Shown piece by piece: positions 1-64,000 of a stretch of DNA of 64,000 nt; the first letter of the stretch is position 1, and every line of letters starts with the position of its first letter. The stretch covers positions 115,816-179,815 of the forward strand of contig NZ_FNZN01000007.1 of assembly GCF_900109345.1 (NCBI RefSeq). Direction: 5' to 3'. Source of the stretch: Maribacter orientalis. Lineage in GTDB: Bacteria > Bacteroidota > Bacteroidia > Flavobacteriales > Flavobacteriaceae. Both the position numbers and the translations under genes were made by a program. The notes beneath the pieces were generated by a model. It did not search any database, was not told the DNA's origin, and worked only from the letters and a program-made list of their open reading frames with translations.

Positions 1-597
1 GGGCAACAATTAATTAGCGGAGTAGCAGGACAGACAAATCAACCTGAAGATAAAACCGCAAATGTACTTAGTATGGCTATGCCACTAATATTGGGTGCAA
101 TGAAAAAAAACGTTTCTACCCCCGAGGGTGCTCAAGGACTAATGAGCGCATTATCAAACAATCATAGTGGAGGAATTTTAGACAACATAGGCGGTCTTTT
201 CGGCGGTGGTGTTGATGACAGTGTAATATCTGATGGCGCTGGCATTTTAGGTCACGTTTTTGGCAACAAACAACCTCAAGTAGAAAATGCATTAAGTCAA
301 AAATCAGGCTTAGATGCTGGTACTGTAGCTCAAATATTGAAAATCGCTGCTCCTATTGTAATGGGGTACCTTGGTAAACAAACAGCTCAGAGCAATGTAA
401 GTGACGGATCTGGCATGAATGCTTTATTAGGAAGCATGTTAGGTGGTCAACCACAAGAAAACCAAAACTTAATCACTACACTATTAGATGCTGATGGCGA
501 TGGTAGTATTTTAGATGATGTTGCTGGTATGGTAATGGGATCAAACAAAAAATCAGGTGGTTTAGGAGGCTTATTAGGAGGTCTATTCGGTAAATAA
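1..597 (+). CDS. DUF937 family protein, 5' end outside the window
   Basis: The frame is open from the first base, so the N-terminus is missing; 198 residues are visible and the ATG at 73 is only an internal methionine. The protein is rich in Gly, Leu and Asn and ends in short Gly-Gly-Leu repeats (GGLGGLLGGLFGK). An Asp-rich segment, DADGDGSILDD, near the C-terminus resembles a calcium-binding loop. This fits the DUF937 family, whose biochemical role is unknown. A good hairpin terminator follows, so it is the last gene of its transcript. No signal peptide can be judged because the start is missing. Confidence 0.8.
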   Translation, partial: GQQLISGVAGQTNQPEDKTANVLSMAMPLILGAMKKNVSTPEGAQGLMSALSNNHSGGILDNIGGLFGGGVDDSVISDGAGILGHVFGNKQPQVENALSQKSGLDAGTVAQILKIAAPIVMGYLGKQTAQSNVSDGSGMNALLGSMLGGQPQENQNLITTLLDADGDGSILDDVAGMVMGSNKKSGGLGGLLGGLFGK

Positions 598-621
598 ATC
601 GATTTTTACAATTTAACATAA

Positions 622-649
622 GCCGTTTGCTACCGCAAGCGGCTTTTTT
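622..649 (+). terminator. Rho-independent terminator after the DUF937 gene
   Basis: A 9-bp stem (GCCGTTTGC with GCAAGCGGC, one G.T pair) encloses a 4-nt loop and is followed by a run of T. It lies 25 bp past the stop codon of the DUF937 gene. Confidence 0.85.
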
Positions 650-663
650 GTATCTTATATTTC

Positions 664-1134
664 ATGAAAAAAAGAAAGAATAAATCTGCCCTACTTAATT
701 TCATTATCATCCTTATTTTTGCCATAATCTTAATAAACTGTGGGTCATCAAAGGAATCATTATCAATTTCAAATGCTGAAAAAAAAGCTTTTGAACAAGT
801 TAAAGGTGATACTATAACTATTTCGAGTGACAAAACTGAATATGAAATTATCATCATTGAACCAGGGTTTTATACTTGGCTCAACTCTATAGCCAAACCT
901 GAAGGTTATTATTCTCAAAGTTTTCTCGAAAATCGAAATTATTTAATGGTATTAGAATGGAACCAAAGAGTTTTACAACCTATGCGGTATAACCCGAATT
1001 TATATGAGCTTCAGATTGACTATTCGCAAAATATAGATTACGGCTATGAAGTAAATTATAAACTCTATAATTACTTCATCTATTTTCAAAGAAAGTACAA
1101 TCAACGATTAGGTCCTTTTATACCACGCATATAA
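664..1134 (+). CDS. DUF6146 family lipoprotein
   Basis: 156 residues. A lysine-rich start, a hydrophobic stretch (about residues 11-25) and the lipobox-like sequence ILINCGSS point to an exported lipoprotein with its modified Cys near residue 26. The core YEIIIIEPGFYTWL, the YYSQSFLENRN segment and the C-terminal DYGYEVNYKLYNYFIYF are what I remember as diagnostic of DUF6146, a Bacteroidota family of unknown function. The next gene is a DUF6787 protein 30 bp downstream, a pairing I recall from other flavobacteria, so the two are probably co-transcribed. No enzymatic motif is visible. Confidence 0.75.
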   Translation: MKKRKNKSALLNFIIILIFAIILINCGSSKESLSISNAEKKAFEQVKGDTITISSDKTEYEIIIIEPGFYTWLNSIAKPEGYYSQSFLENRNYLMVLEWNQRVLQPMRYNPNLYELQIDYSQNIDYGYEVNYKLYNYFIYFQRKYNQRLGPFIPRI

Positions 1135-1164
1135 AAAGTATATTTACGCGCTTTAATAGTTATT

Positions 1165-1482
1165 ATGCAAAGATTAAAAGAACGCTGGGGTGTTTCCAGC
1201 AATTTTCAATTAATAATCATTTTCTTCGTTTTTTCGATAACTGGTTCTTCCTCTGTTTTTGCTGCAAAACCATTTTTAACCTTTATAGGATTACAACAAG
1301 CAAATTTTCCTGAAACTTGGTGGGGTGGTACTTTGTATTGGCTTTTAAGAATTCTATTGATTTTTCCAATTTACCAAATTCTACTGGTTATGTATGGTTG
1401 GCTATTTGGTCAATTTAAATTCTTTTGGGGCTTTGAAAAAAAGATGCTCAAGAGAATTGGCCTTGGGTTTTTTCTTAGTTAA
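1165..1482 (+). CDS. DUF6787 family small membrane protein
   Basis: 105 residues with two hydrophobic spans (about 15-36 and 55-80) and a basic C-terminus, so a two-pass inner-membrane protein is likely. The N-terminal pattern LKERWGVSSNFQLIIIFFVF followed by SITGSSSVF matches the DUF6787 family as I remember it. Function is unknown. It follows the DUF6146 lipoprotein by 30 bp and probably belongs to the same transcript. Confidence 0.7.
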   Translation: MQRLKERWGVSSNFQLIIIFFVFSITGSSSVFAAKPFLTFIGLQQANFPETWWGGTLYWLLRILLIFPIYQILLVMYGWLFGQFKFFWGFEKKMLKRIGLGFFLS

Positions 1483-1522
1483 TTTAATACTTCTTTAACA
1501 GTTTATACCTACTTGCATTCGT

Positions 1523-1530
1523 TAGATTTG
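1523..1530 (+). promoter_or_regulatory. -7 promoter box (TAGATTTG)
   Basis: An exact match to the Bacteroidota -7 consensus TAnnTTTG. It ends only 5 bases before the ATG at 1536, so the transcript would start at or next to the start codon (leaderless or nearly so). No TTG -33 element is seen at about 20 bp upstream. Confidence 0.4.
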
Positions 1531-1535
1531 TAAGT

Positions 1536-1862
1536 ATGAGTTTTGTGAAAGACAAAATAGTATATCCGATAGTTGCCGTAATTTTAATGGCAAGTCTATT
1601 GGGGCCTTATTTTGTGAAAATATCACATGCTTTAAACGAACATAAAGAGTTTCACTGCATTTCTAAAGAATTACATGTTCATGCTGTTGAATTCGATTGT
1701 GATTTTGAGCACTATCATTTATCTTCTTTTTATTATCCAGAATTCGATTACCCGCAGTTTATTGAATTAGCTCCTATTACTGAAGCTATTATAAACAACT
1801 ACTACTTTTTAAGTAAGTATCAACAACTTCATTTTGTATTAAGAGGACCTCCTTCTTGTTAA
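1536..1862 (+). CDS. His/Cys-rich small exported protein, likely metal-linked
   Basis: 108 residues, no named family recognised. An N-terminal hydrophobic segment (about 10-28) could be a signal or anchor. It is followed by a stretch crowded with His, Cys, Asp and Glu (HEKEF-like start, then FHCISKELHVHAVEFDC and FEHYHLS), which is a plausible metal-binding surface outside the membrane. The C-terminus ends RGPPSC. The gene lies 45 bp upstream of a TonB-dependent receptor that has its own His/Glu-rich loop, so the two probably form a metal-uptake unit. The role is inferred from composition and context only. Confidence 0.6.
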   Translation: MSFVKDKIVYPIVAVILMASLLGPYFVKISHALNEHKEFHCISKELHVHAVEFDCDFEHYHLSSFYYPEFDYPQFIELAPITEAIINNYYFLSKYQQLHFVLRGPPSC

Positions 1863-1907
1863 TTATTTATTACAAGCTAAAGTCTAAAAATCTTAATACA
1901 ATTTTAT

Positions 1908-4169
1908 ATGAAAAATATTTATATAACAATGCTATTGGCATTGTTCGTACAGTTTACATTTGCCCAAAACACATTAAAAGGTAACATCACAAATAAAGAG
2001 GACCAAACTCCTTTAGAACAAGTATCCATATATTTTCCTCAATTAGAAAAAGGTACAGTTACCAATGCTGATGGATTCTTTGAAATTAACAATTTACCGT
2101 CTGGAAAGTTTAAAATCGTTATTTCATATATAGGTTTTCAAACCTATTCACAAACTGTTGATCTTTTAGAGCCTACCACCCAATTATCACTTGATCTTAT
2201 GCCTAGTGCCATTGAAATGGAAGAGGTTATTGTTTCTACTCCCTTTCACAAATTACAACGAGAGAATGTTATGAAAGTAGAAAGGACTAGTATAAAGGAT
2301 TTAAAATCTGCAGGAGCTGTAAATTTATCTGAAGGTATTACCAATATTCCTGGTGTAGAAAGTGTTTCTACCGGAGTCGGAATAGGAAAACCTGTTATAC
2401 GTGGCCTAAGCTCTAATAGAGTTTTGACCTACACTCAAGGCATACGCTTAGAAAACCAACAATTTGGTGATGAACACGGATTAGGAATTAGTGATGCAGG
2501 TATAGAAAGTGTTGAAGTTATAAAAGGGCCAGCATCTTTGTTATATGGTTCTGATGCCCTTGGTGGTGTACTATATTTAAACCCTGAAAAATTTGCCAAC
2601 TCCAATGAAGTAGAGGGTGATATAAACTTAAATTATTTCACCAATACCGAAGGCTTAAATGGAAATGGTGGATTCAAAGCGTCTTCTGAAAAATTAAAAT
2701 TCTTAGTTCGCTTAGGTGGAAGTTCACATGTAGATTATAAAACTGGAAATAATGAACGAGTAACAAATTCTAGATTTAGCGAAAAAGATTTAAAAACCGG
2801 ATTAGTATATCAACTCACTAATTTTAAAACTGAGTTACGCTACAATTATAATAATTCTGAATTGGGTATACCCGAAGAAATAGGAGATCAATCAACCGAG
2901 CGCTCTGCCATAGAACCCTTTCAAGATATTACTAGTCATATCTTAAGTTCGAAATCAAATATCTATTTTAACAATTCTAGCCTTCAAGCTATTATTGGCT
3001 TTACTAGAAATGATAGAAAAGAATTTGAAGACCATGAACATGGTGCGGAAGTGATTTTGGAAGAAGAGGAACATGAAGAAGGAGAACCGCCCGCTTTAGA
3101 CATGAAACTAGAAACTTTTAGTTACAACCTTCAATACAATTTGGCTAAAATAGGAGCTGTTGAGACAATTATCGGATTACAGGGAATGAACCAAAACAAC
3201 AGTAACTTTGGTGAAGAGATTTTAATACCTGATGCTACAACCAACGATATCGGGCTTTTAGTTACATCACATATTCATTTGAACAAAAGTGATGTACAAC
3301 TTGGAGTACGCTATGATAAAAGAACTATTGATTCAGATGAAAATGGCCTTGTTGGTGATCAAAACTATATTGAAGCTATAGATAGAAATTTCAATAGTTT
3401 TAATATCGCTGCAGGTTATAAGGTAGATGTTTCTGAAAATCTTATAACCCGTTTAAATATCGCCTCAGGATTTAGAGCACCTAACTTGGCCGAGTTAACT
3501 TCAAATGGTGCACATGAAGGAACAAATAGATATGAAATTGGAAATGCCGATTTAAATAATGAAAGAAATGTACAAACAGATTTATCATTAGAATTTAAGA
3601 ATGAGCATTTTGAATTTTATGTAAATGGGTTCTATAATTCCATTTCAGATTATATTTATTTAGAACCAAATGGTACTGCTATAGATGGTAATGCCGTATA
3701 TCTTTACCAACAACAAGATGCGAATTTGTTTGGTGGCGAAGCTGGTCTACATTATCATCCACACCCATTAGATTGGCTGCATATGGAAAGTAATTTTTCT
3801 ACCGTAACCGGTCAGTTGAAGAACGATGGTAATTTACCTTTAATACCAGCAAACAATTGGGCTAATACCTTAAGATTTGAATTTAGTAAGATAAATAAAG
3901 ACTTTGCTAACGGCTATGGTTTTCTGACTTTGAAATCGTATTTCGCCCAAAATAAAGTAAGTAATTTTGAAACTACTACAAATGGGTATTCGCTATTAAA
4001 TTTAGGATTGGGGGCTACTGTTACAATTTCCAATCAACCAATTGATTTTAAATTAAGTGCCAATAATGTTTTAGACAAAGAATATATTTCACACTTGTCG
4101 AGACTAAAGAGTGATGGCATTTCAAATATTGGAAGAAATATTAATCTTGGAGTTAGCATACCTCTATAA
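1908..4169 (+). CDS. TonB-dependent outer-membrane receptor, probable metal uptake
   Basis: 753 residues. In order: signal peptide (1-19, ending FTFAQ), a carboxypeptidase-regulatory-like beta domain (about 22-108), the plug domain (about 115-225, with VIRGLSSNRV and the IESVEVIKGPASLLYGSDA motif), and a C-terminal beta barrel ending in hydrophobic GVSIPL. A loop at about 373-395 is packed with His and Glu (EDHEHGAEVI and EEEEHEEGEP), typical of receptors for zinc, copper or nickel complexes. A His/Cys-rich small protein is encoded just upstream. The substrate is inferred, not proven; siderophore uptake remains possible. A bidirectional terminator follows. Confidence 0.88.
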   Translation: MKNIYITMLLALFVQFTFAQNTLKGNITNKEDQTPLEQVSIYFPQLEKGTVTNADGFFEINNLPSGKFKIVISYIGFQTYSQTVDLLEPTTQLSLDLMPSAIEMEEVIVSTPFHKLQRENVMKVERTSIKDLKSAGAVNLSEGITNIPGVESVSTGVGIGKPVIRGLSSNRVLTYTQGIRLENQQFGDEHGLGISDAGIESVEVIKGPASLLYGSDALGGVLYLNPEKFANSNEVEGDINLNYFTNTEGLNGNGGFKASSEKLKFLVRLGGSSHVDYKTGNNERVTNSRFSEKDLKTGLVYQLTNFKTELRYNYNNSELGIPEEIGDQSTERSAIEPFQDITSHILSSKSNIYFNNSSLQAIIGFTRNDRKEFEDHEHGAEVILEEEEHEEGEPPALDMKLETFSYNLQYNLAKIGAVETIIGLQGMNQNNSNFGEEILIPDATTNDIGLLVTSHIHLNKSDVQLGVRYDKRTIDSDENGLVGDQNYIEAIDRNFNSFNIAAGYKVDVSENLITRLNIASGFRAPNLAELTSNGAHEGTNRYEIGNADLNNERNVQTDLSLEFKNEHFEFYVNGFYNSISDYIYLEPNGTAIDGNAVYLYQQQDANLFGGEAGLHYHPHPLDWLHMESNFSTVTGQLKNDGNLPLIPANNWANTLRFEFSKINKDFANGYGFLTLKSYFAQNKVSNFETTTNGYSLLNLGLGATVTISNQPIDFKLSANNVLDKEYISHLSRLKSDGISNIGRNINLGVSIPL

Positions 4170-4186
4170 TAGTAAGGTATGATGTT

Positions 4187-4227
4187 AACAGCCCCATATA
4201 TTTTAAAAAATATATGGGGCTGTTTTT
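4187..4227. terminator. Bidirectional terminator between convergent genes
   Basis: An 18-bp near-perfect stem (left arm 4187-4204, right arm 4207-4224) with A and T runs on both sides sits between the ends of the TonB receptor gene (+) and the cytochrome c gene (-), so it can serve both. Confidence 0.85.
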
Positions 4228-4237
4228 AATATATAAA

Positions 4238-4687
4238 TCAATTACCCTCTAATGGATACCAGTCAATATCAGTCAACGGAGGCCTTCTTCCTTTTTCTAA
4301 CACAGGATAATTTTTCGTCAAATAATCTACAATCACTTTTTGGTTTTCACCTAATGGCCATAATCCCTGAGTTTTCTGCATCCATCGTATGGTTGCATCC
4401 CATTGCTCCTCTCCCATTCTATTTTGAATAATCAGCTTAGATGAATGACACGTAGTACAATTCGTTATCACTGTTTGTAATCCGTCAGCTTCAACCAAAC
4501 CAGTTCGAATATGAATACCATTTTCAATTAATTCTGAATCTTCTTCGCCTAGTTCAACTTCAGATTGTCTTGGTCCAAAGAAAACAATAGCTAAAGCCCC
4601 AAATATGATGAAGCTTGTGAAAATCAATAACACGACCTTAAATATGGGCTTAAAAACGATACCATCGTTATTTTCCTTCTCTTGCAT
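4238..4687 (-). CDS. Membrane-anchored monohaem cytochrome c, sulfite oxidase partner (SorB-like)
   Basis: 149 residues. A single membrane span (about 16-37) anchors a periplasmic domain with one haem c motif, CTTCH (C77, C80, H81); a downstream Met is the likely second ligand. The start codon overlaps the stop of the upstream sulfite oxidase gene by one base (TAATG), which implies translational coupling. By analogy with SorA/SorB pairs it would take electrons from the molybdenum enzyme and pass them to the respiratory chain. The partner assignment rests on context; the haem motif is direct. Confidence 0.85.
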   Translation of the reverse strand: MQEKENNDGIVFKPIFKVVLLIFTSFIIFGALAIVFFGPRQSEVELGEEDSELIENGIHIRTGLVEADGLQTVITNCTTCHSSKLIIQNRMGEEQWDATIRWMQKTQGLWPLGENQKVIVDYLTKNYPVLEKGRRPPLTDIDWYPLEGN

Positions 4688-5907
4688 TACACGACTTTTA
4701 TAGCAATTCTATGACAGGCATTATTCAAATAACCTTTAGGATTCCACCCTGGTAAAACCATTGGTTGCTTATTACCGTTAGAATCAGTGGCTCTAGCCCA
4801 AATCTCATAATAGCCTTTTTTTGGGAAAGATACTGTTGCATTAAAATGTTGCCAAGCCAATCTATTCTTAGCCTTTTCTATTGCGGCAGATTTCCAAGAA
4901 GTTCCATAATCAATAGAGTACTCCATCATTTTTATCTCTAATTCACCCGCCCATGCGTGCCCGTTTATTTTCACTGTTTTTCCTTCATTAATTATTGCTC
5001 CCGATTTTGGATATGTAATTAATGATTTTACAGGCATAGATTCAATGATACACATATCTTCATCTGCAACAGTTTCCCCAGGCGCTACAGTTTCACAAGG
5101 TACGCGGTAAGAACTTCCTTGCATTTTTTCACCATCATGCACCTTATTTCTAATACTAATAGTGTGTAACCATTTACCCGAAGTTGAAGCTGGCCAACCG
5201 CCACAAACTAATCGTAATGGAAAACCGTGCACTAAGGGTATAGCTTCACCATTCATAGAGAAGGCCAGTAATGTTTCATCTTGTAATCCCTTAGAAATAG
5301 GTACTCCTCTTGAAATAGGTTCTTTAGTAGGATTTCTACTCAAATGCATATCTGCAGCGTGATATCCAATGTAAACTGCATCATCCTTAAATCCAGCATC
5401 AGCTAAAACATCCTTAAGTCGAACCCCTGTCCATTCAGCACTTGAGACTGCACCAATGGTCCATTGATTACCTTTCGCTGGCGGATTGAATTCACTTCTT
5501 CCGTTACCACCGCATTCTAAGGTAAGCTGGTAGGTATACTGTTTAAACTTGGTTTTTAAATCAGAAAGCGAATAGGTTTTTGGTGAAACTACCGACTCAC
5601 CTTCAATATTAAGTTTCCAATTCTTCTCATCAATGTTTTCGGGTAGTAGTCCATTATTACGAATGAACATGAATTTATTTGGGGTAACACGATCATTTAA
5701 TAGATGTGCTTGTGCCTCCATATTCCAAGGTTTATCGTTTAAAACGACCATTGCTTCATCTTTTTTAAATAAGGCAAATGGGTCTATTTCCTGTAGTGCT
5801 ACCGGAGTATACCCCTTGGGCATCAACTCTTTATAAACAATATCAACGCCAAGTAAAGTGGCTAGTGTACTTAAACCAGATTTTGTAACAAAACTTCTTC
5901 TCTTCAA
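4687..5907 (-). CDS. Sulfite oxidase family molybdopterin enzyme with Tat signal (SorA-like)
   Basis: 406 residues. The N-terminus KRRSFVTK is a twin-arginine export signal. The fold region contains LECGGNGR with C132 as the expected molybdenum-ligating cysteine, followed by SSAEWTGVRLKDVL and HGFPLRLVCGGWPA, all typical of the sulfite oxidase family. The C-terminal part (about 285-400) is the immunoglobulin-like dimerisation domain. The start is TTG: an in-frame TAG lies three codons upstream and the next ATG (residue 29) would remove the Tat signal. It is coupled to a cytochrome c gene. Probable reaction: periplasmic oxidation of sulfite to sulfate; another oxyanion substrate is possible. 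Confidence 0.85.
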   Translation of the reverse strand: MKRRSFVTKSGLSTLATLLGVDIVYKELMPKGYTPVALQEIDPFALFKKDEAMVVLNDKPWNMEAQAHLLNDRVTPNKFMFIRNNGLLPENIDEKNWKLNIEGESVVSPKTYSLSDLKTKFKQYTYQLTLECGGNGRSEFNPPAKGNQWTIGAVSSAEWTGVRLKDVLADAGFKDDAVYIGYHAADMHLSRNPTKEPISRGVPISKGLQDETLLAFSMNGEAIPLVHGFPLRLVCGGWPASTSGKWLHTISIRNKVHDGEKMQGSSYRVPCETVAPGETVADEDMCIIESMPVKSLITYPKSGAIINEGKTVKINGHAWAGELEIKMMEYSIDYGTSWKSAAIEKAKNRLAWQHFNATVSFPKKGYYEIWARATDSNGNKQPMVLPGWNPKGYLNNACHRIAIKVV

Positions 5908-5961
5908 AACGTACTAGATTTGAGATAAAGTTAAGTTATTTGGTAAGAAAATCTGGGTTAT

Positions 5962-6261
5962 TTAAACTTCAATGGTCTGCTCTTTTTTGGCCACTTTAAA
6001 AACATAGGTATATAACCACATTAAGGTAAAAGACGGTATAATGTCAAAACCTGGAATGATTTCTTCTACGAACGTAAATATACCAGCAGCCTTCCCTACT
6101 TTGCCTTTATACATTCTGGTCATTAGCCAACCAGAAAGTGGTGCCCAAACAATGTCTGAAAATTCACCTACAAATGGTATAACAAATGATAACATACCTA
6201 TCCCATCAAAAAGCAACCCCATTAAAAGTTGCTTATATTTTTTATTCATTAAAATTGACAT
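5962..6261 (-). CDS. Small membrane protein, unknown function
   Basis: 99 residues with hydrophobic segments at about 12-30, 38-48 and 75-90. I recognise it only as a protein type seen in flavobacteria, without a named domain. The start could be residue 1 or the Met at residue 5. It is separated from the sulfite oxidase start by 54 bp on the same strand, so it could lead that transcript. Nothing in the sequence suggests an activity. Confidence 0.6.
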   Translation of the reverse strand: MSILMNKKYKQLLMGLLFDGIGMLSFVIPFVGEFSDIVWAPLSGWLMTRMYKGKVGKAAGIFTFVEEIIPGFDIIPSFTLMWLYTYVFKVAKKEQTIEV

Positions 6262-6344
6262 ACTTAAAAATTAGTAATTCTTTAATTGGAATACAACAAA
6301 GATGCCAAAATTTTAAAATAAATAATTACTAAATATGGTCTGTT

Positions 6345-6944
6345 TTAAGAAAGTTTGGAACTAATTAATTTAAGAAATTCATTTCTTGTCTCAATTTTCT
6401 CGAACTGACCCCTAAAACCAGAAGTAGTAGTTACGGAGTTTTGTTTTTGAACCCCACGCATCATCATACACATGTGCGAAGCTTCAATGACAACTGCAAC
6501 ACCCTTGGGTTTTAATGTATTATTAATACATTCTAAAATATCATGGGTTAATCGTTCTTGCACCTGTAGTCTTCTTGCAAAAACATCAACCACACGTGGT
6601 ATTTTACTAAGACCAACGATATGACCATTAGGAATGTAAGCAATATGTGCTTTACCGAAAAAAGGAAGCATGTGATGTTCGCATAAAGAATAAAGTTCAA
6701 TGTCCTTTATAATAACCATCTCATCATAAGACTCTTTGAACATTGCCCCTTTTAATATCTCAACGGCGTCTTGTTGGTACCCTTGGGTTAAAAAAAGCAT
6801 TGCTTTGGCTGCTCGTTCTGGTGTTTTCACTAATCCCTCTCTACCAACATCTTCGCCAATCTCAGCAATAATTGAAGAATATCTACTTTTAACTTCATCG
6901 GTAATCTCAAGATTGTATTCTTCTAAATTTCTATACGGGGACAT
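6345..6944 (-). CDS. folE: GTP cyclohydrolase I FolE
   Basis: 199 residues from the ATG at 6944; a longer frame exists upstream but begins with TTG and adds a stretch not found in the family. Zinc ligands are visible as C88 and H91 in [16 protein letters not shown] and C159 in [10 protein letters not shown]. The segments [15 protein letters not shown] and VQERLTHDI are also standard. The enzyme converts GTP to 7,8-dihydroneopterin triphosphate, the first step of folate (and tetrahydrobiopterin-type) synthesis, in the cytoplasm. It is a single gene here; the divergent neighbour is lolD. Confidence 0.95.
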
Positions 6945-7177
6945 ACTCTTTATTTTATGTTTAATATATTCATAATTATCTTCAACAAAATTAATGTTTT
7001 CTTTTATCAACAACATTAAAATTATCATAAATACGAAAAGCAAAACTACTTAATTTGAATTTTACATGCATTTTAAAATTCCATCTATAAAGTAAAACCT
7101 GAATACTATTTTTACCATGCTCCTTTTTCATTAATTTTGAAGATATCAATAAATTAAAATAACACAATCCATTTCAA

Positions 7178-7858
7178 ATGATAAAAGCTTCTAACATTCA
7201 TAAGTATTACGGCAAGTTAGAAGTATTAAAGGGCGTAGACCTTCATATTAAAAAGGGAGAAATCGTTTCTATTGTTGGGGCTTCTGGAGCAGGCAAAACT
7301 ACTTTATTACAAATTCTTGGCACCTTGGATGTTCAATCAAATAAAAGTGATAGTACATTATTAATTAATAATATTGAAACCACTAACCTTAGTGATAAAG
7401 ATTTAGCCAAGTTTAGAAATGAACACATTGGTTTTATATTTCAATTTCATCAATTACTTCCAGAATTTACAGCAATAGAAAATGTTTGCTTACCTGCATT
7501 CATTAAAAAAACACCTAAATCTGACGCTGAAAAAAAAGCTAAAGAACTTTTAGATTTTTTGGGGTTATCTCACCGATATAATCATAAGCCCTCAGAATTA
7601 TCAGGAGGAGAACAACAACGTGTAGCTGTTGCTCGTGCATTAATAAACAACCCTTCTATAATTTTTGCAGATGAACCAAGCGGTAATCTAGATTCTGAAA
7701 GTGCAGATAATCTTCATAAATTATTTTTTGATTTAAGAGAAAAATTCGGACAGACTTTTGTTATTGTTACCCATAATGAAGAACTAGCTGAAATGGCAGA
7801 TCGTAAATTAACCATGGTAGATGGCAAAATTGTAGATAAAGCAATAATAGAAGCATAA
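7178..7858 (+). CDS. lolD: LolD-like ABC transporter ATPase
   Basis: 226 residues, the usual length of a LolD/MacB-type nucleotide-binding subunit. Walker A is GASGAGKT (34-41), the signature is LSGGEQQR, Walker B is [12 protein letters not shown], and the switch His is in IVTHNEE. LolD powers release of lipoproteins from the inner membrane toward the outer membrane. No LolC/E permease is adjacent, so the exact transporter is inferred from family similarity. The stop is followed after 10 bp by a CPBP protease gene, and these two plus the TIGR02757 gene look like one operon. Confidence 0.85.
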
Positions 7859-7868
7859 CGAAAATTGT

Positions 7869-8426
7869 ATGCTTGAAGAACTTATAGCATTCGCTAAGAA
7901 ACCTATTTATGAGCAAGATGTGAATTCCAATGCCTCAGATAAATTGAGGTTATTTACTAAACTATTAGTTTTGGCACTTGGCTCAAGTATTCTTTTGCTA
8001 ATTATAGCGAGTGTAATTCAAAACATATTTAATATTGAGGTAGGTAAGCATGCCATTGATGATTTATTCGATAATAATTCAGAAATTAAAATCTTTGTCT
8101 TAGTTGTTATACTTGCTCCTTTTCTTGAAGAATTAATTTTTAGAGGTCCTTTACTATTCTTTAAAAATTCTGAGTATTTTCCTATTGTTTTATACATATT
8201 TACAATTGCCTTTGGTCTGGTACATATTAGCAATTTTGAATTGACCACTCAGGTATTATTACTTTCTCCTTTACTGGTTGCGCCACAGATTAGTGTAGGT
8301 TTCATACTAGGATATATTCGTGTGAAATTTGGATTAATTTGGTCAATGGCACTTCATGCCTGTTACAACATGGCACTAATAATCCCTTTATTACTGGTAA
8401 AGCTATTAGATATTCCAATAGAATGA
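7869..8426 (+). CDS. CPBP family intramembrane glutamic protease
   Basis: 185 residues with about five membrane spans. The family motifs are visible: EELIFRGPL (E87, E88, R92), a conserved H119 in GLVHI, and H163 in ALHACYN. CPBP proteins include prenyl-protein endopeptidases of the Rce1 type and bacteriocin self-immunity proteins; the substrate here is unknown. The stop codon overlaps the next ATG (ATGA), so the TIGR02757 gene is translationally coupled. Confidence 0.88.
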   Translation: MLEELIAFAKKPIYEQDVNSNASDKLRLFTKLLVLALGSSILLLIIASVIQNIFNIEVGKHAIDDLFDNNSEIKIFVLVVILAPFLEELIFRGPLLFFKNSEYFPIVLYIFTIAFGLVHISNFELTTQVLLLSPLLVAPQISVGFILGYIRVKFGLIWSMALHACYNMALIIPLLLVKLLDIPIE

Positions 8427-9187
8427 CAAAACTTGAATTAAAAGTATTTCTAGATGAAAAGGTTATTCAATACAATAACCCTCAATTTTTAGAGACAGAC
8501 CCCATTCAAATACCACACCTATTTATTAAAAAAGAGGATATAGAAATTAGTGCCTTTTTAACTGCCACTATAGCTTGGGGAAATAGAAAAAGTATCATCA
8601 ATAATGCTCACAAATTAATGGAATTAATGGGGCATAGTCCTCATGAATTTATTATAAATTATACCGATGATGATTTAGATAACTTGGAAAATTTTGTTCA
8701 CAGAACTTTCAATGGCATAGACTTAAAATATTTTATTCAAAGCCTGAATAACATTTACACTCAACATGATGGACTTGAAGGTATTTTTACAAAATTTCAA
8801 GGTAAAGCCACCTTACAGCCCACTATATCTAAGTTTAAAGAATTGTTTTTTGAATTACCTTTTGAACAGCGAACTACCAAACATGTTTCTGACCCTTTAA
8901 AAGGTTCTGCCGCAAAAAGAATAAATATGTTTTTACGTTGGATGGTAAGAGATGCCAAGACCAATGTAGATTTTGGCCTATGGAAAAATATTGTTCCTTC
9001 AAAATTATCATGCCCATTAGATGTACATTCAGGAAATGTAGCCCGAAAATTAGGCCTTTTAAAACGAAAGCAAAATGATGCCAAAGCATTAGCCGAACTG
9101 GATAAAAACTTAAGAAAACTGGACCCAATGGATCCAGTTAAATATGATTTTGCATTATTTGGTCTTGGTGTATTCGAAAAATTTTAA
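8423..9187 (+). CDS. TIGR02757 (DUF2400) family protein
   Basis: 254 residues from the ATG at 8423, chosen because it forms an ATGA overlap with the preceding stop; the frame is open further upstream but inside the CPBP gene. Typical segments are FLTATIAWGNRKSI near the N-terminus and SPLDVHS-like SCPLDVHSGNVARKLGL with KYDFALFGLGVF at the C-terminus. The C-terminal pattern resembles helix-hairpin-helix DNA glycosylases of the AGOG type, so a DNA repair role is conceivable, but function in this family is not established to my knowledge. It converges on, and overlaps by 4 bp, the peroxidase gene. Confidence 0.85.
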   Translation: MTKLELKVFLDEKVIQYNNPQFLETDPIQIPHLFIKKEDIEISAFLTATIAWGNRKSIINNAHKLMELMGHSPHEFIINYTDDDLDNLENFVHRTFNGIDLKYFIQSLNNIYTQHDGLEGIFTKFQGKATLQPTISKFKELFFELPFEQRTTKHVSDPLKGSAAKRINMFLRWMVRDAKTNVDFGLWKNIVPSKLSCPLDVHSGNVARKLGLLKRKQNDAKALAELDKNLRKLDPMDPVKYDFALFGLGVFEKF

Positions 9188-11001
9188 TCAATTAACCCAG
9201 TCGGTACGTCCGTTAGGGTTTTCATAAAGGCAATTAACGCATTCTCTTCATTCAAAGAAAGTTCTAGCTTATCAAACGGTAATGTTTGATGTGGTAAATC
9301 AAAACCTAAACCTGCCCCACCCCCTAGATTATAAAAATTCACAACCTCTTCAAGAGTTTTATAAATTCCATTATGCATATATGGCGCAGTAACTGCTACA
9401 TTACGAACTGTCGGAGTTTTAAACATCCCTTTTTGCAAATCTTTTTTAGATATTTGAAAAAAGCCTTCGTCATCATCCAACTTTAGATTTTTGTTATTTG
9501 CTGGTACGCCAATCACCTCCTTCTCATGTTCCGCAAAAAATGGCGGTACAGTACCGTTAGTTAAGGGCATAAAATGACATGTAGCACAAAGAGCTTTTCC
9601 CATAAATAAATTAAATCCTAATTCTTCTTGCTCTGTATACGAATCTACTTCTCCCCTAATATTCTTATCAAATTTTGAATCGAAACCATTTAGTGTGGCT
9701 ATATATGAAGAAATTGCTTTTATAATTTCAGTATTCTTTGCAGAAACACCTCCATAAGCTTCATTAAATAATTGATTGTAGGTTGAATCAATTAGAATAT
9801 CTGAAGAAAATTGATGTACAGAGCTATTAAATTCTTTATCATTATTAAATACAGAAGATATTTGAGAAATTAAATCTGGTGATCTACCATCCCAAAATTG
9901 ACTCTTTTGAAAGGTCGCATTAATCAATGTAGGTGTGTTTCGTTCCAAATGATTTCCCTCGTTATCTATATTTAATGACAAACCATCTGCCCAGCCTTTA
10001 TTTGGGTTATGACATGTAACACAAGCCATAGTGCCATTCTTTGATAAATTTTTATCAAAAAACAATTTCTTACCTAAGGTAATTTGTTTTTCGGATGGAT
10101 TTCTATTGTTTGCTGGTACAAAGTAGTTGGTGTTAAACGAATTCGATTCAAAGAAGGTAGGAGCATCAAAATTAAAAGGATAATTATCTACCGGCTTCCA
10201 TAAATCGGATGCTTTTCTAATAGCTACCCAATTACGCGTTATCGGGTTTAAATAATCCTTAATGAAAACAAAGCGATTAAACGTTTCAAAGTTTGGCTGC
10301 TCTCCAATAAAATCGACGGCCAATTTAATATGTTGCCTAAACTCCTTATCCAATTGAGGGTTTGCTACGGTAATCAATTTTTTAATACTCATATCATACA
10401 CCTCCAATAAACTAAACAGAGACGTTTTAGTTTCTACTAATCCGAGTTCACTAACAGGAGTATCAAAACCAGATATACCTAAACTTAGTATTCGCATTAG
10501 TTGTTGGTGAGTAGCAATAAAAAATCGTTGCGGAGTAATAGGGCGCTGTGGTATGTATTCTCTTAAAACGACTAACAAACCTTTTGTTAATTCTAGTTCG
10601 CGCGCATAGGCTTCTTCACTTTCAATACCATCATAAATACTTTCCTCAATTTTTTGAAAACCAATTGGGGCCAATATTTTTTGAGTGTCTTCTGTCAAAA
10701 TTGGTAATGCCGGGCCGTTAGCTCTATGGCCTACCTCTGGCTTTAAATAGGAAGCATATGGTTCTGCTTTTTTAAACGCTTTTCTCGCAAGTTTAAAGTA
10801 CGTTTTTGCTTTCGGGTCATGTACATCAACCATAGCTAAAGAATCTAAATACTTCACAGCCAAAGCCATATTACTACCGTAATATGCTTGTGCCTCGGTA
10901 AAAATATCTACTTTTTTTTCTGCTGATTTTTCTTTTGTTTTGGGTTTACAACAAAACATGATCAATCCACCTAGAACTATATAAATTACCTTTTTTATCA
11001 T
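9184..11001 (-). CDS. Di-haem cytochrome c peroxidase (MauG family) lipoprotein
   Basis: 605 residues. The start MIKKVIYIVLGG...MFCCKPK looks like a lipoprotein signal with the lipid Cys at 17 or 18. A long N-terminal all-helical region (about 30-280) precedes the catalytic part, which has two haem c motifs, CVTCH (about 326) and CATCH (about 472), plus the TPTVRNVAVTAPYMHNG segment of bacterial cytochrome c peroxidases. The usual role is reduction of hydrogen peroxide, or a specialised oxidation as in MauG, in the periplasm. The N-terminal region roughly doubles the usual length, a form I recall from Bacteroidota. It follows a PhoX-like lipoprotein gene on the same strand. Confidence 0.88.
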   Translation of the reverse strand: MIKKVIYIVLGGLIMFCCKPKTKEKSAEKKVDIFTEAQAYYGSNMALAVKYLDSLAMVDVHDPKAKTYFKLARKAFKKAEPYASYLKPEVGHRANGPALPILTEDTQKILAPIGFQKIEESIYDGIESEEAYARELELTKGLLVVLREYIPQRPITPQRFFIATHQQLMRILSLGISGFDTPVSELGLVETKTSLFSLLEVYDMSIKKLITVANPQLDKEFRQHIKLAVDFIGEQPNFETFNRFVFIKDYLNPITRNWVAIRKASDLWKPVDNYPFNFDAPTFFESNSFNTNYFVPANNRNPSEKQITLGKKLFFDKNLSKNGTMACVTCHNPNKGWADGLSLNIDNEGNHLERNTPTLINATFQKSQFWDGRSPDLISQISSVFNNDKEFNSSVHQFSSDILIDSTYNQLFNEAYGGVSAKNTEIIKAISSYIATLNGFDSKFDKNIRGEVDSYTEQEELGFNLFMGKALCATCHFMPLTNGTVPPFFAEHEKEVIGVPANNKNLKLDDDEGFFQISKKDLQKGMFKTPTVRNVAVTAPYMHNGIYKTLEEVVNFYNLGGGAGLGFDLPHQTLPFDKLELSLNEENALIAFMKTLTDVPTGLID

Positions 11002-11022
11002 GCTAATTATTTAAAATATAGA

Positions 11023-11054
11023 AAAGGACCTTCAACCATTTATGAAGGTCCTTT
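11023..11054 (-). terminator. Hairpin between the PhoX-like and peroxidase genes
   Basis: A perfect 11-bp stem (AAAGGACCTTC with GAAGGTCCTTT) and 10-nt loop follow the stop of the PhoX-like gene on the minus strand and are trailed by a T-rich stretch. It can act as a terminator or as an attenuator that sets the amount of the downstream peroxidase. Confidence 0.7.
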
Positions 11055-11073
11055 CAAAAAATTGATAGCTAAA

Positions 11074-12651
11074 CTATCTCGGTAAGCCTTTTAAAATAAC
11101 GATTTGCCCACCTTGATTATCTTCGTAATCTGTATTGACATGACCATCGCGCCCTTTAAAAGAATCGTTTTTCCAGTAGTGAGGTTGAAGGTTTAATATG
11201 AAGGTACCTGGTACACCAACCTTATCAGAAATATCTATAAGTGCGCCAAATTCACCACCATCGCCGTCGCCAACATTTAATGAACCATCTGTAGTAAGGT
11301 CTGATCTTAAAACTAATTCTAAAACAGGACGAATACTGTTACCATTTAAATCGGATTGATAGATATATGCAGCATGACCTCTATCAAATGAATTAGGATC
11401 TTCTTGAAAATAAACAAAGTTTTCAGTAACACAGATATTATCTGGACTCTGAAGCATGCTAAGATTACCATCTGCATTGTTTGTATCGGTATTTCCGCTC
11501 ACAATTTGAGTTAACTTTCCAGATAAAGGTGCATCGGCATCCAATTCTAATTTATAAACTGTACCCCAATCATTATATGTGCCAGCGCCTGGTCCTCTAC
11601 CAGTTACCGCAAAAAATACATTTCTTCCCATTTCATCAGTACCTTTCTGGTAATCAACATCTTCAACTCTCATAAAGGCAGAAGCAAAAACATTTACAGA
11701 TGCATCTTCCATTTCATTTTTAGTCATATCAGCACCATCTACAATTTCAACAAATTCAACATCATAAGAAGTTTGAAAATCTAAGTTCGATTCATTGTAA
11801 ATAGTTGAAGCGGTAACATTCATAACACCTCCAAGTCCGTCAGAAATTTGTTTGAAACGCAGAACATATATTTTACCACCAGTTAAATCAGCATCACCGG
11901 TTTCAGAATAATATAAAGAAACTTGACCTTCAGAACCACTTGAGTCATCATCACCACCTATAATTACGGTTTTACCTGGGTATGCATTTTTTGGTAATGG
12001 AACTGCATTTTCCCAAGAGAATTCACCTAAGGCATCTAAACCAAAATCAGCAGTCGGTGTCGGAGTAACAATGTATGGGTCAATCGCCTTTACATCATAA
12101 TTAATACTTTCTGAAGCAGACAGAAATATGTCAGAAGCACCGCCATGAATTTCAGCCTCCCACATGGTTGCTGAACATTGACGTGCAAAATCTGCAACAC
12201 CAGAATTCAACAACCAATCACCACTTATCGGATTTAAATTAGCATCCAGTTTTATTCTTGAAACTGCATAAGCATCTTCAGAGTTAACTACATAAATATA
12301 TCCATCACTTTCTGGGTCTTTTAAAAAGCCTGCCCCATCTTGAGCTCCAACCAATTTAAAGTCATTGCTAAGAGTATCCGAAGAACTTATTAATGAATAT
12401 GCTTCAACATAATTAAACTGAGGCATCATAGCGACTAATGGTGCCAAATTAGACTTGTTCTCGAACATTATTTCTGAAGCGATTAAATCTTCTCCGTCCT
12501 CACCATTTACTCCGTCTGCACCATTTGAGCCATCAACGCCATCAATACCGTCGCGACCATCAATACCATCTTCAGGATCACAACCAATAATAGCAACGCC
12601 TATACAGGTAAGCAAAAGGGTTTTAAAAAGTAAGTTTTTTGATTTTTTCAT
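11074..12651 (-). CDS. PhoX/DUF839-like lipoprotein with a collagen-like N-terminal stretch
   Basis: 525 residues from the ATG at 12651; a TTG two codons earlier is less likely. A lipobox places the lipid Cys at 24 (GVAIIGCDPEDG). Residues about 25-55 are Gly-x-y repeats of collagen type (GIDGRDGIDGVDG and on), then a beta-propeller-like domain. Segments LQSPDNICVTENFVYFQED and GEFGALIDIS resemble DUF839/PhoX alkaline phosphatases, calcium- and iron-dependent periplasmic enzymes. I see the family resemblance but cannot confirm the metal ligands, so it may be a non-catalytic relative. It is probably co-expressed with the peroxidase. Confidence 0.65.
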   Translation of the reverse strand: MKKSKNLLFKTLLLTCIGVAIIGCDPEDGIDGRDGIDGVDGSNGADGVNGEDGEDLIASEIMFENKSNLAPLVAMMPQFNYVEAYSLISSSDTLSNDFKLVGAQDGAGFLKDPESDGYIYVVNSEDAYAVSRIKLDANLNPISGDWLLNSGVADFARQCSATMWEAEIHGGASDIFLSASESINYDVKAIDPYIVTPTPTADFGLDALGEFSWENAVPLPKNAYPGKTVIIGGDDDSSGSEGQVSLYYSETGDADLTGGKIYVLRFKQISDGLGGVMNVTASTIYNESNLDFQTSYDVEFVEIVDGADMTKNEMEDASVNVFASAFMRVEDVDYQKGTDEMGRNVFFAVTGRGPGAGTYNDWGTVYKLELDADAPLSGKLTQIVSGNTDTNNADGNLSMLQSPDNICVTENFVYFQEDPNSFDRGHAAYIYQSDLNGNSIRPVLELVLRSDLTTDGSLNVGDGDGGEFGALIDISDKVGVPGTFILNLQPHYWKNDSFKGRDGHVNTDYEDNQGGQIVILKGLPR

Positions 12652-13104
12652 TTTCAATTTAGTTTTAAGGTTATGTATTCGGCAAAACTAGATTGAGTTG
12701 TTTGTTTTAAAGTTCAATTAAAATTAGCATTGCTTTACGCTTAGCTTAACTAAATGTTAAGATGTAAATTTTAGGAACCTATAAAATCATTTAATCTTAA
12801 AGAAATTGTAATGCAATAAACAATGTGTCTTTACTACTTAAAAATCAATTAGTTAAAATACCATCCTAAGGGCAGTAATTACAAAAACTGGTTTTAAACT
12901 ATTCTATTCTAAACAAAACATGTGTCAATAGTTTTATATCGAATCGGCATATTTTCACTTAATAACTTTAATTATAATCGTATGCATTGGCGATATATAA
13001 TAGAATTTCTATGTTTTTTAATTAGCATAAATTCATTCTGTCACTAAAGGAAATAATTCTTTTAATATTCTTATTTTCGTTTAAAAACAGAACCTTAGAA
13101 AACC
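12652..13104. promoter_or_regulatory. 453-bp divergent intergenic region
   Basis: This AT-rich region separates the divergent PhoX-like and S10 peptidase genes. On the minus strand a perfect -7 box, TAGTTTTG, lies at 12683-12690, 32 bp before the PhoX-like ATG; the nearest TTG (12715-12717) is 24 bp away, longer than ideal. No ORF, repeat or RNA structure stands out in the remainder. Its length leaves room for regulator sites I cannot identify. Confidence 0.4.
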
Positions 13105-14589
13105 ATGAAAAAAATTTTACAATTATCTATTTGTTTGATAACTACCATCGGCTTGGCACAGTCTAGGACATTGCCAATTGACACCGTTATTACTACACAG
13201 CATAATGCTACTATTAATGGCGCAACTTTTTCTTATACAGCACAAACAGGAACTCAACCTGTGTGGGATGAAAATGCAAAACCTATTGCTTCATTACATT
13301 ACACCTATTACACAAGAAATAACATTAAAGATCGCGCTGCTAGACCACTATTAATTTCTTTTAATGGCGGACCAGGTTCTGGGTCTGTTTGGATGCACCT
13401 TGCATACACAGGTCCAAGAATATTAAAAATCGATGATGAAGGCTATCCAGTTCAGCCATACGGAGTTAATGAAAATCCGTTTTCAGTTCTTGATATTGCG
13501 GATATTGTCTATGTGAATCCTGCAAATACTGGTTATTCTAGAACAATTCCTGAATCTGGGGATGAAGTAGATCGTAAAAAATTCTTCGGTATCAACGCGG
13601 ATATTACTTATTTGGCAGAATGGCTGAATACATTTGTAACCCGTAACAACCGATGGAGTTCGCCCAAATATTTAATTGGCGAAAGTTATGGTGGCCCAAG
13701 GGTTATGGGTCTTTCATTAGAACTGCAGAATAAGCAATGGATGTACCTAAACGGTGTAATTCTAGTATCTCCTGCCGATTATAAAATTTTACGAAACGAA
13801 GGCCCAGTAGCAGAAGCTATAAATCTTCCCTATTTTACGGCTGCGGCTTGGCATCACAAAGCATTACCAGCTGAATTACAAGGGAAAGACCTTTTGGATA
13901 TTCTCCCAGAATCCGAAGATTATACAATTAATACCTTAATTCCCGCATTGGCAAAAGGAGGATTTATATCTGATCAAGAAAAAACAACCATTGCTAAAAA
14001 GATGTCTTATTACTCCGGCTTGGAAACGAAAGATATAATAGACCAAAACCTATCTGTACCTACCTCCTTTTTCTGGAAGAATTTATTAAAGGAAAAAGGC
14101 GGTTATACCGTTGGAAGATTGGATTCAAGATATTTAGGCATGGATAAGCAGCTTTTGGGCATGCGACCTGATTACAATTCTGAGTTGACCTCTTGGCTGC
14201 ATAGTTTTACCCCAGCAATAAACTATTACTTGCAAGAAGAACTGAAATTTAAGACCGATGTAAAATATAATATGTTCGGTCCTGTGCATCCTTGGGACAA
14301 CTCTGACGAGAATACTCGTGAAAGCCTAAGACAGGCCATGGCACAAAATCCATATTTAAACGTAATGGTACAATCAGGTTACTATGATGGCGCAACGACT
14401 TATTTTAACGCTAAATACCTAATGTGGCAAGTAGATCCAAGCGGAAGAATGAAAGATAGGTTTAGCTTTAAAGGTTATCGTTCTGGTCACATGATGTATT
14501 TAAGAAGAGAAGATCTTAAAACTGCAAATGATGATATACGTGATTTTATCGAAAAAACTATGACAAATGGTAAGAGTGCAAAATACTAA
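13105..14589 (+). CDS. S10 family serine carboxypeptidase-like protein, secreted
   Basis: 494 residues. A signal peptide (1-18, ending TIGLAQ) implies export. Family marks are FNGGPGSGSVWMHLAYTGPR (oxyanion region), GESYGGPR with nucleophile S194, and the catalytic His in YRSGHMMYLR (about H462); the Asp is expected in DGATTYFNAKY or nearby. S10 enzymes cleave C-terminal residues, often at acidic pH; bacterial members are poorly studied and the substrate is unknown. The gene stands alone and converges on a minus-strand membrane protein gene 9 bp away. Confidence 0.88.
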   Translation: MKKILQLSICLITTIGLAQSRTLPIDTVITTQHNATINGATFSYTAQTGTQPVWDENAKPIASLHYTYYTRNNIKDRAARPLLISFNGGPGSGSVWMHLAYTGPRILKIDDEGYPVQPYGVNENPFSVLDIADIVYVNPANTGYSRTIPESGDEVDRKKFFGINADITYLAEWLNTFVTRNNRWSSPKYLIGESYGGPRVMGLSLELQNKQWMYLNGVILVSPADYKILRNEGPVAEAINLPYFTAAAWHHKALPAELQGKDLLDILPESEDYTINTLIPALAKGGFISDQEKTTIAKKMSYYSGLETKDIIDQNLSVPTSFFWKNLLKEKGGYTVGRLDSRYLGMDKQLLGMRPDYNSELTSWLHSFTPAINYYLQEELKFKTDVKYNMFGPVHPWDNSDENTRESLRQAMAQNPYLNVMVQSGYYDGATTYFNAKYLMWQVDPSGRMKDRFSFKGYRSGHMMYLRREDLKTANDDIRDFIEKTMTNGKSAKY

Positions 14590-14598
14590 CGTATAAGT

Positions 14599-15054
14599 TT
14601 ACCTTTCCATTACGGCTTTAGACATTCCTAATAAAGACAAAGAATTAATTTCAGCGTTTTCTATTAGGAATGTTTTTTTTATTTCTAATTCAGAATAGCT
14701 GACAGCGTCTTTAAAAAGCTTATCTCGTTTGCGCTGCTTTCTTTTTTTAAAAATATCGATGGTAACACCCACTGTTGCACCACCCAATACAGTAGCCAAC
14801 AAATCGGCATTGTCCCAACCACCATATTGCTTTTGGTCAATACTTTCTTTTGCCAAGCCAATAAGTAAACTACCTCCTATAGCCCCAATAAACGTCCAAG
14901 TTCTATCACCATCTGAAATTTGACTAGCTACTCCTGCACCTACTAAACCATACAAATTTCCTCCAAGAAAGTGAAGCACCTTATCTTGCTCTACTTGACT
15001 ATATGTGCTGTGTAGCGATATTAGAATAAAAAGGAAAGCAAATATTTTTTTCAT
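14599..15054 (-). CDS. Exported membrane protein of unknown function
   Basis: 151 residues from the ATG at 15054; the frame extends three codons to a TTG that is unlikely to be used. A signal peptide ends near HSTYSQ. The core contains DKVLHFLGGNLYGLVGAG, a Gly-rich amphipathic stretch, GWDNADLLATVLGG and GVTIDIFKKRKQRKR, seen in many flavobacterial proteins and resembling small two-pass or outer-membrane-associated DUF2279-like proteins. I do not know a function. The basic tail is probably cytoplasmic if the protein sits in the inner membrane. Confidence 0.6.
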   Translation of the reverse strand: MKKIFAFLFILISLHSTYSQVEQDKVLHFLGGNLYGLVGAGVASQISDGDRTWTFIGAIGGSLLIGLAKESIDQKQYGGWDNADLLATVLGGATVGVTIDIFKKRKQRKRDKLFKDAVSYSELEIKKTFLIENAEINSLSLLGMSKAVMER

Positions 15055-15167
15055 AGTGCGCAAAGATAGAAATTCTAAGATATTGGTCGACTTAAAAAAG
15101 GGTTATGATTACTAAACTAAATCGGTACTAATTTTAATTTATAGTATCTTAGAATTTTAAAAACTAT

Positions 15168-15626
15168 ATGGAATTAAAGAACTTTATTAAAAGTCTAAAA
15201 ATAATGCACCTATTTTTAGTTGCTGGTCTAAGTATTTTCACCATTTGGGTCATACTTCAAATTAACAGCTTTAACACCAGTACAAATGGTGATAATGTAT
15301 ATTTATATCTAGTCCCTGTTCTTGCTTTATTAGGCTATTTTGGAAGTCAAATGATTTTTAAAAAAATGACAGCGAGTATAAAGTTAGAAAGTCAATTAAC
15401 AGATAAATTGAAGAAATATCAATCTGCATTGCACCTTAAATACGCTCTTATTGAAATTCCTGCTTTTCTAGGCCTTTTTGTCTATTTTAATACTGGCAAT
15501 GCCTTACCCGTTGTAATCTCTATCTGTTTATTGGCTTATTTATTCGTACAAAAACCAAATAAAGAAAACATAGTCAATAGCTTACCATTAACTTCAGAAG
15601 AAAAAACCCTAGTTCAAAACTCATAA
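15168..15626 (+). CDS. Four-span membrane protein, unknown function
   Basis: 152 residues with hydrophobic segments at about 13-33, 43-62, 88-105 and 109-127, and a charged linker containing EKTLVQN at the C-terminus. No named family recognised, though similar proteins occur across flavobacteria. It ends 13 bp before the SGNH hydrolase gene, so the two may share a transcript. Confidence 0.65.
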   Translation: MELKNFIKSLKIMHLFLVAGLSIFTIWVILQINSFNTSTNGDNVYLYLVPVLALLGYFGSQMIFKKMTASIKLESQLTDKLKKYQSALHLKYALIEIPAFLGLFVYFNTGNALPVVISICLLAYLFVQKPNKENIVNSLPLTSEEKTLVQNS

Positions 15627-15639
15627 CCCAATCCAAAAA

Positions 15640-16326
15640 ATGAAAAATTTAAATAAATTAATATTAGCCTGTATGTTATCTCTTTTTGGACTAGCTGATT
15701 TACAATCACAAGATTGGGCCGACTTAAATCGATTTAAAGAGGAAAACACAAAACTACCAAGTGTTCAAGAAAATGAAAATCGCATTTTATTTATGGGGAA
15801 TTCCATTACTATTGGCTGGTTAAATCTTAGACCAGAATTCTTTGCAAATAAACCTTATGTTAACCGCGGCATAAGTGGACAAACTACACCACAAATGTTG
15901 GTTAGATTTAGACAAGATGTAATTGATTTACATCCTAAGGTCGTAATCCTTTTAGCTGGCACTAATGATATTGCTGGTAATACAGGACCTTCGACATTAA
16001 AAATGATAATGGACAATATTAAAGGTATGTCCGAAATAGCCCAAGCCAATGGTATTAAAGTAATTCTATCCTCTACCTTACCTGCCTACGATTATCCATG
16101 GAAACCAGGATTAGAACCTTCAGGAAAAATAATTGAATTAAATAAAATGATTAAGGAGTATGCGGAATTAAAAGATCATATTTATTTAGATTATTTCTCT
16201 GCCATGGTTGATGAACGTAACGGATTACCTAAAAAATATGCTGAGGATGAAGTACACCCAACCATTGAAGGCTATAAGGTAATGGAACCTCTAGTAGAAG
16301 CTGCTATTAAAGAGGCATTGAATTAA
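15640..16326 (+). CDS. SGNH/GDSL-type hydrolase, secreted
   Basis: 228 residues. A signal peptide (1-23, ending LQSQ) precedes the domain. The blocks are visible: FMGNSITIGW with S55 as nucleophile, the block II Gly in RGISGQTT, LLAGTNDIAGN for block III, and DEVHPTIEGY carrying the Asp and His. The family includes lipases, acyl-esterases and carbohydrate acetyl-esterases; for a periplasmic or secreted flavobacterial member, deacetylation of polysaccharide is likely but unproven. The gene follows a membrane protein gene by 13 bp. Confidence 0.9.
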   Translation: MKNLNKLILACMLSLFGLADLQSQDWADLNRFKEENTKLPSVQENENRILFMGNSITIGWLNLRPEFFANKPYVNRGISGQTTPQMLVRFRQDVIDLHPKVVILLAGTNDIAGNTGPSTLKMIMDNIKGMSEIAQANGIKVILSSTLPAYDYPWKPGLEPSGKIIELNKMIKEYAELKDHIYLDYFSAMVDERNGLPKKYAEDEVHPTIEGYKVMEPLVEAAIKEALN

Positions 16327-16467
16327 TGGTTGAATTACCTTAAAAAAAAACGACCGTACTCGACTTAAATGTTACATTGATTATGTTCTGCGTTAAAATA
16401 GTAGTTTACTTATTTCATATGTTCATCAGTCTTTTGATATAAAAATCTTTTTATGCGATAACTACTT

Positions 16468-16905
16468 ATGAAAACCAAAGCCATATTTTTTTTTATAACT
16501 GTAGTCCTTATAGCTTCATGCTCTTCTAAGAGTACAACAGAACAAGATCATAAAAAGATTGTGGCCATCTTAAATCAACAAGAAATCGACTGGAACAATC
16601 ATGATTTAGAAGGTTTTATGGATGGGTATTGGAAATCAGATTCACTGTATTTTTATAGTGGTAAAAAGCTGAAATCTGGTTGGGAAAACACATTATATAG
16701 TTATTTAAAAAGTTATCCTGACAAGTCTTATTCAGGCACCTTAAAGTTTACTATAGCAAAGATTTCTGCTATAACTTCTGATTCTTACTTTGTAATGGGA
16801 GAATACAACTTAACACGCGAAGTTGGCAATGCAACAGGAACATTCATGATTATTTTTAAAAGAATAAATGGCGAATGGAAGATCATTGCCGATTCTTCTT
16901 GTTGA
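16468..16905 (+). CDS. SnoaL/DUF4440-like lipoprotein
   Basis: 145 residues. The lipobox VLIASCSSK places a lipid Cys near residue 18. The remainder has the NTF2-like pattern: an N-terminal helix with ILNQQEIDWNNHDLEGFMDGYW, and the C-terminal beta strands GTFMIIFKRINGEWKIIADSSC. Such domains bind small ligands or act as accessory subunits; nothing identifies a ligand. It is a single gene in a run of exported proteins. Confidence 0.75.
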   Translation: MKTKAIFFFITVVLIASCSSKSTTEQDHKKIVAILNQQEIDWNNHDLEGFMDGYWKSDSLYFYSGKKLKSGWENTLYSYLKSYPDKSYSGTLKFTIAKISAITSDSYFVMGEYNLTREVGNATGTFMIIFKRINGEWKIIADSSC

Positions 16906-16961
16906 CCTCTTATAGTAGTTATCTTTTGATTATTTTTGGGAAATTTTGATTAAAAAATAAT

Positions 16962-18527
16962 ATGAAAAAAACATTAACATTATTGGTCACTTTGGCCCTA
17001 TCATGTAACTCCTCTCAAAAAACGGTTAAAGAAGCGACTGCTGAAACTGTTTCAGATGAGGCATCAGAAATTAGTTTTGCAGAATCCATTACCGAAAATG
17101 AATTAAAAGAACATTTATTCACCTATGCTTCAGATGAATATGAAGGAAGAGAAACTGGTGAACCTGGTCAAAAAATGGCGATAGCTTATATTAAGGCTGA
17201 ATATGAAAAATTAAAAATTCCTGCTGCGAAAGCCGACGGCGACTATTTTCAAGAGGTTCCTTTAGAAATAAGTAAACTACCTATAGGTAAATTAAATATA
17301 GAAGGTAAAGACTTTCCTATTGGCGAGCATGTTTTAACTTTTTCAGCAGCCAACACTTCTACTAATGAAATTGTATATGCGGGTTATGGAATAGAAGAAC
17401 CAAATTACTCTAACTACAAAGACATTAATGTAGAAGGAAAGATTGTATTACTTAAAGCAGGAGAACCTAAAAACTCTGACGGCACATATACAATTTCAGG
17501 AACTAGGGAAGCTTCTATATGGAGTAACATGTCTGAATCACTAACTAAAAGAATTCAAATAGCAGCTGATAAAGGCGCTACAGGAATTCTTTACTACGAT
17601 ACCGAAAACTTTAACAGATTTAAACGAAGGTTCGAGGCTATGAAATCGAACAACAATGACCGAATGGAACTTGTTGATAATGGCGCAACAGAGTTTTATA
17701 GCCTATTCATAGATCAGGTGTTAGCTAAAGACATATTATCATCAATTGATACTGATGACACATCTAAAGTACTTAACAAAGCATTACAATTAAGTTTTGA
17801 AAGTTCTAACGATAAAATTACCTCAGAAAATGTAGCCGCACTTATTAAAGGAACAGAAAAACCAAATGAATATTTAGTAATATCCTCACACTTGGATCAT
17901 ATAGGCATTTCGCCAAATGGCGATATAAACAATGGAGCCGATGATGATGGCTCTGGAACCGTTGCTTTATTGGAAATTGCAGAAGCATTTAAATTAGCAG
18001 CTGATGCTGGTAAAGGACCTAAAAGATCAATACTGTTTTTACATGTTACTGGTGAGGAAAAAGGACTCCTAGGTTCTCAATATTATACAGATATAGAGCC
18101 AATTGTTCCCTTAGCCAATACAGTAGCAAACTTAAATATTGACATGATTGGTAGAATAGATCCAAATCGTGAAGGTGAACGAAACTATATTTATCTTATT
18201 GGATCAGACAAATTGAGCTCAGAGCTTCATAATCTTTCAGAAAGTGTAAATAAAAACTTCGCAAATATTGAATTGGATTATACCTATAATGATGAAAATG
18301 ATCCTAATCGTTTTTATTATAGAAGTGACCATTATAACTTCGCAAAAAACAATATTCCAATTATTTTTTATTTTAATGGCACTCACGACGACTATCATCG
18401 ACCAAGTGACACACCAGATAAAATAAATTATGACTTATTACAAAACAGGGCACGACTTATCTTTTATACTGCTTGGGACATTGCAAATAGAGAACAACGA
18501 ATTGTAGTGGACAAACCAGTAAACTAA
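16962..18527 (+). CDS. M28 family zinc aminopeptidase, lipoprotein
   Basis: 521 residues. The N-terminus ends in a lipobox (LALSCNSS, lipid Cys about 15). A PA-like insert lies at about 120-230, then the M28 catalytic domain: SSHLDHIG (first His about 310), NNGADDDGSGTVALLE with the bridging Asp, HVTGEEKGLLGS with the catalytic and ligand Glu, LNIDMIGR, and a late ligand in RSDHYNF. M28 enzymes release N-terminal amino acids from peptides, here presumably in the periplasm or at the outer membrane for nutrient use. A strong terminator follows. Confidence 0.9.
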   Translation: MKKTLTLLVTLALSCNSSQKTVKEATAETVSDEASEISFAESITENELKEHLFTYASDEYEGRETGEPGQKMAIAYIKAEYEKLKIPAAKADGDYFQEVPLEISKLPIGKLNIEGKDFPIGEHVLTFSAANTSTNEIVYAGYGIEEPNYSNYKDINVEGKIVLLKAGEPKNSDGTYTISGTREASIWSNMSESLTKRIQIAADKGATGILYYDTENFNRFKRRFEAMKSNNNDRMELVDNGATEFYSLFIDQVLAKDILSSIDTDDTSKVLNKALQLSFESSNDKITSENVAALIKGTEKPNEYLVISSHLDHIGISPNGDINNGADDDGSGTVALLEIAEAFKLAADAGKGPKRSILFLHVTGEEKGLLGSQYYTDIEPIVPLANTVANLNIDMIGRIDPNREGERNYIYLIGSDKLSSELHNLSESVNKNFANIELDYTYNDENDPNRFYYRSDHYNFAKNNIPIIFYFNGTHDDYHRPSDTPDKINYDLLQNRARLIFYTAWDIANREQRIVVDKPVN

Positions 18528-18544
18528 TTTTACTGTAAAATTAA

Positions 18545-18578
18545 AAAAGCCTGTTAACTTACTAATTAACAGGCTTTT
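18545..18578 (+). terminator. Terminator after the M28 peptidase gene
   Basis: A perfect stem (AAAAGCCTGTTAA with TTAACAGGCTTTT) and 8-nt loop begin 17 bp past the stop codon and end in a T run. Confidence 0.88.
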
Positions 18579-18617
18579 CTCATTTAAACATATCATGTTC
18601 ATAAATAATATTAAAAC

Positions 18618-18648
18618 AAAAAAGCCTTGGAAAAAATCCAAGGCTTTT
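18618..18648 (-). terminator. Terminator of the tRNA-His transcript
   Basis: On the minus strand, 11 bases beyond the tRNA 3' end, a stem AAAAGCCTTGGA with TCCAAGGCTTTT is followed by a T run. Confidence 0.85.
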
Positions 18649-18659
18649 AGTTTGCTTAG

Positions 18660-18734
18660 GGTGGAAGACCGGGTTCGAACCGGCGACCCTCGGTACCACA
18701 AACCGATGCTCTAACCAGCTGAGCTACAACCACC
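18660..18734 (-). tRNA. tRNA-His (anticodon GTG)
   Basis: The cloverleaf can be drawn by eye: D arm AGCTCAGCTGGTTAGAGC, anticodon loop TTGTGGT with GTG, T arm GCCGG-TTCGAAC-CCGGT, and the extra 5' G(-1) opposite C73 that marks tRNA-His. CCA is not encoded. The acceptor stem has two adjacent U.U oppositions (positions 5-68 and 6-67). The gene has its own promoter and terminator. Confidence 0.95.
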
Positions 18735-18749
18735 ATTTGTAAGCGAGTG

Positions 18750-18780
18750 CAAATGTAAATTTTTTAAATAGTACTCACAA
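18750..18780 (-). promoter_or_regulatory. Promoter of tRNA-His
   Basis: On the minus strand TTG (18780-18778), a 20-bp spacer and TACATTTG (18757-18750) match the Bacteroidota -33/-7 consensus. The box ends 15 bp before the tRNA 5' end. The same spacing is found at the tRNA-Met promoter. Confidence 0.75.
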
Positions 18781-18888
18781 ATAATAAATGATATTTGAAT
18801 AAAAATTTCAATTTTTCCCATGCTTAATATTTTTCTAATTAAATTGTTAAACAATTATGGAAGATTACTTTTTATATTTTTAAAATTA

Positions 18889-20931
18889 ATGCAATATAAA
18901 ATTACAGTTAAGCACATATTTTTTCTTTTCGCGGTTGTATGTATTAATACGACAATTGCGCAAGTAGATAGTATTCAGTATTACAAAGAAAAAATAAAGA
19001 CATTCTCTCAAAGTTCAACGTATTCTGAAAATAGTACTACCTACATTGACCTCATTAATAATTTATCATATCAACTAAGATATTCTGGCTTAGATACCAT
19101 GAACATTATTACAGAAAGAGCTATGGAACTAAGTAAGCTACTTAAGTATAAAAAAGGTGAACTAGAAGCTTTAACAAATTTTTCTGCATTTTATCTATAT
19201 CGAGGAGGCACTGAAAATTCTATTAAATACTGTCAAAAAGTTTTAAGCGATAACGAGTTGATTGATTATCCTAGATTGGAAATGAAAGTTTATAATCATT
19301 TAGGGCAAGCATATTACATTAAACAAGAATACCCTTTAAGCTACACCTATTTTTTGCAAGGATTGGCACTTGGTGAAAAGCATAAAAATAAGTTTTATGT
19401 CTTTTTAATGAACATGAATTTAGGTACCATGTTTAATCTTTTAGAAGACTATGATGAAGCCAAGTTATTTTACACCTCTGCTTTTGAGTTATCAAAAAAA
19501 ACTAAAGATGCGAATATGGATGCTATGTTGTCTAGTAATTTAGCATTTCTGCATATTCAAACAGGAGATTTTGATAAAGCGAAAAACTACTTAAATAAAA
19601 GTATTGTTCATTTTGAGTATTCCAAAAACAAAGAATGGTTAGCTTTTTCTCTATCTACTTTAGCCCAGTTATACTTGAAATCAAAAAAATATAATGAGGC
19701 TATAATTAACTACCAAAAAGCATTAAGTGTTCACGGTTCTGATAATGACATAAAAGGTAGAGCAGATATTTATTATGGCTTGGCTAAGTCTTATTATGAG
19801 ATTCAGGACATTACCAAGGCTGAAGAATATATAAATGAAAGTCTTAGCCTTTATTCATCATTTAATCTTAATACAGGTTTAGAAAAATGTTATAGAATTT
19901 TATATCAAATTAAAAAAGAACAAAATCAAATATCAAAATCTTTAGAATACTTAGAATTAACTGAAAAATTGGCGAATGATATTTTTATAGAAAAAAATAA
20001 AAGAAATTTAAACATGCTTAATACAAAGTTGAATTTCGAAAAAGAAAAAGATGACCTGAAAGCAAAAAATGAACTAGCTATCGACCAGCAAAGAAAATAT
20101 GTAAAATGGTCATTGGCAGCCTTGCTAACATCATTTATAATAGTTTTAATAATTTTAAATTCTGTTAAAAGAGAAAAATTATTAAACAAGAAACTTGAGA
20201 ATCAAGCAATTGTTTTAAAGGATAATCAAAAAACCCTTTCAAAAATTAATCAAAATCAAGATCGGCTTTTTTCTATAGTAGGTCATGACTTGCGTGGGCC
20301 TATAATTTCGTTAAAAGAATTACTTGATTTATACATTGAAGATCCAGAAGGCAAAAAGTATTTTGAGAAATTTGCTCCTCAATTAAGGGATGATTTAGAA
20401 CAAGTTCAGTTTACCATGGACAACCTTCTACATTGGGGCAAAAATCAAATGAAGGGAAGTTCAATTAAATTAGAAAGAATTTCTGTCAGCAATGAAATTG
20501 AGAATATTTTACATTTCTTTAATAAAGAAATTAAAAAGAAATACATTAAAATCGACAACCAAATAATCAATAACCATTACGCTTTTGCAGACCTAGACCA
20601 ATTTAATGTGATTTTCAGAAATTTGATAAGTAATGCAATAAAATTCACCCCAAACGAAGGTAAAATAACCCTTACCTCTAAAATAAAGAACGCTAATTTA
20701 TTAATTGAAATATATGATACTGGTGTGGGAATGAGTGAGTTGACCTTAAGTAAATTATTTAAAGACACCGAACATATATCGACTTCAGGCACCAATTTAG
20801 AAAAAGGCACAGGCCTTGGATTACGACTGGCAAAAGAAATGATTGTTAAAAATAACGGAGAAATATTTGTTCAAAGTAAAATTAATGAAGGAAGTCATTT
20901 TATTGTAGAATTACCTTTACCAACTATTTAG
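18889..20931 (+). CDS. TPR-containing sensor histidine kinase
   Basis: 680 residues from the ATG at 18889, which begins a clear signal peptide (MQYKITVKH...NTTIAQ); an upstream ATG at 18820 would add 23 residues. The order is signal peptide, a periplasmic array of tetratricopeptide repeats (about 40-390), a coiled coil, one membrane span (about 407-428), a second coiled coil, HisKA with H466 in GHDLRGP, and HATPase with NLISNAIKFTP (N box), DTGVGMS (G1) and KGTGLGL (G2). No response regulator is adjacent. The periplasmic TPRs probably bind a protein or peptide signal. A close relative follows 255 bp downstream. Confidence 0.88.
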   Translation: MQYKITVKHIFFLFAVVCINTTIAQVDSIQYYKEKIKTFSQSSTYSENSTTYIDLINNLSYQLRYSGLDTMNIITERAMELSKLLKYKKGELEALTNFSAFYLYRGGTENSIKYCQKVLSDNELIDYPRLEMKVYNHLGQAYYIKQEYPLSYTYFLQGLALGEKHKNKFYVFLMNMNLGTMFNLLEDYDEAKLFYTSAFELSKKTKDANMDAMLSSNLAFLHIQTGDFDKAKNYLNKSIVHFEYSKNKEWLAFSLSTLAQLYLKSKKYNEAIINYQKALSVHGSDNDIKGRADIYYGLAKSYYEIQDITKAEEYINESLSLYSSFNLNTGLEKCYRILYQIKKEQNQISKSLEYLELTEKLANDIFIEKNKRNLNMLNTKLNFEKEKDDLKAKNELAIDQQRKYVKWSLAALLTSFIIVLIILNSVKREKLLNKKLENQAIVLKDNQKTLSKINQNQDRLFSIVGHDLRGPIISLKELLDLYIEDPEGKKYFEKFAPQLRDDLEQVQFTMDNLLHWGKNQMKGSSIKLERISVSNEIENILHFFNKEIKKKYIKIDNQIINNHYAFADLDQFNVIFRNLISNAIKFTPNEGKITLTSKIKNANLLIEIYDTGVGMSELTLSKLFKDTEHISTSGTNLEKGTGLGLRLAKEMIVKNNGEIFVQSKINEGSHFIVELPLPTI

Positions 20932-21104
20932 TATTAGTCAAGAATATTTGAAGAATAATTTTAATTGTTTTCTATTCTCTTCGTATTGTAAGCATCTTAA
21001 TATTTAGCCTTTTATCATATCTTCAAGAGAAACAATTTTGCTGATAATCAGGAGTTGAAATCTATTTTCATCGATGAAATGCACTTTTAAATCGTTAAAA
21101 CACA

Positions 21105-21133
21105 CAATAATTGGTGTTTCACAACAATTATTG
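21105..21133. repeat. Inverted repeat upstream of the second kinase gene
   Basis: CAATAATTG (21105-21113) and CAATTATTG (21125-21133) form a perfect 9-bp inverted repeat with an 11-bp centre, 53 bp before the ATG at 21187. It could be an operator; there is no T run, so a terminator is unlikely. Confidence 0.45.
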
Positions 21134-21186
21134 CTAATACCTTAAATTCTACTCTAAATTTAGGAATTCAATTGTAGAGTCTATTT

Positions 21187-23277
21187 ATGTTTAGTAATAT
21201 CTTAAGAACACTTTTATTCTTCAACCCTCTTAGGGGCTGCCTTCTTGTGTTATTACTTTGCAGCTTATCTTCAAGTACCCTAACAGCTCAAGTTTCTAAA
21301 AGAGATAGTTTATTAAAGCTTGTAAAGCAAGGTAAAGTTTTACAACATAAAAATTCGAAGGATACCCTTTACATAAACAACCTTATAAAACTTGCTGCTG
21401 AATATCGTTTTCATAATTTAGATAGCCTATTATCCTTAAGTAATGAAGGTATAGCTTTAAGTAAAAAAGCAGATTATAAAAACGGTATAATTCGTTCGTA
21501 TGTTAATATGGGCGGGTACTATTCAGACAAAGGCAAATTAGATGAAGCGATTTCAAATTTTAAAAAAGCTTACGAGCTTTCATGCCAAGAGAATAATTTT
21601 TATCTAAAAGTCAGCACTTTAAATGACTTAGCTAAAGAATACATGTTTAAAGGTGATTATTCACTTTCTTTAAAAAGATATTTAGAAGCTATTGAGATTG
21701 CAGAAGAATTAGATTTTAAAAAATTATTATCAATTATAAATGAAAACATTGCTCACTTATACCTTGAGCAAAAAGACTTTGAACTAGCTATGGTTTTCTT
21801 TAAAAAAGCGAAAGCATTCAATAAAGAAATCGGTGACCCCATTATCATGGCAGAAACCATGAGTAATATAGCTTCCACCTATGCTGAAATGAATGAACTT
21901 GAGTATGCTATTTTCAATGTAAATAGTAGTATAGCTATTTTTGAAAAAGAAAGGATACTTGATTGGTTGGCATACTGTTATGAGGTTAAAGGCAAAATTT
22001 ATTTAAAAAAAGGAAAAAATACTTGGGCTCTTTATTGGTACAAACAAAGTGAATTACTGCATAAAGAGATAGAAGATGACAGAGGTAAAATTGGTTTGTT
22101 AAATGGTATGACCGAAGCCTTTTTAAACCTTAAAAAAGATAGTGTTGCAGAAGAATATGCTTTAAATGCCTTTGAATTATCTAAGAAAATAGGCCTACGC
22201 ACAGGTATTAAGGATTGTACCTATCAATTATTCAAAATTTATAAAAACAAAAAAGAATTCAAAAAGTCTTTATGGTATCATGAAATCTATCAAGTAACAT
22301 CTGAATCTTTAACCAAAACAAGTAATGAGAAAGCTTTGAACATGTTGAAGGCGAAAATGGAATATGACCAACAAAAGCAGCAGCTAATAATAGAAAATGA
22401 AAAAGAATTAGCTAAACAAAAAATTTACATTTACATATTTATTATTATTCTAATAATTCTTTCTATCATAGTGTTCATAATACACAGAAATGAACAAATA
22501 CATAAAAAATTAAATTTTGAACTACGTTCTAATAAATCTGACCTAGAGGAAAAACAAGCGTATCTCAATGAATTAAACCAAACTAAGAATAAATTATTTT
22601 CTATTATTGGTCATGATTTAAGGGGCCCAATTGGTGCCTTTCAAGGACTTCTAAAGTTATTTAAGGAAGGTGAAATGACGAAAGATGAATTCTTAAATTT
22701 CGTGCCAAAACTTAAAGTAGATATTGATTCTATATCTTTCACATTAAATAACTTATTATCATGGGGGCAAACCCAAATGAACGGTTCAACTACTAGACCA
22801 TCGTCTACAAACTTAGATGATATTGTTGAGGAAAATATGTCACTTTTATCTGAAATCGCAGAATCCAAATCTATTCAACTTATTAATAGAATTGAAGCAA
22901 ATTGTCAAATTTGGTCAGACCCAAATCAAGTTGATATCATCATTAGAAACTTATTAAGCAATGCCTTAAAATTCACACCTAATAACGGGCAAATTATTAT
23001 TGGGGCTATTCAAAAACTAAAAACTTGCGAAATTTACGTAAAGGATAATGGCATGGGTATGACCGAAGAAACTATAGGTAAAATTTTCCAAAAAGATTCT
23101 ACCCATACCACTTATGGTACAAACGACGAAAAAGGAACAGGTTTAGGCTTATCTTTATGTAAAGAAATGGTTGAGAAAAATAATGGAAAAATATGGGTGC
23201 ATAGTGCTTTAGGAAAAGGTTCTAGTTTCTATTTCACGATTCCAAGAGTTATACAACCTGTTAAAAAATCTGCTTAA
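21187..23277 (+). CDS. Second TPR-containing sensor histidine kinase
   Basis: 696 residues with the same plan as the preceding kinase: an exported N-terminus (signal ending near STLTAQ), TPR array (about 60-390), membrane span (about 415-435), coiled coil, HisKA with H476 in GHDLRGP, and HATPase with NLLSNALKFTP, DNGMGMT and KGTGLGL. The two genes look like an old tandem duplication that diverged in the sensor half. No receiver-domain gene is nearby, so the output protein must be elsewhere. The 3' end overlaps the convergent bshB1 gene by 4 bp. Confidence 0.88.
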   Translation: MFSNILRTLLFFNPLRGCLLVLLLCSLSSSTLTAQVSKRDSLLKLVKQGKVLQHKNSKDTLYINNLIKLAAEYRFHNLDSLLSLSNEGIALSKKADYKNGIIRSYVNMGGYYSDKGKLDEAISNFKKAYELSCQENNFYLKVSTLNDLAKEYMFKGDYSLSLKRYLEAIEIAEELDFKKLLSIINENIAHLYLEQKDFELAMVFFKKAKAFNKEIGDPIIMAETMSNIASTYAEMNELEYAIFNVNSSIAIFEKERILDWLAYCYEVKGKIYLKKGKNTWALYWYKQSELLHKEIEDDRGKIGLLNGMTEAFLNLKKDSVAEEYALNAFELSKKIGLRTGIKDCTYQLFKIYKNKKEFKKSLWYHEIYQVTSESLTKTSNEKALNMLKAKMEYDQQKQQLIIENEKELAKQKIYIYIFIIILIILSIIVFIIHRNEQIHKKLNFELRSNKSDLEEKQAYLNELNQTKNKLFSIIGHDLRGPIGAFQGLLKLFKEGEMTKDEFLNFVPKLKVDIDSISFTLNNLLSWGQTQMNGSTTRPSSTNLDDIVEENMSLLSEIAESKSIQLINRIEANCQIWSDPNQVDIIIRNLLSNALKFTPNNGQIIIGAIQKLKTCEIYVKDNGMGMTEETIGKIFQKDSTHTTYGTNDEKGTGLGLSLCKEMVEKNNGKIWVHSALGKGSSFYFTIPRVIQPVKKSA

Positions 23278-23990
23278 ATTAAATGTTCTAACGAGTCTAC
23301 AGCTATTAATCTTTCAACTGTAAAACCTTCACCATAATCTACACCTACTAAACGACCTAAATCTTTAGCTCTATAATGTACACTCTCGATAAAAGTTTTA
23401 CTACTTATAGGTGTCTCTGGCTCGTTACTATTAGGATCATGAAATTGAGACGTGTAGGCTAATATGGCATTTGTCTTAAATTCAATAAAATCACTTATAT
23501 CAACCACAAAATCTGGAGTCAAATTTTTCCATTGTATATAATGATAAACTAGTTTAGGCCTCCATTCTACTTGATTCTCCCCTCCTATTTTAGTTTCAAT
23601 ACGCCTTAATCCGCTTAAAAAGCATGCATCACTTACTAATTTGCTTCCCTTACCGTGATCAATATGTCTATCAACAATTGCATTACATAAAACAGTATCA
23701 GGCTGATATTTACGTATCATTTTGATAATTTCCAATTGATGGGTTTCATCATTAACAAAAAAACCATCTCTAAACTTTAGGTTCTCACGTACGGCTACAC
23801 CTAAAACTTTAGCCGCAGCAGCAGATTCCTTATCCCTAATTTCCGCTGATCCTCTTGTGCCCAATTCTCCACGAGTTAAATCAACAATTCCGACTTTTTT
23901 ACCTAAGGCTATCTCTTTGGCAATTGTACCACCCGCTCCAAGTTCTGCATCATCGGGATGCGCTCCAAAAACTAATATATCCAACTTCAT
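23274..23990 (-). CDS. bshB1: Bacillithiol biosynthesis deacetylase BshB1
   Basis: 238 residues. The N-terminal motif GAHPDDAELG (H11, D13, D14) gives the zinc site of the PIG-L/LmbE fold, and DLTRGELGTRG plus the second-half HIDHGKGS and YTSQF segments match BshB1. The enzyme deacetylates N-acetylglucosamine-malate to glucosamine-malate in the synthesis of bacillithiol, the low-molecular-weight thiol of many Bacteroidota and Firmicutes. It lies 26 bp downstream of a trans-sulfuration gene on the same strand, which fits a link to cysteine supply. Confidence 0.93.
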   Translation of the reverse strand: MKLDILVFGAHPDDAELGAGGTIAKEIALGKKVGIVDLTRGELGTRGSAEIRDKESAAAAKVLGVAVRENLKFRDGFFVNDETHQLEIIKMIRKYQPDTVLCNAIVDRHIDHGKGSKLVSDACFLSGLRRIETKIGGENQVEWRPKLVYHYIQWKNLTPDFVVDISDFIEFKTNAILAYTSQFHDPNSNEPETPISSKTFIESVHYRAKDLGRLVGVDYGEGFTVERLIAVDSLEHLI

Positions 23991-24016
23991 GCTTTCCTAT
24001 TTGTATCTAATGATGC

Positions 24017-25177
24017 TTATGCTTTATTTTTAATAGCTTCTAGTGCCTGTAAAATATCTTGTATCAAATCTTCAGGTTCTTCAATCCCAACAGAAAAGCG
24101 AATCAACCCATCAGCTATACCTTGTTCTGCACGTACTTCGGCACTCATTAAAGCATGAGAAGTTTTAGTTGGTGATAATACTGTACTTTCAACACCAGCT
24201 AAACTCATCGAAGATTTTATCAATTTTAATGATTTTTGAAATAGAGACGCATCTAAACTTGAATTCAACTCAAACGATAACATTCCTCCAAATCCTTTCA
24301 TTTGTTTCTTTGCAATTTCATGATCTTCATGCGTAGGCAAACCAGGATAATAAACCCTTTCGATGTCTTTATTTTCTTGTAGAAAATTGGCCATAGCAAG
24401 CGCATTCTCATTTTGGGCTCTTACCCGTATACCCATAGTCTTCATACTTCTTTCTAATAGCCAAACGGTATAATCACTTAAACTACCTCCTAAATTTTTT
24501 GCCAGATGAAAAATGCGCTCCATATTCTCAGCAGTGGAAGCAACAGCACCTGCGCAAATATCTGAATGACCACCCATGTATTTAGTAGCACTATGAATCA
24601 CTATATCAATTCCAAAGTCAATAGGATTTTGATTCACAGGGCTCGCAAAGGTATTATCGATCATGGTTATTAATCCGTGTTTCTTAGCTATTGTTGCAAC
24701 CGCTTTCAAATCAGTAATAGTCAACAACGGATTTGAAGGTGTCTCAATATAAATAACTTTAGTATTCCCTTTAATTTTCTCCTCAAAAGCTTCAGCCTTC
24801 CAACCTTCTGTAAAGGAGTACTCTATTCCGTATTTACTAAATTCTTCATTCACCAAGTTATATGTACCACCATATAAAGTCTGCTGCAATACAACATGAT
24901 CCCCAGCCTTCAAAAATGCAAGTAATGCAGTACTGACCGCTGCCATGCCACTACCGAAGATAAGAGCAGCTTCTGCATGCTCTAATGCCGCAATTTTCTT
25001 GCAAAGCCCTTCTTGATTTGGTGTATTAAAATATCTAGGATAACGCTTAACATCTACATCCTCATATGCATAAGAGGTACTCATATAAAGTGGAGATATC
25101 GCTCCACGATGTTGTTTATCTTCTAATTCACCTATATGAGTACATATGGTGTTCAAACCTTTATTTTGTGCTTTCAT
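24017..25177 (-). CDS. PLP-dependent trans-sulfuration enzyme (cystathionine gamma-synthase/lyase family)
   Basis: 386 residues, standard for the Cys/Met metabolism PLP family. The PLP lysine is K199 in SATKYMGGHSD; GSGMAAVSTALLAFL, TLYGGTYNL and IETPSNPLL are the usual cofactor- and substrate-binding segments. Family members act as cystathionine gamma-synthase, cystathionine lyase or methionine gamma-lyase, and sequence by eye does not separate these. Position just upstream of bshB1 in an apparent operon favours a role in cysteine or homocysteine metabolism. Cytoplasmic. Confidence 0.88.
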   Translation of the reverse strand: MKAQNKGLNTICTHIGELEDKQHRGAISPLYMSTSYAYEDVDVKRYPRYFNTPNQEGLCKKIAALEHAEAALIFGSGMAAVSTALLAFLKAGDHVVLQQTLYGGTYNLVNEEFSKYGIEYSFTEGWKAEAFEEKIKGNTKVIYIETPSNPLLTITDLKAVATIAKKHGLITMIDNTFASPVNQNPIDFGIDIVIHSATKYMGGHSDICAGAVASTAENMERIFHLAKNLGGSLSDYTVWLLERSMKTMGIRVRAQNENALAMANFLQENKDIERVYYPGLPTHEDHEIAKKQMKGFGGMLSFELNSSLDASLFQKSLKLIKSSMSLAGVESTVLSPTKTSHALMSAEVRAEQGIADGLIRFSVGIEEPEDLIQDILQALEAIKNKA

Positions 25178-25323
25178 TTCAAAAAATAATAAAGATTAAA
25201 GGTAAGAAAATAGTATGTAAAGAAGTTCATTTCAATATTTGTTAATAGATTTACTTGTATCGGTTTTGAGCACGCTTTATTATCCATTATCGTGCATTAT
25301 TCACCTAATGAATATTTCTGAAT

Positions 25324-26589
25324 ATGAGAAAACTAGTTTTTATCACTATCCTAATTACAATTTTTACAGCATGTAAAAACCAAAAAACTATAGCTACAGG
25401 GTATCAAGGTCAAGGAAAGAGCGCCGTTGTGTCTACTTTGTCTAAACCAGTACAAAAACAATGGAAAGGTATTTGGTCTTTTGAAGATGACAACCTATTT
25501 TTTAGCAATGATTTTGAGAGTGGTCGTTTAAATGGGGTTACTGCTGATGGCGACAATCATTATACTGCGTTGATTACAGCAGAGAATACGCCTGTTAATG
25601 TGAGCCCATGGTATGCATTTAAGGTTTGGTCTAACACCCCTAAAATGATTACCATAAAAATGACCTATCAAGATTCGAGAAGTAGGTATTATCCTAAAAT
25701 CAGCACTGACGGAGAGAACTTCACTCCCCTTGACAGTGTCAATTTTACAGTGTTAAATAAAGGCACGGGAACATTCGGTATCAATGCCGCCCCAGAGTTT
25801 GTAGAATTAAAAATTAATGTTGGGGAAAAACCAACCTATATTACTGCTCAAGAACTATATGGCTCAACCAGAGTAAAAAAATGGATAGATTCCTTGTCCA
25901 CAAAAAACTATATCTCCAATTATGAGATTGGCGAGAGTAGAGAGAAAAGAGCGATGAATTTAATGGAGGTCAGTAATGGAACATATAAAAAAGCTGTACT
26001 GGTAATTTCAAGACAGCATCCACCTGAAGTTACTGGATTTTTAGCCATGAAATCTTTTATTGAAACCCTTACAGGTGATTCGCCAAAAGCTGAGAAATTT
26101 AGAGATAATTATGATTTATTTGTTGTCCCTTTAATGAATCCTGATGGAGTAGATAATGGTAATTGGCGCCACAATATGGGTGGTATTGACCTTAATAGAG
26201 ATTGGCAAGATTTTAATCAGCCAGAAACTAGAAGTGTTAGAGATTTTCTTGTGAAAAAAGAAAACGAAGGATACGAGTTTGTTTTTGGAGCCGATTTTCA
26301 TTCTACTTGGGATGATATTTATTACCCTATAGATTCTACCATAATTGGAAAAAAAGGAGATATTGTTTTTAACTGGATTGAAAACATAACCAAACGATTA
26401 CCACAAAAACATACGAACATAAAACCTTCTACGGAAATAACACCTACAATGGTATCGCGTAATTACTTTTACGTTAACCATGGTATGCCTGCTATTGTTT
26501 TTGAATTAGGCGATAATACCCCAAGAGACTTTCTAAAATTAAAAGGTAAAGTAGCCGCAGAAGAATTAATGGATTTGTTATTAGAGTAA
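25324..26589 (+). CDS. M14 family zinc carboxypeptidase, lipoprotein
   Basis: 421 residues. The lipobox TIFTACKNQ gives a lipid Cys near 17. A beta-rich N-terminal domain (about 30-180) precedes the carboxypeptidase domain: SRQHPPEVTG supplies the first His and Glu ligands (H232, E235), NPDGVDNGNWRHNMGGIDLNRDW is the substrate-binding segment, the third ligand is in GADFHSTWDD, and the catalytic Glu is in VFELGDN near the C-terminus. Likely a periplasmic or surface peptidase. It converges on the ccsA-like gene with one base between the stops, without an obvious terminator. Confidence 0.9.
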   Translation: MRKLVFITILITIFTACKNQKTIATGYQGQGKSAVVSTLSKPVQKQWKGIWSFEDDNLFFSNDFESGRLNGVTADGDNHYTALITAENTPVNVSPWYAFKVWSNTPKMITIKMTYQDSRSRYYPKISTDGENFTPLDSVNFTVLNKGTGTFGINAAPEFVELKINVGEKPTYITAQELYGSTRVKKWIDSLSTKNYISNYEIGESREKRAMNLMEVSNGTYKKAVLVISRQHPPEVTGFLAMKSFIETLTGDSPKAEKFRDNYDLFVVPLMNPDGVDNGNWRHNMGGIDLNRDWQDFNQPETRSVRDFLVKKENEGYEFVFGADFHSTWDDIYYPIDSTIIGKKGDIVFNWIENITKRLPQKHTNIKPSTEITPTMVSRNYFYVNHGMPAIVFELGDNTPRDFLKLKGKVAAEELMDLLLE

Positions 26590-26590
26590 A

Positions 26591-29500
26591 TTACTCCCTA
26601 AAATTTACTTTGTATCTCCAGTAACTTATTCCACCTAATGCCAAAACACCAGCCACTAAGTAATAGATGAACATAGGCGTAATTACCTGTGCGCCACTAG
26701 CGTAACTATGTAAACCTGCCAAGTAAAAGTTAACACCGAAATAGGTCATCATTATACTGCCAAAGGCCACAACACTCATAAAATTAAAGGTCCATTTTCC
26801 TCTTAAACCAGGTACTAAACGGGTGTGTATAACAAAGGCGTATATCATAATAGAAATAAGAGCCCAAGTTTCTTTAGGATCCCAACCCCAATAACGACCC
26901 CAACTTTCATTTGCCCATTGCCCTCCTAAAAAGTTACCAATGGTCAGCATAACAAGCCCAGTGGTAATAGCCAATTCAGTTATAATGGTCAATTCTTTAA
27001 TATTGATTGCCATACGTTCCTTATTCTTTTTCGTAGTCAATATCATTAGAATTAGCGAAACTAGCCCCAATATCATACCAACGGTTAAAGGACCATAACT
27101 ACCCACAATTACAGCAACGTGAATCATTAGCCAGTAACTATCTAAAACAGGTTGTAAATTAGCAATTGATGGATCTATCCAACTTTGGTGTGCAATCCAT
27201 AATAACATCGCAGTAACAAAGGCCGTAGCAGCAAAGGTCATATCACTCTTACGCCCTAAAGCCAAACCGATACCCATAGTAGACCAAGCAACATATAAAA
27301 TGCTTTCATAAGCATCACTCCAAGGTGCATGGCCAGAAATATACCAACGCAAAGCTAAACCAGCTGTATGCCATAAAAAGAACATGATTATCGTTCCTTT
27401 AAAGAAATAAATGGCCACTCGCCATATAGAGCGATCTTTAAATATTTGAAAAATAAGTGTAAAAAACATTAATAAGCCTACCAAAGCATAGCACTTATAC
27501 AACCTATTAAAAATATCTAATCGATTATAAATTACCTCTGTATTCACTTTGTTTTGTGATGGTAATACTTCACTACCATGATTCAACTGGTTTTGTTGAA
27601 ACGCTGCCAATAATTTATCCGCTTGTTCATAATCACCAGTCTCTTGCGCTTTACCCAAAGTCATTAGATAATAAGGCATGGCATTTTTTACGAAATTGGC
27701 ATAGAGAGAATCCCTTATCTCATACTGCCCTCCCCTATATTCTATGGCCGAAATCCATTTGTTGTTCTCATCATCCAATAATGGAAATATTTTAACAATA
27801 TCTTGACCTAATGCTTGGTTCAATAAACTCAATCGAATATTGGCATCTTTAAAATCTTGTTGAAATTTATTCGGATTGGTTGTAGACGTTGCCTCAACTA
27901 AGTAAGGCTCTAACTTATACTGCCCTTTTTCATCAAAAAAATCGGTTGCTTTCACATATTTCTGTCCAGATGGAATTCCGATTATTTTCCTGATACTATC
28001 ATTCTGAGCTTTTTTATCCAAAGCGATAAACTCTGTATTATACCACACAGCAGGATTCATCATCATCGATAGTAAGATCTGGTCAGAATTATAATCCAAA
28101 TACGTATCCTTAAGACTTAATTTTCGAAGTAGTTCTGATGAAAAGGTATTAATAGGCTTCATTCGCCCTCCATCATCTTGTATGACTAATTTCCCGAATT
28201 TGTCAGCATGCTCTTTACCCACCATGCTTACTTTCAGTAAAGAATCGATTTGCATTTTACTAGGCGTAGGCTGATGACCATGACCGTCATCAACAGAATG
28301 TTGTTCTTGAGCATAAGTAGAAAAAGAGAATGCCATTAAAAGTAAGATAGCTCCAAACATCTTTTTCTTCTTTACTTTAATCTTATCTAAAGATTCAGCT
28401 AAATCTCTAAAACGCGTTTTACCAAAAAACATAATACCCATTAAACCTATATACAATAGAAAATAACCAATGTAGGTAATCCATGTACCCCAGAAATCAT
28501 GGTTTACAGATAACGTTGTTCCTTTTTCATCAGGATCAAAACCTGATTGAAAAAAACGATACCCTTCATGGTCTAAAACATGATTCATGAAAATATCATA
28601 ATCGAACGGACGTTCATCAGCAATAGTTACCCTACTCATAAATGAAGCATAGCCTTTTTCCGTACCAGGATATTTTTCAGCAATAAAGTCATTCAATTTA
28701 ATACCGAAAGGCAATTCATAAATTTTAGAACCATAACGAACTGAAAAATCTAGCCCACCTACTTTTATTTTTTCACTAAAATCTGACGGTCCCTTACCTC
28801 CTAACACTTTTACTTGTTTGCTTTCTCCATTTGCAGAAACATTCAGTATCATTGCATCTTGGTCAAATTTAGTTTTCTCTGCATTAGGAATTTCAACGAT
28901 ACCATACGAACCTCGAGTTAAAGAATCTGGCATTACAAATTGCATACCAGCAGTATTATAGAGCGAGCGTAATTGCAAGGGCTGTAAACTATCTTTTACC
29001 AAAGTACCTTGGAATTGGTCTGCCATTCTCATAAAATTACCCTCGAACGGAGCGAATATCTGATAAATAGAATCGGTAGTTTTTATATTTATAGCACCTT
29101 CCGTATTATTGTTCAAAGCAAATAACACATTGTGTATACTAGCTACTTTACCATCTTCTAGATAATGCTCATGACGTTGACCGTCACCAGCTTCTACAAT
29201 TTTCAGGTAGTTATTACCTGATGGGTCTGGCAAAAGGCCTTCTTTAGCACCAGAAATAAAATCAACATAAGAAACTTTAAAATCTTCTCCATTAAAGTCT
29301 TCCTTCCATGGTAAGTTAGATTTTATAGCCTCAGGAGTAACAATCAAATCATCTTCCAATACCTTTCTACGCGGTTCTCCTTCAATATCACCATCAACAT
29401 ATACCGTTAAATAAGTTTTATCGGAATAAAAAACCTTTTCTGTTTTTCCTTCACGAATCGGCATCATACCTTCAAAACTTATATATCTGGTTACAAAAGC

Positions 29501-29776
29501 CCCAATAATAATTAACACCCAAGAAAGGTGAAGAACAAGAACTGGCCATTTTTCTAATCGTAGCAAACGATATCTAGAAATGTTTCCTAGAAAATTAATC
29601 ACGAAGAATACCATTATGACTTCGAACCATAAGGCATTATAAATCCAAATACGAGCAGTTTCTGTGCTATACCAACTTTCTATGAAAGTACCGAATGCCA
29701 TTGCAGTTGCAAAAACAATAAACAGAATAGACATTAAACGAGTAGAAAAAAATATTTTTTTGAACATTTCCGTCAT
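26591..29776 (-). CDS. ccsA: ResB/CcsA fusion, cytochrome c biogenesis (system II)
   Basis: About 1061 residues from the ATG at 29776; the ATG at 29767 (MFKKIFFSTRL) is equally plausible and an upstream TTG is not. The N-terminal third is ResB-like (spans near the start, a large periplasmic domain, a span about 435-460); a long periplasmic linker follows; the C-terminal third is CcsA with many spans and the haem-handling motif WGRYWGWDPKETW. System II attaches haem to CxxCH proteins outside the membrane, and the window encodes at least two such clients (the SorB-like cytochrome and the di-haem peroxidase). It is a single-gene transcript. Confidence 0.93.
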   Translation of the reverse strand: MTEMFKKIFFSTRLMSILFIVFATAMAFGTFIESWYSTETARIWIYNALWFEVIMVFFVINFLGNISRYRLLRLEKWPVLVLHLSWVLIIIGAFVTRYISFEGMMPIREGKTEKVFYSDKTYLTVYVDGDIEGEPRRKVLEDDLIVTPEAIKSNLPWKEDFNGEDFKVSYVDFISGAKEGLLPDPSGNNYLKIVEAGDGQRHEHYLEDGKVASIHNVLFALNNNTEGAINIKTTDSIYQIFAPFEGNFMRMADQFQGTLVKDSLQPLQLRSLYNTAGMQFVMPDSLTRGSYGIVEIPNAEKTKFDQDAMILNVSANGESKQVKVLGGKGPSDFSEKIKVGGLDFSVRYGSKIYELPFGIKLNDFIAEKYPGTEKGYASFMSRVTIADERPFDYDIFMNHVLDHEGYRFFQSGFDPDEKGTTLSVNHDFWGTWITYIGYFLLYIGLMGIMFFGKTRFRDLAESLDKIKVKKKKMFGAILLLMAFSFSTYAQEQHSVDDGHGHQPTPSKMQIDSLLKVSMVGKEHADKFGKLVIQDDGGRMKPINTFSSELLRKLSLKDTYLDYNSDQILLSMMMNPAVWYNTEFIALDKKAQNDSIRKIIGIPSGQKYVKATDFFDEKGQYKLEPYLVEATSTTNPNKFQQDFKDANIRLSLLNQALGQDIVKIFPLLDDENNKWISAIEYRGGQYEIRDSLYANFVKNAMPYYLMTLGKAQETGDYEQADKLLAAFQQNQLNHGSEVLPSQNKVNTEVIYNRLDIFNRLYKCYALVGLLMFFTLIFQIFKDRSIWRVAIYFFKGTIIMFFLWHTAGLALRWYISGHAPWSDAYESILYVAWSTMGIGLALGRKSDMTFAATAFVTAMLLWIAHQSWIDPSIANLQPVLDSYWLMIHVAVIVGSYGPLTVGMILGLVSLILMILTTKKNKERMAINIKELTIITELAITTGLVMLTIGNFLGGQWANESWGRYWGWDPKETWALISIMIYAFVIHTRLVPGLRGKWTFNFMSVVAFGSIMMTYFGVNFYLAGLHSYASGAQVITPMFIYYLVAGVLALGGISYWRYKVNFRE

Positions 29777-29902
29777 TGAGAAGAGGCATTGATTTTCAAG
29801 ATGCAAAAATAAGGTCTTTTCATCATTTATGCGTGCCTTTTGTTGCTTTTAAACAACCTAGAGACTGTTAATATTAATACAACACTACTTCAATAAACTT
29901 TG

Positions 29903-29910
29903 TATTTTTG
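29903..29910 (+). promoter_or_regulatory. -7 promoter box (TATTTTTG) abutting a start codon
   Basis: Exact TAnnTTTG match ending 4 bases before the ATG at 29915, so transcription would begin at or within the first codon. No TTG is found at the expected -33 position. Confidence 0.4.
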
Positions 29911-29914
29911 CGGC

Positions 29915-30679
29915 ATGATATCGGTAGTTATAGTAGGAACAGGCAATGTCGCTCAAAATCTTTTTCAAGCTTTTGACAAAGTTGTCGGTGTGGAGATAAA
30001 ACAGGTACTAGGAAGAAATGAAAATCATTTGACCTTTGCCAAGGATAAAGCATCTATTAACACCGATTTTACTCAGTTACCTTCAGCAGACATCTATATT
30101 TTAGCTATATCAGATGATTCAATTGGTTTAGTAGCTGAAAAATTTAAAGATATAGATGGCTTGATTGTTCATACGTCGGGTGCAACATCTTTAGAGATTT
30201 TAAGTAAATGTAAACGAACTGGAATTTTTTATCCCCTTCAAACATTTACAAAAGGTAAAATTATTTCATTCGAAAGTATACCCATATGTATTGAGGCGAA
30301 CAATAAAAAAGACCTTGAACTTTTGCAAAATTTGGGAAAAACCCTAAGCGATACTGTTATAAAAGTAAATTCTGAAAAACGTAAAATTTTACATGTGGCA
30401 GCAGTATTTGTAAATAATTTCACCAATTACATGTATACTATTGGTGCAGAAATTTGCAAAGAAAACAATATCGATTTTAAACTTTTACAACCCTTAATTG
30501 AAGAAACTGCAGCTAAACTAGATGATTTAACCCCTTACGAATCACAAACAGGGCCAGCAAAACGTGGCGACCAAAAAACATTACACAAACACTTACAATT
30601 AATTAAAAAAACACATCAAAGGGAGCTTTATACCCTATTAAGTAACGCAATTAAAGAGAAACATGGAAAAGAGCTATAA
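29915..30679 (+). CDS. Rossmann-like and DUF2520 domain protein
   Basis: 254 residues from the ATG at 29915; the frame runs five codons further to a TTG. The N-terminus ISVVIVGTGNVAQNL is a dinucleotide-binding Rossmann motif, and the C-terminal half (about 125-250, with FVNNFTNYMYTIG) is DUF2520. The architecture resembles NADP-dependent oxidoreductases of the pyrroline-5-carboxylate reductase type, but the substrate is unknown. The last 17 bp overlap kdsC, so this gene leads the DUF2520-kdsC-maf operon. Confidence 0.88.
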   Translation: MISVVIVGTGNVAQNLFQAFDKVVGVEIKQVLGRNENHLTFAKDKASINTDFTQLPSADIYILAISDDSIGLVAEKFKDIDGLIVHTSGATSLEILSKCKRTGIFYPLQTFTKGKIISFESIPICIEANNKKDLELLQNLGKTLSDTVIKVNSEKRKILHVAAVFVNNFTNYMYTIGAEICKENNIDFKLLQPLIEETAAKLDDLTPYESQTGPAKRGDQKTLHKHLQLIKKTHQRELYTLLSNAIKEKHGKEL

Positions 30680-31190
30680 GGAGTATTTAAAAGACATTAC
30701 GACATTCGTTTTTGATGTAGACGGGGTATTCACAGATGGAAGTCTTTTAATTACTACCGATGGTGAAATGCTTCGTAAAATGAGTGTTAAAGATGGTTAT
30801 GCCTTAAAAGTTGCACTTAATAAAGGATATAATGTGTGTATTATAACTGGTGGTACCAATGAAGGTGTTCGTAGCAGATTAAAAGCACTTGGCGTAACTG
30901 ATATCTATATGGGTGCCCACCATAAAATTGATGCTCTCGAAGAGTATATGGATATCTATCATATTGAAGCAGAAAACATTTTATATATGGGTGATGACAT
31001 ACCTGATATTCCACCTATGAAAGTGGTAGCCTTGGCTACTTGTCCTCAAAACGCGGTTGCCGAAGTAAAAAACATAAGTAATTACATATCACATATTAAT
31101 GGCGGTCATGGTTGTGTTCGAGACGTTATTGAACAAGTTTTAAAAGTACGTGGCGATTGGATGAGTCATTTTAGCGCTGCAAACGATTAA
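30663..31190 (+). CDS. kdsC: KdsC-like HAD phosphatase (3-deoxy-D-manno-octulosonate 8-phosphate phosphatase)
   Basis: 175 residues, the usual length. Motif I is FVFDVDGVFTDG (D18, D20), the lysine-bearing segment follows CIITGGTN, and motif III is YMGDDIPDIPPM. KdsC removes phosphate from KDO-8-P during synthesis of the lipopolysaccharide inner core, acting as a tetramer in the cytoplasm. It overlaps the DUF2520 gene by 17 bp and is followed by maf after 2 bp. Other short HAD-IIIA phosphatases share this layout, but the flavobacterial context is standard for kdsC. Confidence 0.88.
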   Translation: MEKSYKEYLKDITTFVFDVDGVFTDGSLLITTDGEMLRKMSVKDGYALKVALNKGYNVCIITGGTNEGVRSRLKALGVTDIYMGAHHKIDALEEYMDIYHIEAENILYMGDDIPDIPPMKVVALATCPQNAVAEVKNISNYISHINGGHGCVRDVIEQVLKVRGDWMSHFSAAND

Positions 31191-31192
31191 TT

Positions 31193-31780
31193 ATGCTGAA
31201 GGAAAAACTTAGAAATCATAATGTAATTTTAGCTTCAGGGTCCCCCAGAAGACAACAGTTTTTCAAAGAAATGGAACTGGATTTTGAGGTACGGCTAAAA
31301 TCGGTAGAAGAGGTTTATCCTTCTAAATTAAAAGCGGCTGAGATATCAGATTATTTAGCTAAATTAAAGGCTAGTGCTTTTAAAAATGAGTTAGAAACTA
31401 AAGATATATTAATTACGTCAGACACAGTGGTTTGGCATAATAATGAATCATTGGCAAAAGCAGCAAATAATACTGAAGCTGAAGTAATGCTTAAAAAATT
31501 ATCTGGAGAATGGCATCAGGTAATCACTTCTGTTTGTTTTACTACAAGCGAACGACAAATTGTACTTAACTCAATAACTGAAGTTAAATTTAAGGATTTA
31601 ACCGATGAAGAAATTCGGTTTTATATTGAAAAATTCACTCCTTTTGATAAAGCAGGTGCATACGGAATTCAAGAATGGATTGGGTTAATTGGCATAGAAG
31701 AAATAAAAGGCTCATATACAAATGTTGTTGGACTACCAACTCAATTAGTTTATGATACATTAACTAAAATGGTAGAGTAA
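31193..31780 (+). CDS. maf: Maf family nucleoside-triphosphate pyrophosphatase
   Basis: 195 residues. The N-terminal ILASGSPRRQQF is the Maf signature, SDTVVWHNN carries the conserved catalytic Asp, and GAYGIQEWIGLIGIEEIKG closes the active site. Maf proteins hydrolyse non-canonical or modified nucleoside triphosphates and have been linked to septum formation. The gene starts 2 bp after kdsC. A lipoprotein gene follows after 31 bp. Confidence 0.93.
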   Translation: MLKEKLRNHNVILASGSPRRQQFFKEMELDFEVRLKSVEEVYPSKLKAAEISDYLAKLKASAFKNELETKDILITSDTVVWHNNESLAKAANNTEAEVMLKKLSGEWHQVITSVCFTTSERQIVLNSITEVKFKDLTDEEIRFYIEKFTPFDKAGAYGIQEWIGLIGIEEIKGSYTNVVGLPTQLVYDTLTKMVE

Positions 31781-31811
31781 AATAAGATTAATACTTTAAA
31801 ACATAGAAATA

Positions 31812-32759
31812 ATGAATAATCTAAAACACAATTCGATACTTAACATTATTTTCGGAATAGTATTATTACTAGCCTCATGTAGAGAAAAATCTTTAGAAAA
31901 GAGCGATTCGTCGGCCGAAGGTACCATGGAAAAAGAAAACGAAGCACCTAAAAAACAGCTTTCACAAGAATTCAAAGATTATTGGTACAAGGGCACAGCA
32001 GAAATAACCTCTTATTCATTACAACAAGCTAGGTATGGCGAAATAAGAGAAGGAAATGCTGTAATGATATTCGTTACCGAACCATTTTTACCTGGTCTAC
32101 AAGTAAAAGCTGATACAAATGACAGTAATAATATTCCCGTACTCAAACTTAATGCTACTAAAAATTATATTACAGGAATTTACCCTTATTCCATTATGAC
32201 AAGTAGTTTTTATCCTGTTCATGATAACCAACATGCGCTGAAACTTTCGTTTTCTTCTCAAGAATGGTGTGGTCATGTTTATGCCCAACTAAATAACCGG
32301 GGTAATTTTGAAATTATGTCACACTCCTATTTTGGCTCTGAAGCAGATCAAGATTATCATTTAGATAAAGCTAATCTTGAAAATGAAATTTGGAACAAAA
32401 TCAGAATCAATCCTGCAAATTTACCTATTGGTGAATTGACAATGATTCCTTCCTTAGAATTTGTAAGGTTAACACATAAAGAACTTAAGGCATACAACGC
32501 AATCACCAACTTAACAGAAGCTGATAGTATAAATACATACGAAATTAGCTATCCAGATTTAGAACGTACTTTAAAAATTAATTTTCGGAGTGAATTTCCT
32601 TACACTATTGAAAGCTGGACGGATACTTACAAAGATGGTTTTGGAGAAAAAGCTAAAGTTTTAACCTCTACAGCAACAATAATTAACAGGATTACAACAC
32701 CCTATTGGCAGCAAAATTCGAATAAGGATTTATCTTTGCGCGACAGTTTAGGATTATAA
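31812..32759 (+). CDS. Lipoprotein of unknown function downstream of maf
   Basis: 315 residues with lipobox LLASCREKS (lipid Cys about 23), then an acidic linker and a mixed alpha/beta body containing YWYKGTAEITSYSLQQARYG and SSQEWCGHVYAQLN. Proteins of this kind in flavobacteria are sometimes labelled septum formation inhibitor Maf, but that label comes from the adjacent gene; no Maf motif is present. It probably sits in the periplasmic face of a membrane. Function unknown. The MscS-like gene starts 4 bp after its stop. Confidence 0.75.
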   Translation: MNNLKHNSILNIIFGIVLLLASCREKSLEKSDSSAEGTMEKENEAPKKQLSQEFKDYWYKGTAEITSYSLQQARYGEIREGNAVMIFVTEPFLPGLQVKADTNDSNNIPVLKLNATKNYITGIYPYSIMTSSFYPVHDNQHALKLSFSSQEWCGHVYAQLNNRGNFEIMSHSYFGSEADQDYHLDKANLENEIWNKIRINPANLPIGELTMIPSLEFVRLTHKELKAYNAITNLTEADSINTYEISYPDLERTLKINFRSEFPYTIESWTDTYKDGFGEKAKVLTSTATIINRITTPYWQQNSNKDLSLRDSLGL

Positions 32760-32763
32760 CTTT

Positions 32764-33342
32764 ATGAAAAACTTTATTGCCAATCATCACAATGAGCTTA
32801 TCTATAGCCTTGTTGTTTTTATCGTTATTCTTATATTAAAATTTCTTTTTTCCGCTGCGGTAAGAAAAGTTAGCAAAATCAGTGATTTCAATCCTGTTCG
32901 TACCAATTTAATCCTCAAATTCATTAATATTGGGTTAACCATTATTGCTGTTGTCGCACTCACTTTAGTGTGGAGTGTAAATTATAAGGATTTAGGCGTT
33001 TTGTTATCCTCAGTATTTGCTGTTATAGGTGTTGCATTATTTGCCCAATGGTCAATACTTAGTAATATCACTGCAGGCGTTATCATCTTTTTCTCCTTTC
33101 CATTTAAAATAGGAAACACCATCCGTATTTTAGACAAAGAGTTAACCGACCCAAATTCGACGGAGCTAGATTCTTTTGTAATTGAAGATATTAGGGCTTT
33201 TCACCTTCATTTAAGAAGAAATAATGGGGAGATTCTTACCTATCCCAATAACTTAGTTCTTCAGAAAGGTGTTATTCTAATTTCCACCTATCAACAAGGT
33301 GAATTTTTAAATACCGATGAAGATGAAGAACAAACGATTTGA
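32764..33342 (+). CDS. Small MscS-type mechanosensitive channel
   Basis: 192 residues. Two or three N-terminal spans (about 12-30, 55-75, 78-105) are followed by a beta domain containing FPFKIGNTIRIL and a segment on transmission of the signal, VIEDIRAFHLHLRRNNGEILTYPNN, that is typical of MscS family channels. It is shorter than E. coli MscS (286) and lacks most of the C-terminal vestibule. Expected role: release of solutes on hypo-osmotic shock. It is likely co-transcribed with the upstream lipoprotein. Confidence 0.85.
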   Translation: MKNFIANHHNELIYSLVVFIVILILKFLFSAAVRKVSKISDFNPVRTNLILKFINIGLTIIAVVALTLVWSVNYKDLGVLLSSVFAVIGVALFAQWSILSNITAGVIIFFSFPFKIGNTIRILDKELTDPNSTELDSFVIEDIRAFHLHLRRNNGEILTYPNNLVLQKGVILISTYQQGEFLNTDEDEEQTI

Positions 33343-33389
33343 TTCTGTTAAAGAAGTCGTAAAAAAGCCCTGTTAGGTACGAATCTTAT

Positions 33390-33397
33390 TATATTTG
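33390..33397 (+). promoter_or_regulatory. -7 promoter box (TATATTTG) before the PIG-L gene
   Basis: Exact TAnnTTTG match ending 25 bp before the ATG at 33423, leaving a short leader. No TTG at the expected distance. Confidence 0.45.
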
Positions 33398-33422
33398 GAT
33401 TTACTACCAAAACCATCCAAAA

Positions 33423-35954
33423 ATGCGCCGAATATTATGGTTTATAACCTGTTTCCTAATTGTATTAAATACTCTTTCCGCTCAGGCACCAAGAAATAGC
33501 TCACCTGCAGATATTTATCATTCCATTCAAAAATTGAACTTTTTAGGTTCTGCATTATATATTGCTGCTCACCCAGATGATGAGAACACTCGTTTAATTT
33601 CCTTTTTATCAAATAATAACAAGGCAAGAACAGGGTATCTTTCGTTAACCAGAGGTGATGGAGGTCAAAATTTAATTGGGCCTGAATTACGTGAACTATT
33701 AGGTGTATTACGAACGCAAGAATTGCTTGCGGCAAGACGAGTAGACGGCGGTGAACAATTCTTTACCCGTGCAAATGATTTTGGATATTCGAAACAACCT
33801 AGTGAAACTCTCGAAATATGGAATAAAGAAGCCATTTTAGGAGATGTGGTAAAAGCAATTCGAAAATTCAGACCCGATGTTATCATTAATAGGTTTGATC
33901 ATAGAACACCAGGTAGCACTCATGGTCATCATACTTCTTCAGCTATGTTAAGCTTTGAAGCCTTTGACCTTGCAAATGATGCAAGTGCATATCCCAATCA
34001 ACTAAAGACTACGAGTACTTGGCAACCAAAACGTTTGTTTTTCAATACTTCGTGGTGGTTTTATGGTAGTGAAGAGAATTTTGAGAAGGCCGACAAATCT
34101 AAAATGCTAAATATGGATGTTGGTGTTTATTATCCTATGTTGGGTATGTCGAATAACGAAATAGCTTCCATAGCAAGTAGCCAACATTTATGTCAAGGTT
34201 TTGGAAGATTAACTTCAAGAGGCTCTGAAAATGAATATATAGAATTATTAAAAGGTGATTTGCCAGAGGATAAAAACAATATTTTCGATGGCATAGACAC
34301 TAGCTGGTCAAGAATTGAAGGCGGTAAAGCCATTGGGGAAATTCTATATGGCATTCAAAACAATTTCAATTTTAAAAACCCAACAACTCATTTACCTGCC
34401 TTATTAAAAGCTTACCAATTACTTCAGAAAACCACTGACGAACATTGGAAGGAGCTTAAAAACAAGGAATTAACAAATATAATAACAGCCATTTCTGGAT
34501 TATACTTAGAAGCTTTTACAGAAACACCATATGCAAACCCTGGTGAAACCGTTGATGTACAATTGCAATCTTTAAATCGAAGTACTGCTAATGTAAAAAT
34601 TAATTCTGTTTTCATTAATAATCAAGATATGGCTATTAATGATGTTGTTTTAAAGAATAATGAACCTTTTAAAGAAAAAGTAATTCTAAAAATACCTACA
34701 TCTACAGAATTTACTAGCCCCTATTGGTTAATGGAAAAAGGTACACTCGGTACTTATACCGTAAACAATAGTGACTTAATAGGAAAGCCAGAAACACCTA
34801 GAGCTTTTATAACAACATTTAATCTAGATTTTAATGGCATTATTATTCCTATAACCAAAGCGGTTATATTTAAATATGCTAAGCCAGAAAAAGGAGAAAT
34901 ATATCAGCCTTTTGAAATAATACCCGAGGCTACAGCTAGTTTTGCTGATAAGGTTTTAATTTTCGCTGACGCGTCTTCAAAAAGAATTCCTGTTATCGTT
35001 AAAGCACACCATGACAGCATCTCTGGTACTATTGAATTAAAGTATGGGGCAGATTGGCAAATAGATAAAAAATCCCAATCTTTTTTCATTGCAAAAAAAG
35101 GAGATGAAAAAACAGTTTATTTTAATTTGAGTCCACCCTCCTTAGAAAATGAAAGCACTATCTCCCCTATCATAAAATTAAATGGTAAAGAGATGACAAA
35201 GGAGTTAGTAACTATTGATTATGACCATGTACCTACCCAAACAGTACTTTTACCTTCGGAAGCAAAAGTAGTTCGCTTGAACATACAGAAGGCAGGGGAT
35301 AATATAGGTTATATTATGGGTGCTGGCGACGAAGTACCTACTAGTTTAGAACAAATTGGCTATAATGTTCAGATAATTGACCCAACTACAATTACTACAG
35401 AATCATTAGCAAAATATGATGCTGTAGTGTTAGGCATACGCGCCTATAACGTTGTTGACGAATTAAAATTCAAACAGCGCTTTATACTCGATTATGCTAA
35501 AAACGGTGGTACCGTTATTGTGCAATATAATACTGCAAGTAGATGGGGTAGCCAATTTGAAAATATAGCTCCGTATGAACTAGAAATTTCTAGAGATCGT
35601 GTTACAAATGAAAATTCTGATGTCGAAATAATTGCAAAAGAAAATTCGTTAGTAAATTTCCCTAATAAAATCAATCAAGATGATTTTAAAGGATGGGTTC
35701 AAGAAAGAGGTTTATATTTCCCAAATAAATGGAGTTCAGAATTCACTCCTATTTTAAGTATGCATGATAAAGACGAAGAAATAACAAAAGGAAGCTTATT
35801 AATTGCCCCTTACGGAAAGGGAAACTATATTTATACCGGACTTAGTTTTTTTAGGGAATTGCCAGTTGGTGTACCTGGAGCTTATAAATTATTCTCAAAT
35901 ATGCTCTCTGTAGGCAAGAATAAAGTTGAGGTTAAAGAGAATATAAAGGGATGA
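33423..35954 (+). CDS. PIG-L family deacetylase with C-terminal amidotransferase-like domain, secreted
   Basis: 843 residues. The signal peptide ends at LSAQ (about 21). The PIG-L/LmbE domain (about 42-290) has AAHPDDENTR (H50, D52, D53) and RFDHRTPGSTHGHH. A middle beta-rich part (about 370-600) looks like immunoglobulin-type domains, and the C-terminal part (about 615-835, GIRAYNVVDELKFKQRF and GGTVIVQYN) resembles the ThuA/class I glutamine amidotransferase-like fold. Probably a periplasmic sugar deacetylase; the sugar is unknown. The stop overlaps the ATG of a 37-residue membrane peptide (ATGA), and a symporter and galactokinase follow. Confidence 0.87.
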   Translation: MRRILWFITCFLIVLNTLSAQAPRNSSPADIYHSIQKLNFLGSALYIAAHPDDENTRLISFLSNNNKARTGYLSLTRGDGGQNLIGPELRELLGVLRTQELLAARRVDGGEQFFTRANDFGYSKQPSETLEIWNKEAILGDVVKAIRKFRPDVIINRFDHRTPGSTHGHHTSSAMLSFEAFDLANDASAYPNQLKTTSTWQPKRLFFNTSWWFYGSEENFEKADKSKMLNMDVGVYYPMLGMSNNEIASIASSQHLCQGFGRLTSRGSENEYIELLKGDLPEDKNNIFDGIDTSWSRIEGGKAIGEILYGIQNNFNFKNPTTHLPALLKAYQLLQKTTDEHWKELKNKELTNIITAISGLYLEAFTETPYANPGETVDVQLQSLNRSTANVKINSVFINNQDMAINDVVLKNNEPFKEKVILKIPTSTEFTSPYWLMEKGTLGTYTVNNSDLIGKPETPRAFITTFNLDFNGIIIPITKAVIFKYAKPEKGEIYQPFEIIPEATASFADKVLIFADASSKRIPVIVKAHHDSISGTIELKYGADWQIDKKSQSFFIAKKGDEKTVYFNLSPPSLENESTISPIIKLNGKEMTKELVTIDYDHVPTQTVLLPSEAKVVRLNIQKAGDNIGYIMGAGDEVPTSLEQIGYNVQIIDPTTITTESLAKYDAVVLGIRAYNVVDELKFKQRFILDYAKNGGTVIVQYNTASRWGSQFENIAPYELEISRDRVTNENSDVEIIAKENSLVNFPNKINQDDFKGWVQERGLYFPNKWSSEFTPILSMHDKDEEITKGSLLIAPYGKGNYIYTGLSFFRELPVGVPGAYKLFSNMLSVGKNKVEVKENIKG

Positions 35955-36064
35955 AAACAGAACGAGACGAAAATGCAACTTGGAAAAAAGAGTATACCAT
36001 ACTTCTGGTGCTCAATTTAATATATATCCTTATTTTCTATTACATTATGACTTCATTCAACTAA
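35951..36064 (+). CDS. 37-residue single-span membrane peptide coupled to a symporter
   Basis: A short ORF with a charged N-terminus (MKTERDENATWKKEYT) and one hydrophobic span (about 17-33). Its ATG overlaps the PIG-L stop as ATGA and its stop is one base from the ATG of the sodium:solute symporter, so there is no intergenic space on either side. That packing argues that it is translated. The role is unknown; it could be a small accessory subunit or stabiliser of the symporter, as other transporters have. Confidence 0.65.
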   Translation: MKTERDENATWKKEYTILLVLNLIYILIFYYIMTSFN

Positions 36065-36065
36065 T

Positions 36066-37799
36066 ATGAAAGAATTAGATTGGATTATTTTGGCCAGCAC
36101 CTTGCTCTTTATCGTTATATACGGAGTTTGGAAAACTAAAGGAAGCAAAAACGTCGACGATTACGTACGTGGTGGCAACGACTCTAAATGGTGGACCATT
36201 GGTTTATCTGTAATGGCCACACAAGCAAGTGCAATCACTTTTTTATCGACACCGGGTCAAGCATTTCATGATGGAATGGGCTTTGTACAATTTTACTTTG
36301 GCCTTCCTTTTGCCATGATTATTATATGCTTGGTATTCATTCCGTTGTACCATAAAATGAAGGTTTACACGGCATACGAATTTCTTGAAAATAGATTTGA
36401 TATTAAAACTAGATCTTTAACTGCTGTTTTATTTTTAATTCAAAGAGGTCTTGCCGCCGGTATCACCATTTTCGCTCCTTCTATAATTCTCTCTGCCGTA
36501 TTAGGTTGGGATTTGCGTACCCTGAATGTTATTATAGGAACCCTAGTAATCATATATACTGTTTCAGGAGGAACAAAAGCTGTTAGCGTTACACAAAAGC
36601 AACAGATGTTCATCATTATGACAGGTATGTTCATCACCTTCTTTTTCATTTTAGGTTATCTACCATCAGACATTACCTTCAGTAAAGCGATGAAAATCGC
36701 AGGTGCCAGTAATAAACTTGAAATTTTGAATTTCGATTTAGATACTTCTAGCCGATATACATTCTGGAGTGGTATTACAGGTGGGTTGTTTTTATTTCTA
36801 GCATACTTTGGCACGGACCAAAGTCAGGTACAGCGTTATTTAACGGGTAAATCAGTAAGAGAGAGTCAATTAGGACTTGTTTTTAATGCAATTTTTAAAA
36901 TACCTATGCAGTTTTTCATTCTGTTGGTAGGGGTTATGGTTTTTGTTTTCTATCAATATAATCCATCCCCATTGAACTTTAATCCATCTGCAACCCAAGC
37001 AGTCATGAATTCACCATATGCCAATGATTATAAAATTTTACAAGAAGGTCAAATTGCATTAGAGGCCGAGAAAAGAATCGCACAGAACAAATTTTCATCG
37101 GCTCTTGAAATAAAAGAATATACTGCAGTTGAAGAAGCCAAAAATCAAATTATCCGTATCAATCAAAAAGATAGCACCAATCGTATAGCTGCAAAATCAC
37201 TGATAAGCCAAGCAAATGATGTGGTAGAAACAAATGATAAGGATTATGTTTTCATCCATTTTATACTAAATAATTTACCGACCGGTTTGGTGGGGTTATT
37301 ATTGGCAGTAATTCTTTCTGCTGCCATGTCGTCCACAGCCTCTGAACTAAATGCGCTCGGCACTGTTACAGCTTTAGATTTATATAAGCGTAATATGTCA
37401 CGTAATTTTACGGAAGCACATTATGTTAAGGCTTCAAAATACTTTACGCTATTATGGGGTATAGTGGCAATTTCCATAGCTAGTGTTGCCAATCTTTTTG
37501 ATAATTTAATTCAATTAGTTAATATAATAGGTAGTATCTTTTATGGTAATGTTTTAGGTATCTTTCTTATTGCCTTCTTTATCAAATTTATTAAGGGAAA
37601 CGCCGTATTTTTTGCTGCCATAGTAACACAAATCATAATCTGCATCATTTATTATTACTTAATACACATATATCCTTCGGGTCAGGAAAAATTAGGTTAT
37701 TTATGGCTTAACTTTTTCGGTGCCGCTATTGTAATACTTATTTCATTTGTGTTTGAAGCGTTTGATAGAATGTTAAAAAAACCACTTCCTTCAATTTAA
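36066..37799 (+). CDS. Sodium:solute symporter (SSS family)
   Basis: 577 residues with about 13-14 membrane spans. Typical SSS segments are VATQASAITFLSTPGQ-like MATQASAITFLSTPG in the second span, YTVSGGTKAVSVTQKQQ, and LAVILSAAMSSTASELNALG. A soluble insert (about 300-385) rich in charged residues sits between two late spans. It is flanked by a PIG-L deacetylase, the small membrane peptide and galactokinase, so a sugar such as galactose is the most likely substrate, carried with sodium. Substrate is inferred from context. Confidence 0.88.
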   Translation: MKELDWIILASTLLFIVIYGVWKTKGSKNVDDYVRGGNDSKWWTIGLSVMATQASAITFLSTPGQAFHDGMGFVQFYFGLPFAMIIICLVFIPLYHKMKVYTAYEFLENRFDIKTRSLTAVLFLIQRGLAAGITIFAPSIILSAVLGWDLRTLNVIIGTLVIIYTVSGGTKAVSVTQKQQMFIIMTGMFITFFFILGYLPSDITFSKAMKIAGASNKLEILNFDLDTSSRYTFWSGITGGLFLFLAYFGTDQSQVQRYLTGKSVRESQLGLVFNAIFKIPMQFFILLVGVMVFVFYQYNPSPLNFNPSATQAVMNSPYANDYKILQEGQIALEAEKRIAQNKFSSALEIKEYTAVEEAKNQIIRINQKDSTNRIAAKSLISQANDVVETNDKDYVFIHFILNNLPTGLVGLLLAVILSAAMSSTASELNALGTVTALDLYKRNMSRNFTEAHYVKASKYFTLLWGIVAISIASVANLFDNLIQLVNIIGSIFYGNVLGIFLIAFFIKFIKGNAVFFAAIVTQIIICIIYYYLIHIYPSGQEKLGYLWLNFFGAAIVILISFVFEAFDRMLKKPLPSI

Positions 37800-37830
37800 C
37801 AAACCCCATATATTTTACATAACCCCGTAA

Positions 37831-38988
37831 ATGGTAGATAAAACTATTATATCTTTTTTTAAAGAAAATTATAACGAAAATCCGCTTATTATCAAAGCTC
37901 CAGGGCGAATAAATCTAATAGGTGAACATACCGATTACAATGAAGGTTTAGTGTTACCTGCCTCAATAGAAAAAGGTATTTATTTTGCGGTTTCAGCTAA
38001 TAATATAGAAGCAATTAAAATTGAAGCATTTTTATCCCAGCCTGAAAAAATTGAGTTTGCTCTAAATGGCACTCATAAAAAATTCAAATCATTTTGGGGA
38101 AATTATTTTAAGGCCATCATGGAAATTCTTATTTCTGAAAATTACCCTTTAAAAGGGATGGATTGTGTTTTTGGTGGTGATATTCCTATAGGATCTGGAC
38201 TTTCATCATCTGCTGCACTTTGTTGTGGTTTTATATATGCTATAACCAAAATTTCAGGAAAGGAGCTTTCAAGAGAAGAAATTGCTTTGATTGCTCAAAA
38301 AGCAGAACATAAAATAGGACTGAATTGTGGTTTAATGGATCAATATGCTGTTCTCTTCGGAAAAAAAGGAAATGCATTTTTCTTAGACTGCAAAGACCTA
38401 ACCCATAGCTATATACCTATTAATTTAAATGGCTACAGTTGGGTATTGGTCAATTCTAACATTAAGCACAACCTTGCCGTCGATTCAGAATATAACAAAA
38501 GACGCATTTCTTGCGAGAATATTGTTAAGCAAGTGAAACTCAAGAATCCTGATGTTAGTTCGCTACGGGATGTTACTTTAGAAGACTTAAATGATATATC
38601 CGATAAAGTTGATGCCATTGACAAGAAGAGGGCAAAATATATTATTGAAGAAAATGGGCGCGTTCGTCGAATGATGAAAGCCTTAACAGAAGGAGACGCA
38701 CTACAGGTAGGGGAAATTTTAAAAGAAGGGCATTGGGCGATGTCTACCCAATATGAAATAACAACATCAGAATTAGATGCCCTTGTGAAGATTGGTGAAC
38801 ATTTAGAAGGTGTTCTTGGTTCAAGAATGATGGGTGGTGGTTTTGGAGGATGCACCATTAACCTCATTCAGACCTCTAAATTAGAATCAAGTATAACTTC
38901 AATGCTTGAAGCTTATAAGTGTCAAACAAATATAGATGCCGAATATTACCATTTAGCCATTGATGATGGTGTTAAGGTATACTCTTAA
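37831..38988 (+). CDS. galK: Galactokinase
   Basis: 385 residues, the normal size. The GHMP kinase motifs are present: APGRINLIGEHTDYNEG (substrate-binding signature), IPIGSGLSSSAALCCG (ATP loop), and MMGGGFGGCTINL (C-terminal motif 3); the catalytic Asp lies in NCGLMDQYAVLFG. The enzyme phosphorylates galactose to galactose 1-phosphate, the first committed step of the Leloir pathway. It is 31 bp after the symporter gene, so uptake and phosphorylation are probably co-expressed. A strong bidirectional terminator follows. galT and galE are not in the window. Confidence 0.93.
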   Translation: MVDKTIISFFKENYNENPLIIKAPGRINLIGEHTDYNEGLVLPASIEKGIYFAVSANNIEAIKIEAFLSQPEKIEFALNGTHKKFKSFWGNYFKAIMEILISENYPLKGMDCVFGGDIPIGSGLSSSAALCCGFIYAITKISGKELSREEIALIAQKAEHKIGLNCGLMDQYAVLFGKKGNAFFLDCKDLTHSYIPINLNGYSWVLVNSNIKHNLAVDSEYNKRRISCENIVKQVKLKNPDVSSLRDVTLEDLNDISDKVDAIDKKRAKYIIEENGRVRRMMKALTEGDALQVGEILKEGHWAMSTQYEITTSELDALVKIGEHLEGVLGSRMMGGGFGGCTINLIQTSKLESSITSMLEAYKCQTNIDAEYYHLAIDDGVKVYS

Positions 38989-39010
38989 AATTATGGATAT
39001 TTTAAAAATA

Positions 39011-39040
39011 AAAAGTCCGTGTATATACACGGACTTTTTT
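39011..39040. terminator. Bidirectional terminator between galK and the DUF2911 gene
   Basis: A perfect 28-bp palindrome with arms AAAAGTCCGTGTAT and ATACACGGACTTTT and A/T runs on both sides, between convergent genes. Confidence 0.9.
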
Positions 39041-39060
39041 ACCTCTTTTAAGGATACTAA

Positions 39061-39906
39061 TTACTTAGACCCCCACTCTTTTAATGAATCATTGTTCATT
39101 TTAATGTAATCATCATTACCAGCTTCAATAGCACCTGCTAATGATTTTTTAGCAGCTTCAATTGCTCCTTTTTTATCACCTGCTTTTGATAGAATTAAAG
39201 ATTGTTGTCTAAGCTGCCAAAATGCTGGTTTTTCAGTCATTGACATTGCTTTATTCATCCATTCTTTTGCCTTGTTTATATCTTTCCCTTCGCTCGAGTA
39301 GTAAACTGCTGCAGCATAATAATCATCTGCAGTTGGTCCATTCAACGCTTTATCGATACTTTTCATAACAGTAGCATCAGTAGGAACAGTAAATGGCACA
39401 GCTACATATGTATTCGCCCAAATAATTCCAATATTAGCTCCATTACTCATAACATCATCAATGGTAATAGTAAAAGTTTCGACTGGCATATCCAATTTTT
39501 GGACAGGAACAGTTAACTGTGCAACTACTTTACTTTCTTCCCATTTACTTGGTGTACCACCACCTACGATATCAGTATAGAAGAACACTTCCCAAGTAGA
39601 AGCACCTGGCTTTGTGAAAATAGAATAGGTACCTGCTTTCACTTCTTTACCACCAATTGTTACGTCGGTGTCGAAAGTGATTTTAGTATAGGAATTAGCA
39701 CCGGTACGCCATAATTTGTCAAAAGGAACAAGATTACCATATACTTCTCTTCCTCTCATATTCGGGCGAGAGTAATCAATCATAACTTCTGTCAAACCTA
39801 CCGTTTGCATCAGTTTAGCTGATGGACTTGGGGCAGGTGTATTTATTTGCGCTTCAACAGTTAATGAAGCCACAATTGCCATTAAAAAAAGTACTACTTT
39901 GTTCAT
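39061..39906 (-). CDS. DUF2911 domain protein, exported
   Basis: 281 residues. A signal peptide ends at TVEAQ (about 19). The DUF2911 domain (about 25-185) shows VMIDYSRPNMRGREVYG, FDKLWRTGANSYTKI and GTYSIFTKPG, well conserved in Bacteroidota. The C-terminal third is helical and repeat-like (KAKEWMNKAMSM, KGAIEAAKKSLAGA), similar to TPRs. The function is unknown; it is abundant in flavobacterial genomes. A terminator at its 3' end separates it from galK. Confidence 0.9.
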   Translation of the reverse strand: MNKVVLFLMAIVASLTVEAQINTPAPSPSAKLMQTVGLTEVMIDYSRPNMRGREVYGNLVPFDKLWRTGANSYTKITFDTDVTIGGKEVKAGTYSIFTKPGASTWEVFFYTDIVGGGTPSKWEESKVVAQLTVPVQKLDMPVETFTITIDDVMSNGANIGIIWANTYVAVPFTVPTDATVMKSIDKALNGPTADDYYAAAVYYSSEGKDINKAKEWMNKAMSMTEKPAFWQLRQQSLILSKAGDKKGAIEAAKKSLAGAIEAGNDDYIKMNNDSLKEWGSK

Positions 39907-39993
39907 AATTTTATTGATTAGTTTATAATAGCAAAACTAATTATAAACAAATTGGAGAAATGTTAATAAATTCCTAAATACCATAAGGTCTTA

Positions 39994-41175
39994 CTATTGA
40001 TAAACCGCGAAAGATTTAGCAATTATTCCATCCTCAAGATATAAGGTCAAATAATAGATTGACGATTCTAAATGTTGAGATATAGTCCCTTTCTTTTCAA
40101 TATTTCCAGAATTTTGCCAAACCTGTCTACCCGAAACATCAAAAATAATTTGACCGAAAATTTCCTTATTAGTTGAAATAGAATAGTGATATTGGTTTGT
40201 AGAGTTATCCTTAAAGATAACCAACTTGTCATTTTCTTCTGGGTTATCAGGTTCAGGGTTCTCAGGTTCTACTGGAGTCTCTGGGTTTTCTGGAATTTCA
40301 GGAACATCTACCAAAATCTGAAAAGAAAACAATCTAGATGTTGATTCAATTGTTGGACTTTGTCGAGAATAATACTCAGAAGTAAAAAAGTAATTGGTTG
40401 AATTGATTTGAGTTATTCCTTCAGCCTGAACAAAATTTAAACCTAGATTTTGTGGTGCATATCCGGCAAAAGGAGATTCTAAATTTAAATCATCGACAAT
40501 GCCAATAAAAGGACTCAAAATAGATGAATACCCAATAAGCACCAACCTATTAGTTGCAACATCATAAGTTACATCAGTAACAAGGCCAACATCTTCAATG
40601 GCTCCTGCCCTATTTGCCACATGTACTCCCGGCGTTATCGGTAGTGTATATGCAACAGAACCAAAAGATTTCCATTGTTTAGTTAAAACTACAAACTGAT
40701 TGTTTACTATAAAAAAAGCTTCAGCATCCCAGTCACTATTACCCGTATTGGTAAAGTCTTTTTGATCTTCATAAGAGAAGCTTATTGTGGTGGCTTCTAC
40801 AGTATCAGAAGATTTGAAATCTTCCTTAGAAATTCGATGTATCGCTAGATCTACACGCGTACCAATATTATTACCAAAATCACCTATATATATAAATTCT
40901 TCATCCTGTGTAATTGCTTCCCAATCAATATTATCGATATTAGAAATAGTAATCCTTCGTTTAATAGATAAGTTTAGGGTATCTAACTCATATAATATTG
41001 GTTCATTACCTGAATCATTAAGCGTAACTAGACTCTCATTAAAATAAATCAATCCCGAAGTTTCAAAGACTTCATCAGGTAACTGCCCACGGGTTTGCAG
41101 ATTTTCTTGTGCCTGCACACCAACCGTTAAAAAGAACAGCATAGCAAAACTTAGCTTTTGAATATAATTTTTCAT
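39994..41175 (-). CDS. Secreted beta-propeller-like protein with probable type IX secretion signal
   Basis: 393 residues from the ATG at 41175 (a TTG three codons upstream is less likely). A signal peptide ends near GVQAQ. The body (about 28-290) is beta-rich with repeated short strands, e.g. ETSGLIYFNESLVTLND and DWEAITQDEEFIYIGD, as in propeller lipoproteins. A Pro/Glu/Asn linker (EIPENPETPVEPENPEP) leads to a C-terminal domain of about 75 residues containing FDVSGRQVWQ and IYYLTLYLEDG, the pattern of T9SS type A sorting domains. It is therefore predicted to be exported to the cell surface. Target or enzymatic role unknown. Confidence 0.7.
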   Translation of the reverse strand: MKNYIQKLSFAMLFFLTVGVQAQENLQTRGQLPDEVFETSGLIYFNESLVTLNDSGNEPILYELDTLNLSIKRRITISNIDNIDWEAITQDEEFIYIGDFGNNIGTRVDLAIHRISKEDFKSSDTVEATTISFSYEDQKDFTNTGNSDWDAEAFFIVNNQFVVLTKQWKSFGSVAYTLPITPGVHVANRAGAIEDVGLVTDVTYDVATNRLVLIGYSSILSPFIGIVDDLNLESPFAGYAPQNLGLNFVQAEGITQINSTNYFFTSEYYSRQSPTIESTSRLFSFQILVDVPEIPENPETPVEPENPEPDNPEENDKLVIFKDNSTNQYHYSISTNKEIFGQIIFDVSGRQVWQNSGNIEKKGTISQHLESSIYYLTLYLEDGIIAKSFAVYQ

Positions 41176-41285
41176 AACATCCAAATAAACTACAAAAAAG
41201 ATAGATACGTATACATATGCGACCTAAATTTATTTTATTCGTTAAAGTCTATTATTAAACCATCATCAAAAGCTTAATTTAATTA

Positions 41286-41335
41286 TTGTTTAACTATTTT
41301 TATTTTTTGTTAGACAATATATGGTTCTATATTTG
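41286..41335 (+). promoter_or_regulatory. Promoter and direct repeats before the photolyase operon
   Basis: TATATTTG (41328-41335) is a perfect -7 box, with TTTG (41306-41309) 18 bp upstream as the -33 element. Two related 9-mers, TTGTTTAAC (41286-41294) and TTGTTAGAC (41307-41315), are 21 bp apart, on the same face of the helix, and the second overlaps the -33 element. That is the layout of a regulator site controlling the operon. Confidence 0.6.
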
Positions 41336-41349
41336 TTTAAATTTCCAAT

Positions 41350-41847
41350 ATGAAACTATATCAATTACATTCCAAACAAGCCTTACCCATATCTAAAAAA
41401 GAAGCTTGGGATTTTTTATCTAATCCTGAGAATTTAAAAGTAATAACACCTGAGCATATGGGGTTTCATATTTTATCTGGAACAGATAGATTAATGTTTT
41501 CAGGGCAAATCATACAATATAAAGTTTCACCTTTTCCTGGTTATACTACAAAATGGGTAACTGAAATTACACATGTTAATGAAGGTAATTACTTTGTAGA
41601 CGAGCAACGATTCGGCCCTTACGCTCTTTGGCATCATAAACACTTTATTAAAGAAATTGATGGAGGCGTAGAAATGGAAGACATTATTGATTATAAAATT
41701 CCTTTTGGCATTTTAGGGCAATTAGCACATCCACTAATTGTAAAAAAACAGCTAATCGAAATTTTTAAACATCGCGAACAAAAGCTTATCGAAATTTTTG
41801 GAACTATAAAAAATGTTCCAAATGAACTAACCTTAAAATCATTTTAA
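41350..41847 (+). CDS. SRPBCC family protein
   Basis: 165 residues. The START/Bet v 1-like pattern is visible: a first strand with KEAWDFLSNPENLKVITPEHMGF, a central FPGYTTKWVTEITHV, and a long C-terminal helix (KQLIEIFKHREQKLIEIFG). These domains bind hydrophobic ligands. It opens an operon with an SDR oxidoreductase (stop and start adjacent, TAAATG) and a photolyase, a cluster I recall as light-responsive in Bacteroidota. Its ligand is unknown; a role with a chromophore or lipid is possible. Confidence 0.85.
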   Translation: MKLYQLHSKQALPISKKEAWDFLSNPENLKVITPEHMGFHILSGTDRLMFSGQIIQYKVSPFPGYTTKWVTEITHVNEGNYFVDEQRFGPYALWHHKHFIKEIDGGVEMEDIIDYKIPFGILGQLAHPLIVKKQLIEIFKHREQKLIEIFGTIKNVPNELTLKSF

Positions 41848-42537
41848 ATGAAAAACATACTTCTTATTGGCGGATCACATGGTATTGGTCTTTCTATCGT
41901 AAAAGAGCTTCAAGAAACACATAAAATATATGTTGCTTCTCGTACAGATGAGGCATTGTCCCATACTAACATTGTACACATTGAATTTGATGCAACCAAA
42001 GACGAATTAGATGTAACTAAACTTCCAGAAAAGATAGATGGATTTGTGTATTGCCCTGGGAGTATTAATCTAAAACCATTTAAAATGATGGGATTGGAGA
42101 CTTTTAAAGAAGATATGGAACTCAATTTCTTTTCATTGGTAAAAGTGGTGAAAGCTATAATATCTAAAATGAATGAAGGTTCTAGTATGGTGCTCTTCAG
42201 TACCATTGCTGTCGGTACAGGCATGCCATTTCATACAAGTGTAGCTGCAGCAAAGGGTGCCATTGAAGGTTTTGCAAAGTCTATGGCAGCCGAATATGCG
42301 CCAAAAATAAGAGTTAACGTAATTGCTCCTTCATTGGTTGATACTCCTTTAGCCAAGAGATTATTAAACAATGATAAGAAAAGAGAAATGATGAGTGAAC
42401 GTCATCCGTTAAAAAGGGTAGGTAATTCAGAAGATATCGCAAATAGTGCAGTATTTTTATTGAGTGATAAAAGCACGTGGATCACAGGACAAATTATCGG
42501 TGTCGATGGTGGTCTTTCTACATTAAACATAAACTAA
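41848..42537 (+). CDS. Short-chain dehydrogenase/reductase (SDR)
   Basis: 229 residues. The nucleotide-binding motif is GGSHGIGLS near the N-terminus, FVYCPGS takes the place of the NNAG motif, and catalytic residues are the Ser in STIAVGTG, with Tyr replaced in the expected position: TSVAAAKGAIEG has no obvious Tyr before the Lys. The C-terminal IIGVDGGLS is standard. The loss of the catalytic Tyr suggests an altered or absent reductase activity. The gene abuts its neighbours on both sides (TAAATG junctions), so all three operon members are tightly linked. Confidence 0.87.
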   Translation: MKNILLIGGSHGIGLSIVKELQETHKIYVASRTDEALSHTNIVHIEFDATKDELDVTKLPEKIDGFVYCPGSINLKPFKMMGLETFKEDMELNFFSLVKVVKAIISKMNEGSSMVLFSTIAVGTGMPFHTSVAAAKGAIEGFAKSMAAEYAPKIRVNVIAPSLVDTPLAKRLLNNDKKREMMSERHPLKRVGNSEDIANSAVFLLSDKSTWITGQIIGVDGGLSTLNIN

Positions 42538-43851
42538 ATGTCAAAAAAAGAGATATCGATTTTCTGGTTTAGAAGAGATCTTAGGTTAGATGATAATGTA
42601 GGGTTTTTAGAAGCATTAAAAAGTGACTTTCCAGTACTTCCTATTTTTATTTTTGATAAAGAAATAATATCCAAACTACCAAAAAATGACGCTCGTGTAA
42701 CTTTTCTTTATAAAACGTTACAGGCAATGCGCAAAAAACTACAAGAGGAAAACGACAGTTCTTTAGCGATATACTATGGCAAACCATTTGATATTTTTAA
42801 AAGTATTACTGAAGATTATTCGGTAAAAAATATTTTTACAAATAGAGATTATGAACCTTATGCAAAAGAAAGAGATACGCAAATAGCATCATTTTCTCTT
42901 GAAAGGAATATTATATTTAAAACGTTCAAAGACCAAGTGATTTTTGAAAAATTGGATATCGTTAAAGGTGATGGTGATCCTTATGTTGTCTATACTCCAT
43001 ATAAAAATAAATGGAAAGAGAATTTTGATGCTGACAATGATTTAAAGATTCATTATACAAGTCAATATCTGTCAAATTTAATTGAAAATACTCGCCTTCC
43101 AAACTTGTCTTTAAGCGACCTTGGATTTACAAAATCTGATATTGAAGTACCTGAATATGATGTAACACCAACCCTAATAGACAATTATGAGGACACCCGT
43201 AATTATCCTGCAATAAAAAATGGAACTTCTCGCTTAGGTCCCCATTTACGTTTCGGTACGGTTTCTGTCCGAAAAATGATGAAAAAGGCTATTGCAGAAG
43301 AAAACGAAGTATTCTGGAGTGAGTTAATTTGGAGGGAATTCTTTATGTCAATTTTATGGCATTTTCCACATACGGCGGATAATGCTTTTAGACCTAAATA
43401 TGACCGTATTGATTGGAGAAATAATGAGATAGAGTTTGAAAAATGGAAAAGTGGGCAAACAGGATATTTATTGGTAGATGCAGGAATGCGAGAATTGAAT
43501 GCAACAGGATACATGCATAATAGAGTGCGTATGTTGGTAGCAAGTTTTCTTTGCAAACATTTGTTAATTGACTGGCGGTGGGGAGAAACTTTTTTTGCTG
43601 AAAAACTTTTGGATTACGAAATGAGTTCAAATGTGGGAAATTGGCAATGGGCTGCCGGTAGTGGTGTTGACGCGGCTCCTTATTTTAGAATTTTCAACCC
43701 AATGACTCAAGTCGATAAATTTGATAAGAATAAAGAATATATTAAAAAGTGGATACCTGAATATAATACAGATGAATATCCAGATAAAATGGTAGACCAT
43801 AAAATGGCCAGGGAACGTTGTTTAGAAACCTACAAGCAGGCTTTAAATTAA
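42538..43851 (+). CDS. phrB: Cryptochrome/photolyase family protein
   Basis: 437 residues. N-terminal FWFRRDLRLDDNVGF begins the alpha/beta domain; the FAD-binding helical domain carries GTSRLGPHLRFGTVSVR, WSELIWREFFMSIL, and the C-terminal NVGNWQWAAGSGVDAAPYF, all close to class I CPD photolyases. The enzyme uses blue light to split pyrimidine dimers; a cryptochrome-like signalling role cannot be excluded. It ends the SRPBCC-SDR-photolyase operon. A 3-bp gap separates it from the convergent DUF6340 gene. Confidence 0.9.
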   Translation: MSKKEISIFWFRRDLRLDDNVGFLEALKSDFPVLPIFIFDKEIISKLPKNDARVTFLYKTLQAMRKKLQEENDSSLAIYYGKPFDIFKSITEDYSVKNIFTNRDYEPYAKERDTQIASFSLERNIIFKTFKDQVIFEKLDIVKGDGDPYVVYTPYKNKWKENFDADNDLKIHYTSQYLSNLIENTRLPNLSLSDLGFTKSDIEVPEYDVTPTLIDNYEDTRNYPAIKNGTSRLGPHLRFGTVSVRKMMKKAIAEENEVFWSELIWREFFMSILWHFPHTADNAFRPKYDRIDWRNNEIEFEKWKSGQTGYLLVDAGMRELNATGYMHNRVRMLVASFLCKHLLIDWRWGETFFAEKLLDYEMSSNVGNWQWAAGSGVDAAPYFRIFNPMTQVDKFDKNKEYIKKWIPEYNTDEYPDKMVDHKMARERCLETYKQALN

Positions 43852-43854
43852 ACT

Positions 43855-44904
43855 TTATTTTGCCAGCTGTCTTTCCAGTTCTTGTTGGTTCACTACCCTT
43901 CTTTTAAGCATATTTACATAACGTAAGCCTTCTTTATTACCGTAATCGGCATAGGCTTTTGATGCAAATTCAATAGCTTTATCAAGGTTTCCATTAATTT
44001 CATTACTTATGGCCATATTGTAATAGGCTCTACCTGCTACCTTTAAATTAGAATTGTTCAATTCTGCATTCCATAATTCTGCAGCACCATCCCAATTTCC
44101 AGTTTGTGCTCGCCTTTTTGCAATTTTAAAATTAGAGCTTCCTCTTACGAAGTAATCTCTTGCGATTCGAATACGTTCAGGTTTAGTATATGATGCATAG
44201 TTAGAACCCAAATTGGTACTTACATCCAATACGGTCTCTTTTCGACCCATTACGGCATCAAAAGCCTTTATAGGGTTTATTCCCTCACCTTTAGAATAGA
44301 CTTGATCATTTGAAATATATTCATCAACAATAATTCTACTAGTAGGATCATACACACGCCATCCATTTTTTATAACGGTATTTAATTTGATTCTGTGTCC
44401 AGGTACTTCTGCTACTATTCCTAAATTATTTGGCACCCTTACCATAGTCATTTCATAATCTACTGCGGTATCTGTATCATAAAATTCAAGAGAAAACAAA
44501 ATATCAACCCCATTTTCCTTACAAATTTGATCCACAATTTCCCAAGAAAGCGCTGAAGGAAAAACGCCTAAACCTTTTTCAAAATCTTTTTGACCTTCTA
44601 AAATTTTTACTGTCTCAAAACGGTTTCCACGTTCTAACTCATAAGTAAGTCCTAGAATTGCATTTTGTGCTCCTTCCTTATCCAAATTAAGTCCTTCCAA
44701 CGATAAAACCTTATCTATCTTATCGATTATTTTATTTTTTTCAGATGCCGTACTCCTATTTATTATACCAATACTGGCAACGTCTGATGGTATTGATACC
44801 TGAGCTGGTTGGGTTATGCCCATCGTTAGCCTATTTGTTGAACTACAGGCAATAATTGAAAAAGATGTGAAAATTAAGAGCAGTTTGAACACTAGATTTT
44901 TCAT
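43855..44904 (-). CDS. DUF6340 family lipoprotein
   Basis: 349 residues. Lipobox SIIACSSTN (lipid Cys about 20). The start of the mature part, TQPAQVSIPSDVASIGIINRS, and KAFDAVMGRKETV match my recollection of DUF6340. The C-terminal part (about 255-340) has two or three TPR-like helical pairs (RRAQTGNWDGAAELWNAE, AYYNMAISNEINGNLDKAI). Probably a periplasmic or outer-membrane scaffolding protein; function unknown. The upstream intergenic region is 262 bp and shows no clear signal. Confidence 0.8.
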   Translation of the reverse strand: MKNLVFKLLLIFTSFSIIACSSTNRLTMGITQPAQVSIPSDVASIGIINRSTASEKNKIIDKIDKVLSLEGLNLDKEGAQNAILGLTYELERGNRFETVKILEGQKDFEKGLGVFPSALSWEIVDQICKENGVDILFSLEFYDTDTAVDYEMTMVRVPNNLGIVAEVPGHRIKLNTVIKNGWRVYDPTSRIIVDEYISNDQVYSKGEGINPIKAFDAVMGRKETVLDVSTNLGSNYASYTKPERIRIARDYFVRGSSNFKIAKRRAQTGNWDGAAELWNAELNNSNLKVAGRAYYNMAISNEINGNLDKAIEFASKAYADYGNKEGLRYVNMLKRRVVNQQELERQLAK

Positions 44905-45166
44905 AATTCAAAAAATTTAAAACATAACGATTTGATTATAAACGAAAAATGAGCCCTAAAATTATATAATTGGTAAGTTTTCATTCAACTCATAGTTAAA
45001 TCAATATTTTATATTCCTTATTTCCTTCAGCTGTTGATAACACAAGTATTTGTACAAACCTGTAACTTCAAATAAACAGTGTAAATTGGTATATTTACTT
45101 TGATAAATCTAAAATCCTCCTCTTCCCTATAGAATTGAAGGAAATTAATAACCAACATTACCTAAA

Positions 45167-46594
45167 ATGAAAAAAATATTTCTAATAGCGCTCTGTTTGT
45201 GCATGAGTGGTTCCGTTTTTTCTCAGAAAATGAGCAAGGACAAAAATTTATTAATTTCTTCTATTGAAAAACATAAAGAAGAACTTATCAAAATCAGTGA
45301 TTCTATTTGGGCATTGGCCGAAACTGCTTTCGACGAATCAGAGTCTTCTCGAATTTTAGCCGATTATGCGGAAAAGAACGGCCTGACCGTTACTAGAGGT
45401 GTTGCTGATATTCCAACCGCATTTACTGCTACTTATGGTTCTGGAAGTCCAGTGATTAGTATTCTTGGTGAATTTGATGCATTACCCGGTATTTCTCAAA
45501 AAACGTCTCCAGTAAAAGAACCACTTAAAGAAGGTGCAGCTGGTCATGGCTGTGGCCATAATATGTTCGGTACTGCAAGTCTTGGTTCAGCAATTGCCAT
45601 TAAAGAATTAATGGATGCTGGAAAGATTACCGGTACTATAAAATTCTTAGGAACACCGGCAGAAGAAAAATACTTTGCAAAAGTATGGATGGTAAAAGCA
45701 GGATTGTGGGATGATGTAGATGTAAATGTAAGTTGGCATCCATCTGCTGGTATTGAGGCAGATGTTCAAAGCGGATTATCTTTAATTGACTTTATCGTTG
45801 AATTTTATGGCCAGTCTGCACATGCCTCCATGGATCCATGGAATGGGCGTAGCGCTTCAGATGCGTTAGAGTTATACACGACAGGAATAAATTATTACAG
45901 AGAACATATTTTACCAACTTCTCGTATTCATTACCATATACAAGATGCCGGACAGGTAGTAAATGTGGTGCCAGATTATGCTAAACTTTGGGTGCGTGTA
46001 AGAGACCCAAAGAGATCAAAAATGTTACCGACATACGAACGCGTAAAAGCTATGGCTGAGGGTGCCGCCATTATGGCCAATGTAGATTATAAAATATCAT
46101 TGGTTTCAGGAATCTATGAAACTTTGGTAAACCGTTCTGGTGGAGAAATAATGCAGAATAACCTAGAACTCTTAGGACCAATTACATACACTGAAGAAGA
46201 AACAGTATTTGGTAAAGCGATACAAAAAGCAACAGGTAAACCTGAAGTTGGTATGGATGGTACCGTACACCCGCTAAAGGAAACTGAAGAAAACCCAGGT
46301 GGTGGTTCTACCGATGTTGGTGATGTAAGTTGGAACGTTCCAAATATTAATTTAGGCGTTTCTGTTGCGCCAACAGGAACCCCTTGGCATTCATGGGCAG
46401 TCGTTGCTTGTGGTGGTATGTCCATTGGGCATAAAGGAATGATACATGCATCGAAAGCAATGGCCATGACTATGTTAGATCTTTTCCAAAATCCAAAATT
46501 AGTCACTAAAGTGAAAGAGGAATTCAAAACACGTAAAGGTGACGAAGTTTATGAACCGATGATCGAAGGCCCACCACCATTAAATGAAAAATAA
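45167..46594 (+). CDS. M20 family amidohydrolase (AbgB-like), exported
   Basis: 475 residues. The signal peptide ends at GSVFSQ (about 20). Metal-binding motifs of the M20 fold are visible: GEFDALPG, GAAGHGCGHNMFG (His ligands), GTPAEEKYFAK (Glu pair), VSWHPSAG, and the lid domain at about 200-330 with GQSAHASMDPWNGRSA. The closest family is the p-aminobenzoyl-glutamate hydrolase subunit B type; in a periplasmic enzyme the substrate is probably an aminoacylated compound. Followed by a strong terminator. Confidence 0.87.
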   Translation: MKKIFLIALCLCMSGSVFSQKMSKDKNLLISSIEKHKEELIKISDSIWALAETAFDESESSRILADYAEKNGLTVTRGVADIPTAFTATYGSGSPVISILGEFDALPGISQKTSPVKEPLKEGAAGHGCGHNMFGTASLGSAIAIKELMDAGKITGTIKFLGTPAEEKYFAKVWMVKAGLWDDVDVNVSWHPSAGIEADVQSGLSLIDFIVEFYGQSAHASMDPWNGRSASDALELYTTGINYYREHILPTSRIHYHIQDAGQVVNVVPDYAKLWVRVRDPKRSKMLPTYERVKAMAEGAAIMANVDYKISLVSGIYETLVNRSGGEIMQNNLELLGPITYTEEETVFGKAIQKATGKPEVGMDGTVHPLKETEENPGGGSTDVGDVSWNVPNINLGVSVAPTGTPWHSWAVVACGGMSIGHKGMIHASKAMAMTMLDLFQNPKLVTKVKEEFKTRKGDEVYEPMIEGPPPLNEK

Positions 46595-46606
46595 TAAAGT
46601 TACTAA

Positions 46607-46638
46607 AAAGAAGCTATCTTAATCGATAGCTTCTTTCA
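46607..46638 (+). terminator. Terminator after the amidohydrolase gene
   Basis: A 12-bp stem (AAAGAAGCTATC with GATAGCTTCTTT) and 6-nt loop, 12 bp past the stop codon. Confidence 0.85.
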
Positions 46639-46679
46639 TTTTTGAGTAACTTCAATGTTCAAAAAATCACACTTTTAAA

Positions 46680-47123
46680 ATGAAAAAAATAGTACTACTT
46701 CTTATTTTTATTTCAGGTTCATTCGCATCTGCACAGTCTTTTGATTTTCAATATGACCATTATTCATTTATTGTAAAAGATTTAGATAAGGTAGGTTCTT
46801 TTTATAAAAATGTATTGAATCTAAAGGAAATTCCACACCCCTCTGATACCACAAATTTTAAATGGTTTATTGTCAATGGAAATTCGCAACTGCATTTGAT
46901 CAGAAAAGATAGTGTTGCTATGGAGCATAGTAAAAGTGTTCATCTATGTTTAGCAACTCAGAAATTAGAGGAGCTAATTACGTATCTTGAAGAGAATAAT
47001 GTAACCTATTGGGATTGGCCAGGTAAAGAGAATTCAGTAACCTTAAGAGCAGATGGTGTTCGTCAGATCTACCTTAAAGACCCAGAGAATAATTGGGTAG
47101 AAATTAATAATGCAGTACATTAA
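46680..47123 (+). CDS. VOC superfamily protein with signal peptide
   Basis: 147 residues. A signal peptide (1-19, SFASAQ) is unusual for this normally cytoplasmic fold. The glyoxalase/dioxygenase pattern is present: FDFQYDHYSFIVKDLDKVGSFY (first metal His), GNSQLHLI (second strand pair), and IYLKDPENNWVEI (Glu). Possible roles are metal-dependent isomerisation or ring cleavage of small molecules outside the cytoplasm. Pirin and a small membrane protein gene follow on the same strand and may be co-transcribed. Confidence 0.85.
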   Translation: MKKIVLLLIFISGSFASAQSFDFQYDHYSFIVKDLDKVGSFYKNVLNLKEIPHPSDTTNFKWFIVNGNSQLHLIRKDSVAMEHSKSVHLCLATQKLEELITYLEENNVTYWDWPGKENSVTLRADGVRQIYLKDPENNWVEINNAVH

Positions 47124-47153
47124 TTATCTGCACATTTTAAATTTTAGTGCATA

Positions 47154-48152
47154 ATGAAAAATGAAATTAAAAAAATATTCAAGTTAGATTTCCCTTGGCA
47201 AACCCAAGATCCATTTCTGTTCTGTGTGTATCATTTAGACCACTACCCAAAAGGTAATGGAGAACTTGGCCCTGCTGATTCTTTACAAGGTAGAAATCTC
47301 GGAAATGATTTTACAATAAAAGATGGCTGGCGAATGTATCATGGAACAACTATTCCTGGTTTTCCTGCACATCCACATCGAGGTTTCGAAACCATTACCA
47401 TAGCAAATAAAGGTTTCTGTGACCACTCAGATTCTCTAGGTGCGGCTGGCCGTTTTGGTGAAGGAGATGTTCAATGGATGACTGCTGGTAGTGGTGTTCA
47501 ACATTCAGAAATGTTCCCATTACTACATACAGATAAGGAAAACACCTTAGAACTTTTTCAGATTTGGTTAAACTTACCTCAAAAAAGCAAGTTTGTTGAC
47601 CCACATTTTAAAATGCTTTGGCACGAAGATATTCCTGTATTAGAATTAGAAGAGAGTATCGTAAAAGTTATCGCCGGTAATTTTAATAACCACAGTGCTC
47701 CAAATCCAGCACCAGATTCATGGGCGTCAGAAAACGAAAATGAAGTTGCCGTTTGGCTTATTCATATATATGCGAATGGGTCTATTACATTGCCAAAAGC
47801 AGAGAAAGACACTATTCGAACGATTTACTTTTACGAAGGTAGTACCATCGAAATATCAGGGGAAAGCATTCAGCTAAATCACGGAATAGAAGTAGAAGTA
47901 TCTAAAGAGATAAAGCTAAACGCTGGTAACAAAGACGCTAAGGTATTAATTCTTCAAGGTAAACCAATAAAGGAACCAGTTGCCAAATATGGACCATTTG
48001 TTATGAATTCCGATGAAGAGTTACAAAATGCAATGGATGAATTTAGACTAACACAATTCGGAGGCTGGCCATGGAGATATCCTGATAACGTTCATGAAAC
48101 AAACCGTGGTAGATTCGCAAAATATCCTGACGGTACTTTAGTAGAAAAATAA
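47154..48152 (+). CDS. Pirin family protein
   Basis: 332 residues. The bicupin shows FPAHPHRGFETITI (metal-ligand His pair), the GGxQ-like MTAGSGVQHSEMF segment (two more ligands) and a C-terminal cupin ending GGWPWRYPDNVHETNRGRF. The protein is longer than YhhW-type pirins (231) and belongs to the large form. Pirins are iron-binding; some have quercetinase activity and others act as regulators, so function is not assigned. It is followed with no gap by a small membrane protein gene (TAAATG). Confidence 0.88.
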   Translation: MKNEIKKIFKLDFPWQTQDPFLFCVYHLDHYPKGNGELGPADSLQGRNLGNDFTIKDGWRMYHGTTIPGFPAHPHRGFETITIANKGFCDHSDSLGAAGRFGEGDVQWMTAGSGVQHSEMFPLLHTDKENTLELFQIWLNLPQKSKFVDPHFKMLWHEDIPVLELEESIVKVIAGNFNNHSAPNPAPDSWASENENEVAVWLIHIYANGSITLPKAEKDTIRTIYFYEGSTIEISGESIQLNHGIEVEVSKEIKLNAGNKDAKVLILQGKPIKEPVAKYGPFVMNSDEELQNAMDEFRLTQFGGWPWRYPDNVHETNRGRFAKYPDGTLVEK

Positions 48153-48569
48153 ATGATCGATATAATTCGTCTAATTTGTGATACTGGTTTATTAATTCTT
48201 ATATGGATTGTTCAGCTAATCATATATCCCAGTTTCTCTTATTACAAACATGAAGACCTTTTTAAATGGCACGAAACCTATACCAAAAGAATCGCCGTTA
48301 TCGTAATTCCGTTAATGTTCGGACAAGTGATCACAAGTAGTATACAAGTTTATACTAACCTTGATTTTTACACCATTACGAGTAGTTTATTGGTAATTGG
48401 TGTATGGCTTTCCACATTCTTAATATTTGTTCCCTTAGACACCAATTTATCAAAAAGAGAAGAAGTAGAATTATCTATAAAAAAACTAAAACTCTATAAT
48501 TGGCTACGAACCGTATTATGGAGTTTAATTTGTATAATAACGTGCTACTTTAAATTTAAGACCTTGTAA
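48153..48569 (+). CDS. Four-span small membrane protein
   Basis: 138 residues with hydrophobic segments at about 8-26, 45-65, 74-93 and 116-134. No named family recognised; the segment YPSFSYYKHEDLFKWHETYTKR is conserved-looking and lies between spans 1 and 2. It starts at the pirin stop (TAAATG), which argues for co-translation. Its 3' end overlaps the convergent murA gene by 14 bp. Confidence 0.7.
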   Translation: MIDIIRLICDTGLLILIWIVQLIIYPSFSYYKHEDLFKWHETYTKRIAVIVIPLMFGQVITSSIQVYTNLDFYTITSSLLVIGVWLSTFLIFVPLDTNLSKREEVELSIKKLKLYNWLRTVLWSLICIITCYFKFKTL

Positions 48570-49863
48570 TTTTAGCTCCTATAGCACGTAATCTTTCATC
48601 TATATTTTCATATCCACGATCAATTTGCTCGATGTTATGAATAGTTGAAGTTCCTTTTGCCGATAATGCAGCGATTAGTAAGGAAACACCTGCTCTTATA
48701 TCTGGCGAAGTCATAGTAGTTGCCTTCAGAGTAGATTTGAAATCATGACCGATTACTGTTGCCCTATGTGGATCACAAAGTATCACCTTAGCACCCATAT
48801 CTAATAATTTATCCACGAAAAACAAACGACTTTCGAACATTTTTTGATGAATAAGTACTTCACCTCTTGCCTGTGTCGCAACCACCAACATAATACTTAA
48901 TATATCTGGTGTTAAGCCTGGCCAAGGTGCATCGGCAATGGTTAAAATAGACCCATCTATATAATTTTGAATTTCGTATCCATCTTTATGAATAGGAATA
49001 AAAATATCCTCTCCCCTTCGTTCTACCGTTATACCTAATTTTCTAAATACGGTAGGTATTTGGCCTAAATCGTCCCAACTTACATCTTTAATAGTCAGTT
49101 CACTTTTGGTCATGGCTGCTAATCCGATCCAACTACCAATTTCAATCATATCAGGTAGCATTCTATGTTCAGTTCCACCCAATTTATCGACTCCGTCAAT
49201 AACCAACAGATTAGAACCAACGCCAGAAATCTTGGCCCCCATTCTATTCAGCATTTTACATAATTGCTGTAAATAGGGCTCACATGCGGCATTATAAATT
49301 GTTGTTTGACCTTCAGCTAAAACGGCTGCCATAACTATATTGGCAGTACCGGTTACTGAAGCCTCATCAAGCAACATATAAGTTCCGATCAATTTTTTAG
49401 CTTCTACACCGTAAAAATATTCTTCCTTATTATAACGAAATTTAGCGCCAAGTTTTATAAACCCTTCGAAGTGAGTATCTAAACGTCTTCTTCCAATTTT
49501 ATCACCGCCAGGCTTAGGTATGTACCCTTTACCAAAGCGTGCTAATAAAGGTCCAACGAGCATTATAGAACCTCTAAGACCTCTACCGTCTTCCTTAAAT
49601 TGATCAGACTGCAAATAATCCATATTAACATCGTCTGCCTTAAAAGTGTAGGAGCCTTTGCCTTTCTTTTGGATTTTTACGCCTAAATCCTCTAAAAGAG
49701 ATATAAGCTTATTTACATCAACAATATCTGGAATGTTGTTGATGGTTACTTTTTCATCTGTAAGTAGTACGGCGCAAAGTATTTGAAGTGCTTCATTCTT
49801 TGCTCCTTGAGGCGTTATTTCACCAGATAATTGGTGACCTCCTTCAATTTTGAATGTTCCCAT
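48556..49863 (-). CDS. murA: UDP-N-acetylglucosamine 1-carboxyvinyltransferase MurA, Asp in place of the fosfomycin Cys
   Basis: 435 residues. The EPSP synthase-like fold is complete: QGAKNEALQILCAVLL near the N-terminus, GRGLRGSIMLVGPLLARFG, and IADAPWPGLTPD. The enzyme adds enolpyruvate to UDP-GlcNAc in the first step of peptidoglycan synthesis. The mobile loop reads PKPGGDKIGRRR: residue D121 stands where E. coli MurA has Cys115, the residue alkylated by fosfomycin. From what I recall this Asp is normal in flavobacteria, and Asp at this position confers fosfomycin resistance in other bacteria. DUF4290 is encoded 16 bp upstream in the same operon. Confidence 0.96.
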   Translation of the reverse strand: MGTFKIEGGHQLSGEITPQGAKNEALQILCAVLLTDEKVTINNIPDIVDVNKLISLLEDLGVKIQKKGKGSYTFKADDVNMDYLQSDQFKEDGRGLRGSIMLVGPLLARFGKGYIPKPGGDKIGRRRLDTHFEGFIKLGAKFRYNKEEYFYGVEAKKLIGTYMLLDEASVTGTANIVMAAVLAEGQTTIYNAACEPYLQQLCKMLNRMGAKISGVGSNLLVIDGVDKLGGTEHRMLPDMIEIGSWIGLAAMTKSELTIKDVSWDDLGQIPTVFRKLGITVERRGEDIFIPIHKDGYEIQNYIDGSILTIADAPWPGLTPDILSIMLVVATQARGEVLIHQKMFESRLFFVDKLLDMGAKVILCDPHRATVIGHDFKSTLKATTMTSPDIRAGVSLLIAALSAKGTSTIHNIEQIDRGYENIDERLRAIGAKITRS

Positions 49864-49879
49864 CTAGAGAAGTGGAAAT

Positions 49880-50539
49880 TTAATAGCGTTTCTTACCGCG
49901 GTTATTATTATTTCTTTGATTTTTCTTTCCCGTACTGGCAGATCTAGGTGTTTTGGCCACACGGTTTTTAAGAAACTGACCACTGTCAGTTAAACTTTCG
50001 CCCTCTGCAGCTAAGTCTATACGACCATCACTTAAATCGTATAAATGCTTGAAAATTGCCTTATCATCAACCACATCTTTATTCCAATTCAAATAACACT
50101 TTTTCATGTGATTGGCAATAGCATACTCCAAACCAGATCGCTTATCACCTTTCTCCCATTCAACTGCAACATCAACCATGCGTTTAATGTTATTACCGTA
50201 AAATCGATATTTTGGAAAATTCTGAGGGTATTCTAACGGCTCAGGTCTTTGTCTTAAAATCTCTTTTGAGGTTATTGGAAATGGCGATTCAACATCTAAT
50301 TTAAAATCAGACATAATGAATAATTGATCCCAAAGTTTATGTTGAAAATCGGGTACATCACGCAAGTGAGGCTGTAAATTACCCATTACGCTAATAATGG
50401 CCTGAGCCACTTTATTACGTTCAACCGGGTCTTCGATAGATACAGCGTGATCTACCATTTTTTGGAAATGACGTCCATACTCAGGTATAATTAAATGCGA
50501 ACGTTCTGTATTATATTCTAGGTTTTCTACTAATTGCAA
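49880..50539 (-). CDS. DUF4290 family protein, TTG start
   Basis: 219 residues. The N-terminal LEYNTERSHLIIPEYGRHFQKMVDHA is a signature of DUF4290, a family restricted to Bacteroidota and usually found upstream of murA, as here (16 bp). The C-terminus is strongly basic and Asn/Lys/Arg-rich (KKNQRNNNNRGKKRY), which may bind nucleic acid or membrane. The start codon is TTG: an in-frame stop lies six codons before it and the first ATG inside would delete the conserved N-terminus. Function unknown; association with cell wall synthesis is inferred from gene order. Confidence 0.88.
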   Translation of the reverse strand: MQLVENLEYNTERSHLIIPEYGRHFQKMVDHAVSIEDPVERNKVAQAIISVMGNLQPHLRDVPDFQHKLWDQLFIMSDFKLDVESPFPITSKEILRQRPEPLEYPQNFPKYRFYGNNIKRMVDVAVEWEKGDKRSGLEYAIANHMKKCYLNWNKDVVDDKAIFKHLYDLSDGRIDLAAEGESLTDSGQFLKNRVAKTPRSASTGKKNQRNNNNRGKKRY

Positions 50540-50621
50540 ATTGAAATTTTTAACTTAATGTTTTTGAAGAAGTATTCTTATAACGATGCCAATTTAATAA
50601 AATTATAGATGAAATGCTATT

Positions 50622-50909
50622 TTACAAGGAGATTACACCTTCTATTTCACCTACTTCCTTATATTTTATAATAACATCATCTGGACTGTTCAAATATACA
50701 GTTATAGAAACACTAGTATATTTTCCGTTTTTCGATTTTTTTGAGTTGATCACAGCTCCTATATTATCGAATATTTTATGAATTTTATCAACCTTATCCG
50801 TATCGCTCTTTACTATAAATTTATATAGATAATTTGATGGCCATTTCGAGGTTGCTTCTAATTGTTCCTTTAGTTTTATATAAAACTCTACTGGGTTATT
50901 TTCATCCAT
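50622..50909 (-). CDS. DUF493 family protein (YbeD-like)
   Basis: 95 residues from the ATG at 50909; a TTG further upstream is unlikely because it overlaps the -7 box. The ferredoxin-like alpha/beta fold is suggested by the pattern FYIKLKEQLEATSKWPSNYLYKFIV and the C-terminal YTSVSITVYLNSPDDVIIKYKEV. This is the YbeD/DUF493 family, small cytoplasmic proteins of uncertain regulatory role. It is divergent from the ATPase gene. Confidence 0.8.
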   Translation of the reverse strand: MDENNPVEFYIKLKEQLEATSKWPSNYLYKFIVKSDTDKVDKIHKIFDNIGAVINSKKSKNGKYTSVSITVYLNSPDDVIIKYKEVGEIEGVISL

Positions 50910-50924
50910 GACTTTTATTTTATA

Positions 50925-50978
50925 CAAAGATAAGTGTAATGTGCCAATTTTTTAATACTCAAGGTTTATGTACTTTTG
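50925..50978. promoter_or_regulatory. Back-to-back -7 boxes of a divergent promoter pair
   Basis: On the minus strand TATCTTTG (50932-50925) stands 15 bp before the DUF493 start; on the plus strand TACTTTTG (50971-50978) stands 9 bp before the ATPase ATG at 50988. Both match TAnnTTTG. Neither has a clean -33 TTG at 20 bp. Confidence 0.55.
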
Positions 50979-50987
50979 CTAATAGAT

Positions 50988-51566
50988 ATGATGAGTTTGG
51001 GCAATAAAAGAATTGTAATTACAGGCGGACCAGGAACGGGTAAAACTGTACTGATTTCATCACTTGAAGAAAATGGATTTTACTGTTTTCATGAAGTGAT
51101 TAGGACAATGACATTAGATGCATTAAACGGCAAACAAGTAGATGAGTTATTGGTAAATCCTATAGATTTTGTCGACGACGCAAAAAGTTTTAATGATGAA
51201 CTAATCAATGCGCGTTTAAAACATTTCAACAACGGTAAAAACATCGATAAAAAGCATTTATTTTATGACCGAGGTTTACCAGATGTTATTGCCTATATGA
51301 ATTACTTTAAACAACCAATAGAGGAACGATATAATGATTTGTGTTTAAAAAATCGTTATGACGAAGTTCTAATATTACCACCTTGGAAAGATATATACGT
51401 TCAAGACAATGAGCGTATGGAAAATTTTGAACAAGCTTGTGGTATTCATCAATATCTTGAAAAGACATATATTGATTTAGGTTACAAACCCATTGAAGTT
51501 CCATTCGGCACGATAGAAAATCGTTTGCAATTTGTAGTTGACCTCATAGAAAAATTCGGTGAATAA
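50988..51566 (+). CDS. AAA family ATPase/NTPase (AAA_28-like)
   Basis: 192 residues from the ATG at 50988 (50991 is possible). Walker A is VITGGPGTGKT (G13-T20); FHEVIRTMTLDAL, FYDRGLPDVIAYMNYF and the Arg/Lys-rich middle fit a P-loop kinase-like domain of the AAA_28 type. The substrate is unknown. The stop lies 8 bp inside the recQ gene, which starts with GTG, so the two are coupled. The pairing with recQ hints at nucleic-acid metabolism, but no helicase motif is in this protein. Confidence 0.8.
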   Translation: MMSLGNKRIVITGGPGTGKTVLISSLEENGFYCFHEVIRTMTLDALNGKQVDELLVNPIDFVDDAKSFNDELINARLKHFNNGKNIDKKHLFYDRGLPDVIAYMNYFKQPIEERYNDLCLKNRYDEVLILPPWKDIYVQDNERMENFEQACGIHQYLEKTYIDLGYKPIEVPFGTIENRLQFVVDLIEKFGE

Positions 51567-53454
51567 TACACCAAAAGACATCTTGTCAAAATTTTGGGGC
51601 TTTGATAGTTTTAGAGGCTCACAAGAAGAAATTATTAACGCTGTTGCTAATAACCAAGATGTATTGGGGTTATTACCCACAGGTGGCGGAAAGTCTCTTT
51701 GCTTTCAAATACCTGCCTTAATGAAAGATGGTATTTGCATTGTTATTTCACCATTAATGGCATTAATTGAAAATCAAGTAGATAACCTACAAAAACGTGG
51801 AATAAAAGCTCTAGGATTAAAAGGTGGACTAAAATTCAGTGAAGTCGATAAATTGCTTGATAATTGTATGTATGGCAATTACAAGTTTTTATACTTATCT
51901 CCAGAACGTCTTCAACAAGAGCTTGTACAAGAACGAATTAAAGGAATGAATGTTTCTTTATTCGTTATCGATGAAGCACATTGTATTTCTCAATGGGGTC
52001 ATGATTTTAGACCAGCTTATTTAACATGTTCTATATTACGAGATTTACACCCGAAAGCACCTATGATAGCGCTTACCGCTACAGCGACCAAAAGAGTGAG
52101 TGAAGACATAATTACCTCACTTAAACTTCATGAGCCTTTGGTGAAAAAAGATTCATTTTATAGAAAAAATATAGGCTTCGGGGTTATTATGACCGAGGAT
52201 AAAAACAATCAGCTTAAGCAGTATTGTCGAAAAGTCAAGAACAGCGCAATTGTATATGTTAGAAGCAGGAGAAAATCTGAAGAATTATATAAATTCCTTT
52301 TAAAGAATGGTCTAAAAGCTACTTTTTATCATGGTGGAATAGACCCGAAAGCTAAATCTGAACGACTAAATTTATGGCTGGAAGATAAAGTGAACATAAT
52401 GGTGGCCACAAATGCTTTTGGTATGGGAATAGACAAGCCAGATGTTGAGCTTGTAATTCATTATCAAATACCTGACAGTGTAGAGAATTATTTTCAAGAA
52501 GCAGGCCGAGTAGGCAGGAATGGTGCTTCTTCGAAAGCAATTCTATTGACAAATACTACGGATAAATTATTAGTTAAAAAGCAGTTTTTAGAAGTTCTAC
52601 CAGATGTTTCTTATGTAAAAAAGATATATCTAAAATTGAATAATTATTTTCAAATTGGATATGGAGAATTTACCGAAACAAAATTTCAATTAAATTTTAA
52701 TGAATTCTGCTCAGTTTATAAATTGAATACCTTCTTAACCTATAATGCCCTATTGATTTTAGACCGTAATTCAGTTATTTCTTTATCTGAGAATTTCTCT
52801 AAAAAACAAACTATTAAGTTTAAAACTGGCAAAGAAACACTTTATAGATACATTGCCGAAAATCCTAAATTAGCAGATTTCATAAAAGTAGTACTTAGAA
52901 CCTATGGTGGTCTTTTTGAATTTGAAACTCAAATAAACACCTATCTATTAGGTAAAAAGACACAATTATCTGAGTCACTCATACACCTGAATTTCGAGCA
53001 ATTAGCTACAGATAATATTATTGATTATACACGTACTACTAGCGATTTAGAGCTATTGTTTCTAGTACATAGAGATGATGACCGAACCATAAATCGATTT
53101 GCGAAAATAATCGAGGATCAGAATCAACTTAAAGTTGAGAATGTTTCTAAAATGCTTGCTTACATAGAAAATGATACAATATGTAGAAGTGTTCAGTTAT
53201 TGCAATATTTTGGAGAAATTCAAAAAAGAGTTTGTGGTATATGTGATGTTTGTATTAAAAATACACTAGATAATCGTGATGTTATCAATACAAAATTGAA
53301 AATAATCGAATATTTAAGAATTAATAAAGCGAACTCTAGAGAGCTTCAACAAAGATTAAATATAAATCAGGAAATAGTAATTACCGCCTTACGAGAATTA
53401 TTAGAAGAAAATCAGATAACATTAAATTCTATTAACCAATACCAACTTATATAA
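51559..53454 (+). CDS. recQ: RecQ-type ATP-dependent DNA helicase
   Basis: 631 residues. The start is GTG at 51559, giving NNTPKDILSKFWGFDSFRGSQ, which aligns with known flavobacterial starts. Helicase motifs: GLLPTGGGKSLCFQ (I), VIDEAHCISQWGHDFR (II), TATATKR (III), FGMGIDKPDVELVIHY (V), QEAGRVGRNG (VI). The RecQ zinc-binding part has C residues in CRSVQLLQYFGE and CGICDVC. A winged-helix domain follows; the HRDC domain of the E. coli protein is not obvious. Role: 3'-5' unwinding in recombination and fork repair. fmt begins 1 bp after the stop. Confidence 0.95.
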   Translation: MNNTPKDILSKFWGFDSFRGSQEEIINAVANNQDVLGLLPTGGGKSLCFQIPALMKDGICIVISPLMALIENQVDNLQKRGIKALGLKGGLKFSEVDKLLDNCMYGNYKFLYLSPERLQQELVQERIKGMNVSLFVIDEAHCISQWGHDFRPAYLTCSILRDLHPKAPMIALTATATKRVSEDIITSLKLHEPLVKKDSFYRKNIGFGVIMTEDKNNQLKQYCRKVKNSAIVYVRSRRKSEELYKFLLKNGLKATFYHGGIDPKAKSERLNLWLEDKVNIMVATNAFGMGIDKPDVELVIHYQIPDSVENYFQEAGRVGRNGASSKAILLTNTTDKLLVKKQFLEVLPDVSYVKKIYLKLNNYFQIGYGEFTETKFQLNFNEFCSVYKLNTFLTYNALLILDRNSVISLSENFSKKQTIKFKTGKETLYRYIAENPKLADFIKVVLRTYGGLFEFETQINTYLLGKKTQLSESLIHLNFEQLATDNIIDYTRTTSDLELLFLVHRDDDRTINRFAKIIEDQNQLKVENVSKMLAYIENDTICRSVQLLQYFGEIQKRVCGICDVCIKNTLDNRDVINTKLKIIEYLRINKANSRELQQRLNINQEIVITALRELLEENQITLNSINQYQLI

Positions 53455-53455
53455 C

Positions 53456-54403
53456 ATGGAAGCATTAAGAATTATATTTATGGGTACCCCAGATTTTGCC
53501 GTAGGCATTTTGGATATGCTTGTTAAAAATGAATATAACATAGTCGGTGTAATTACAGCACCTGATAAACCAGCAGGTAGAGGCCGAAAACTAAATGAAT
53601 CTGCAGTAAAAAAATATGCGTTAGAGAATAATATTAATGTATTACAGCCCACCAACCTTAAGAATGAAGACTTTTTAAAAACCTTAAAATCTTTAAATGC
53701 CAACTTACAAATTGTTGTAGCTTTTCGAATGTTACCTAAAGTGGTATGGAATATGCCGAAATATGGCACATTTAATCTTCATGCTTCTCTTTTACCTCAG
53801 TATCGTGGTGCAGCACCTATTAACTGGGCTATTATTAATGGTGAAACTAAAACAGGTGTTACAACTTTCTTCATTGATGATAAGATAGATACAGGCGCCA
53901 TTATATTACAGGATGAAACTTCAATAGAAAAAACAGATAATGCAGAAGATTTACATGATCGGTTAATGAGTTTGGGTGCGAAAACAGTTTTAAAAACGGT
54001 AGAGCGCATTCAGAATGGTAATTTTAAAACAACAGAGCAACCTAATCTCGACGATTTAAAGCTTGCTTATAAGATACATAGAGAGACTTGTGAAATTGAT
54101 TGGAACAAGTCTATTGAAGATATCTATAACTTTATTCGTGGTCTTAGCCCCTATCCTGCAGCATGGACTACCTTAGAAAACTCTGATTCAAAAATTATAA
54201 CTAAAATATATAAAGCCAACATGCAACTTGAGCAACATGACTTAGAGAATGGAACGTTAATTTTCAATAAAAAAGAGATGAAGGTTGCCGTTAAAGAAGG
54301 GTACTTGAATTTAGAGGAAATACAGCTTCAAGGAAAAAAAAGAATGCACATTAAGGATGTACTAAATGGCTTAAATCTTGAAGAAAACGCTAAAATGAGG
54401 TAA
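53456..54403 (+). CDS. fmt: Methionyl-tRNA formyltransferase
   Basis: 315 residues, standard length. The N-terminal formyltransferase domain shows IIFMGTPDFAVGIL and HASLLPQYRGAAPINWAIING with catalytic residues in the GGAAP-like segment and TGVTTFFIDDKIDTG; the C-terminal OB-type domain begins near residue 205 (IRGLSPYPAAWTTLE). The enzyme formylates Met on initiator tRNA with 10-formyl-tetrahydrofolate, matching the folate gene folE elsewhere in the window. It follows recQ by one base and is probably co-transcribed with it. Confidence 0.96.
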   Translation: MEALRIIFMGTPDFAVGILDMLVKNEYNIVGVITAPDKPAGRGRKLNESAVKKYALENNINVLQPTNLKNEDFLKTLKSLNANLQIVVAFRMLPKVVWNMPKYGTFNLHASLLPQYRGAAPINWAIINGETKTGVTTFFIDDKIDTGAIILQDETSIEKTDNAEDLHDRLMSLGAKTVLKTVERIQNGNFKTTEQPNLDDLKLAYKIHRETCEIDWNKSIEDIYNFIRGLSPYPAAWTTLENSDSKIITKIYKANMQLEQHDLENGTLIFNKKEMKVAVKEGYLNLEEIQLQGKKRMHIKDVLNGLNLEENAKMR

Positions 54404-54441
54404 AGCCCCGTTGTCATTGGGCTGCGAGAATTGTAAAAAAA

Positions 54442-54487
54442 CCCCTACTTTATCAACAAACACGCTGAGTTATCAACAAAATAGGGG
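54442..54487. repeat. Paired TTATCAACAAA repeats within a CCCCTA/TAGGGG inverted repeat
   Basis: TTATCAACAAA occurs at 54450-54460 and 54470-54480, exactly 20 bp apart, and resembles a DnaA box (consensus TTATCCACA). Both lie inside an inverted repeat, CCCCTA (54442-54447) and TAGGGG (54482-54487). The position is 90 bp before the HU gene and 39 bp after fmt. The role could be regulation of HU by DnaA or a structural element in the leader; I cannot decide. Confidence 0.5.
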
Positions 54488-54577
54488 ATTTCCCCTTGTT
54501 TTACTTGTGTTCGTCATAAATCCATATAAATTTGTTATTAGGTATAAATTTTTTAATCACAATTAATTAATCACATT

Positions 54578-54850
54578 ATGAACAAAACAGAATTGATCGA
54601 TGCAATGGCAGCTGATGCTGGCATCACAAAAGCTGCGGCTAAAAAGTCATTGGAATCTTTCTTGGGAAATGTTGAAAATTCCTTAAAAAAAGGAGATAGA
54701 GTTTCTTTGGTAGGTTTCGGTTCTTGGTCCGTATCTAAAAGAAATGCAAGAGAAGGTAGAAACCCATCAACTGGAAAAACTATCCAAATTGCTGCTAAAA
54801 ATGTAGTGAAGTTTAAAGCAGGTGCTGATTTAGGCAAAGCTGTAAACTAA
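54578..54850 (+). CDS. hup: DNA-binding protein HU
   Basis: 90 residues, exact HU length. The N-terminal helices begin MNKTELIDAMAADAGITKAA; the beta arms carry VGFGSWSVSKRNAREGRNP with the minor-groove Pro in NPSTGKTIQI; the C-terminal helix is FKAGADLGKAVN. HU is a dimeric nucleoid protein that bends DNA. It is a single-gene transcript between a repeat-bearing leader and a strong terminator. Codon use looks like that of a highly expressed gene. Confidence 0.97.
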   Translation: MNKTELIDAMAADAGITKAAAKKSLESFLGNVENSLKKGDRVSLVGFGSWSVSKRNAREGRNPSTGKTIQIAAKNVVKFKAGADLGKAVN

Positions 54851-54871
54851 TTTTACATAGATAAAATTTTT

Positions 54872-54898
54872 AAAAGCGCCTTTTTAGGCGCTTTTTTG
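54872..54898 (+). terminator. Terminator of the HU gene
   Basis: A perfect 9-bp stem (AAAAGCGCC with GGCGCTTTT), 6-nt loop and T run, 21 bp past the stop. Confidence 0.92.
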
Positions 54899-54904
54899 TT
54901 TCTA

Positions 54905-54912
54905 TATTTTTG
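54905..54912 (+). promoter_or_regulatory. -7 promoter box (TATTTTTG) before the YqgE gene
   Basis: Exact TAnnTTTG match 48 bp before the ATG at 54961. No TTG at 20 bp upstream, because the HU terminator lies there. Confidence 0.4.
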
Positions 54913-54960
54913 CATTTAAGAGGATTTGTCTTACTTTAGAAATATAATCATCTAGAAGTA

Positions 54961-55521
54961 ATGATCATATTAAAACCAACTAAGGGCAAATTGCTTATTG
55001 CTGAACCCTCACTGACGGGTGATGTTTCTTTTAATAGATCCGTCGTTTTGTTAGCTGAGCATAACAATGAAGGTTCCGTAGGTTTTATATTGAACAAGCC
55101 ATTAGAGTATCAAATAAATGATTTAGTAACTGAAATTGAATTTCCATTTCAGGTTTACAATGGTGGCCCCGTTGAACAAGACAATCTTTACTTCATTCAT
55201 AAAGTGCCGCACTTAATTGATAACAGCGTAGAAATTTCTGACGGAATTTATTGGGGAGGAGACTTTGAAACCACAGTTGAGCTTATCAATAAAGAAATTA
55301 TTTCAGAGGATGATATTCGCTTTTTCTTGGGTTATTCGGGCTGGTCTTCACTACAACTTGATGATGAGCTATCCTCAAAATCTTGGATAGTAATTGAAAA
55401 CGAACATGAAAGTAGGATTATACAAAAGGCAGCAAATGCATTTTGGAAAGAAAACATGATACAATTAGGTGGAGATTATTTGCTTTGGTCTAATGCTCCA
55501 GAAAATCCTAGTTTAAACTAA
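54961..55521 (+). CDS. YqgE/AlgH family protein
   Basis: 186 residues. The fold is recognised by MIILKPTKGKLLIAEPSLTG, NRSVVLLAEHNNEGSVGFILNK and FFLGYSGWSSLQLDDEL, which are characteristic of UPF0301. Its function is not established; AlgH affects alginate synthesis in Pseudomonas. Likely cytoplasmic. The stop lies 4 bp inside the convergent aminotransferase gene. Confidence 0.93.
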   Translation: MIILKPTKGKLLIAEPSLTGDVSFNRSVVLLAEHNNEGSVGFILNKPLEYQINDLVTEIEFPFQVYNGGPVEQDNLYFIHKVPHLIDNSVEISDGIYWGGDFETTVELINKEIISEDDIRFFLGYSGWSSLQLDDELSSKSWIVIENEHESRIIQKAANAFWKENMIQLGGDYLLWSNAPENPSLN

Positions 55522-56375
55522 ACAGCCTTACTTACGGACATTCTTGCAGCCGCATTTAATTTGCCTATTAAGTTTTTCGCAACATAATTTGAGTACAACT
55601 TTTTCCGATATTTCGTAATTGAAATTATACCGTCTATAGCATTTATTACAAATAATTCATCCGCCTTTTGAAGTTCAAATGGTGAAATGCTAAGTTCTTG
55701 TAATTCATAATCTTCTAGTTTTGAGATAATTTCAATCAATTTTTTTCTTAGAATTCCATTTAAGCAACCGTCGGTTAACGGTGGCGTTTTTATAATATTC
55801 TTTTGAATTAAAAAGATATTACCGTTTAAAGACTCTATAACTTGTTTCTGCTCGTTTAACACCAAACAGTCATGGTAATCATTCTCTTGAGCATAGATTC
55901 TACCAACAACATTCAGAATTTTATTGGTAGTATCAAGATTAGAAAGCATGCTAGCATTCTTATAAAAATCTTTATAAAGCTCTACTTCATATTCATTCTC
56001 TTCTAAAACATAAAAATGATTTGGCAATATGGAAGTTGTTACTATGTATGAAATACTATTATTAGCCAAGGCATTATCGTTTTCATTTTTTCTGAATACA
56101 GTAAACTTAATATGCTTTGTCTGCTTTAAATCTTCATTTGAGATAGTTTTAAGCATTTCTTCTTCCATAAACTCCATTGTAAAATTCATAGGAATTTCCA
56201 TCCGAAGAATACGCATCGAAGACATTAGTCTTAAATAATGTTCTTCTAGAAAGATAACTTCACCAGAAACAACACGTAGCTCCTCATAAACACCATCACC
56301 AAATTGCAAACCCCTATTTTTTGCATCTAGAATTTTATCTTCCTCATTAATAAGTTTACCATTAAAATTGAACAT
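55518..56375 (-). CDS. Class IV aminotransferase-like PLP enzyme
   Basis: 285 residues. The class IV pattern is clear: LQFGDGVYEELRVVSGEVIFLEEH near the N-terminus, TTNKILNVVGRIYAQ with the presumed PLP lysine, and ESLNGNIFLIQKN plus PLTDGCLNGILRKK in the C-terminal domain. The family covers branched-chain aminotransferase, D-amino acid aminotransferase and aminodeoxychorismate lyase. Given the short length, aminodeoxychorismate lyase or D-amino acid aminotransferase are equally likely. The ATG follows seven T residues of a hairpin directly, an odd arrangement; see the adjoining feature. Confidence 0.87.
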   Translation of the reverse strand: MFNFNGKLINEEDKILDAKNRGLQFGDGVYEELRVVSGEVIFLEEHYLRLMSSMRILRMEIPMNFTMEFMEEEMLKTISNEDLKQTKHIKFTVFRKNENDNALANNSISYIVTTSILPNHFYVLEENEYEVELYKDFYKNASMLSNLDTTNKILNVVGRIYAQENDYHDCLVLNEQKQVIESLNGNIFLIQKNIIKTPPLTDGCLNGILRKKLIEIISKLEDYELQELSISPFELQKADELFVINAIDGIISITKYRKKLYSNYVAKNLIGKLNAAARMSVSKAV

Positions 56376-56409
56376 AAAAAAAGCCTTAAAAAATTAAGGC
56401 TCAAAGATA
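56376..56409 (-). promoter_or_regulatory. Overlapping terminator and promoter between the START-like and aminotransferase genes
   Basis: On the minus strand the stem AGCCTTAA/TTAAGGCT (56401-56394 and 56389-56382) and a T7 run end exactly at the aminotransferase ATG; it is well placed as the terminator of the START-like gene. A perfect -7 box, TATCTTTG (56409-56402), lies just upstream of the stem, so the aminotransferase transcript would start inside the hairpin and lack its left arm. Confidence 0.6.
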
Positions 56410-56427
56410 CTGTAAATAAGAATATTT

Positions 56428-56811
56428 CTAAGAAGAACCCAATACCTGCTTTAAATCAGATACTTGATTGGTCCAAAGCATCTTAGACTCCTCAACTTCA
56501 TCATCTTCGGCGAAATCTGTTATAAACAAAGAAACATCTTTGGTGATTTCGTCAACGATTATTTTCATTTCAAAATAACTATCATCCTCTGCTTCTTCCC
56601 AAGCAAAGCGAACGAATTCGTCGGTTTTTCTTTTTAATAATTTAGCTTCTTCTTCAGATCCGTCCCATATAAAGGTAAATTTCTCGCCTCTAGAATTAAC
56701 ATTATCTGCAAACCATTCTGATAAGCCCGAAGGTGTTGCCAAATATTGATATAACATTTGTGGTGAAGACTGAATTACAAATTCTATTTCAAATTTTATT
56801 TTATCGCTCAT
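56428..56811 (-). CDS. START-like domain protein (AHSA1/SRPBCC type)
   Basis: 127 residues. The fold pattern begins DKIKFEIEFVIQSSPQMLYQYLATPSGLSEWFADN and includes EKFTFIWDG and FMEMKIIVDE-like YFEMKIIVDEI, which I recall as the conserved flavobacterial START-like family. The protein is acidic (EEAEDDSYFE, DFAEDDEVEE). It probably binds a hydrophobic ligand or another protein; function unknown. Gene neighbour is the aminotransferase, separated by a hairpin. Confidence 0.85.
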   Translation of the reverse strand: MSDKIKFEIEFVIQSSPQMLYQYLATPSGLSEWFADNVNSRGEKFTFIWDGSEEEAKLLKRKTDEFVRFAWEEAEDDSYFEMKIIVDEITKDVSLFITDFAEDDEVEESKMLWTNQVSDLKQVLGSS

Positions 56812-56898
56812 TTTCCTACTACTTTATGCCGAGCAATATATATATTTCTAAATGATTAAAAAATATTTGTGCACTATAAATTTTTTAGTCTGCATTAG

Positions 56899-56929
56899 TT
56901 GAAGAACAAATAATTTACCACTATATTTG
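56899..56929 (+). promoter_or_regulatory. Promoter of tRNA-Met
   Basis: TTG (56899-56901), a 20-bp spacer and TATATTTG (56922-56929) match the Bacteroidota consensus, 20 bp before the tRNA. The spacing equals that of the tRNA-His promoter. Confidence 0.75.
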
Positions 56930-56949
56930 CAGCCGTTTAAAAATACTAT

Positions 56950-57023
56950 GGCGAGGTAGCTCAGTTGGTTAGAGCGTCGGATTCATAACCCGGAGGTCGG
57001 GGGATCGTGCCCCCCTCTCGCTA
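56950..57023 (+). tRNA. tRNA-Met (CAT), unusual T loop, integration site
   Basis: Acceptor arm GGCGAGG pairs with TCTCGCT (two G.U ends), D arm and anticodon arm TTCATAA are normal, A73, CCA not encoded. The T arm reads GGGGG-ATCGTGC-CCCCC, so position 54 is A instead of T and position 58 is T instead of A, which departs from the nearly invariant T54/A58 pair. An integrase gene starts 54 bp beyond the 3' end. A CAT anticodon can also mean tRNA-Ile2 (lysidine), but the body fits elongator Met. Confidence 0.88.
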
Positions 57024-57048
57024 CTAAGATTAAAATCTTTAAAAACAG

Positions 57049-57077
57049 CGGTTTAGTTTTCACTAAACCGTTTTTTT
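57049..57077 (+). terminator. Terminator between tRNA-Met and the integrase
   Basis: A perfect 8-bp stem (CGGTTTAG with CTAAACCG), 6-nt loop and a run of seven T that ends at the integrase ATG. It ends the tRNA transcript and leaves the integrase without a leader, so little readthrough expression would be expected. Confidence 0.85.
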
Positions 57078-58397
57078 ATGCCTAATTTTAAGGAGTTAAT
57101 TACCTTCGAATACGAAAATGAATACGAAAGTGCATACGATTTGTCTCTAAAACGAAATTTTTCCATCCCTAAAATATACTCCGCCAAAGGCGATTTGACT
57201 AAACGTTGGTATATTTATTTTTCTTTTCGGGACCCTGAAAATGGAAAATTGAAACGTCAAACTCCTTTTTATGGAGATACCAATAAATATAGGACCAAGG
57301 AAGATAGAATGTCGGTATTGGTTATCTATAGAAAAGTATTATTGCGGTTATTGAAAAAAGGTTATAATCCGTATTCCGATAATTTAGATCTACATAATAA
57401 TTTACAAACTAAAAATAAGGCAACCGCAACTTCAGATTTGTCCGATAAGTTCAATAATCGATCCGAAACCATTTTGGAAAAGCCAAATATGACCGTTCAA
57501 GAAGCATTTGAATTCGGAATTAAGCTAAAAGAAAAGGTAATAAGCCAAACTACCAAAAGAGATTATCAAAGTAAAATAAAAAATCTTCAAGAATGGCTTG
57601 CGACAAATCAACCGGAAATAAAATATATTACTGAACTTAATAAGAAAGTTGTCACCTCATTTCTAAACTATGTTCTGGATAAAAACAGTGCACGTACTAG
57701 AAACAATTATAAAAGTGATCTGAGCAGTATTATTCAGGTATTGGTAGACAATGAAATTATAAATAATAATTTTATAAAGAAAATACCTAAATTAAAGTCT
57801 AGCCCTGAACGGAACAAAACATATTCCCAGAATATTCAAGAAGAGATTTTTGAATATTTAGAAGTTCAAGACCCGATTTTATTACTCTACATAAAATTTA
57901 TCTCTTATAACTTTTTACGCCCAATAGAAGTCTGTCGACTTAAAGTAAAAGATATTGATATAAAAAATAGACGAATACAATTTAAAGCGAAGAACAGTCC
58001 ATTAAAAACCAAAATAATACCAGAGTTATTGTGGAGGGATTTGCCGGACCTTACGAAAGTGGATAAAGATGCCATCCTATTTACACCGGAGAAAATCGGT
58101 GACCAATGGGACACCGAAATTCGAAATAGAAGAGACTATTTCAGCAAACGTTTTAAAAAAGTGGTCAAGGACCATTTCAAATTAGGAATAGATTATGGGC
58201 TATATAGCTTTAGGCACACTTACATAACAAAAGTTTATAGAGCTTTAATGAAGGACGCCTCCCCCTTTGAGGCCAAGAGTAAGTTGATGCTGATTACAGG
58301 CCATTCTTCCATGACCGCCCTAGAAAAATATTTAAGGGATATAGATGCAGAACTACCCGAAGACTACTCTACAATGTTAAAAAATGTACATGAATAA
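57078..58397 (+). CDS. Tyrosine-type site-specific integrase of the tRNA-associated element
   Basis: 439 residues. An N-terminal arm-type domain (about 1-120) begins with FKELITFEYENEYESAYD, a SAM-like core-binding domain spans about 145-235 (TVQEAFEFGIKLKEKV), and the catalytic domain has the first Arg in NFLRPIEVCRL, YSFRHTYITKVY with His and the second Arg position, and GHSSMTALEKYLRDI with the nucleophile Tyr. It is expected to recombine the element with the tRNA. The start follows the T7 of the terminator directly with no Shine-Dalgarno. Its end overlaps the next gene by 14 bp. Confidence 0.9.
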   Translation: MPNFKELITFEYENEYESAYDLSLKRNFSIPKIYSAKGDLTKRWYIYFSFRDPENGKLKRQTPFYGDTNKYRTKEDRMSVLVIYRKVLLRLLKKGYNPYSDNLDLHNNLQTKNKATATSDLSDKFNNRSETILEKPNMTVQEAFEFGIKLKEKVISQTTKRDYQSKIKNLQEWLATNQPEIKYITELNKKVVTSFLNYVLDKNSARTRNNYKSDLSSIIQVLVDNEIINNNFIKKIPKLKSSPERNKTYSQNIQEEIFEYLEVQDPILLLYIKFISYNFLRPIEVCRLKVKDIDIKNRRIQFKAKNSPLKTKIIPELLWRDLPDLTKVDKDAILFTPEKIGDQWDTEIRNRRDYFSKRFKKVVKDHFKLGIDYGLYSFRHTYITKVYRALMKDASPFEAKSKLMLITGHSSMTALEKYLRDIDAELPEDYSTMLKNVHE

Positions 58398-59121
58398 TAC
58401 CTCTTTGGAAATATTGTACAAGCACCTGATCTCAAGTCTGTGGGAAGAGCTATTATTTTTTATCCCTGACAATAAAGTTTCAAATGAATTCTTGGACAAC
58501 CATAGAGAAATAGAATTGGAAAAACTTCAAAATAAGGTAATGGTCATAGATTATCATATGGGACCTATATTGTACGGAACAAGCAGGGATAATAACCTGA
58601 TAATATTTAAAGGGAGCACATTAAAAAAAAGTACCCGGCAATTATTAAATGCAAAAGCAAGTTCCGATGAAATGGAATTTAATTACATTCTAGAATTATA
58701 CTATGAGCAGGTTGAGTGCTTATATTTTATTACTAATTGGCTGAATGAAAATATAAAGCAGGTACTTCCTCAAGAGGACTCCATTAAAGGTTTGTTTAAA
58801 CTCCAATATAATTTCCACAAGACACATTTTGAAACAATTTTAAAACAGTTTTATCCCGATATGCAATCTTTGCCCAAAGGCAATTTTAATATCGGTAAAT
58901 CGTTAGAGACATCTTTCCCCCATTTATCCAATCTTTTTTATACTAGGGATAAACAAAATTTAGTACCAGGAGTTTCCGATTTACAAGAAAATATTCTTGA
59001 GATCTTACCCACTTCTACAAATCAGAAAACACTGATCAGAAAAAGTAAAGAACAGCCTATTATCTCAGATTCCGAAGCTGAGATAATTCTTTTGAAGCGT
59101 ATTTTCAAGATTGGCAGTTAA
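58384..59121 (+). CDS. Unrecognised protein coupled to the integrase
   Basis: 245 residues; the ATG at 58384 or 58390 both overlap the integrase stop. Hydrophilic and mixed alpha-helical, no signal peptide or membrane span. Segments such as LYKHLISSLWEELLFFIPDN and YYEQVECLYFITNWLNENIK look helical and could be protein-protein faces. It ends shortly before a 36-bp palindrome. I considered RteC (a Bacteroides element regulator of similar length) but its typical segments are not seen. Its position suggests a role in control or excision. Confidence 0.6.
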   Translation: MYMNNTSLEILYKHLISSLWEELLFFIPDNKVSNEFLDNHREIELEKLQNKVMVIDYHMGPILYGTSRDNNLIIFKGSTLKKSTRQLLNAKASSDEMEFNYILELYYEQVECLYFITNWLNENIKQVLPQEDSIKGLFKLQYNFHKTHFETILKQFYPDMQSLPKGNFNIGKSLETSFPHLSNLFYTRDKQNLVPGVSDLQENILEILPTSTNQKTLIRKSKEQPIISDSEAEIILLKRIFKIGS

Positions 59122-59134
59122 AAGATTTCAATAA

Positions 59135-59170
59135 ATTATGCGTAAATTAAACGTTTAATTTACGCATAAT
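59135..59170. repeat. 36-bp perfect palindrome
   Basis: Arms ATTATGCGTAAATTAAAC and GTTTAATTTACGCATAAT pair without any mismatch over 18 bp each, with no unpaired centre. It lies 13 bp past one stop codon and ends one base before the ATG at 59172. There is no T run, so a terminator is unlikely; a dimeric repressor operator or a recombination/replication site fits better. Confidence 0.85.
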
Positions 59171-59171
59171 A

Positions 59172-59594
59172 ATGAAAAAAACTGAAATTTGCATGTATTG
59201 TGGTGGTGACTATGTTCCAAAAAGAAGAGGGGCACAAAAGTTCTGTAGTAACTCTTGCCGAAGTCTAAACTGGAAAAACAACCAACAGATTAAAGGATCG
59301 AAGGTGCCTGATGTTGTTTCTATCGATGAAAAACCTATGATACCAGAAAAGCCAAGCTTACAGGAAAAAATGTCTTTAGCAGGAATTGGAAATGCTGCCG
59401 CAGGGATAGCTGTTGTAGAAATAGTTAAGAATATTGCAACTCCAAATGCCAGCAAACCAGCTACTAAAAAAGATATTGAAGATTTAAAAATGTTCATTAA
59501 ATCCCGTTATTTTTTAGTAAGGAACATAGGAAGGGATATTCATGGAAAACCTGCATATTATGACATAATAACAGGTAATATAATTCATATGTAA
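59172..59594 (+). CDS. Small zinc-ribbon protein with a hydrophobic middle
   Basis: 140 residues. The N-terminus has CMYCGGDYVPKRRGAQKFCSNSCRS, a C2-C2 zinc ribbon of the FCS/MYM type (C-x2-C, then C-x3-C). A hydrophobic stretch at about 72-90 (AGIGNAAAGIAVVEIVKNIA) might be a membrane segment. The C-terminal YFLVRNIGRDIHGKPAYYDI is beta-like. The start overlaps the edge of a perfect palindrome, so the gene is probably under its control. No function is known; a DNA-binding or phage-type accessory protein is plausible. Confidence 0.7.
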   Translation: MKKTEICMYCGGDYVPKRRGAQKFCSNSCRSLNWKNNQQIKGSKVPDVVSIDEKPMIPEKPSLQEKMSLAGIGNAAAGIAVVEIVKNIATPNASKPATKKDIEDLKMFIKSRYFLVRNIGRDIHGKPAYYDIITGNIIHM

Positions 59595-59665
59595 AATTCG
59601 GTCAACAGAAAATAATTTGCAATCTCATTACATCTTCGAAAAAAGTAAATCAAGCAGCCTTTCGA

Positions 59666-60064
59666 CTAGATTTTTAGATTTGAATTCTTTGCCATATAGT
59701 CCTGCCAAGTGACCAGTACATATTTTTCCTTCCCGTTCTCCGTTTTTTTAAGAAATCCGTATTCATATACAAAAAGATACACCTCCCCTTTTTGGTTTTT
59801 CCAGTAGTGGGTAAAAAAATTCGGGTCAAACCCCAGCTCCAATAGAACATTGCTCCGTATCGTTACCTTTCCCCCCTTGTTATGTTCCTTTAAGATCTTC
59901 CGGTTCAGTTTCAACTGGTTGTCCACTTTATTATAGAAACGTTCCGGTCGTTCCTTTTCCTTTTGGTATTGGTAGGCACTCTTGCAGTGTAGGTTGCAAT
60001 ATTTCTTATCCGTTCTACCGGTAAGTTGCTTTTTACAATAAAGACATTCATGCTGTAATCTCAT
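59666..60064 (-). CDS. Zinc-ribbon protein divergent from the cassette recombinase
   Basis: 132 residues. N-terminal CLYCKKQLTGRTDKKYCNLHCKSAYQYQ gives a C-x2-C ... C-x3-C zinc ribbon, similar in plan to the protein at 59172. It is followed by a charged helix (KEKERPERFYNKVDNQLK) and a beta-rich C-terminus (GEVYLFVYEYGFLKK). I recall similar proteins next to integrases in flavobacteria. The divergent layout with the recombinase and the inverted repeats between them suggest a regulator of, or partner for, that recombinase. No biochemical function is known. Confidence 0.7.
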   Translation of the reverse strand: MRLQHECLYCKKQLTGRTDKKYCNLHCKSAYQYQKEKERPERFYNKVDNQLKLNRKILKEHNKGGKVTIRSNVLLELGFDPNFFTHYWKNQKGEVYLFVYEYGFLKKTENGKEKYVLVTWQDYMAKNSNLKI

Positions 60065-60073
60065 TTCTATAAA

Positions 60074-60110
60074 CTTAAGTGAATCCCTATGCGAACAATA
60101 TTCGCTTAAG
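60074..60110. promoter_or_regulatory. Nested inverted repeats in the divergent region
   Basis: Outer arms CTTAAGTGAAT (60074-60084) and ATTCGCTTAAG (60100-60110) match at 10 of 11 positions; an inner repeat GCGAA (60091-60095) and TTCGC (60101-60105) overlaps the right arm. The region lies between the zinc-ribbon gene (-) and the recombinase gene (+), the place for an autoregulatory operator. Confidence 0.55.
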
Positions 60111-60167
60111 GTACGATTAAATCATTTCTATCCTATAAATTGCTCTTTTATCCATTAATCCAATAGT

Positions 60168-61310
60168 ATGGCTTCCTCTAATACATCACATTTAAAATCC
60201 ATAACCCTATATCATCTGATGATCAAGGGCCAAAAGATGATAGGCATAAAATTTTCTCCGGACAGACTTATACAGGGTCTGATTAAAGGCCTGCCCGACC
60301 CTAAATGGAGCTCTGGGCACCAAATGGCGTATATACCTCATACTAAAGAAAACCTAGGCATAATCTTCAACACCTTCAAGGGCGTTGTTTGGATCAATTA
60401 TAACCGTTTTCTTTCAAACAGGCCTTTAAACAAAAGTGATGAACCGGTAGATGTTTCTTGGTTCAGAAAACGAAAACCCATACCTGGATACCGCCTTTGC
60501 CCTGAAGAATACCTTTTAAAACTTGAACTGAAACGATATGCCAACGCTACCGTAAAAACCTATGTCAACTTCTTTGAAATATTCATCAATCATTACAAGG
60601 ACAGGGAATTGGCAACCCTTGATGAAAGTGATATCAGGGCCTTTCTTCAATTTTTGATTCATAAAAATGTATCGAACTCCTATTTGAACCAAGTGATCAA
60701 CGCTATAAAATTCTACTACGAAGTGGTCTTAGGGATGCCGAACAGATTTTATGAGATCGAGCGTCCTAGAAAATCATCGAAACTGCCCACTGTAATTTCA
60801 AAGCAAGAAATTCTTTCCGTTATCGATAACACCAACAATATAAAGCACAGGTGTATAATAGAACTGTTGTACGGTTCTGGATTAAGGCGCAGTGAACTGT
60901 TGAACCTAAAAATAAACGACGTGGACAGTAAACGCATGCTGATCTTGGTGAAGGATTCAAAAGGAAACAAAGACCGGAATACCCTATTGTCAAAGACTGC
61001 ACTGGAACATCTACGCATTTACTATAAACAATATAAACCCACCACATTTCTTTTTGAAGGCGGGCAGGGAAAACAATACAGTGCGGAAAGCGTACTCAAG
61101 ATCGTAAAAACGGCGTCGGTAAAAGCACGAATAAGAACCAGGGTAACACCCCATGTTTTAAGGCATAGTTTTGCCACTCATTTATTAGAATCGGGTGTTG
61201 ATCTGCGTCAAATTCAAGTATTACTAGGCCATGGATCAAGCAAGACGACAGAAATCTACACCCATGTAGCGGTAAATACTTTTGAATCAATTAAAAATCC
61301 TTTAGATTAG
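60168..61310 (+). CDS. Tyrosine recombinase of the cassette array (IntI-like, extra N-terminal domain)
   Basis: 380 residues. An N-terminal domain of about 100 residues (with SITLYHLMIKGQKMIGIKF and FNTFKGVVWINYNRF) precedes the core-binding domain (about 113-200, YLNQVINAIKFYYEVVLG) and a catalytic domain with LLYGSGLRRSELLNL (first Arg), the Lys loop KGNKDRNTLLS, TPHVLRHSFATHLL (His, second Arg), and LLGHGSSKTTEIYTHV (nucleophile Tyr). It ends IKNPLD, close to the SPLD near the end of IntI1. The IntI-specific insertion between the Lys loop and the HxxR motif is absent. Base composition looks richer in G and C than in the neighbours. It lies directly upstream of the cassette array, in the same orientation. 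Confidence 0.9.
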   Translation: MASSNTSHLKSITLYHLMIKGQKMIGIKFSPDRLIQGLIKGLPDPKWSSGHQMAYIPHTKENLGIIFNTFKGVVWINYNRFLSNRPLNKSDEPVDVSWFRKRKPIPGYRLCPEEYLLKLELKRYANATVKTYVNFFEIFINHYKDRELATLDESDIRAFLQFLIHKNVSNSYLNQVINAIKFYYEVVLGMPNRFYEIERPRKSSKLPTVISKQEILSVIDNTNNIKHRCIIELLYGSGLRRSELLNLKINDVDSKRMLILVKDSKGNKDRNTLLSKTALEHLRIYYKQYKPTTFLFEGGQGKQYSAESVLKIVKTASVKARIRTRVTPHVLRHSFATHLLESGVDLRQIQVLLGHGSSKTTEIYTHVAVNTFESIKNPLD

Positions 61311-61363
61311 TACGGACAAAAAAGAAATATACGTACCAGTACGCATATACAATTGTTGTAGTG
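61309..61363 (+). other. attI-like primary integration site
   Basis: The point 61354/61355 (in GTTGTAGTGC, 61354-61363) is where the first cassette begins, because these ten bases are the exact reverse complement of the left box of that cassette's own end site, GCACTACAAC (61857-61866). Around it lie TACAA (61347-61351) and TTGTA (61355-61359) as an inverted pair, and two AGTACG repeats (61309-61314, 61337-61342) 28 bp apart, possible extra recombinase sites. Confidence 0.6.
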
Positions 61364-61392
61364 CATTTAAAAAAATCAATTGAACCAAATAA

Positions 61393-61875
61393 ATGAACGA
61401 ATTCTTAGAACCGATTTTACTAAAAGAAGAATTCATTTTTAATGGAACTATCGACGAATTGAATGAAAGGATTCGATTAAATAATGACAAGAATTTTAGA
61501 ACGAAATGGTCAGAATACAATCGCTTTGAGTTCTTCGCAAAATGGTCGTTAGGTACATTGATGTTTAGAGGATTTCCAACTGCTGTGGATGGAATAAAAG
61601 GGTTTGCGGAGTTGACACGTAAAGGGGAAAATAAAACTCACGTGCTGTTGAAAACTAAGGTGCGGATTGAATTGTATTTTTTTCTAATAATTCTGACTAT
61701 AATATGTGTTGCTGGACTTGCCACTCAGACGGACTTCCCTATTTGGCTTTTGTTGCTGATTCCATTTGGACTTTTATGGTTCTGGTTTGTTTACCGAATT
61801 CAGGAGAAAATGTTATTTAAAAAATTACGCCTTTACTTAGCAGACGGAAAAAAAACGCACTACAACAATGCCTAA
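61393..61875 (+). CDS. Cassette 1 membrane protein, unknown
   Basis: 160 residues. The N-terminal 90 residues are soluble and amphipathic (FIFNGTIDELNERIRLNNDK and FRTKWSEYNRFEFFAKWS); two hydrophobic spans follow (about 93-112 and 116-134), then a short basic tail. No family recognised. The stop codon lies inside the left arm of the attC-like site, as in many integron cassettes. The ATG is 39 bp into the cassette and needs either readthrough from the recombinase gene or a promoter I do not see. Confidence 0.7.
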   Translation: MNEFLEPILLKEEFIFNGTIDELNERIRLNNDKNFRTKWSEYNRFEFFAKWSLGTLMFRGFPTAVDGIKGFAELTRKGENKTHVLLKTKVRIELYFFLIILTIICVAGLATQTDFPIWLLLLIPFGLLWFWFVYRIQEKMLFKKLRLYLADGKKTHYNNA

Positions 61876-62053
61876 ACGTAATGCGGACTTTTGGGCTAAA
61901 TCATAAGGTCTGTGTATATTTATAATGTCGCTAAATCTTTGGGATTTAGCTTTGGACAAAAAAGAAAAAGCAAAATCAAAAGCTATAGCTTCGGCGAAGA
62001 CGGAAACAAAAAGTTTCCTTGCCTCCGCACTACGCTTAGCTTAAACGTTGCAA
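61861..62053 (+). repeat. attC-like site 1 (193 bp)
   Basis: Left box TACAAC, 5-nt spacer, left stem CTAAACGTAATGCGG (61872-61886); right stem CCGCACTACGCTTAG (62025-62039), 7-nt spacer, right core GTTGCAA (62047-62053). The stems match at 13/15, and both differences are A opposite C on the top strand, which become T.G wobbles on the bottom strand. Inside is a hairpin GCTAAATC/GATTTAGC (61930-61950). Confidence 0.75.
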
Positions 62054-62071
62054 ACAAGCTAAAGAAACTTT

Positions 62072-63058
62072 ATGGGATTAACAGGATTTAGAGAAAGAAT
62101 ATTGAAATTAAGAGCTGAACAAGCTAAATCTATTCCATCCAGAGTATTTTTCAATCATTTTTTTTCGATTATTTATTGTATTGATTGTAACGAAGAAAAG
62201 TATGACTTAAAAAAAATCCCTTTTTACAACGGAATTAAAATTAAGAATGAGAAATTTAACATTGAAGAAGTACGAAAACTTCTTTGGAATTCTTGGAGTA
62301 CGGAATATGCATATAGAATTGGCGAAAAAATAGACAATGACGACTATTATAAATTTTCACTTCATTGGAATTTCCCACAAGCTTACTATTCTGTTTATTT
62401 ATCAATGACTGCTTTCCACGAAACTCAAGGAATTGCTAATGAACAACACGAAAAATCTATTAAACTATTTGGAAATTCAGTAAAAGACAAGCATTACCCA
62501 TCTGCAATAAGTTTTTACACCTCTGGACTTAAAGATGAGTTCGAATATTCTGGACTTCCAAACTTTAAAGGCTTCCCTAAAGAAAATAGTGTTTTAAGCA
62601 AAATTGAGTGTTTAGAAGATGCCGAATTGCAATTAGCTACATTTTTAAAAACTACAAGAAAGAAAAATGCGGAGGATAAAAGAAGTCGACTACAAAAACA
62701 AAATCACAGAGATTTTAGAAACGCAAAAGGAGAATTTAGAAAGTCATTTAAAAAAGAACATTGGGATATTATTTTCAAAACAATTCCGATAACTTCTGTT
62801 TTTAACTTATTATATAGATTGAGAATAAAAGCCAACTATCGAGACATTGAAAGTTTTGTAAATGCAGATATTGATTTTAAAAGTTTCCATTCAAGTTTAG
62901 GACAATTAATTTACTACTTGAATTTTATTCACGAAGCTTACATTGTAAAAGCAATTGGAATAGCTGAATATGAAAAAATATTAAAGGCATTTCCAAACCA
63001 CTTGAATGAAGAAACAGCATTGAAAAGATTTGAAGAAAATATTAAACCATTAGAATAA
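62072..63058 (+). CDS. Cassette 2 protein, unknown
   Basis: 328 residues, soluble and mostly helical. No family recognised. The segments SLHWNFPQAYYSVYLSMTAF and LLYRLRIKANYRDIESF are weakly like HEPN-type helical domains of toxin and defence systems, but the RxxxxH motif is not visible. A basic region (about 200-230, KTTRKKNAEDKRSRLQKQNH) might contact nucleic acid. The ATG is 25 bp into the cassette and the stop 8 bp before the attC-like left box, so the gene fills its cassette. Its AT-rich composition differs from that of the recombinase gene. Confidence 0.7.
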   Translation: MGLTGFRERILKLRAEQAKSIPSRVFFNHFFSIIYCIDCNEEKYDLKKIPFYNGIKIKNEKFNIEEVRKLLWNSWSTEYAYRIGEKIDNDDYYKFSLHWNFPQAYYSVYLSMTAFHETQGIANEQHEKSIKLFGNSVKDKHYPSAISFYTSGLKDEFEYSGLPNFKGFPKENSVLSKIECLEDAELQLATFLKTTRKKNAEDKRSRLQKQNHRDFRNAKGEFRKSFKKEHWDIIFKTIPITSVFNLLYRLRIKANYRDIESFVNADIDFKSFHSSLGQLIYYLNFIHEAYIVKAIGIAEYEKILKAFPNHLNEETALKRFEENIKPLE

Positions 63059-63066
63059 AGCCAGTT

Positions 63067-63196
63067 TACAACACCGTATATAATTTATTGCTAGTTCTAG
63101 CCTACTTACGAAAATCCTTGCGGATTTTCTATTCGGTTTTTATTTGCTAAATGTCTTGCTAAACCACGCAACAAACCATATACAAACACGTTGCCA
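63067..63196 (+). repeat. attC-like site 2 (130 bp)
   Basis: Left box TACAAC (63067-63072), 3-nt spacer, left stem GTATATAATTTATTGC (63076-63091); right stem GCAACAAACCATATAC (63168-63183), 6-nt spacer, right core GTTGCCA (63190-63196). The stems match at 13/16 and all three differences are A opposite C on the top strand, i.e. T.G on the bottom strand. The internal hairpin is GAAAATCC/GGATTTTC (63110-63129). Confidence 0.75.
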
Positions 63197-63277
63197 CAAA
63201 TATTGAGCAGGTGTAACATAAAGTGAAAAATCGCTCAATAAACTCTTAAAATCAGTACGTAATCGGATTCTAAATAG

Positions 63278-63436
63278 ATGGACCGAATTCATACTCGGTC
63301 GCGGTCTTTACGCAAAAAAGCTTTCCAATCTGTACGGAACGGTTACGCAAGCAGTACGCCAGCTTCCCCCTCCCGGGGTGGCAATTCGCAAGCAACACTT
63401 CAAGTACGCAAGCAAAACGCAAGCAACGCAGCATAG
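63278..63436 (+). CDS. Possible small ORF of cassette 3
   Basis: 52 residues, Arg/Ser/Ala-rich (MDRIHTRSRSLRKKAF at the start), ending 11 bp before the left box of the third attC-like site, which is where a cassette gene normally ends. No homologue recognised and the composition is peculiar, partly due to CGCAAGCA repeats in the DNA. It may be chance; the cassette could also be non-coding and serve as a promoter or spacer. Confidence 0.3.
   Translation: MDRIHTRSRSLRKKAFQSVRNGYASSTPASPSRGGNSQATLQVRKQNASNAA
63346..63425 (+). repeat. Four CGCAAGCA repeats in cassette 3
   Basis: The octamer CGCAAGCA occurs at 63346, 63387, 63407 and 63418. The stretch also holds a C/G-rich run (CCCCCTCCCGGGGTGG), unlike the AT-rich surroundings, and suggests a different origin for this cassette. 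Confidence 0.7.
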
Positions 63437-63446
63437 GAAATACTTG

Positions 63447-63644
63447 TGGCAACAAAACCTAAGTGTAATGCGGTGGTAAAGTTTTTAATCGCAACGTTTG
63501 TGTATATTTATAAAGGCGCAAAATCATTCGGATTTTGCTTCCGATAGTAAAAAATAAACCAAAACAAAATGCTTTCGCTTCGGGACGTGGCGCAAAGGGA
63601 ATCGCTTCCTTAAAACCGCACTACTCTTAGCTCAGGCGTTACAG
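63447..63644 (+). repeat. attC-like site 3 (198 bp)
   Basis: Left box GGCAAC (63448-63453), 5-nt spacer, left stem CTAAGTGTAATGCGGT (63459-63474); right stem ACCGCACTACTCTTAG (63615-63630), 7-nt spacer, right core GTTACAG (63638-63644). Stems match at 14/16. The internal hairpin is GCAAAATC/GATTTTGC (63518-63538). It shares the 15-mer TGTGTATATTTATAA (63499-63513) with site 1 (61911-61925), so these two sites are related. Confidence 0.75.
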
Positions 63645-63737
63645 CACATATGGTACGATATACAAACATCCTTTACAAAGTTATAGAAACATCGTTTACA
63701 CTTTTTAAGTTGCATTTGGAACCAACATTCAGATGCT

Positions 63738-64000
63738 ATGCCTTGGAAAGAACATACGATTATGGAACAAAAAATTGAATTTATCTGTGAATGGCGAACT
63801 GGAAAATACACCATCACGGAGCTTTGTAGAGTCTTTGAAATCTCAAGACCGACGGCTTACAAAATCATTGCCCGGTTTGAAAATGAAGGCTACGAAGGTC
63901 TTAGGGAGCTGTCCAGAAAACCACGTAGCCCGCACCCGAACGCGACCAACGAAAAAGTGTTGGACCGTATATTGAAATTGAAGGAAAAACACAAGGCATG
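63738..64000 (+). CDS. IS481-type transposase, 3' part outside the window
   Basis: The frame from the ATG at 63738 runs open to the window end (87 codons). It begins PWKEHTIMEQKIEFICEW and continues with YTITELCRVFEISRPTAYK, a helix-turn-helix, then RELSRKPRSPHPNAT and KVLDRILKLKEKHKA, which is the N-terminal DNA-binding part of IS481-family transposases as I remember them; the DDE catalytic domain would follow beyond the edge. The gene lies in the fourth cassette, about 100 bp from its start. I could not find a terminal inverted repeat. A competing frame starting at 63733 is a shadow. Confidence 0.85.
   Translation, partial: MPWKEHTIMEQKIEFICEWRTGKYTITELCRVFEISRPTAYKIIARFENEGYEGLRELSRKPRSPHPNATNEKVLDRILKLKEKHKA

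What the first reader, a model, noticed from the sequence alone, without database searches (positions are those of the whole stretch)
60168..63644. Integron-like cassette array with a non-IntI-type recombinase
A tyrosine recombinase is followed by three consecutive units, each one ORF (or none) plus a long imperfect inverted repeat with attC architecture. The decisive evidence is independent for each unit: the first bases of a cassette are the reverse complement of the left box of that same cassette's end site. GTTGTAGTGC at 61354 pairs with GCACTACAAC at 61857 (10/10). GTTGCAAAC at 62047 pairs with GTTTACAAC at 63064 (8/9, the mismatch a bottom-strand wobble). GTTGCCACAA at 63190 pairs with TTGTGGCAAC at 63444 (10/10). 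This is what circular excision and insertion at a G/TT point predicts, and chance would not give three such matches with three different sequences. The recombinase has an extra N-terminal domain and seems to lack the IntI insertion, so this may be a separate, possibly undescribed, integron class of Bacteroidota.
Basis: partly seen in the sequence, partly recalled or inferred. Interest (0 to 1): 0.95.

Follow-up and report, generated by a model that had tools for sequence, protein, structure and literature searches.

The report
Second integron class in Bacteroidota
Beside a tyrosine recombinase that is not of the known integron-integrase family lies a row of gene cassettes of the integron kind, whose end sites recur in 135 of 149 sampled genomes of the same family, and in related bacteria the tetracycline-resistance gene tet(X) sits in such a cassette, so this system likely moves genes, that one included, between bacteria.

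Summary
Window 60168-63644 is a tyrosine recombinase, a palindrome that is likely the insertion site, and three complete cassettes; the contig end cuts a fourth. A covariance model of the end site, trained without the window's sites, finds all three. In 22 loci, 249 of 249 sites lie downstream of and on the strand of the recombinase. Each cassette's first bases are the reverse complement of the left box of its own end site: 303 of 315 neighbouring pairs match at 5 or more of 7 variable positions (permuted within locus: at most 98 of 311). The stem covaries, and the bottom strand folds better in 299 of 320 sites. Identical cassettes with unrelated flanks, changing at C|GTT, show that units have moved. 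The recombinase lacks the 42-residue IntI insertion (present in 15 of 15 canonical IntI), and IntI forms its own clade. The site breaks the canonical GTTRRRY/RYYYAAC rule. Sites occur in 135 of 149 sampled genomes of the window's family and 94 of 296 of its phylum. tet(X) is a 1,327-nt cassette of this kind in 10 of 10 loci examined. Ten open-access literature searches found no description. Recombination itself was not tested.

The parts
60168..61310 (+). Tyrosine recombinase, 380 aa: N-terminal domain of about 90 residues (bbabba in the model), core-binding domain, catalytic domain with R240, K265, H329, R332, H355, Y364; no IntI insertion
61327..61354 (+). attI-like site: imperfect palindrome ATATACGTAC CA GTACGCATAT (61327-61348), spacer, boundary before GTT at 61355
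   Evidence: 28 of 46 loci have exact arms of 8 or more there (shuffles 1%); the window's own longest exact arm is 5
61355..62046 (+). Cassette 1 (692 nt), ORF 61393-61875 (160 aa, DUF986 match just under the gathering score)
61854..62049 (+). attC-like site of cassette 1 (left box to GTT)
62047..63189 (+). Cassette 2 (1143 nt), ORF 62072-63058 (328 aa, no Pfam family at gathering score)
63060..63192 (+). attC-like site of cassette 2
63190..63637 (+). Cassette 3 (448 nt), no convincing ORF
63441..63640 (+). attC-like site of cassette 3
63638..64000 (+). Start of cassette 4, cut by the contig end; holds the beginning of an ORF (63738 onward) with helix-turn-helix and IS481-type transposase matches, so an insertion sequence probably sits in it

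Best explanation
This is an integron-like cassette array: a tyrosine recombinase outside the IntI clade, a palindrome behind it that likely marks the entry point, and head-to-tail cassettes each ending in a site predicted to fold into a hairpin, which the recombinase likely excises as circles and inserts by recombining one folded strand at G/TT. Shown by sequence: array order, strand, cassette-specific pairing of each start with its own end box, covarying stem, fixed A.C oppositions, exact C|GTT limits of units found in different surroundings, absence of the IntI insertion, conserved catalytic residues. Inferred: that this recombinase does the cutting, that the bottom strand is the substrate (it folds better, and the top-strand A.C oppositions read G.T on it), that the cut is G/TT, that free cassettes are circles, that the palindrome is the attI, and that the ORFs, which start close behind the boundary, are read from outside. 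The N-domain may bind distorted or hairpin DNA (weak fold match only).
For: Sites: 249 of 249 downstream of and co-oriented with the recombinase in 22 loci (most of these hold only 1-2 kb upstream, the window 60 kb). In 47 loci from genome contigs (two are outgroup recombinases), 124 sites in 209,747 downstream bases against 1 in 429,547 upstream bases. Start/end pairing: 303 of 315 neighbouring pairs with 5 or more of 7; by difference, 92 of 94 in named loci that gave no training site; permuted within locus mean 3.10 against 6.46 of 7; 153 distinct 7-mers among 311, so not a conserved terminal repeat. Pairing runs to position 14; position 11 is never paired (0 of 303). Stem: 134 two-sided against 5 one-sided changes in 581 cells, slid versions 6-38 two-sided. 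Bottom strand folds better in 299 of 320 sites, control windows 74 of 293. Entry point: the first cassette starts within 320 nt of the recombinase stop in 47 of 53 loci. ORFs: longest forward in 277 of 309 cassettes, reverse in 20, none of 60 aa in 12; median start 27 nt from the boundary. Movement: 637-nt and 436-nt cassettes, each present twice and identical within one genome, and a 94.8% identical one in two genomes, flanks unrelated; tet(X) unit, five genomes 1327/1327 identical with unrelated flanks, except one pair that shares the left flank. Long arrays: 61 of the listed sites, all +, over 68 kb right after one recombinase in G040 (list cut at the best matches). Recombinase: the IntI segment is 38-39 residues against 80 in 15 of 15 IntI; IntI clade 100/100 apart.
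Against: No recombination was observed; no reads were searched for circles. Sites occur in genomes without a strong recombinase match: 51 of 64 at the 1e-60 threshold, against 84 of 85 with one; G097 has 26 sites and no match at 1e-25: orphan sites or another recombinase. 6 of 53 loci gave no entry point at 1 mismatch or better. Support for the family clade is moderate (87/86), so a common origin with IntI is open. The training sites were picked through the start/end pairing itself and then by hand (45 of 53 non-redundant cores, of 116, from 10 of 22 loci). In the shuffle control two of five measures are not above chance (pairs with a change on both sides 153/500, further pair types 225/500). 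Folding of the window's own sites alone is modest: bottom-strand z -1.5, -3.0, -2.3.
Confidence: 0.92

Rival explanations
1. A canonical integron whose IntI has merely diverged: same class, same origin, with the insertion lost.
For: IntI is the top Foldseek match (2a3v) and a near relative (TIGR02249 206 bits against a cut-off of 265); layout and pairing rule are those of integrons; some relatives (L119-L121, L136) have the classical divergent layout.
Against: The insertion is absent in every family row of the alignment that spans it, IntI is a separate 100/100 clade, only 17 of 363 starts fit GTTRRRY and 19 of 368 boxes RYYYAAC, and 15 canonical IntI loci (about 1.5 kb flanks) hold no R1 site (best E 0.79). 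Common ancestry before the insertion arose is not excluded.
Confidence: 0.2
2. The sites are a MITE-like or transposon end repeat that piles up there; the recombinase is a bystander.
For: Single sites are scattered in the window's genome (C17, C15, C24) and in G097.
Against: The complementary ends differ from cassette to cassette, unlike terminal repeats; 124 of 125 sites lie downstream in named loci; the first boundary sits at a near-constant distance from the gene.
Confidence: 0.04
3. A resident host recombinase (XerC/XerD) does the recombination and the linked gene regulates or is a relic.
For: The genome has two further Xer-like genes (L003, L004); an element that hijacks XerCD exists (CTX phage, in PMC4792948, passages seen).
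Against: The linked gene is conserved, with catalytic residues invariant in 51 of 51 aligned rows (one recombinase with an internal stop, L032, was left out), and lies at the start of the array.
Confidence: 0.04

Closest known systems
Integrons with IntI (mobile and sedentary chromosomal)
   Same: Integrase gene next to the start of the array, arrays of up to dozens of cassettes, one mostly forward ORF per cassette, hairpin-type site, start complementary to own left box, GTT boundary, stronger bottom-strand fold
   Different: No IntI-specific insertion; separate recombinase clade; boxes that pair over 14 positions with position 11 never paired instead of GTTRRRY/RYYYAAC; palindromic attI-like site; in the window the recombinase reads toward the array, which lies at its 3' end
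XerA / XerC / XerD recombinases
   Same: Best curated model is XerA-like (NF040815, 219.9 bits, cut-off 220); no IntI insertion
   Different: Linked to cassette arrays; an N-terminal domain in most members; the genome has separate Xer-like genes
tpnF/xerD - tet(X3) - ISCR2 (ISVsa3) units of Acinetobacter plasmids
   Same: tpnF is a family member that is shorter at its N-terminus (52% over residues 143-380), followed by a palindrome, a spacer and the same cassette start as the tet(X) cassettes
   Different: Moved by ISCR2 there (PMC7722449, passages seen); no end site is recognised behind tet(X3)

Membership tests
Integron (canonical) | Integrase with the IntI-specific insertion near patch III | tested here: not met
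   38 residues in the segment, IntI 80 in 15 of 15; searches show the same break; the feature is named as defining in PMC9668308 (passages seen)
Integron (canonical) | Integrase scores over the IntI family cut-off | tested here: not met
   TIGR02249 206.4 bits, cut-off 265; NF011946 145.6, cut-off 435
Integron (canonical) | attC boxes RYYYAAC / GTTRRRY (consensus recalled) | tested here: not met
   19 of 368 and 17 of 363
Integron (canonical) | Imperfect inverted-repeat site with conserved structure and little conserved sequence | tested here: met
   13-pair stem, 134 two-sided changes, invariant A.C opposition
Integron (canonical) | Cassette start complementary to the left box of its own attC | tested here: met
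Integron (canonical) | Insertion site attI next to the integrase, first cassette at it | tested here: met
   47 of 53 loci by position and pairing; site function not tested
Integron (canonical) | Integrase gene divergent from the array (usual layout, recalled) | tested here: not met
   Window: same direction; met in L119-L121 and L136 and in 9 tet(X)-bearing relatives
Integron (canonical) | Cassettes move as exact units | tested here: met
   by comparison of sequences
Integron (canonical) | Recombination of the folded bottom strand by the integrase | not testable with these tools
   Only a folding bias: 299 of 320
XerA (NF040815) | Score over the curated cut-off | tested here: not met
   219.9 against 220, a near miss
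Tyrosine recombinase | Catalytic R, K, H, R, H, Y | tested here: met
   R240, K265, H329, R332, H355, Y364 invariant in 51 rows; residue roles recalled
XPB damage-recognition / HARP-type fold (N-domain) | Fold match well above background | tested here: inconclusive

The most novel reading that the evidence does not exclude
Bacteroidota have their own integron class, run by a XerA-like recombinase that handles folded single-stranded sites without the IntI insertion and spread through the window's family of bacteria, and it is the machine that made tet(X) a mobile gene before ISCR2 carried it to Acinetobacter.
Probability: 0.65. Interest if true: 0.98.

Novelty: new variant of a known kind. Interest (0 to 1): 0.95.

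Why it matters
[quoted passage not shown] a review lists the phylum among those with integrons, PMC8618304, passage seen). Here 135 of 149 sampled genomes of one family carry sites of another kind, some over a hundred (G113 130, G014 113; G368 139). If the recombinase does recombine folded sites, the IntI insertion is not needed for that reaction, which makes a question of integron evolution testable: how a recombinase of double-stranded DNA came to use hairpins. It also offers a natural history for tet(X), for which the passages that I read name conjugative elements as the reservoir in its home bacteria (PMC7494873), and for the recombinase gene beside tet(X3). The arrays hold mostly genes of unknown function.

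Tried and rejected
Rfam has no match at E <= 1 in 59000-64000. A chain walk with the start/end rule alone was noisy (shuffles reach chains of 8), so a covariance model replaced it. Pfam finds nothing in four N-domains; the PDB sequence profile of the N-domain gives only chance-level hits. That the N-domain might be HARP-like was recalled before the fold search; the result is weak, and XPB domains rank above HARP. Housekeeping XerC/XerD was considered: the genome's Xer-like genes are other loci. IntI as the enzyme: among 198 genomes of the phylum, 57 have IntI over cut-off, none of the 58 matching genomes from the window's family. Of 20 named loci without a downstream site, 15 hold under 500 nt or nothing downstream; L058 (3.9 kb) has an exact start/box pair whose site the model missed; L094 (2.2 kb) gave none; L099 holds 757 nt; L102 and L103 are outgroup recombinases. 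Plasmid members: 9 weak sites (E <= 0.1) downstream of the recombinase in three plasmids, none at that level in a fourth, L142. Phage records give only partial matches; the ten listed are about 36% identical over 66-67%. Near tet(X)-bearing relatives a plausible first cassette start was seen within 350 nt of the recombinase in only 2 of 8 loci (L168, L170); in L169 tet(X) itself comes first. Literature: ten searches in the open-access library found no paper that describes this system; subscription papers and preprints were not searchable. The per-genome counts are capped by the candidates scored (23 and 11), those at 150.
Full report
WHAT IS THERE. The window is the end of contig C8 of a 4.16-Mb genome. 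At 60168-61310 lies a 380-residue tyrosine recombinase. 44 nt after its stop, behind an imperfect palindrome and a short spacer, GTT at 61355 opens a row of three complete cassettes (next boundaries 62047, 63190, 63638) and a fourth that the contig end cuts. Recombinases of this family often sit near a contig end on the array side (in one search, 15 of 47 named loci hold under 500 nt or nothing downstream), as expected if arrays of near-identical sites break assemblies. The window's genome has a second copy (75% identical) whose array also runs off a contig, and further site clusters at the starts of contigs C10, C12, C13 and C19.

THE SITE. 45 site cores, AAC to GTTR without the variable flanks, were aligned (45 of 53 non-redundant cores, of 116, from 10 of the 22 loci, chosen through the chain walk and then by hand). 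The consensus stem has 13 pairs; 134 cells changed on both sides and 5 on one side, against 6-38 two-sided cells when the partner is slid; two of the five shuffle measures are not above chance. Two top-strand oppositions never pair: one inside the stem, A opposite C in all 45 rows (columns 19/208 of A1), and one at position 11 of the outer pairing (0 of 303 paired, A opposite C in 251). On the bottom strand an A.C opposition reads G.T, and the bottom strand folds better in 299 of 320 sites in circular form and 279 of 320 in array form; control windows from cassette bodies go the other way, 74 of 293.

THE RULE. Over all loci, 315 neighbouring pairs were scored at seven variable positions: 201 match at 7, 88 at 6, 14 at 5, 12 below. 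Controls: other pairs in the same locus, mean 2.68 of 7 (n 3410); left box against the right end of the same integrated site, 2.80 (n 238); neighbours 6.45 (n 221). Permuting boxes within loci gives 3.10 on average and never more than 98 of 311 at 5 or better, against 299. Pairing fades to background after position 14. A start that pairs with its own box, but not with the box of the site that it now abuts, is what circular excision and insertion predicts.

LINK TO THE RECOMBINASE. 249 of 249 sites (E <= 0.01) in 22 loci are downstream and co-oriented. In 47 loci from genome contigs with up to 10 kb on both sides, 124 sites lie downstream and 1 upstream. The first cassette begins within 320 nt of the recombinase stop in 47 of 53 loci, mostly at 44-47 nt or nearby, behind a palindrome whose sequence varies but whose symmetry is mostly kept: mean exact arm 8.3 nt against 4.1 in shuffles, 28 of 46 loci with arms of 8 or more. 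Among 149 genomes of the family, 84 of 85 with a recombinase match at 1e-60 have sites, and 51 of 64 without. Several of the latter have weaker family members; G097 has none at 1e-25 and 26 sites.

CASSETTES. 324 cassettes, median 808 nt. Of 309 between 250 and 3000 nt, 277 have their longest ORF forward, 20 reverse, 12 none of 60 aa; the forward ORFs start at a median of 27 nt and cover a median of 90%. Of 110 ORFs scanned, a random draw from the forward ORFs of 80 aa or more, 44 Pfam families are hit in all, among them hydrolases, transporters, a ParE-type toxin, an immunity protein and a SLATT domain (25 families shown); padloc gives 14 models.

MOVEMENT. Other pairs share one or both flanks (L052, L080, L047) and may be block duplications.

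TET(X). The highest identity of the recombinase among the listed plasmids, 52% over residues 143-380, is to the gene called tpnF or xerD upstream of tet(X3) in Acinetobacter. Between it and tet(X3) lie a palindrome, a spacer and GTTATGTGCCATT (read by eye). In family f2 of the same order, 58 of 246 genomes have a tet(X) match at 1e-110; in 18 of them the best is 86-87% identical, in the other 40 about 58-65%. In the 10 loci returned the gene lies in a unit of exactly 1327 nt that begins with that same start and ends its site at GTT; 9 of 10 show the box AACGGCACATAAC at 7/7, and the tenth (L145, with an internal stop in the gene) carries it by the unit comparison. Five units are 1327/1327 identical while the 60 nt on either side agree at 15-30 of 60, except for one pair that shares its left flank. 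The tet(X) end site itself scores weakly with R1 (about 15 bits), so R1 undercounts. 16 of the 18 genomes have a family recombinase at 1e-40; in 9 of 18 it lies 0.4-16 kb from tet(X), divergent, on the near side. Against this: a plausible first-cassette start close to the recombinase was seen in only 2 of 8 such loci; behind tet(X3) in Acinetobacter no R1 site is found, and the AAC box that I see by eye matches at only 4 of 7. I conclude that tet(X) is a cassette of this kind in its home order, and infer that tet(X3) left it as the first cassette of an array with part of the recombinase. In the four tet(X) papers whose passages I saw (PMC7722449, PMC7494873, PMC12523817, PMC12561888) the word integron does not occur in the main text.

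SPREAD AND PRIOR KNOWLEDGE. R1 sites at E <= 1e-5: 135 of 149 genomes of the family, 94 of 296 of the phylum. Named carriers of the recombinase include Arenibacter, Maribacter, Zobellia, Pricia, Flagellimonas, Gelidibacter and Seonamhaeicola. [quoted passage not shown] The taxon models of attC in PMC8352920 (passages) name no Bacteroidetes. Canonical IntI occurs in the wider GTDB phylum, 57 of 198 genomes, none of them of the window's family.

VERDICT. It works like an integron (0.92). It is not a member of the IntI integrons by the tested features. I file it as a new class of a known kind; whether it arose apart from IntI or split off before the insertion was gained is open.

Noticed in passing
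L145-L154, L165-L172: tet(X) is carried as a cassette of this system in relatives of the same order, in 9 of 18 genomes within 16 kb of a family recombinase.
   Followed up: yes
L143 2555-3409, L144 5055-5909: The short recombinase (tpnF/xerD) upstream of tet(X3) in Acinetobacter plasmids belongs to this family and is followed by an attI-like palindrome and the tet(X) cassette start.
   Followed up: partly
L119, L120, L121, L136: Members without the N-domain have the classical divergent layout: array on the 5' side of the recombinase, first cassette 78-132 nt from it.
   Followed up: partly
L126 (G340:C1:2682000-2701000) and G340:C1:2933389-2934481: Repeated recombinase units (33-36% identity to the query, open frames of about 298-305 residues in several) with one R1 site about 133 nt upstream on the opposite strand in three of them: possibly another mobile element that uses the same site.
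   Followed up: no
G097: 26 sites in a genome with no family recombinase at 1e-25: orphan sites.
   Followed up: no
L139 (Chryseobacterium plasmid), L140 (Persicobacter plasmid), L141 (Rufibacter plasmid): Plasmid-borne family recombinases with weak sites downstream: mobile versions.
   Followed up: partly
window 57078-58397: A second tyrosine recombinase (439 aa) of another kind with two ORFs behind it, perhaps the end of another integrated element.
   Followed up: no
L094: A family recombinase on a contig filed as a Saccharospirillaceae MAG (Pseudomonadota), perhaps a misbinned contig; no site in the 2.2 kb downstream.
   Followed up: no
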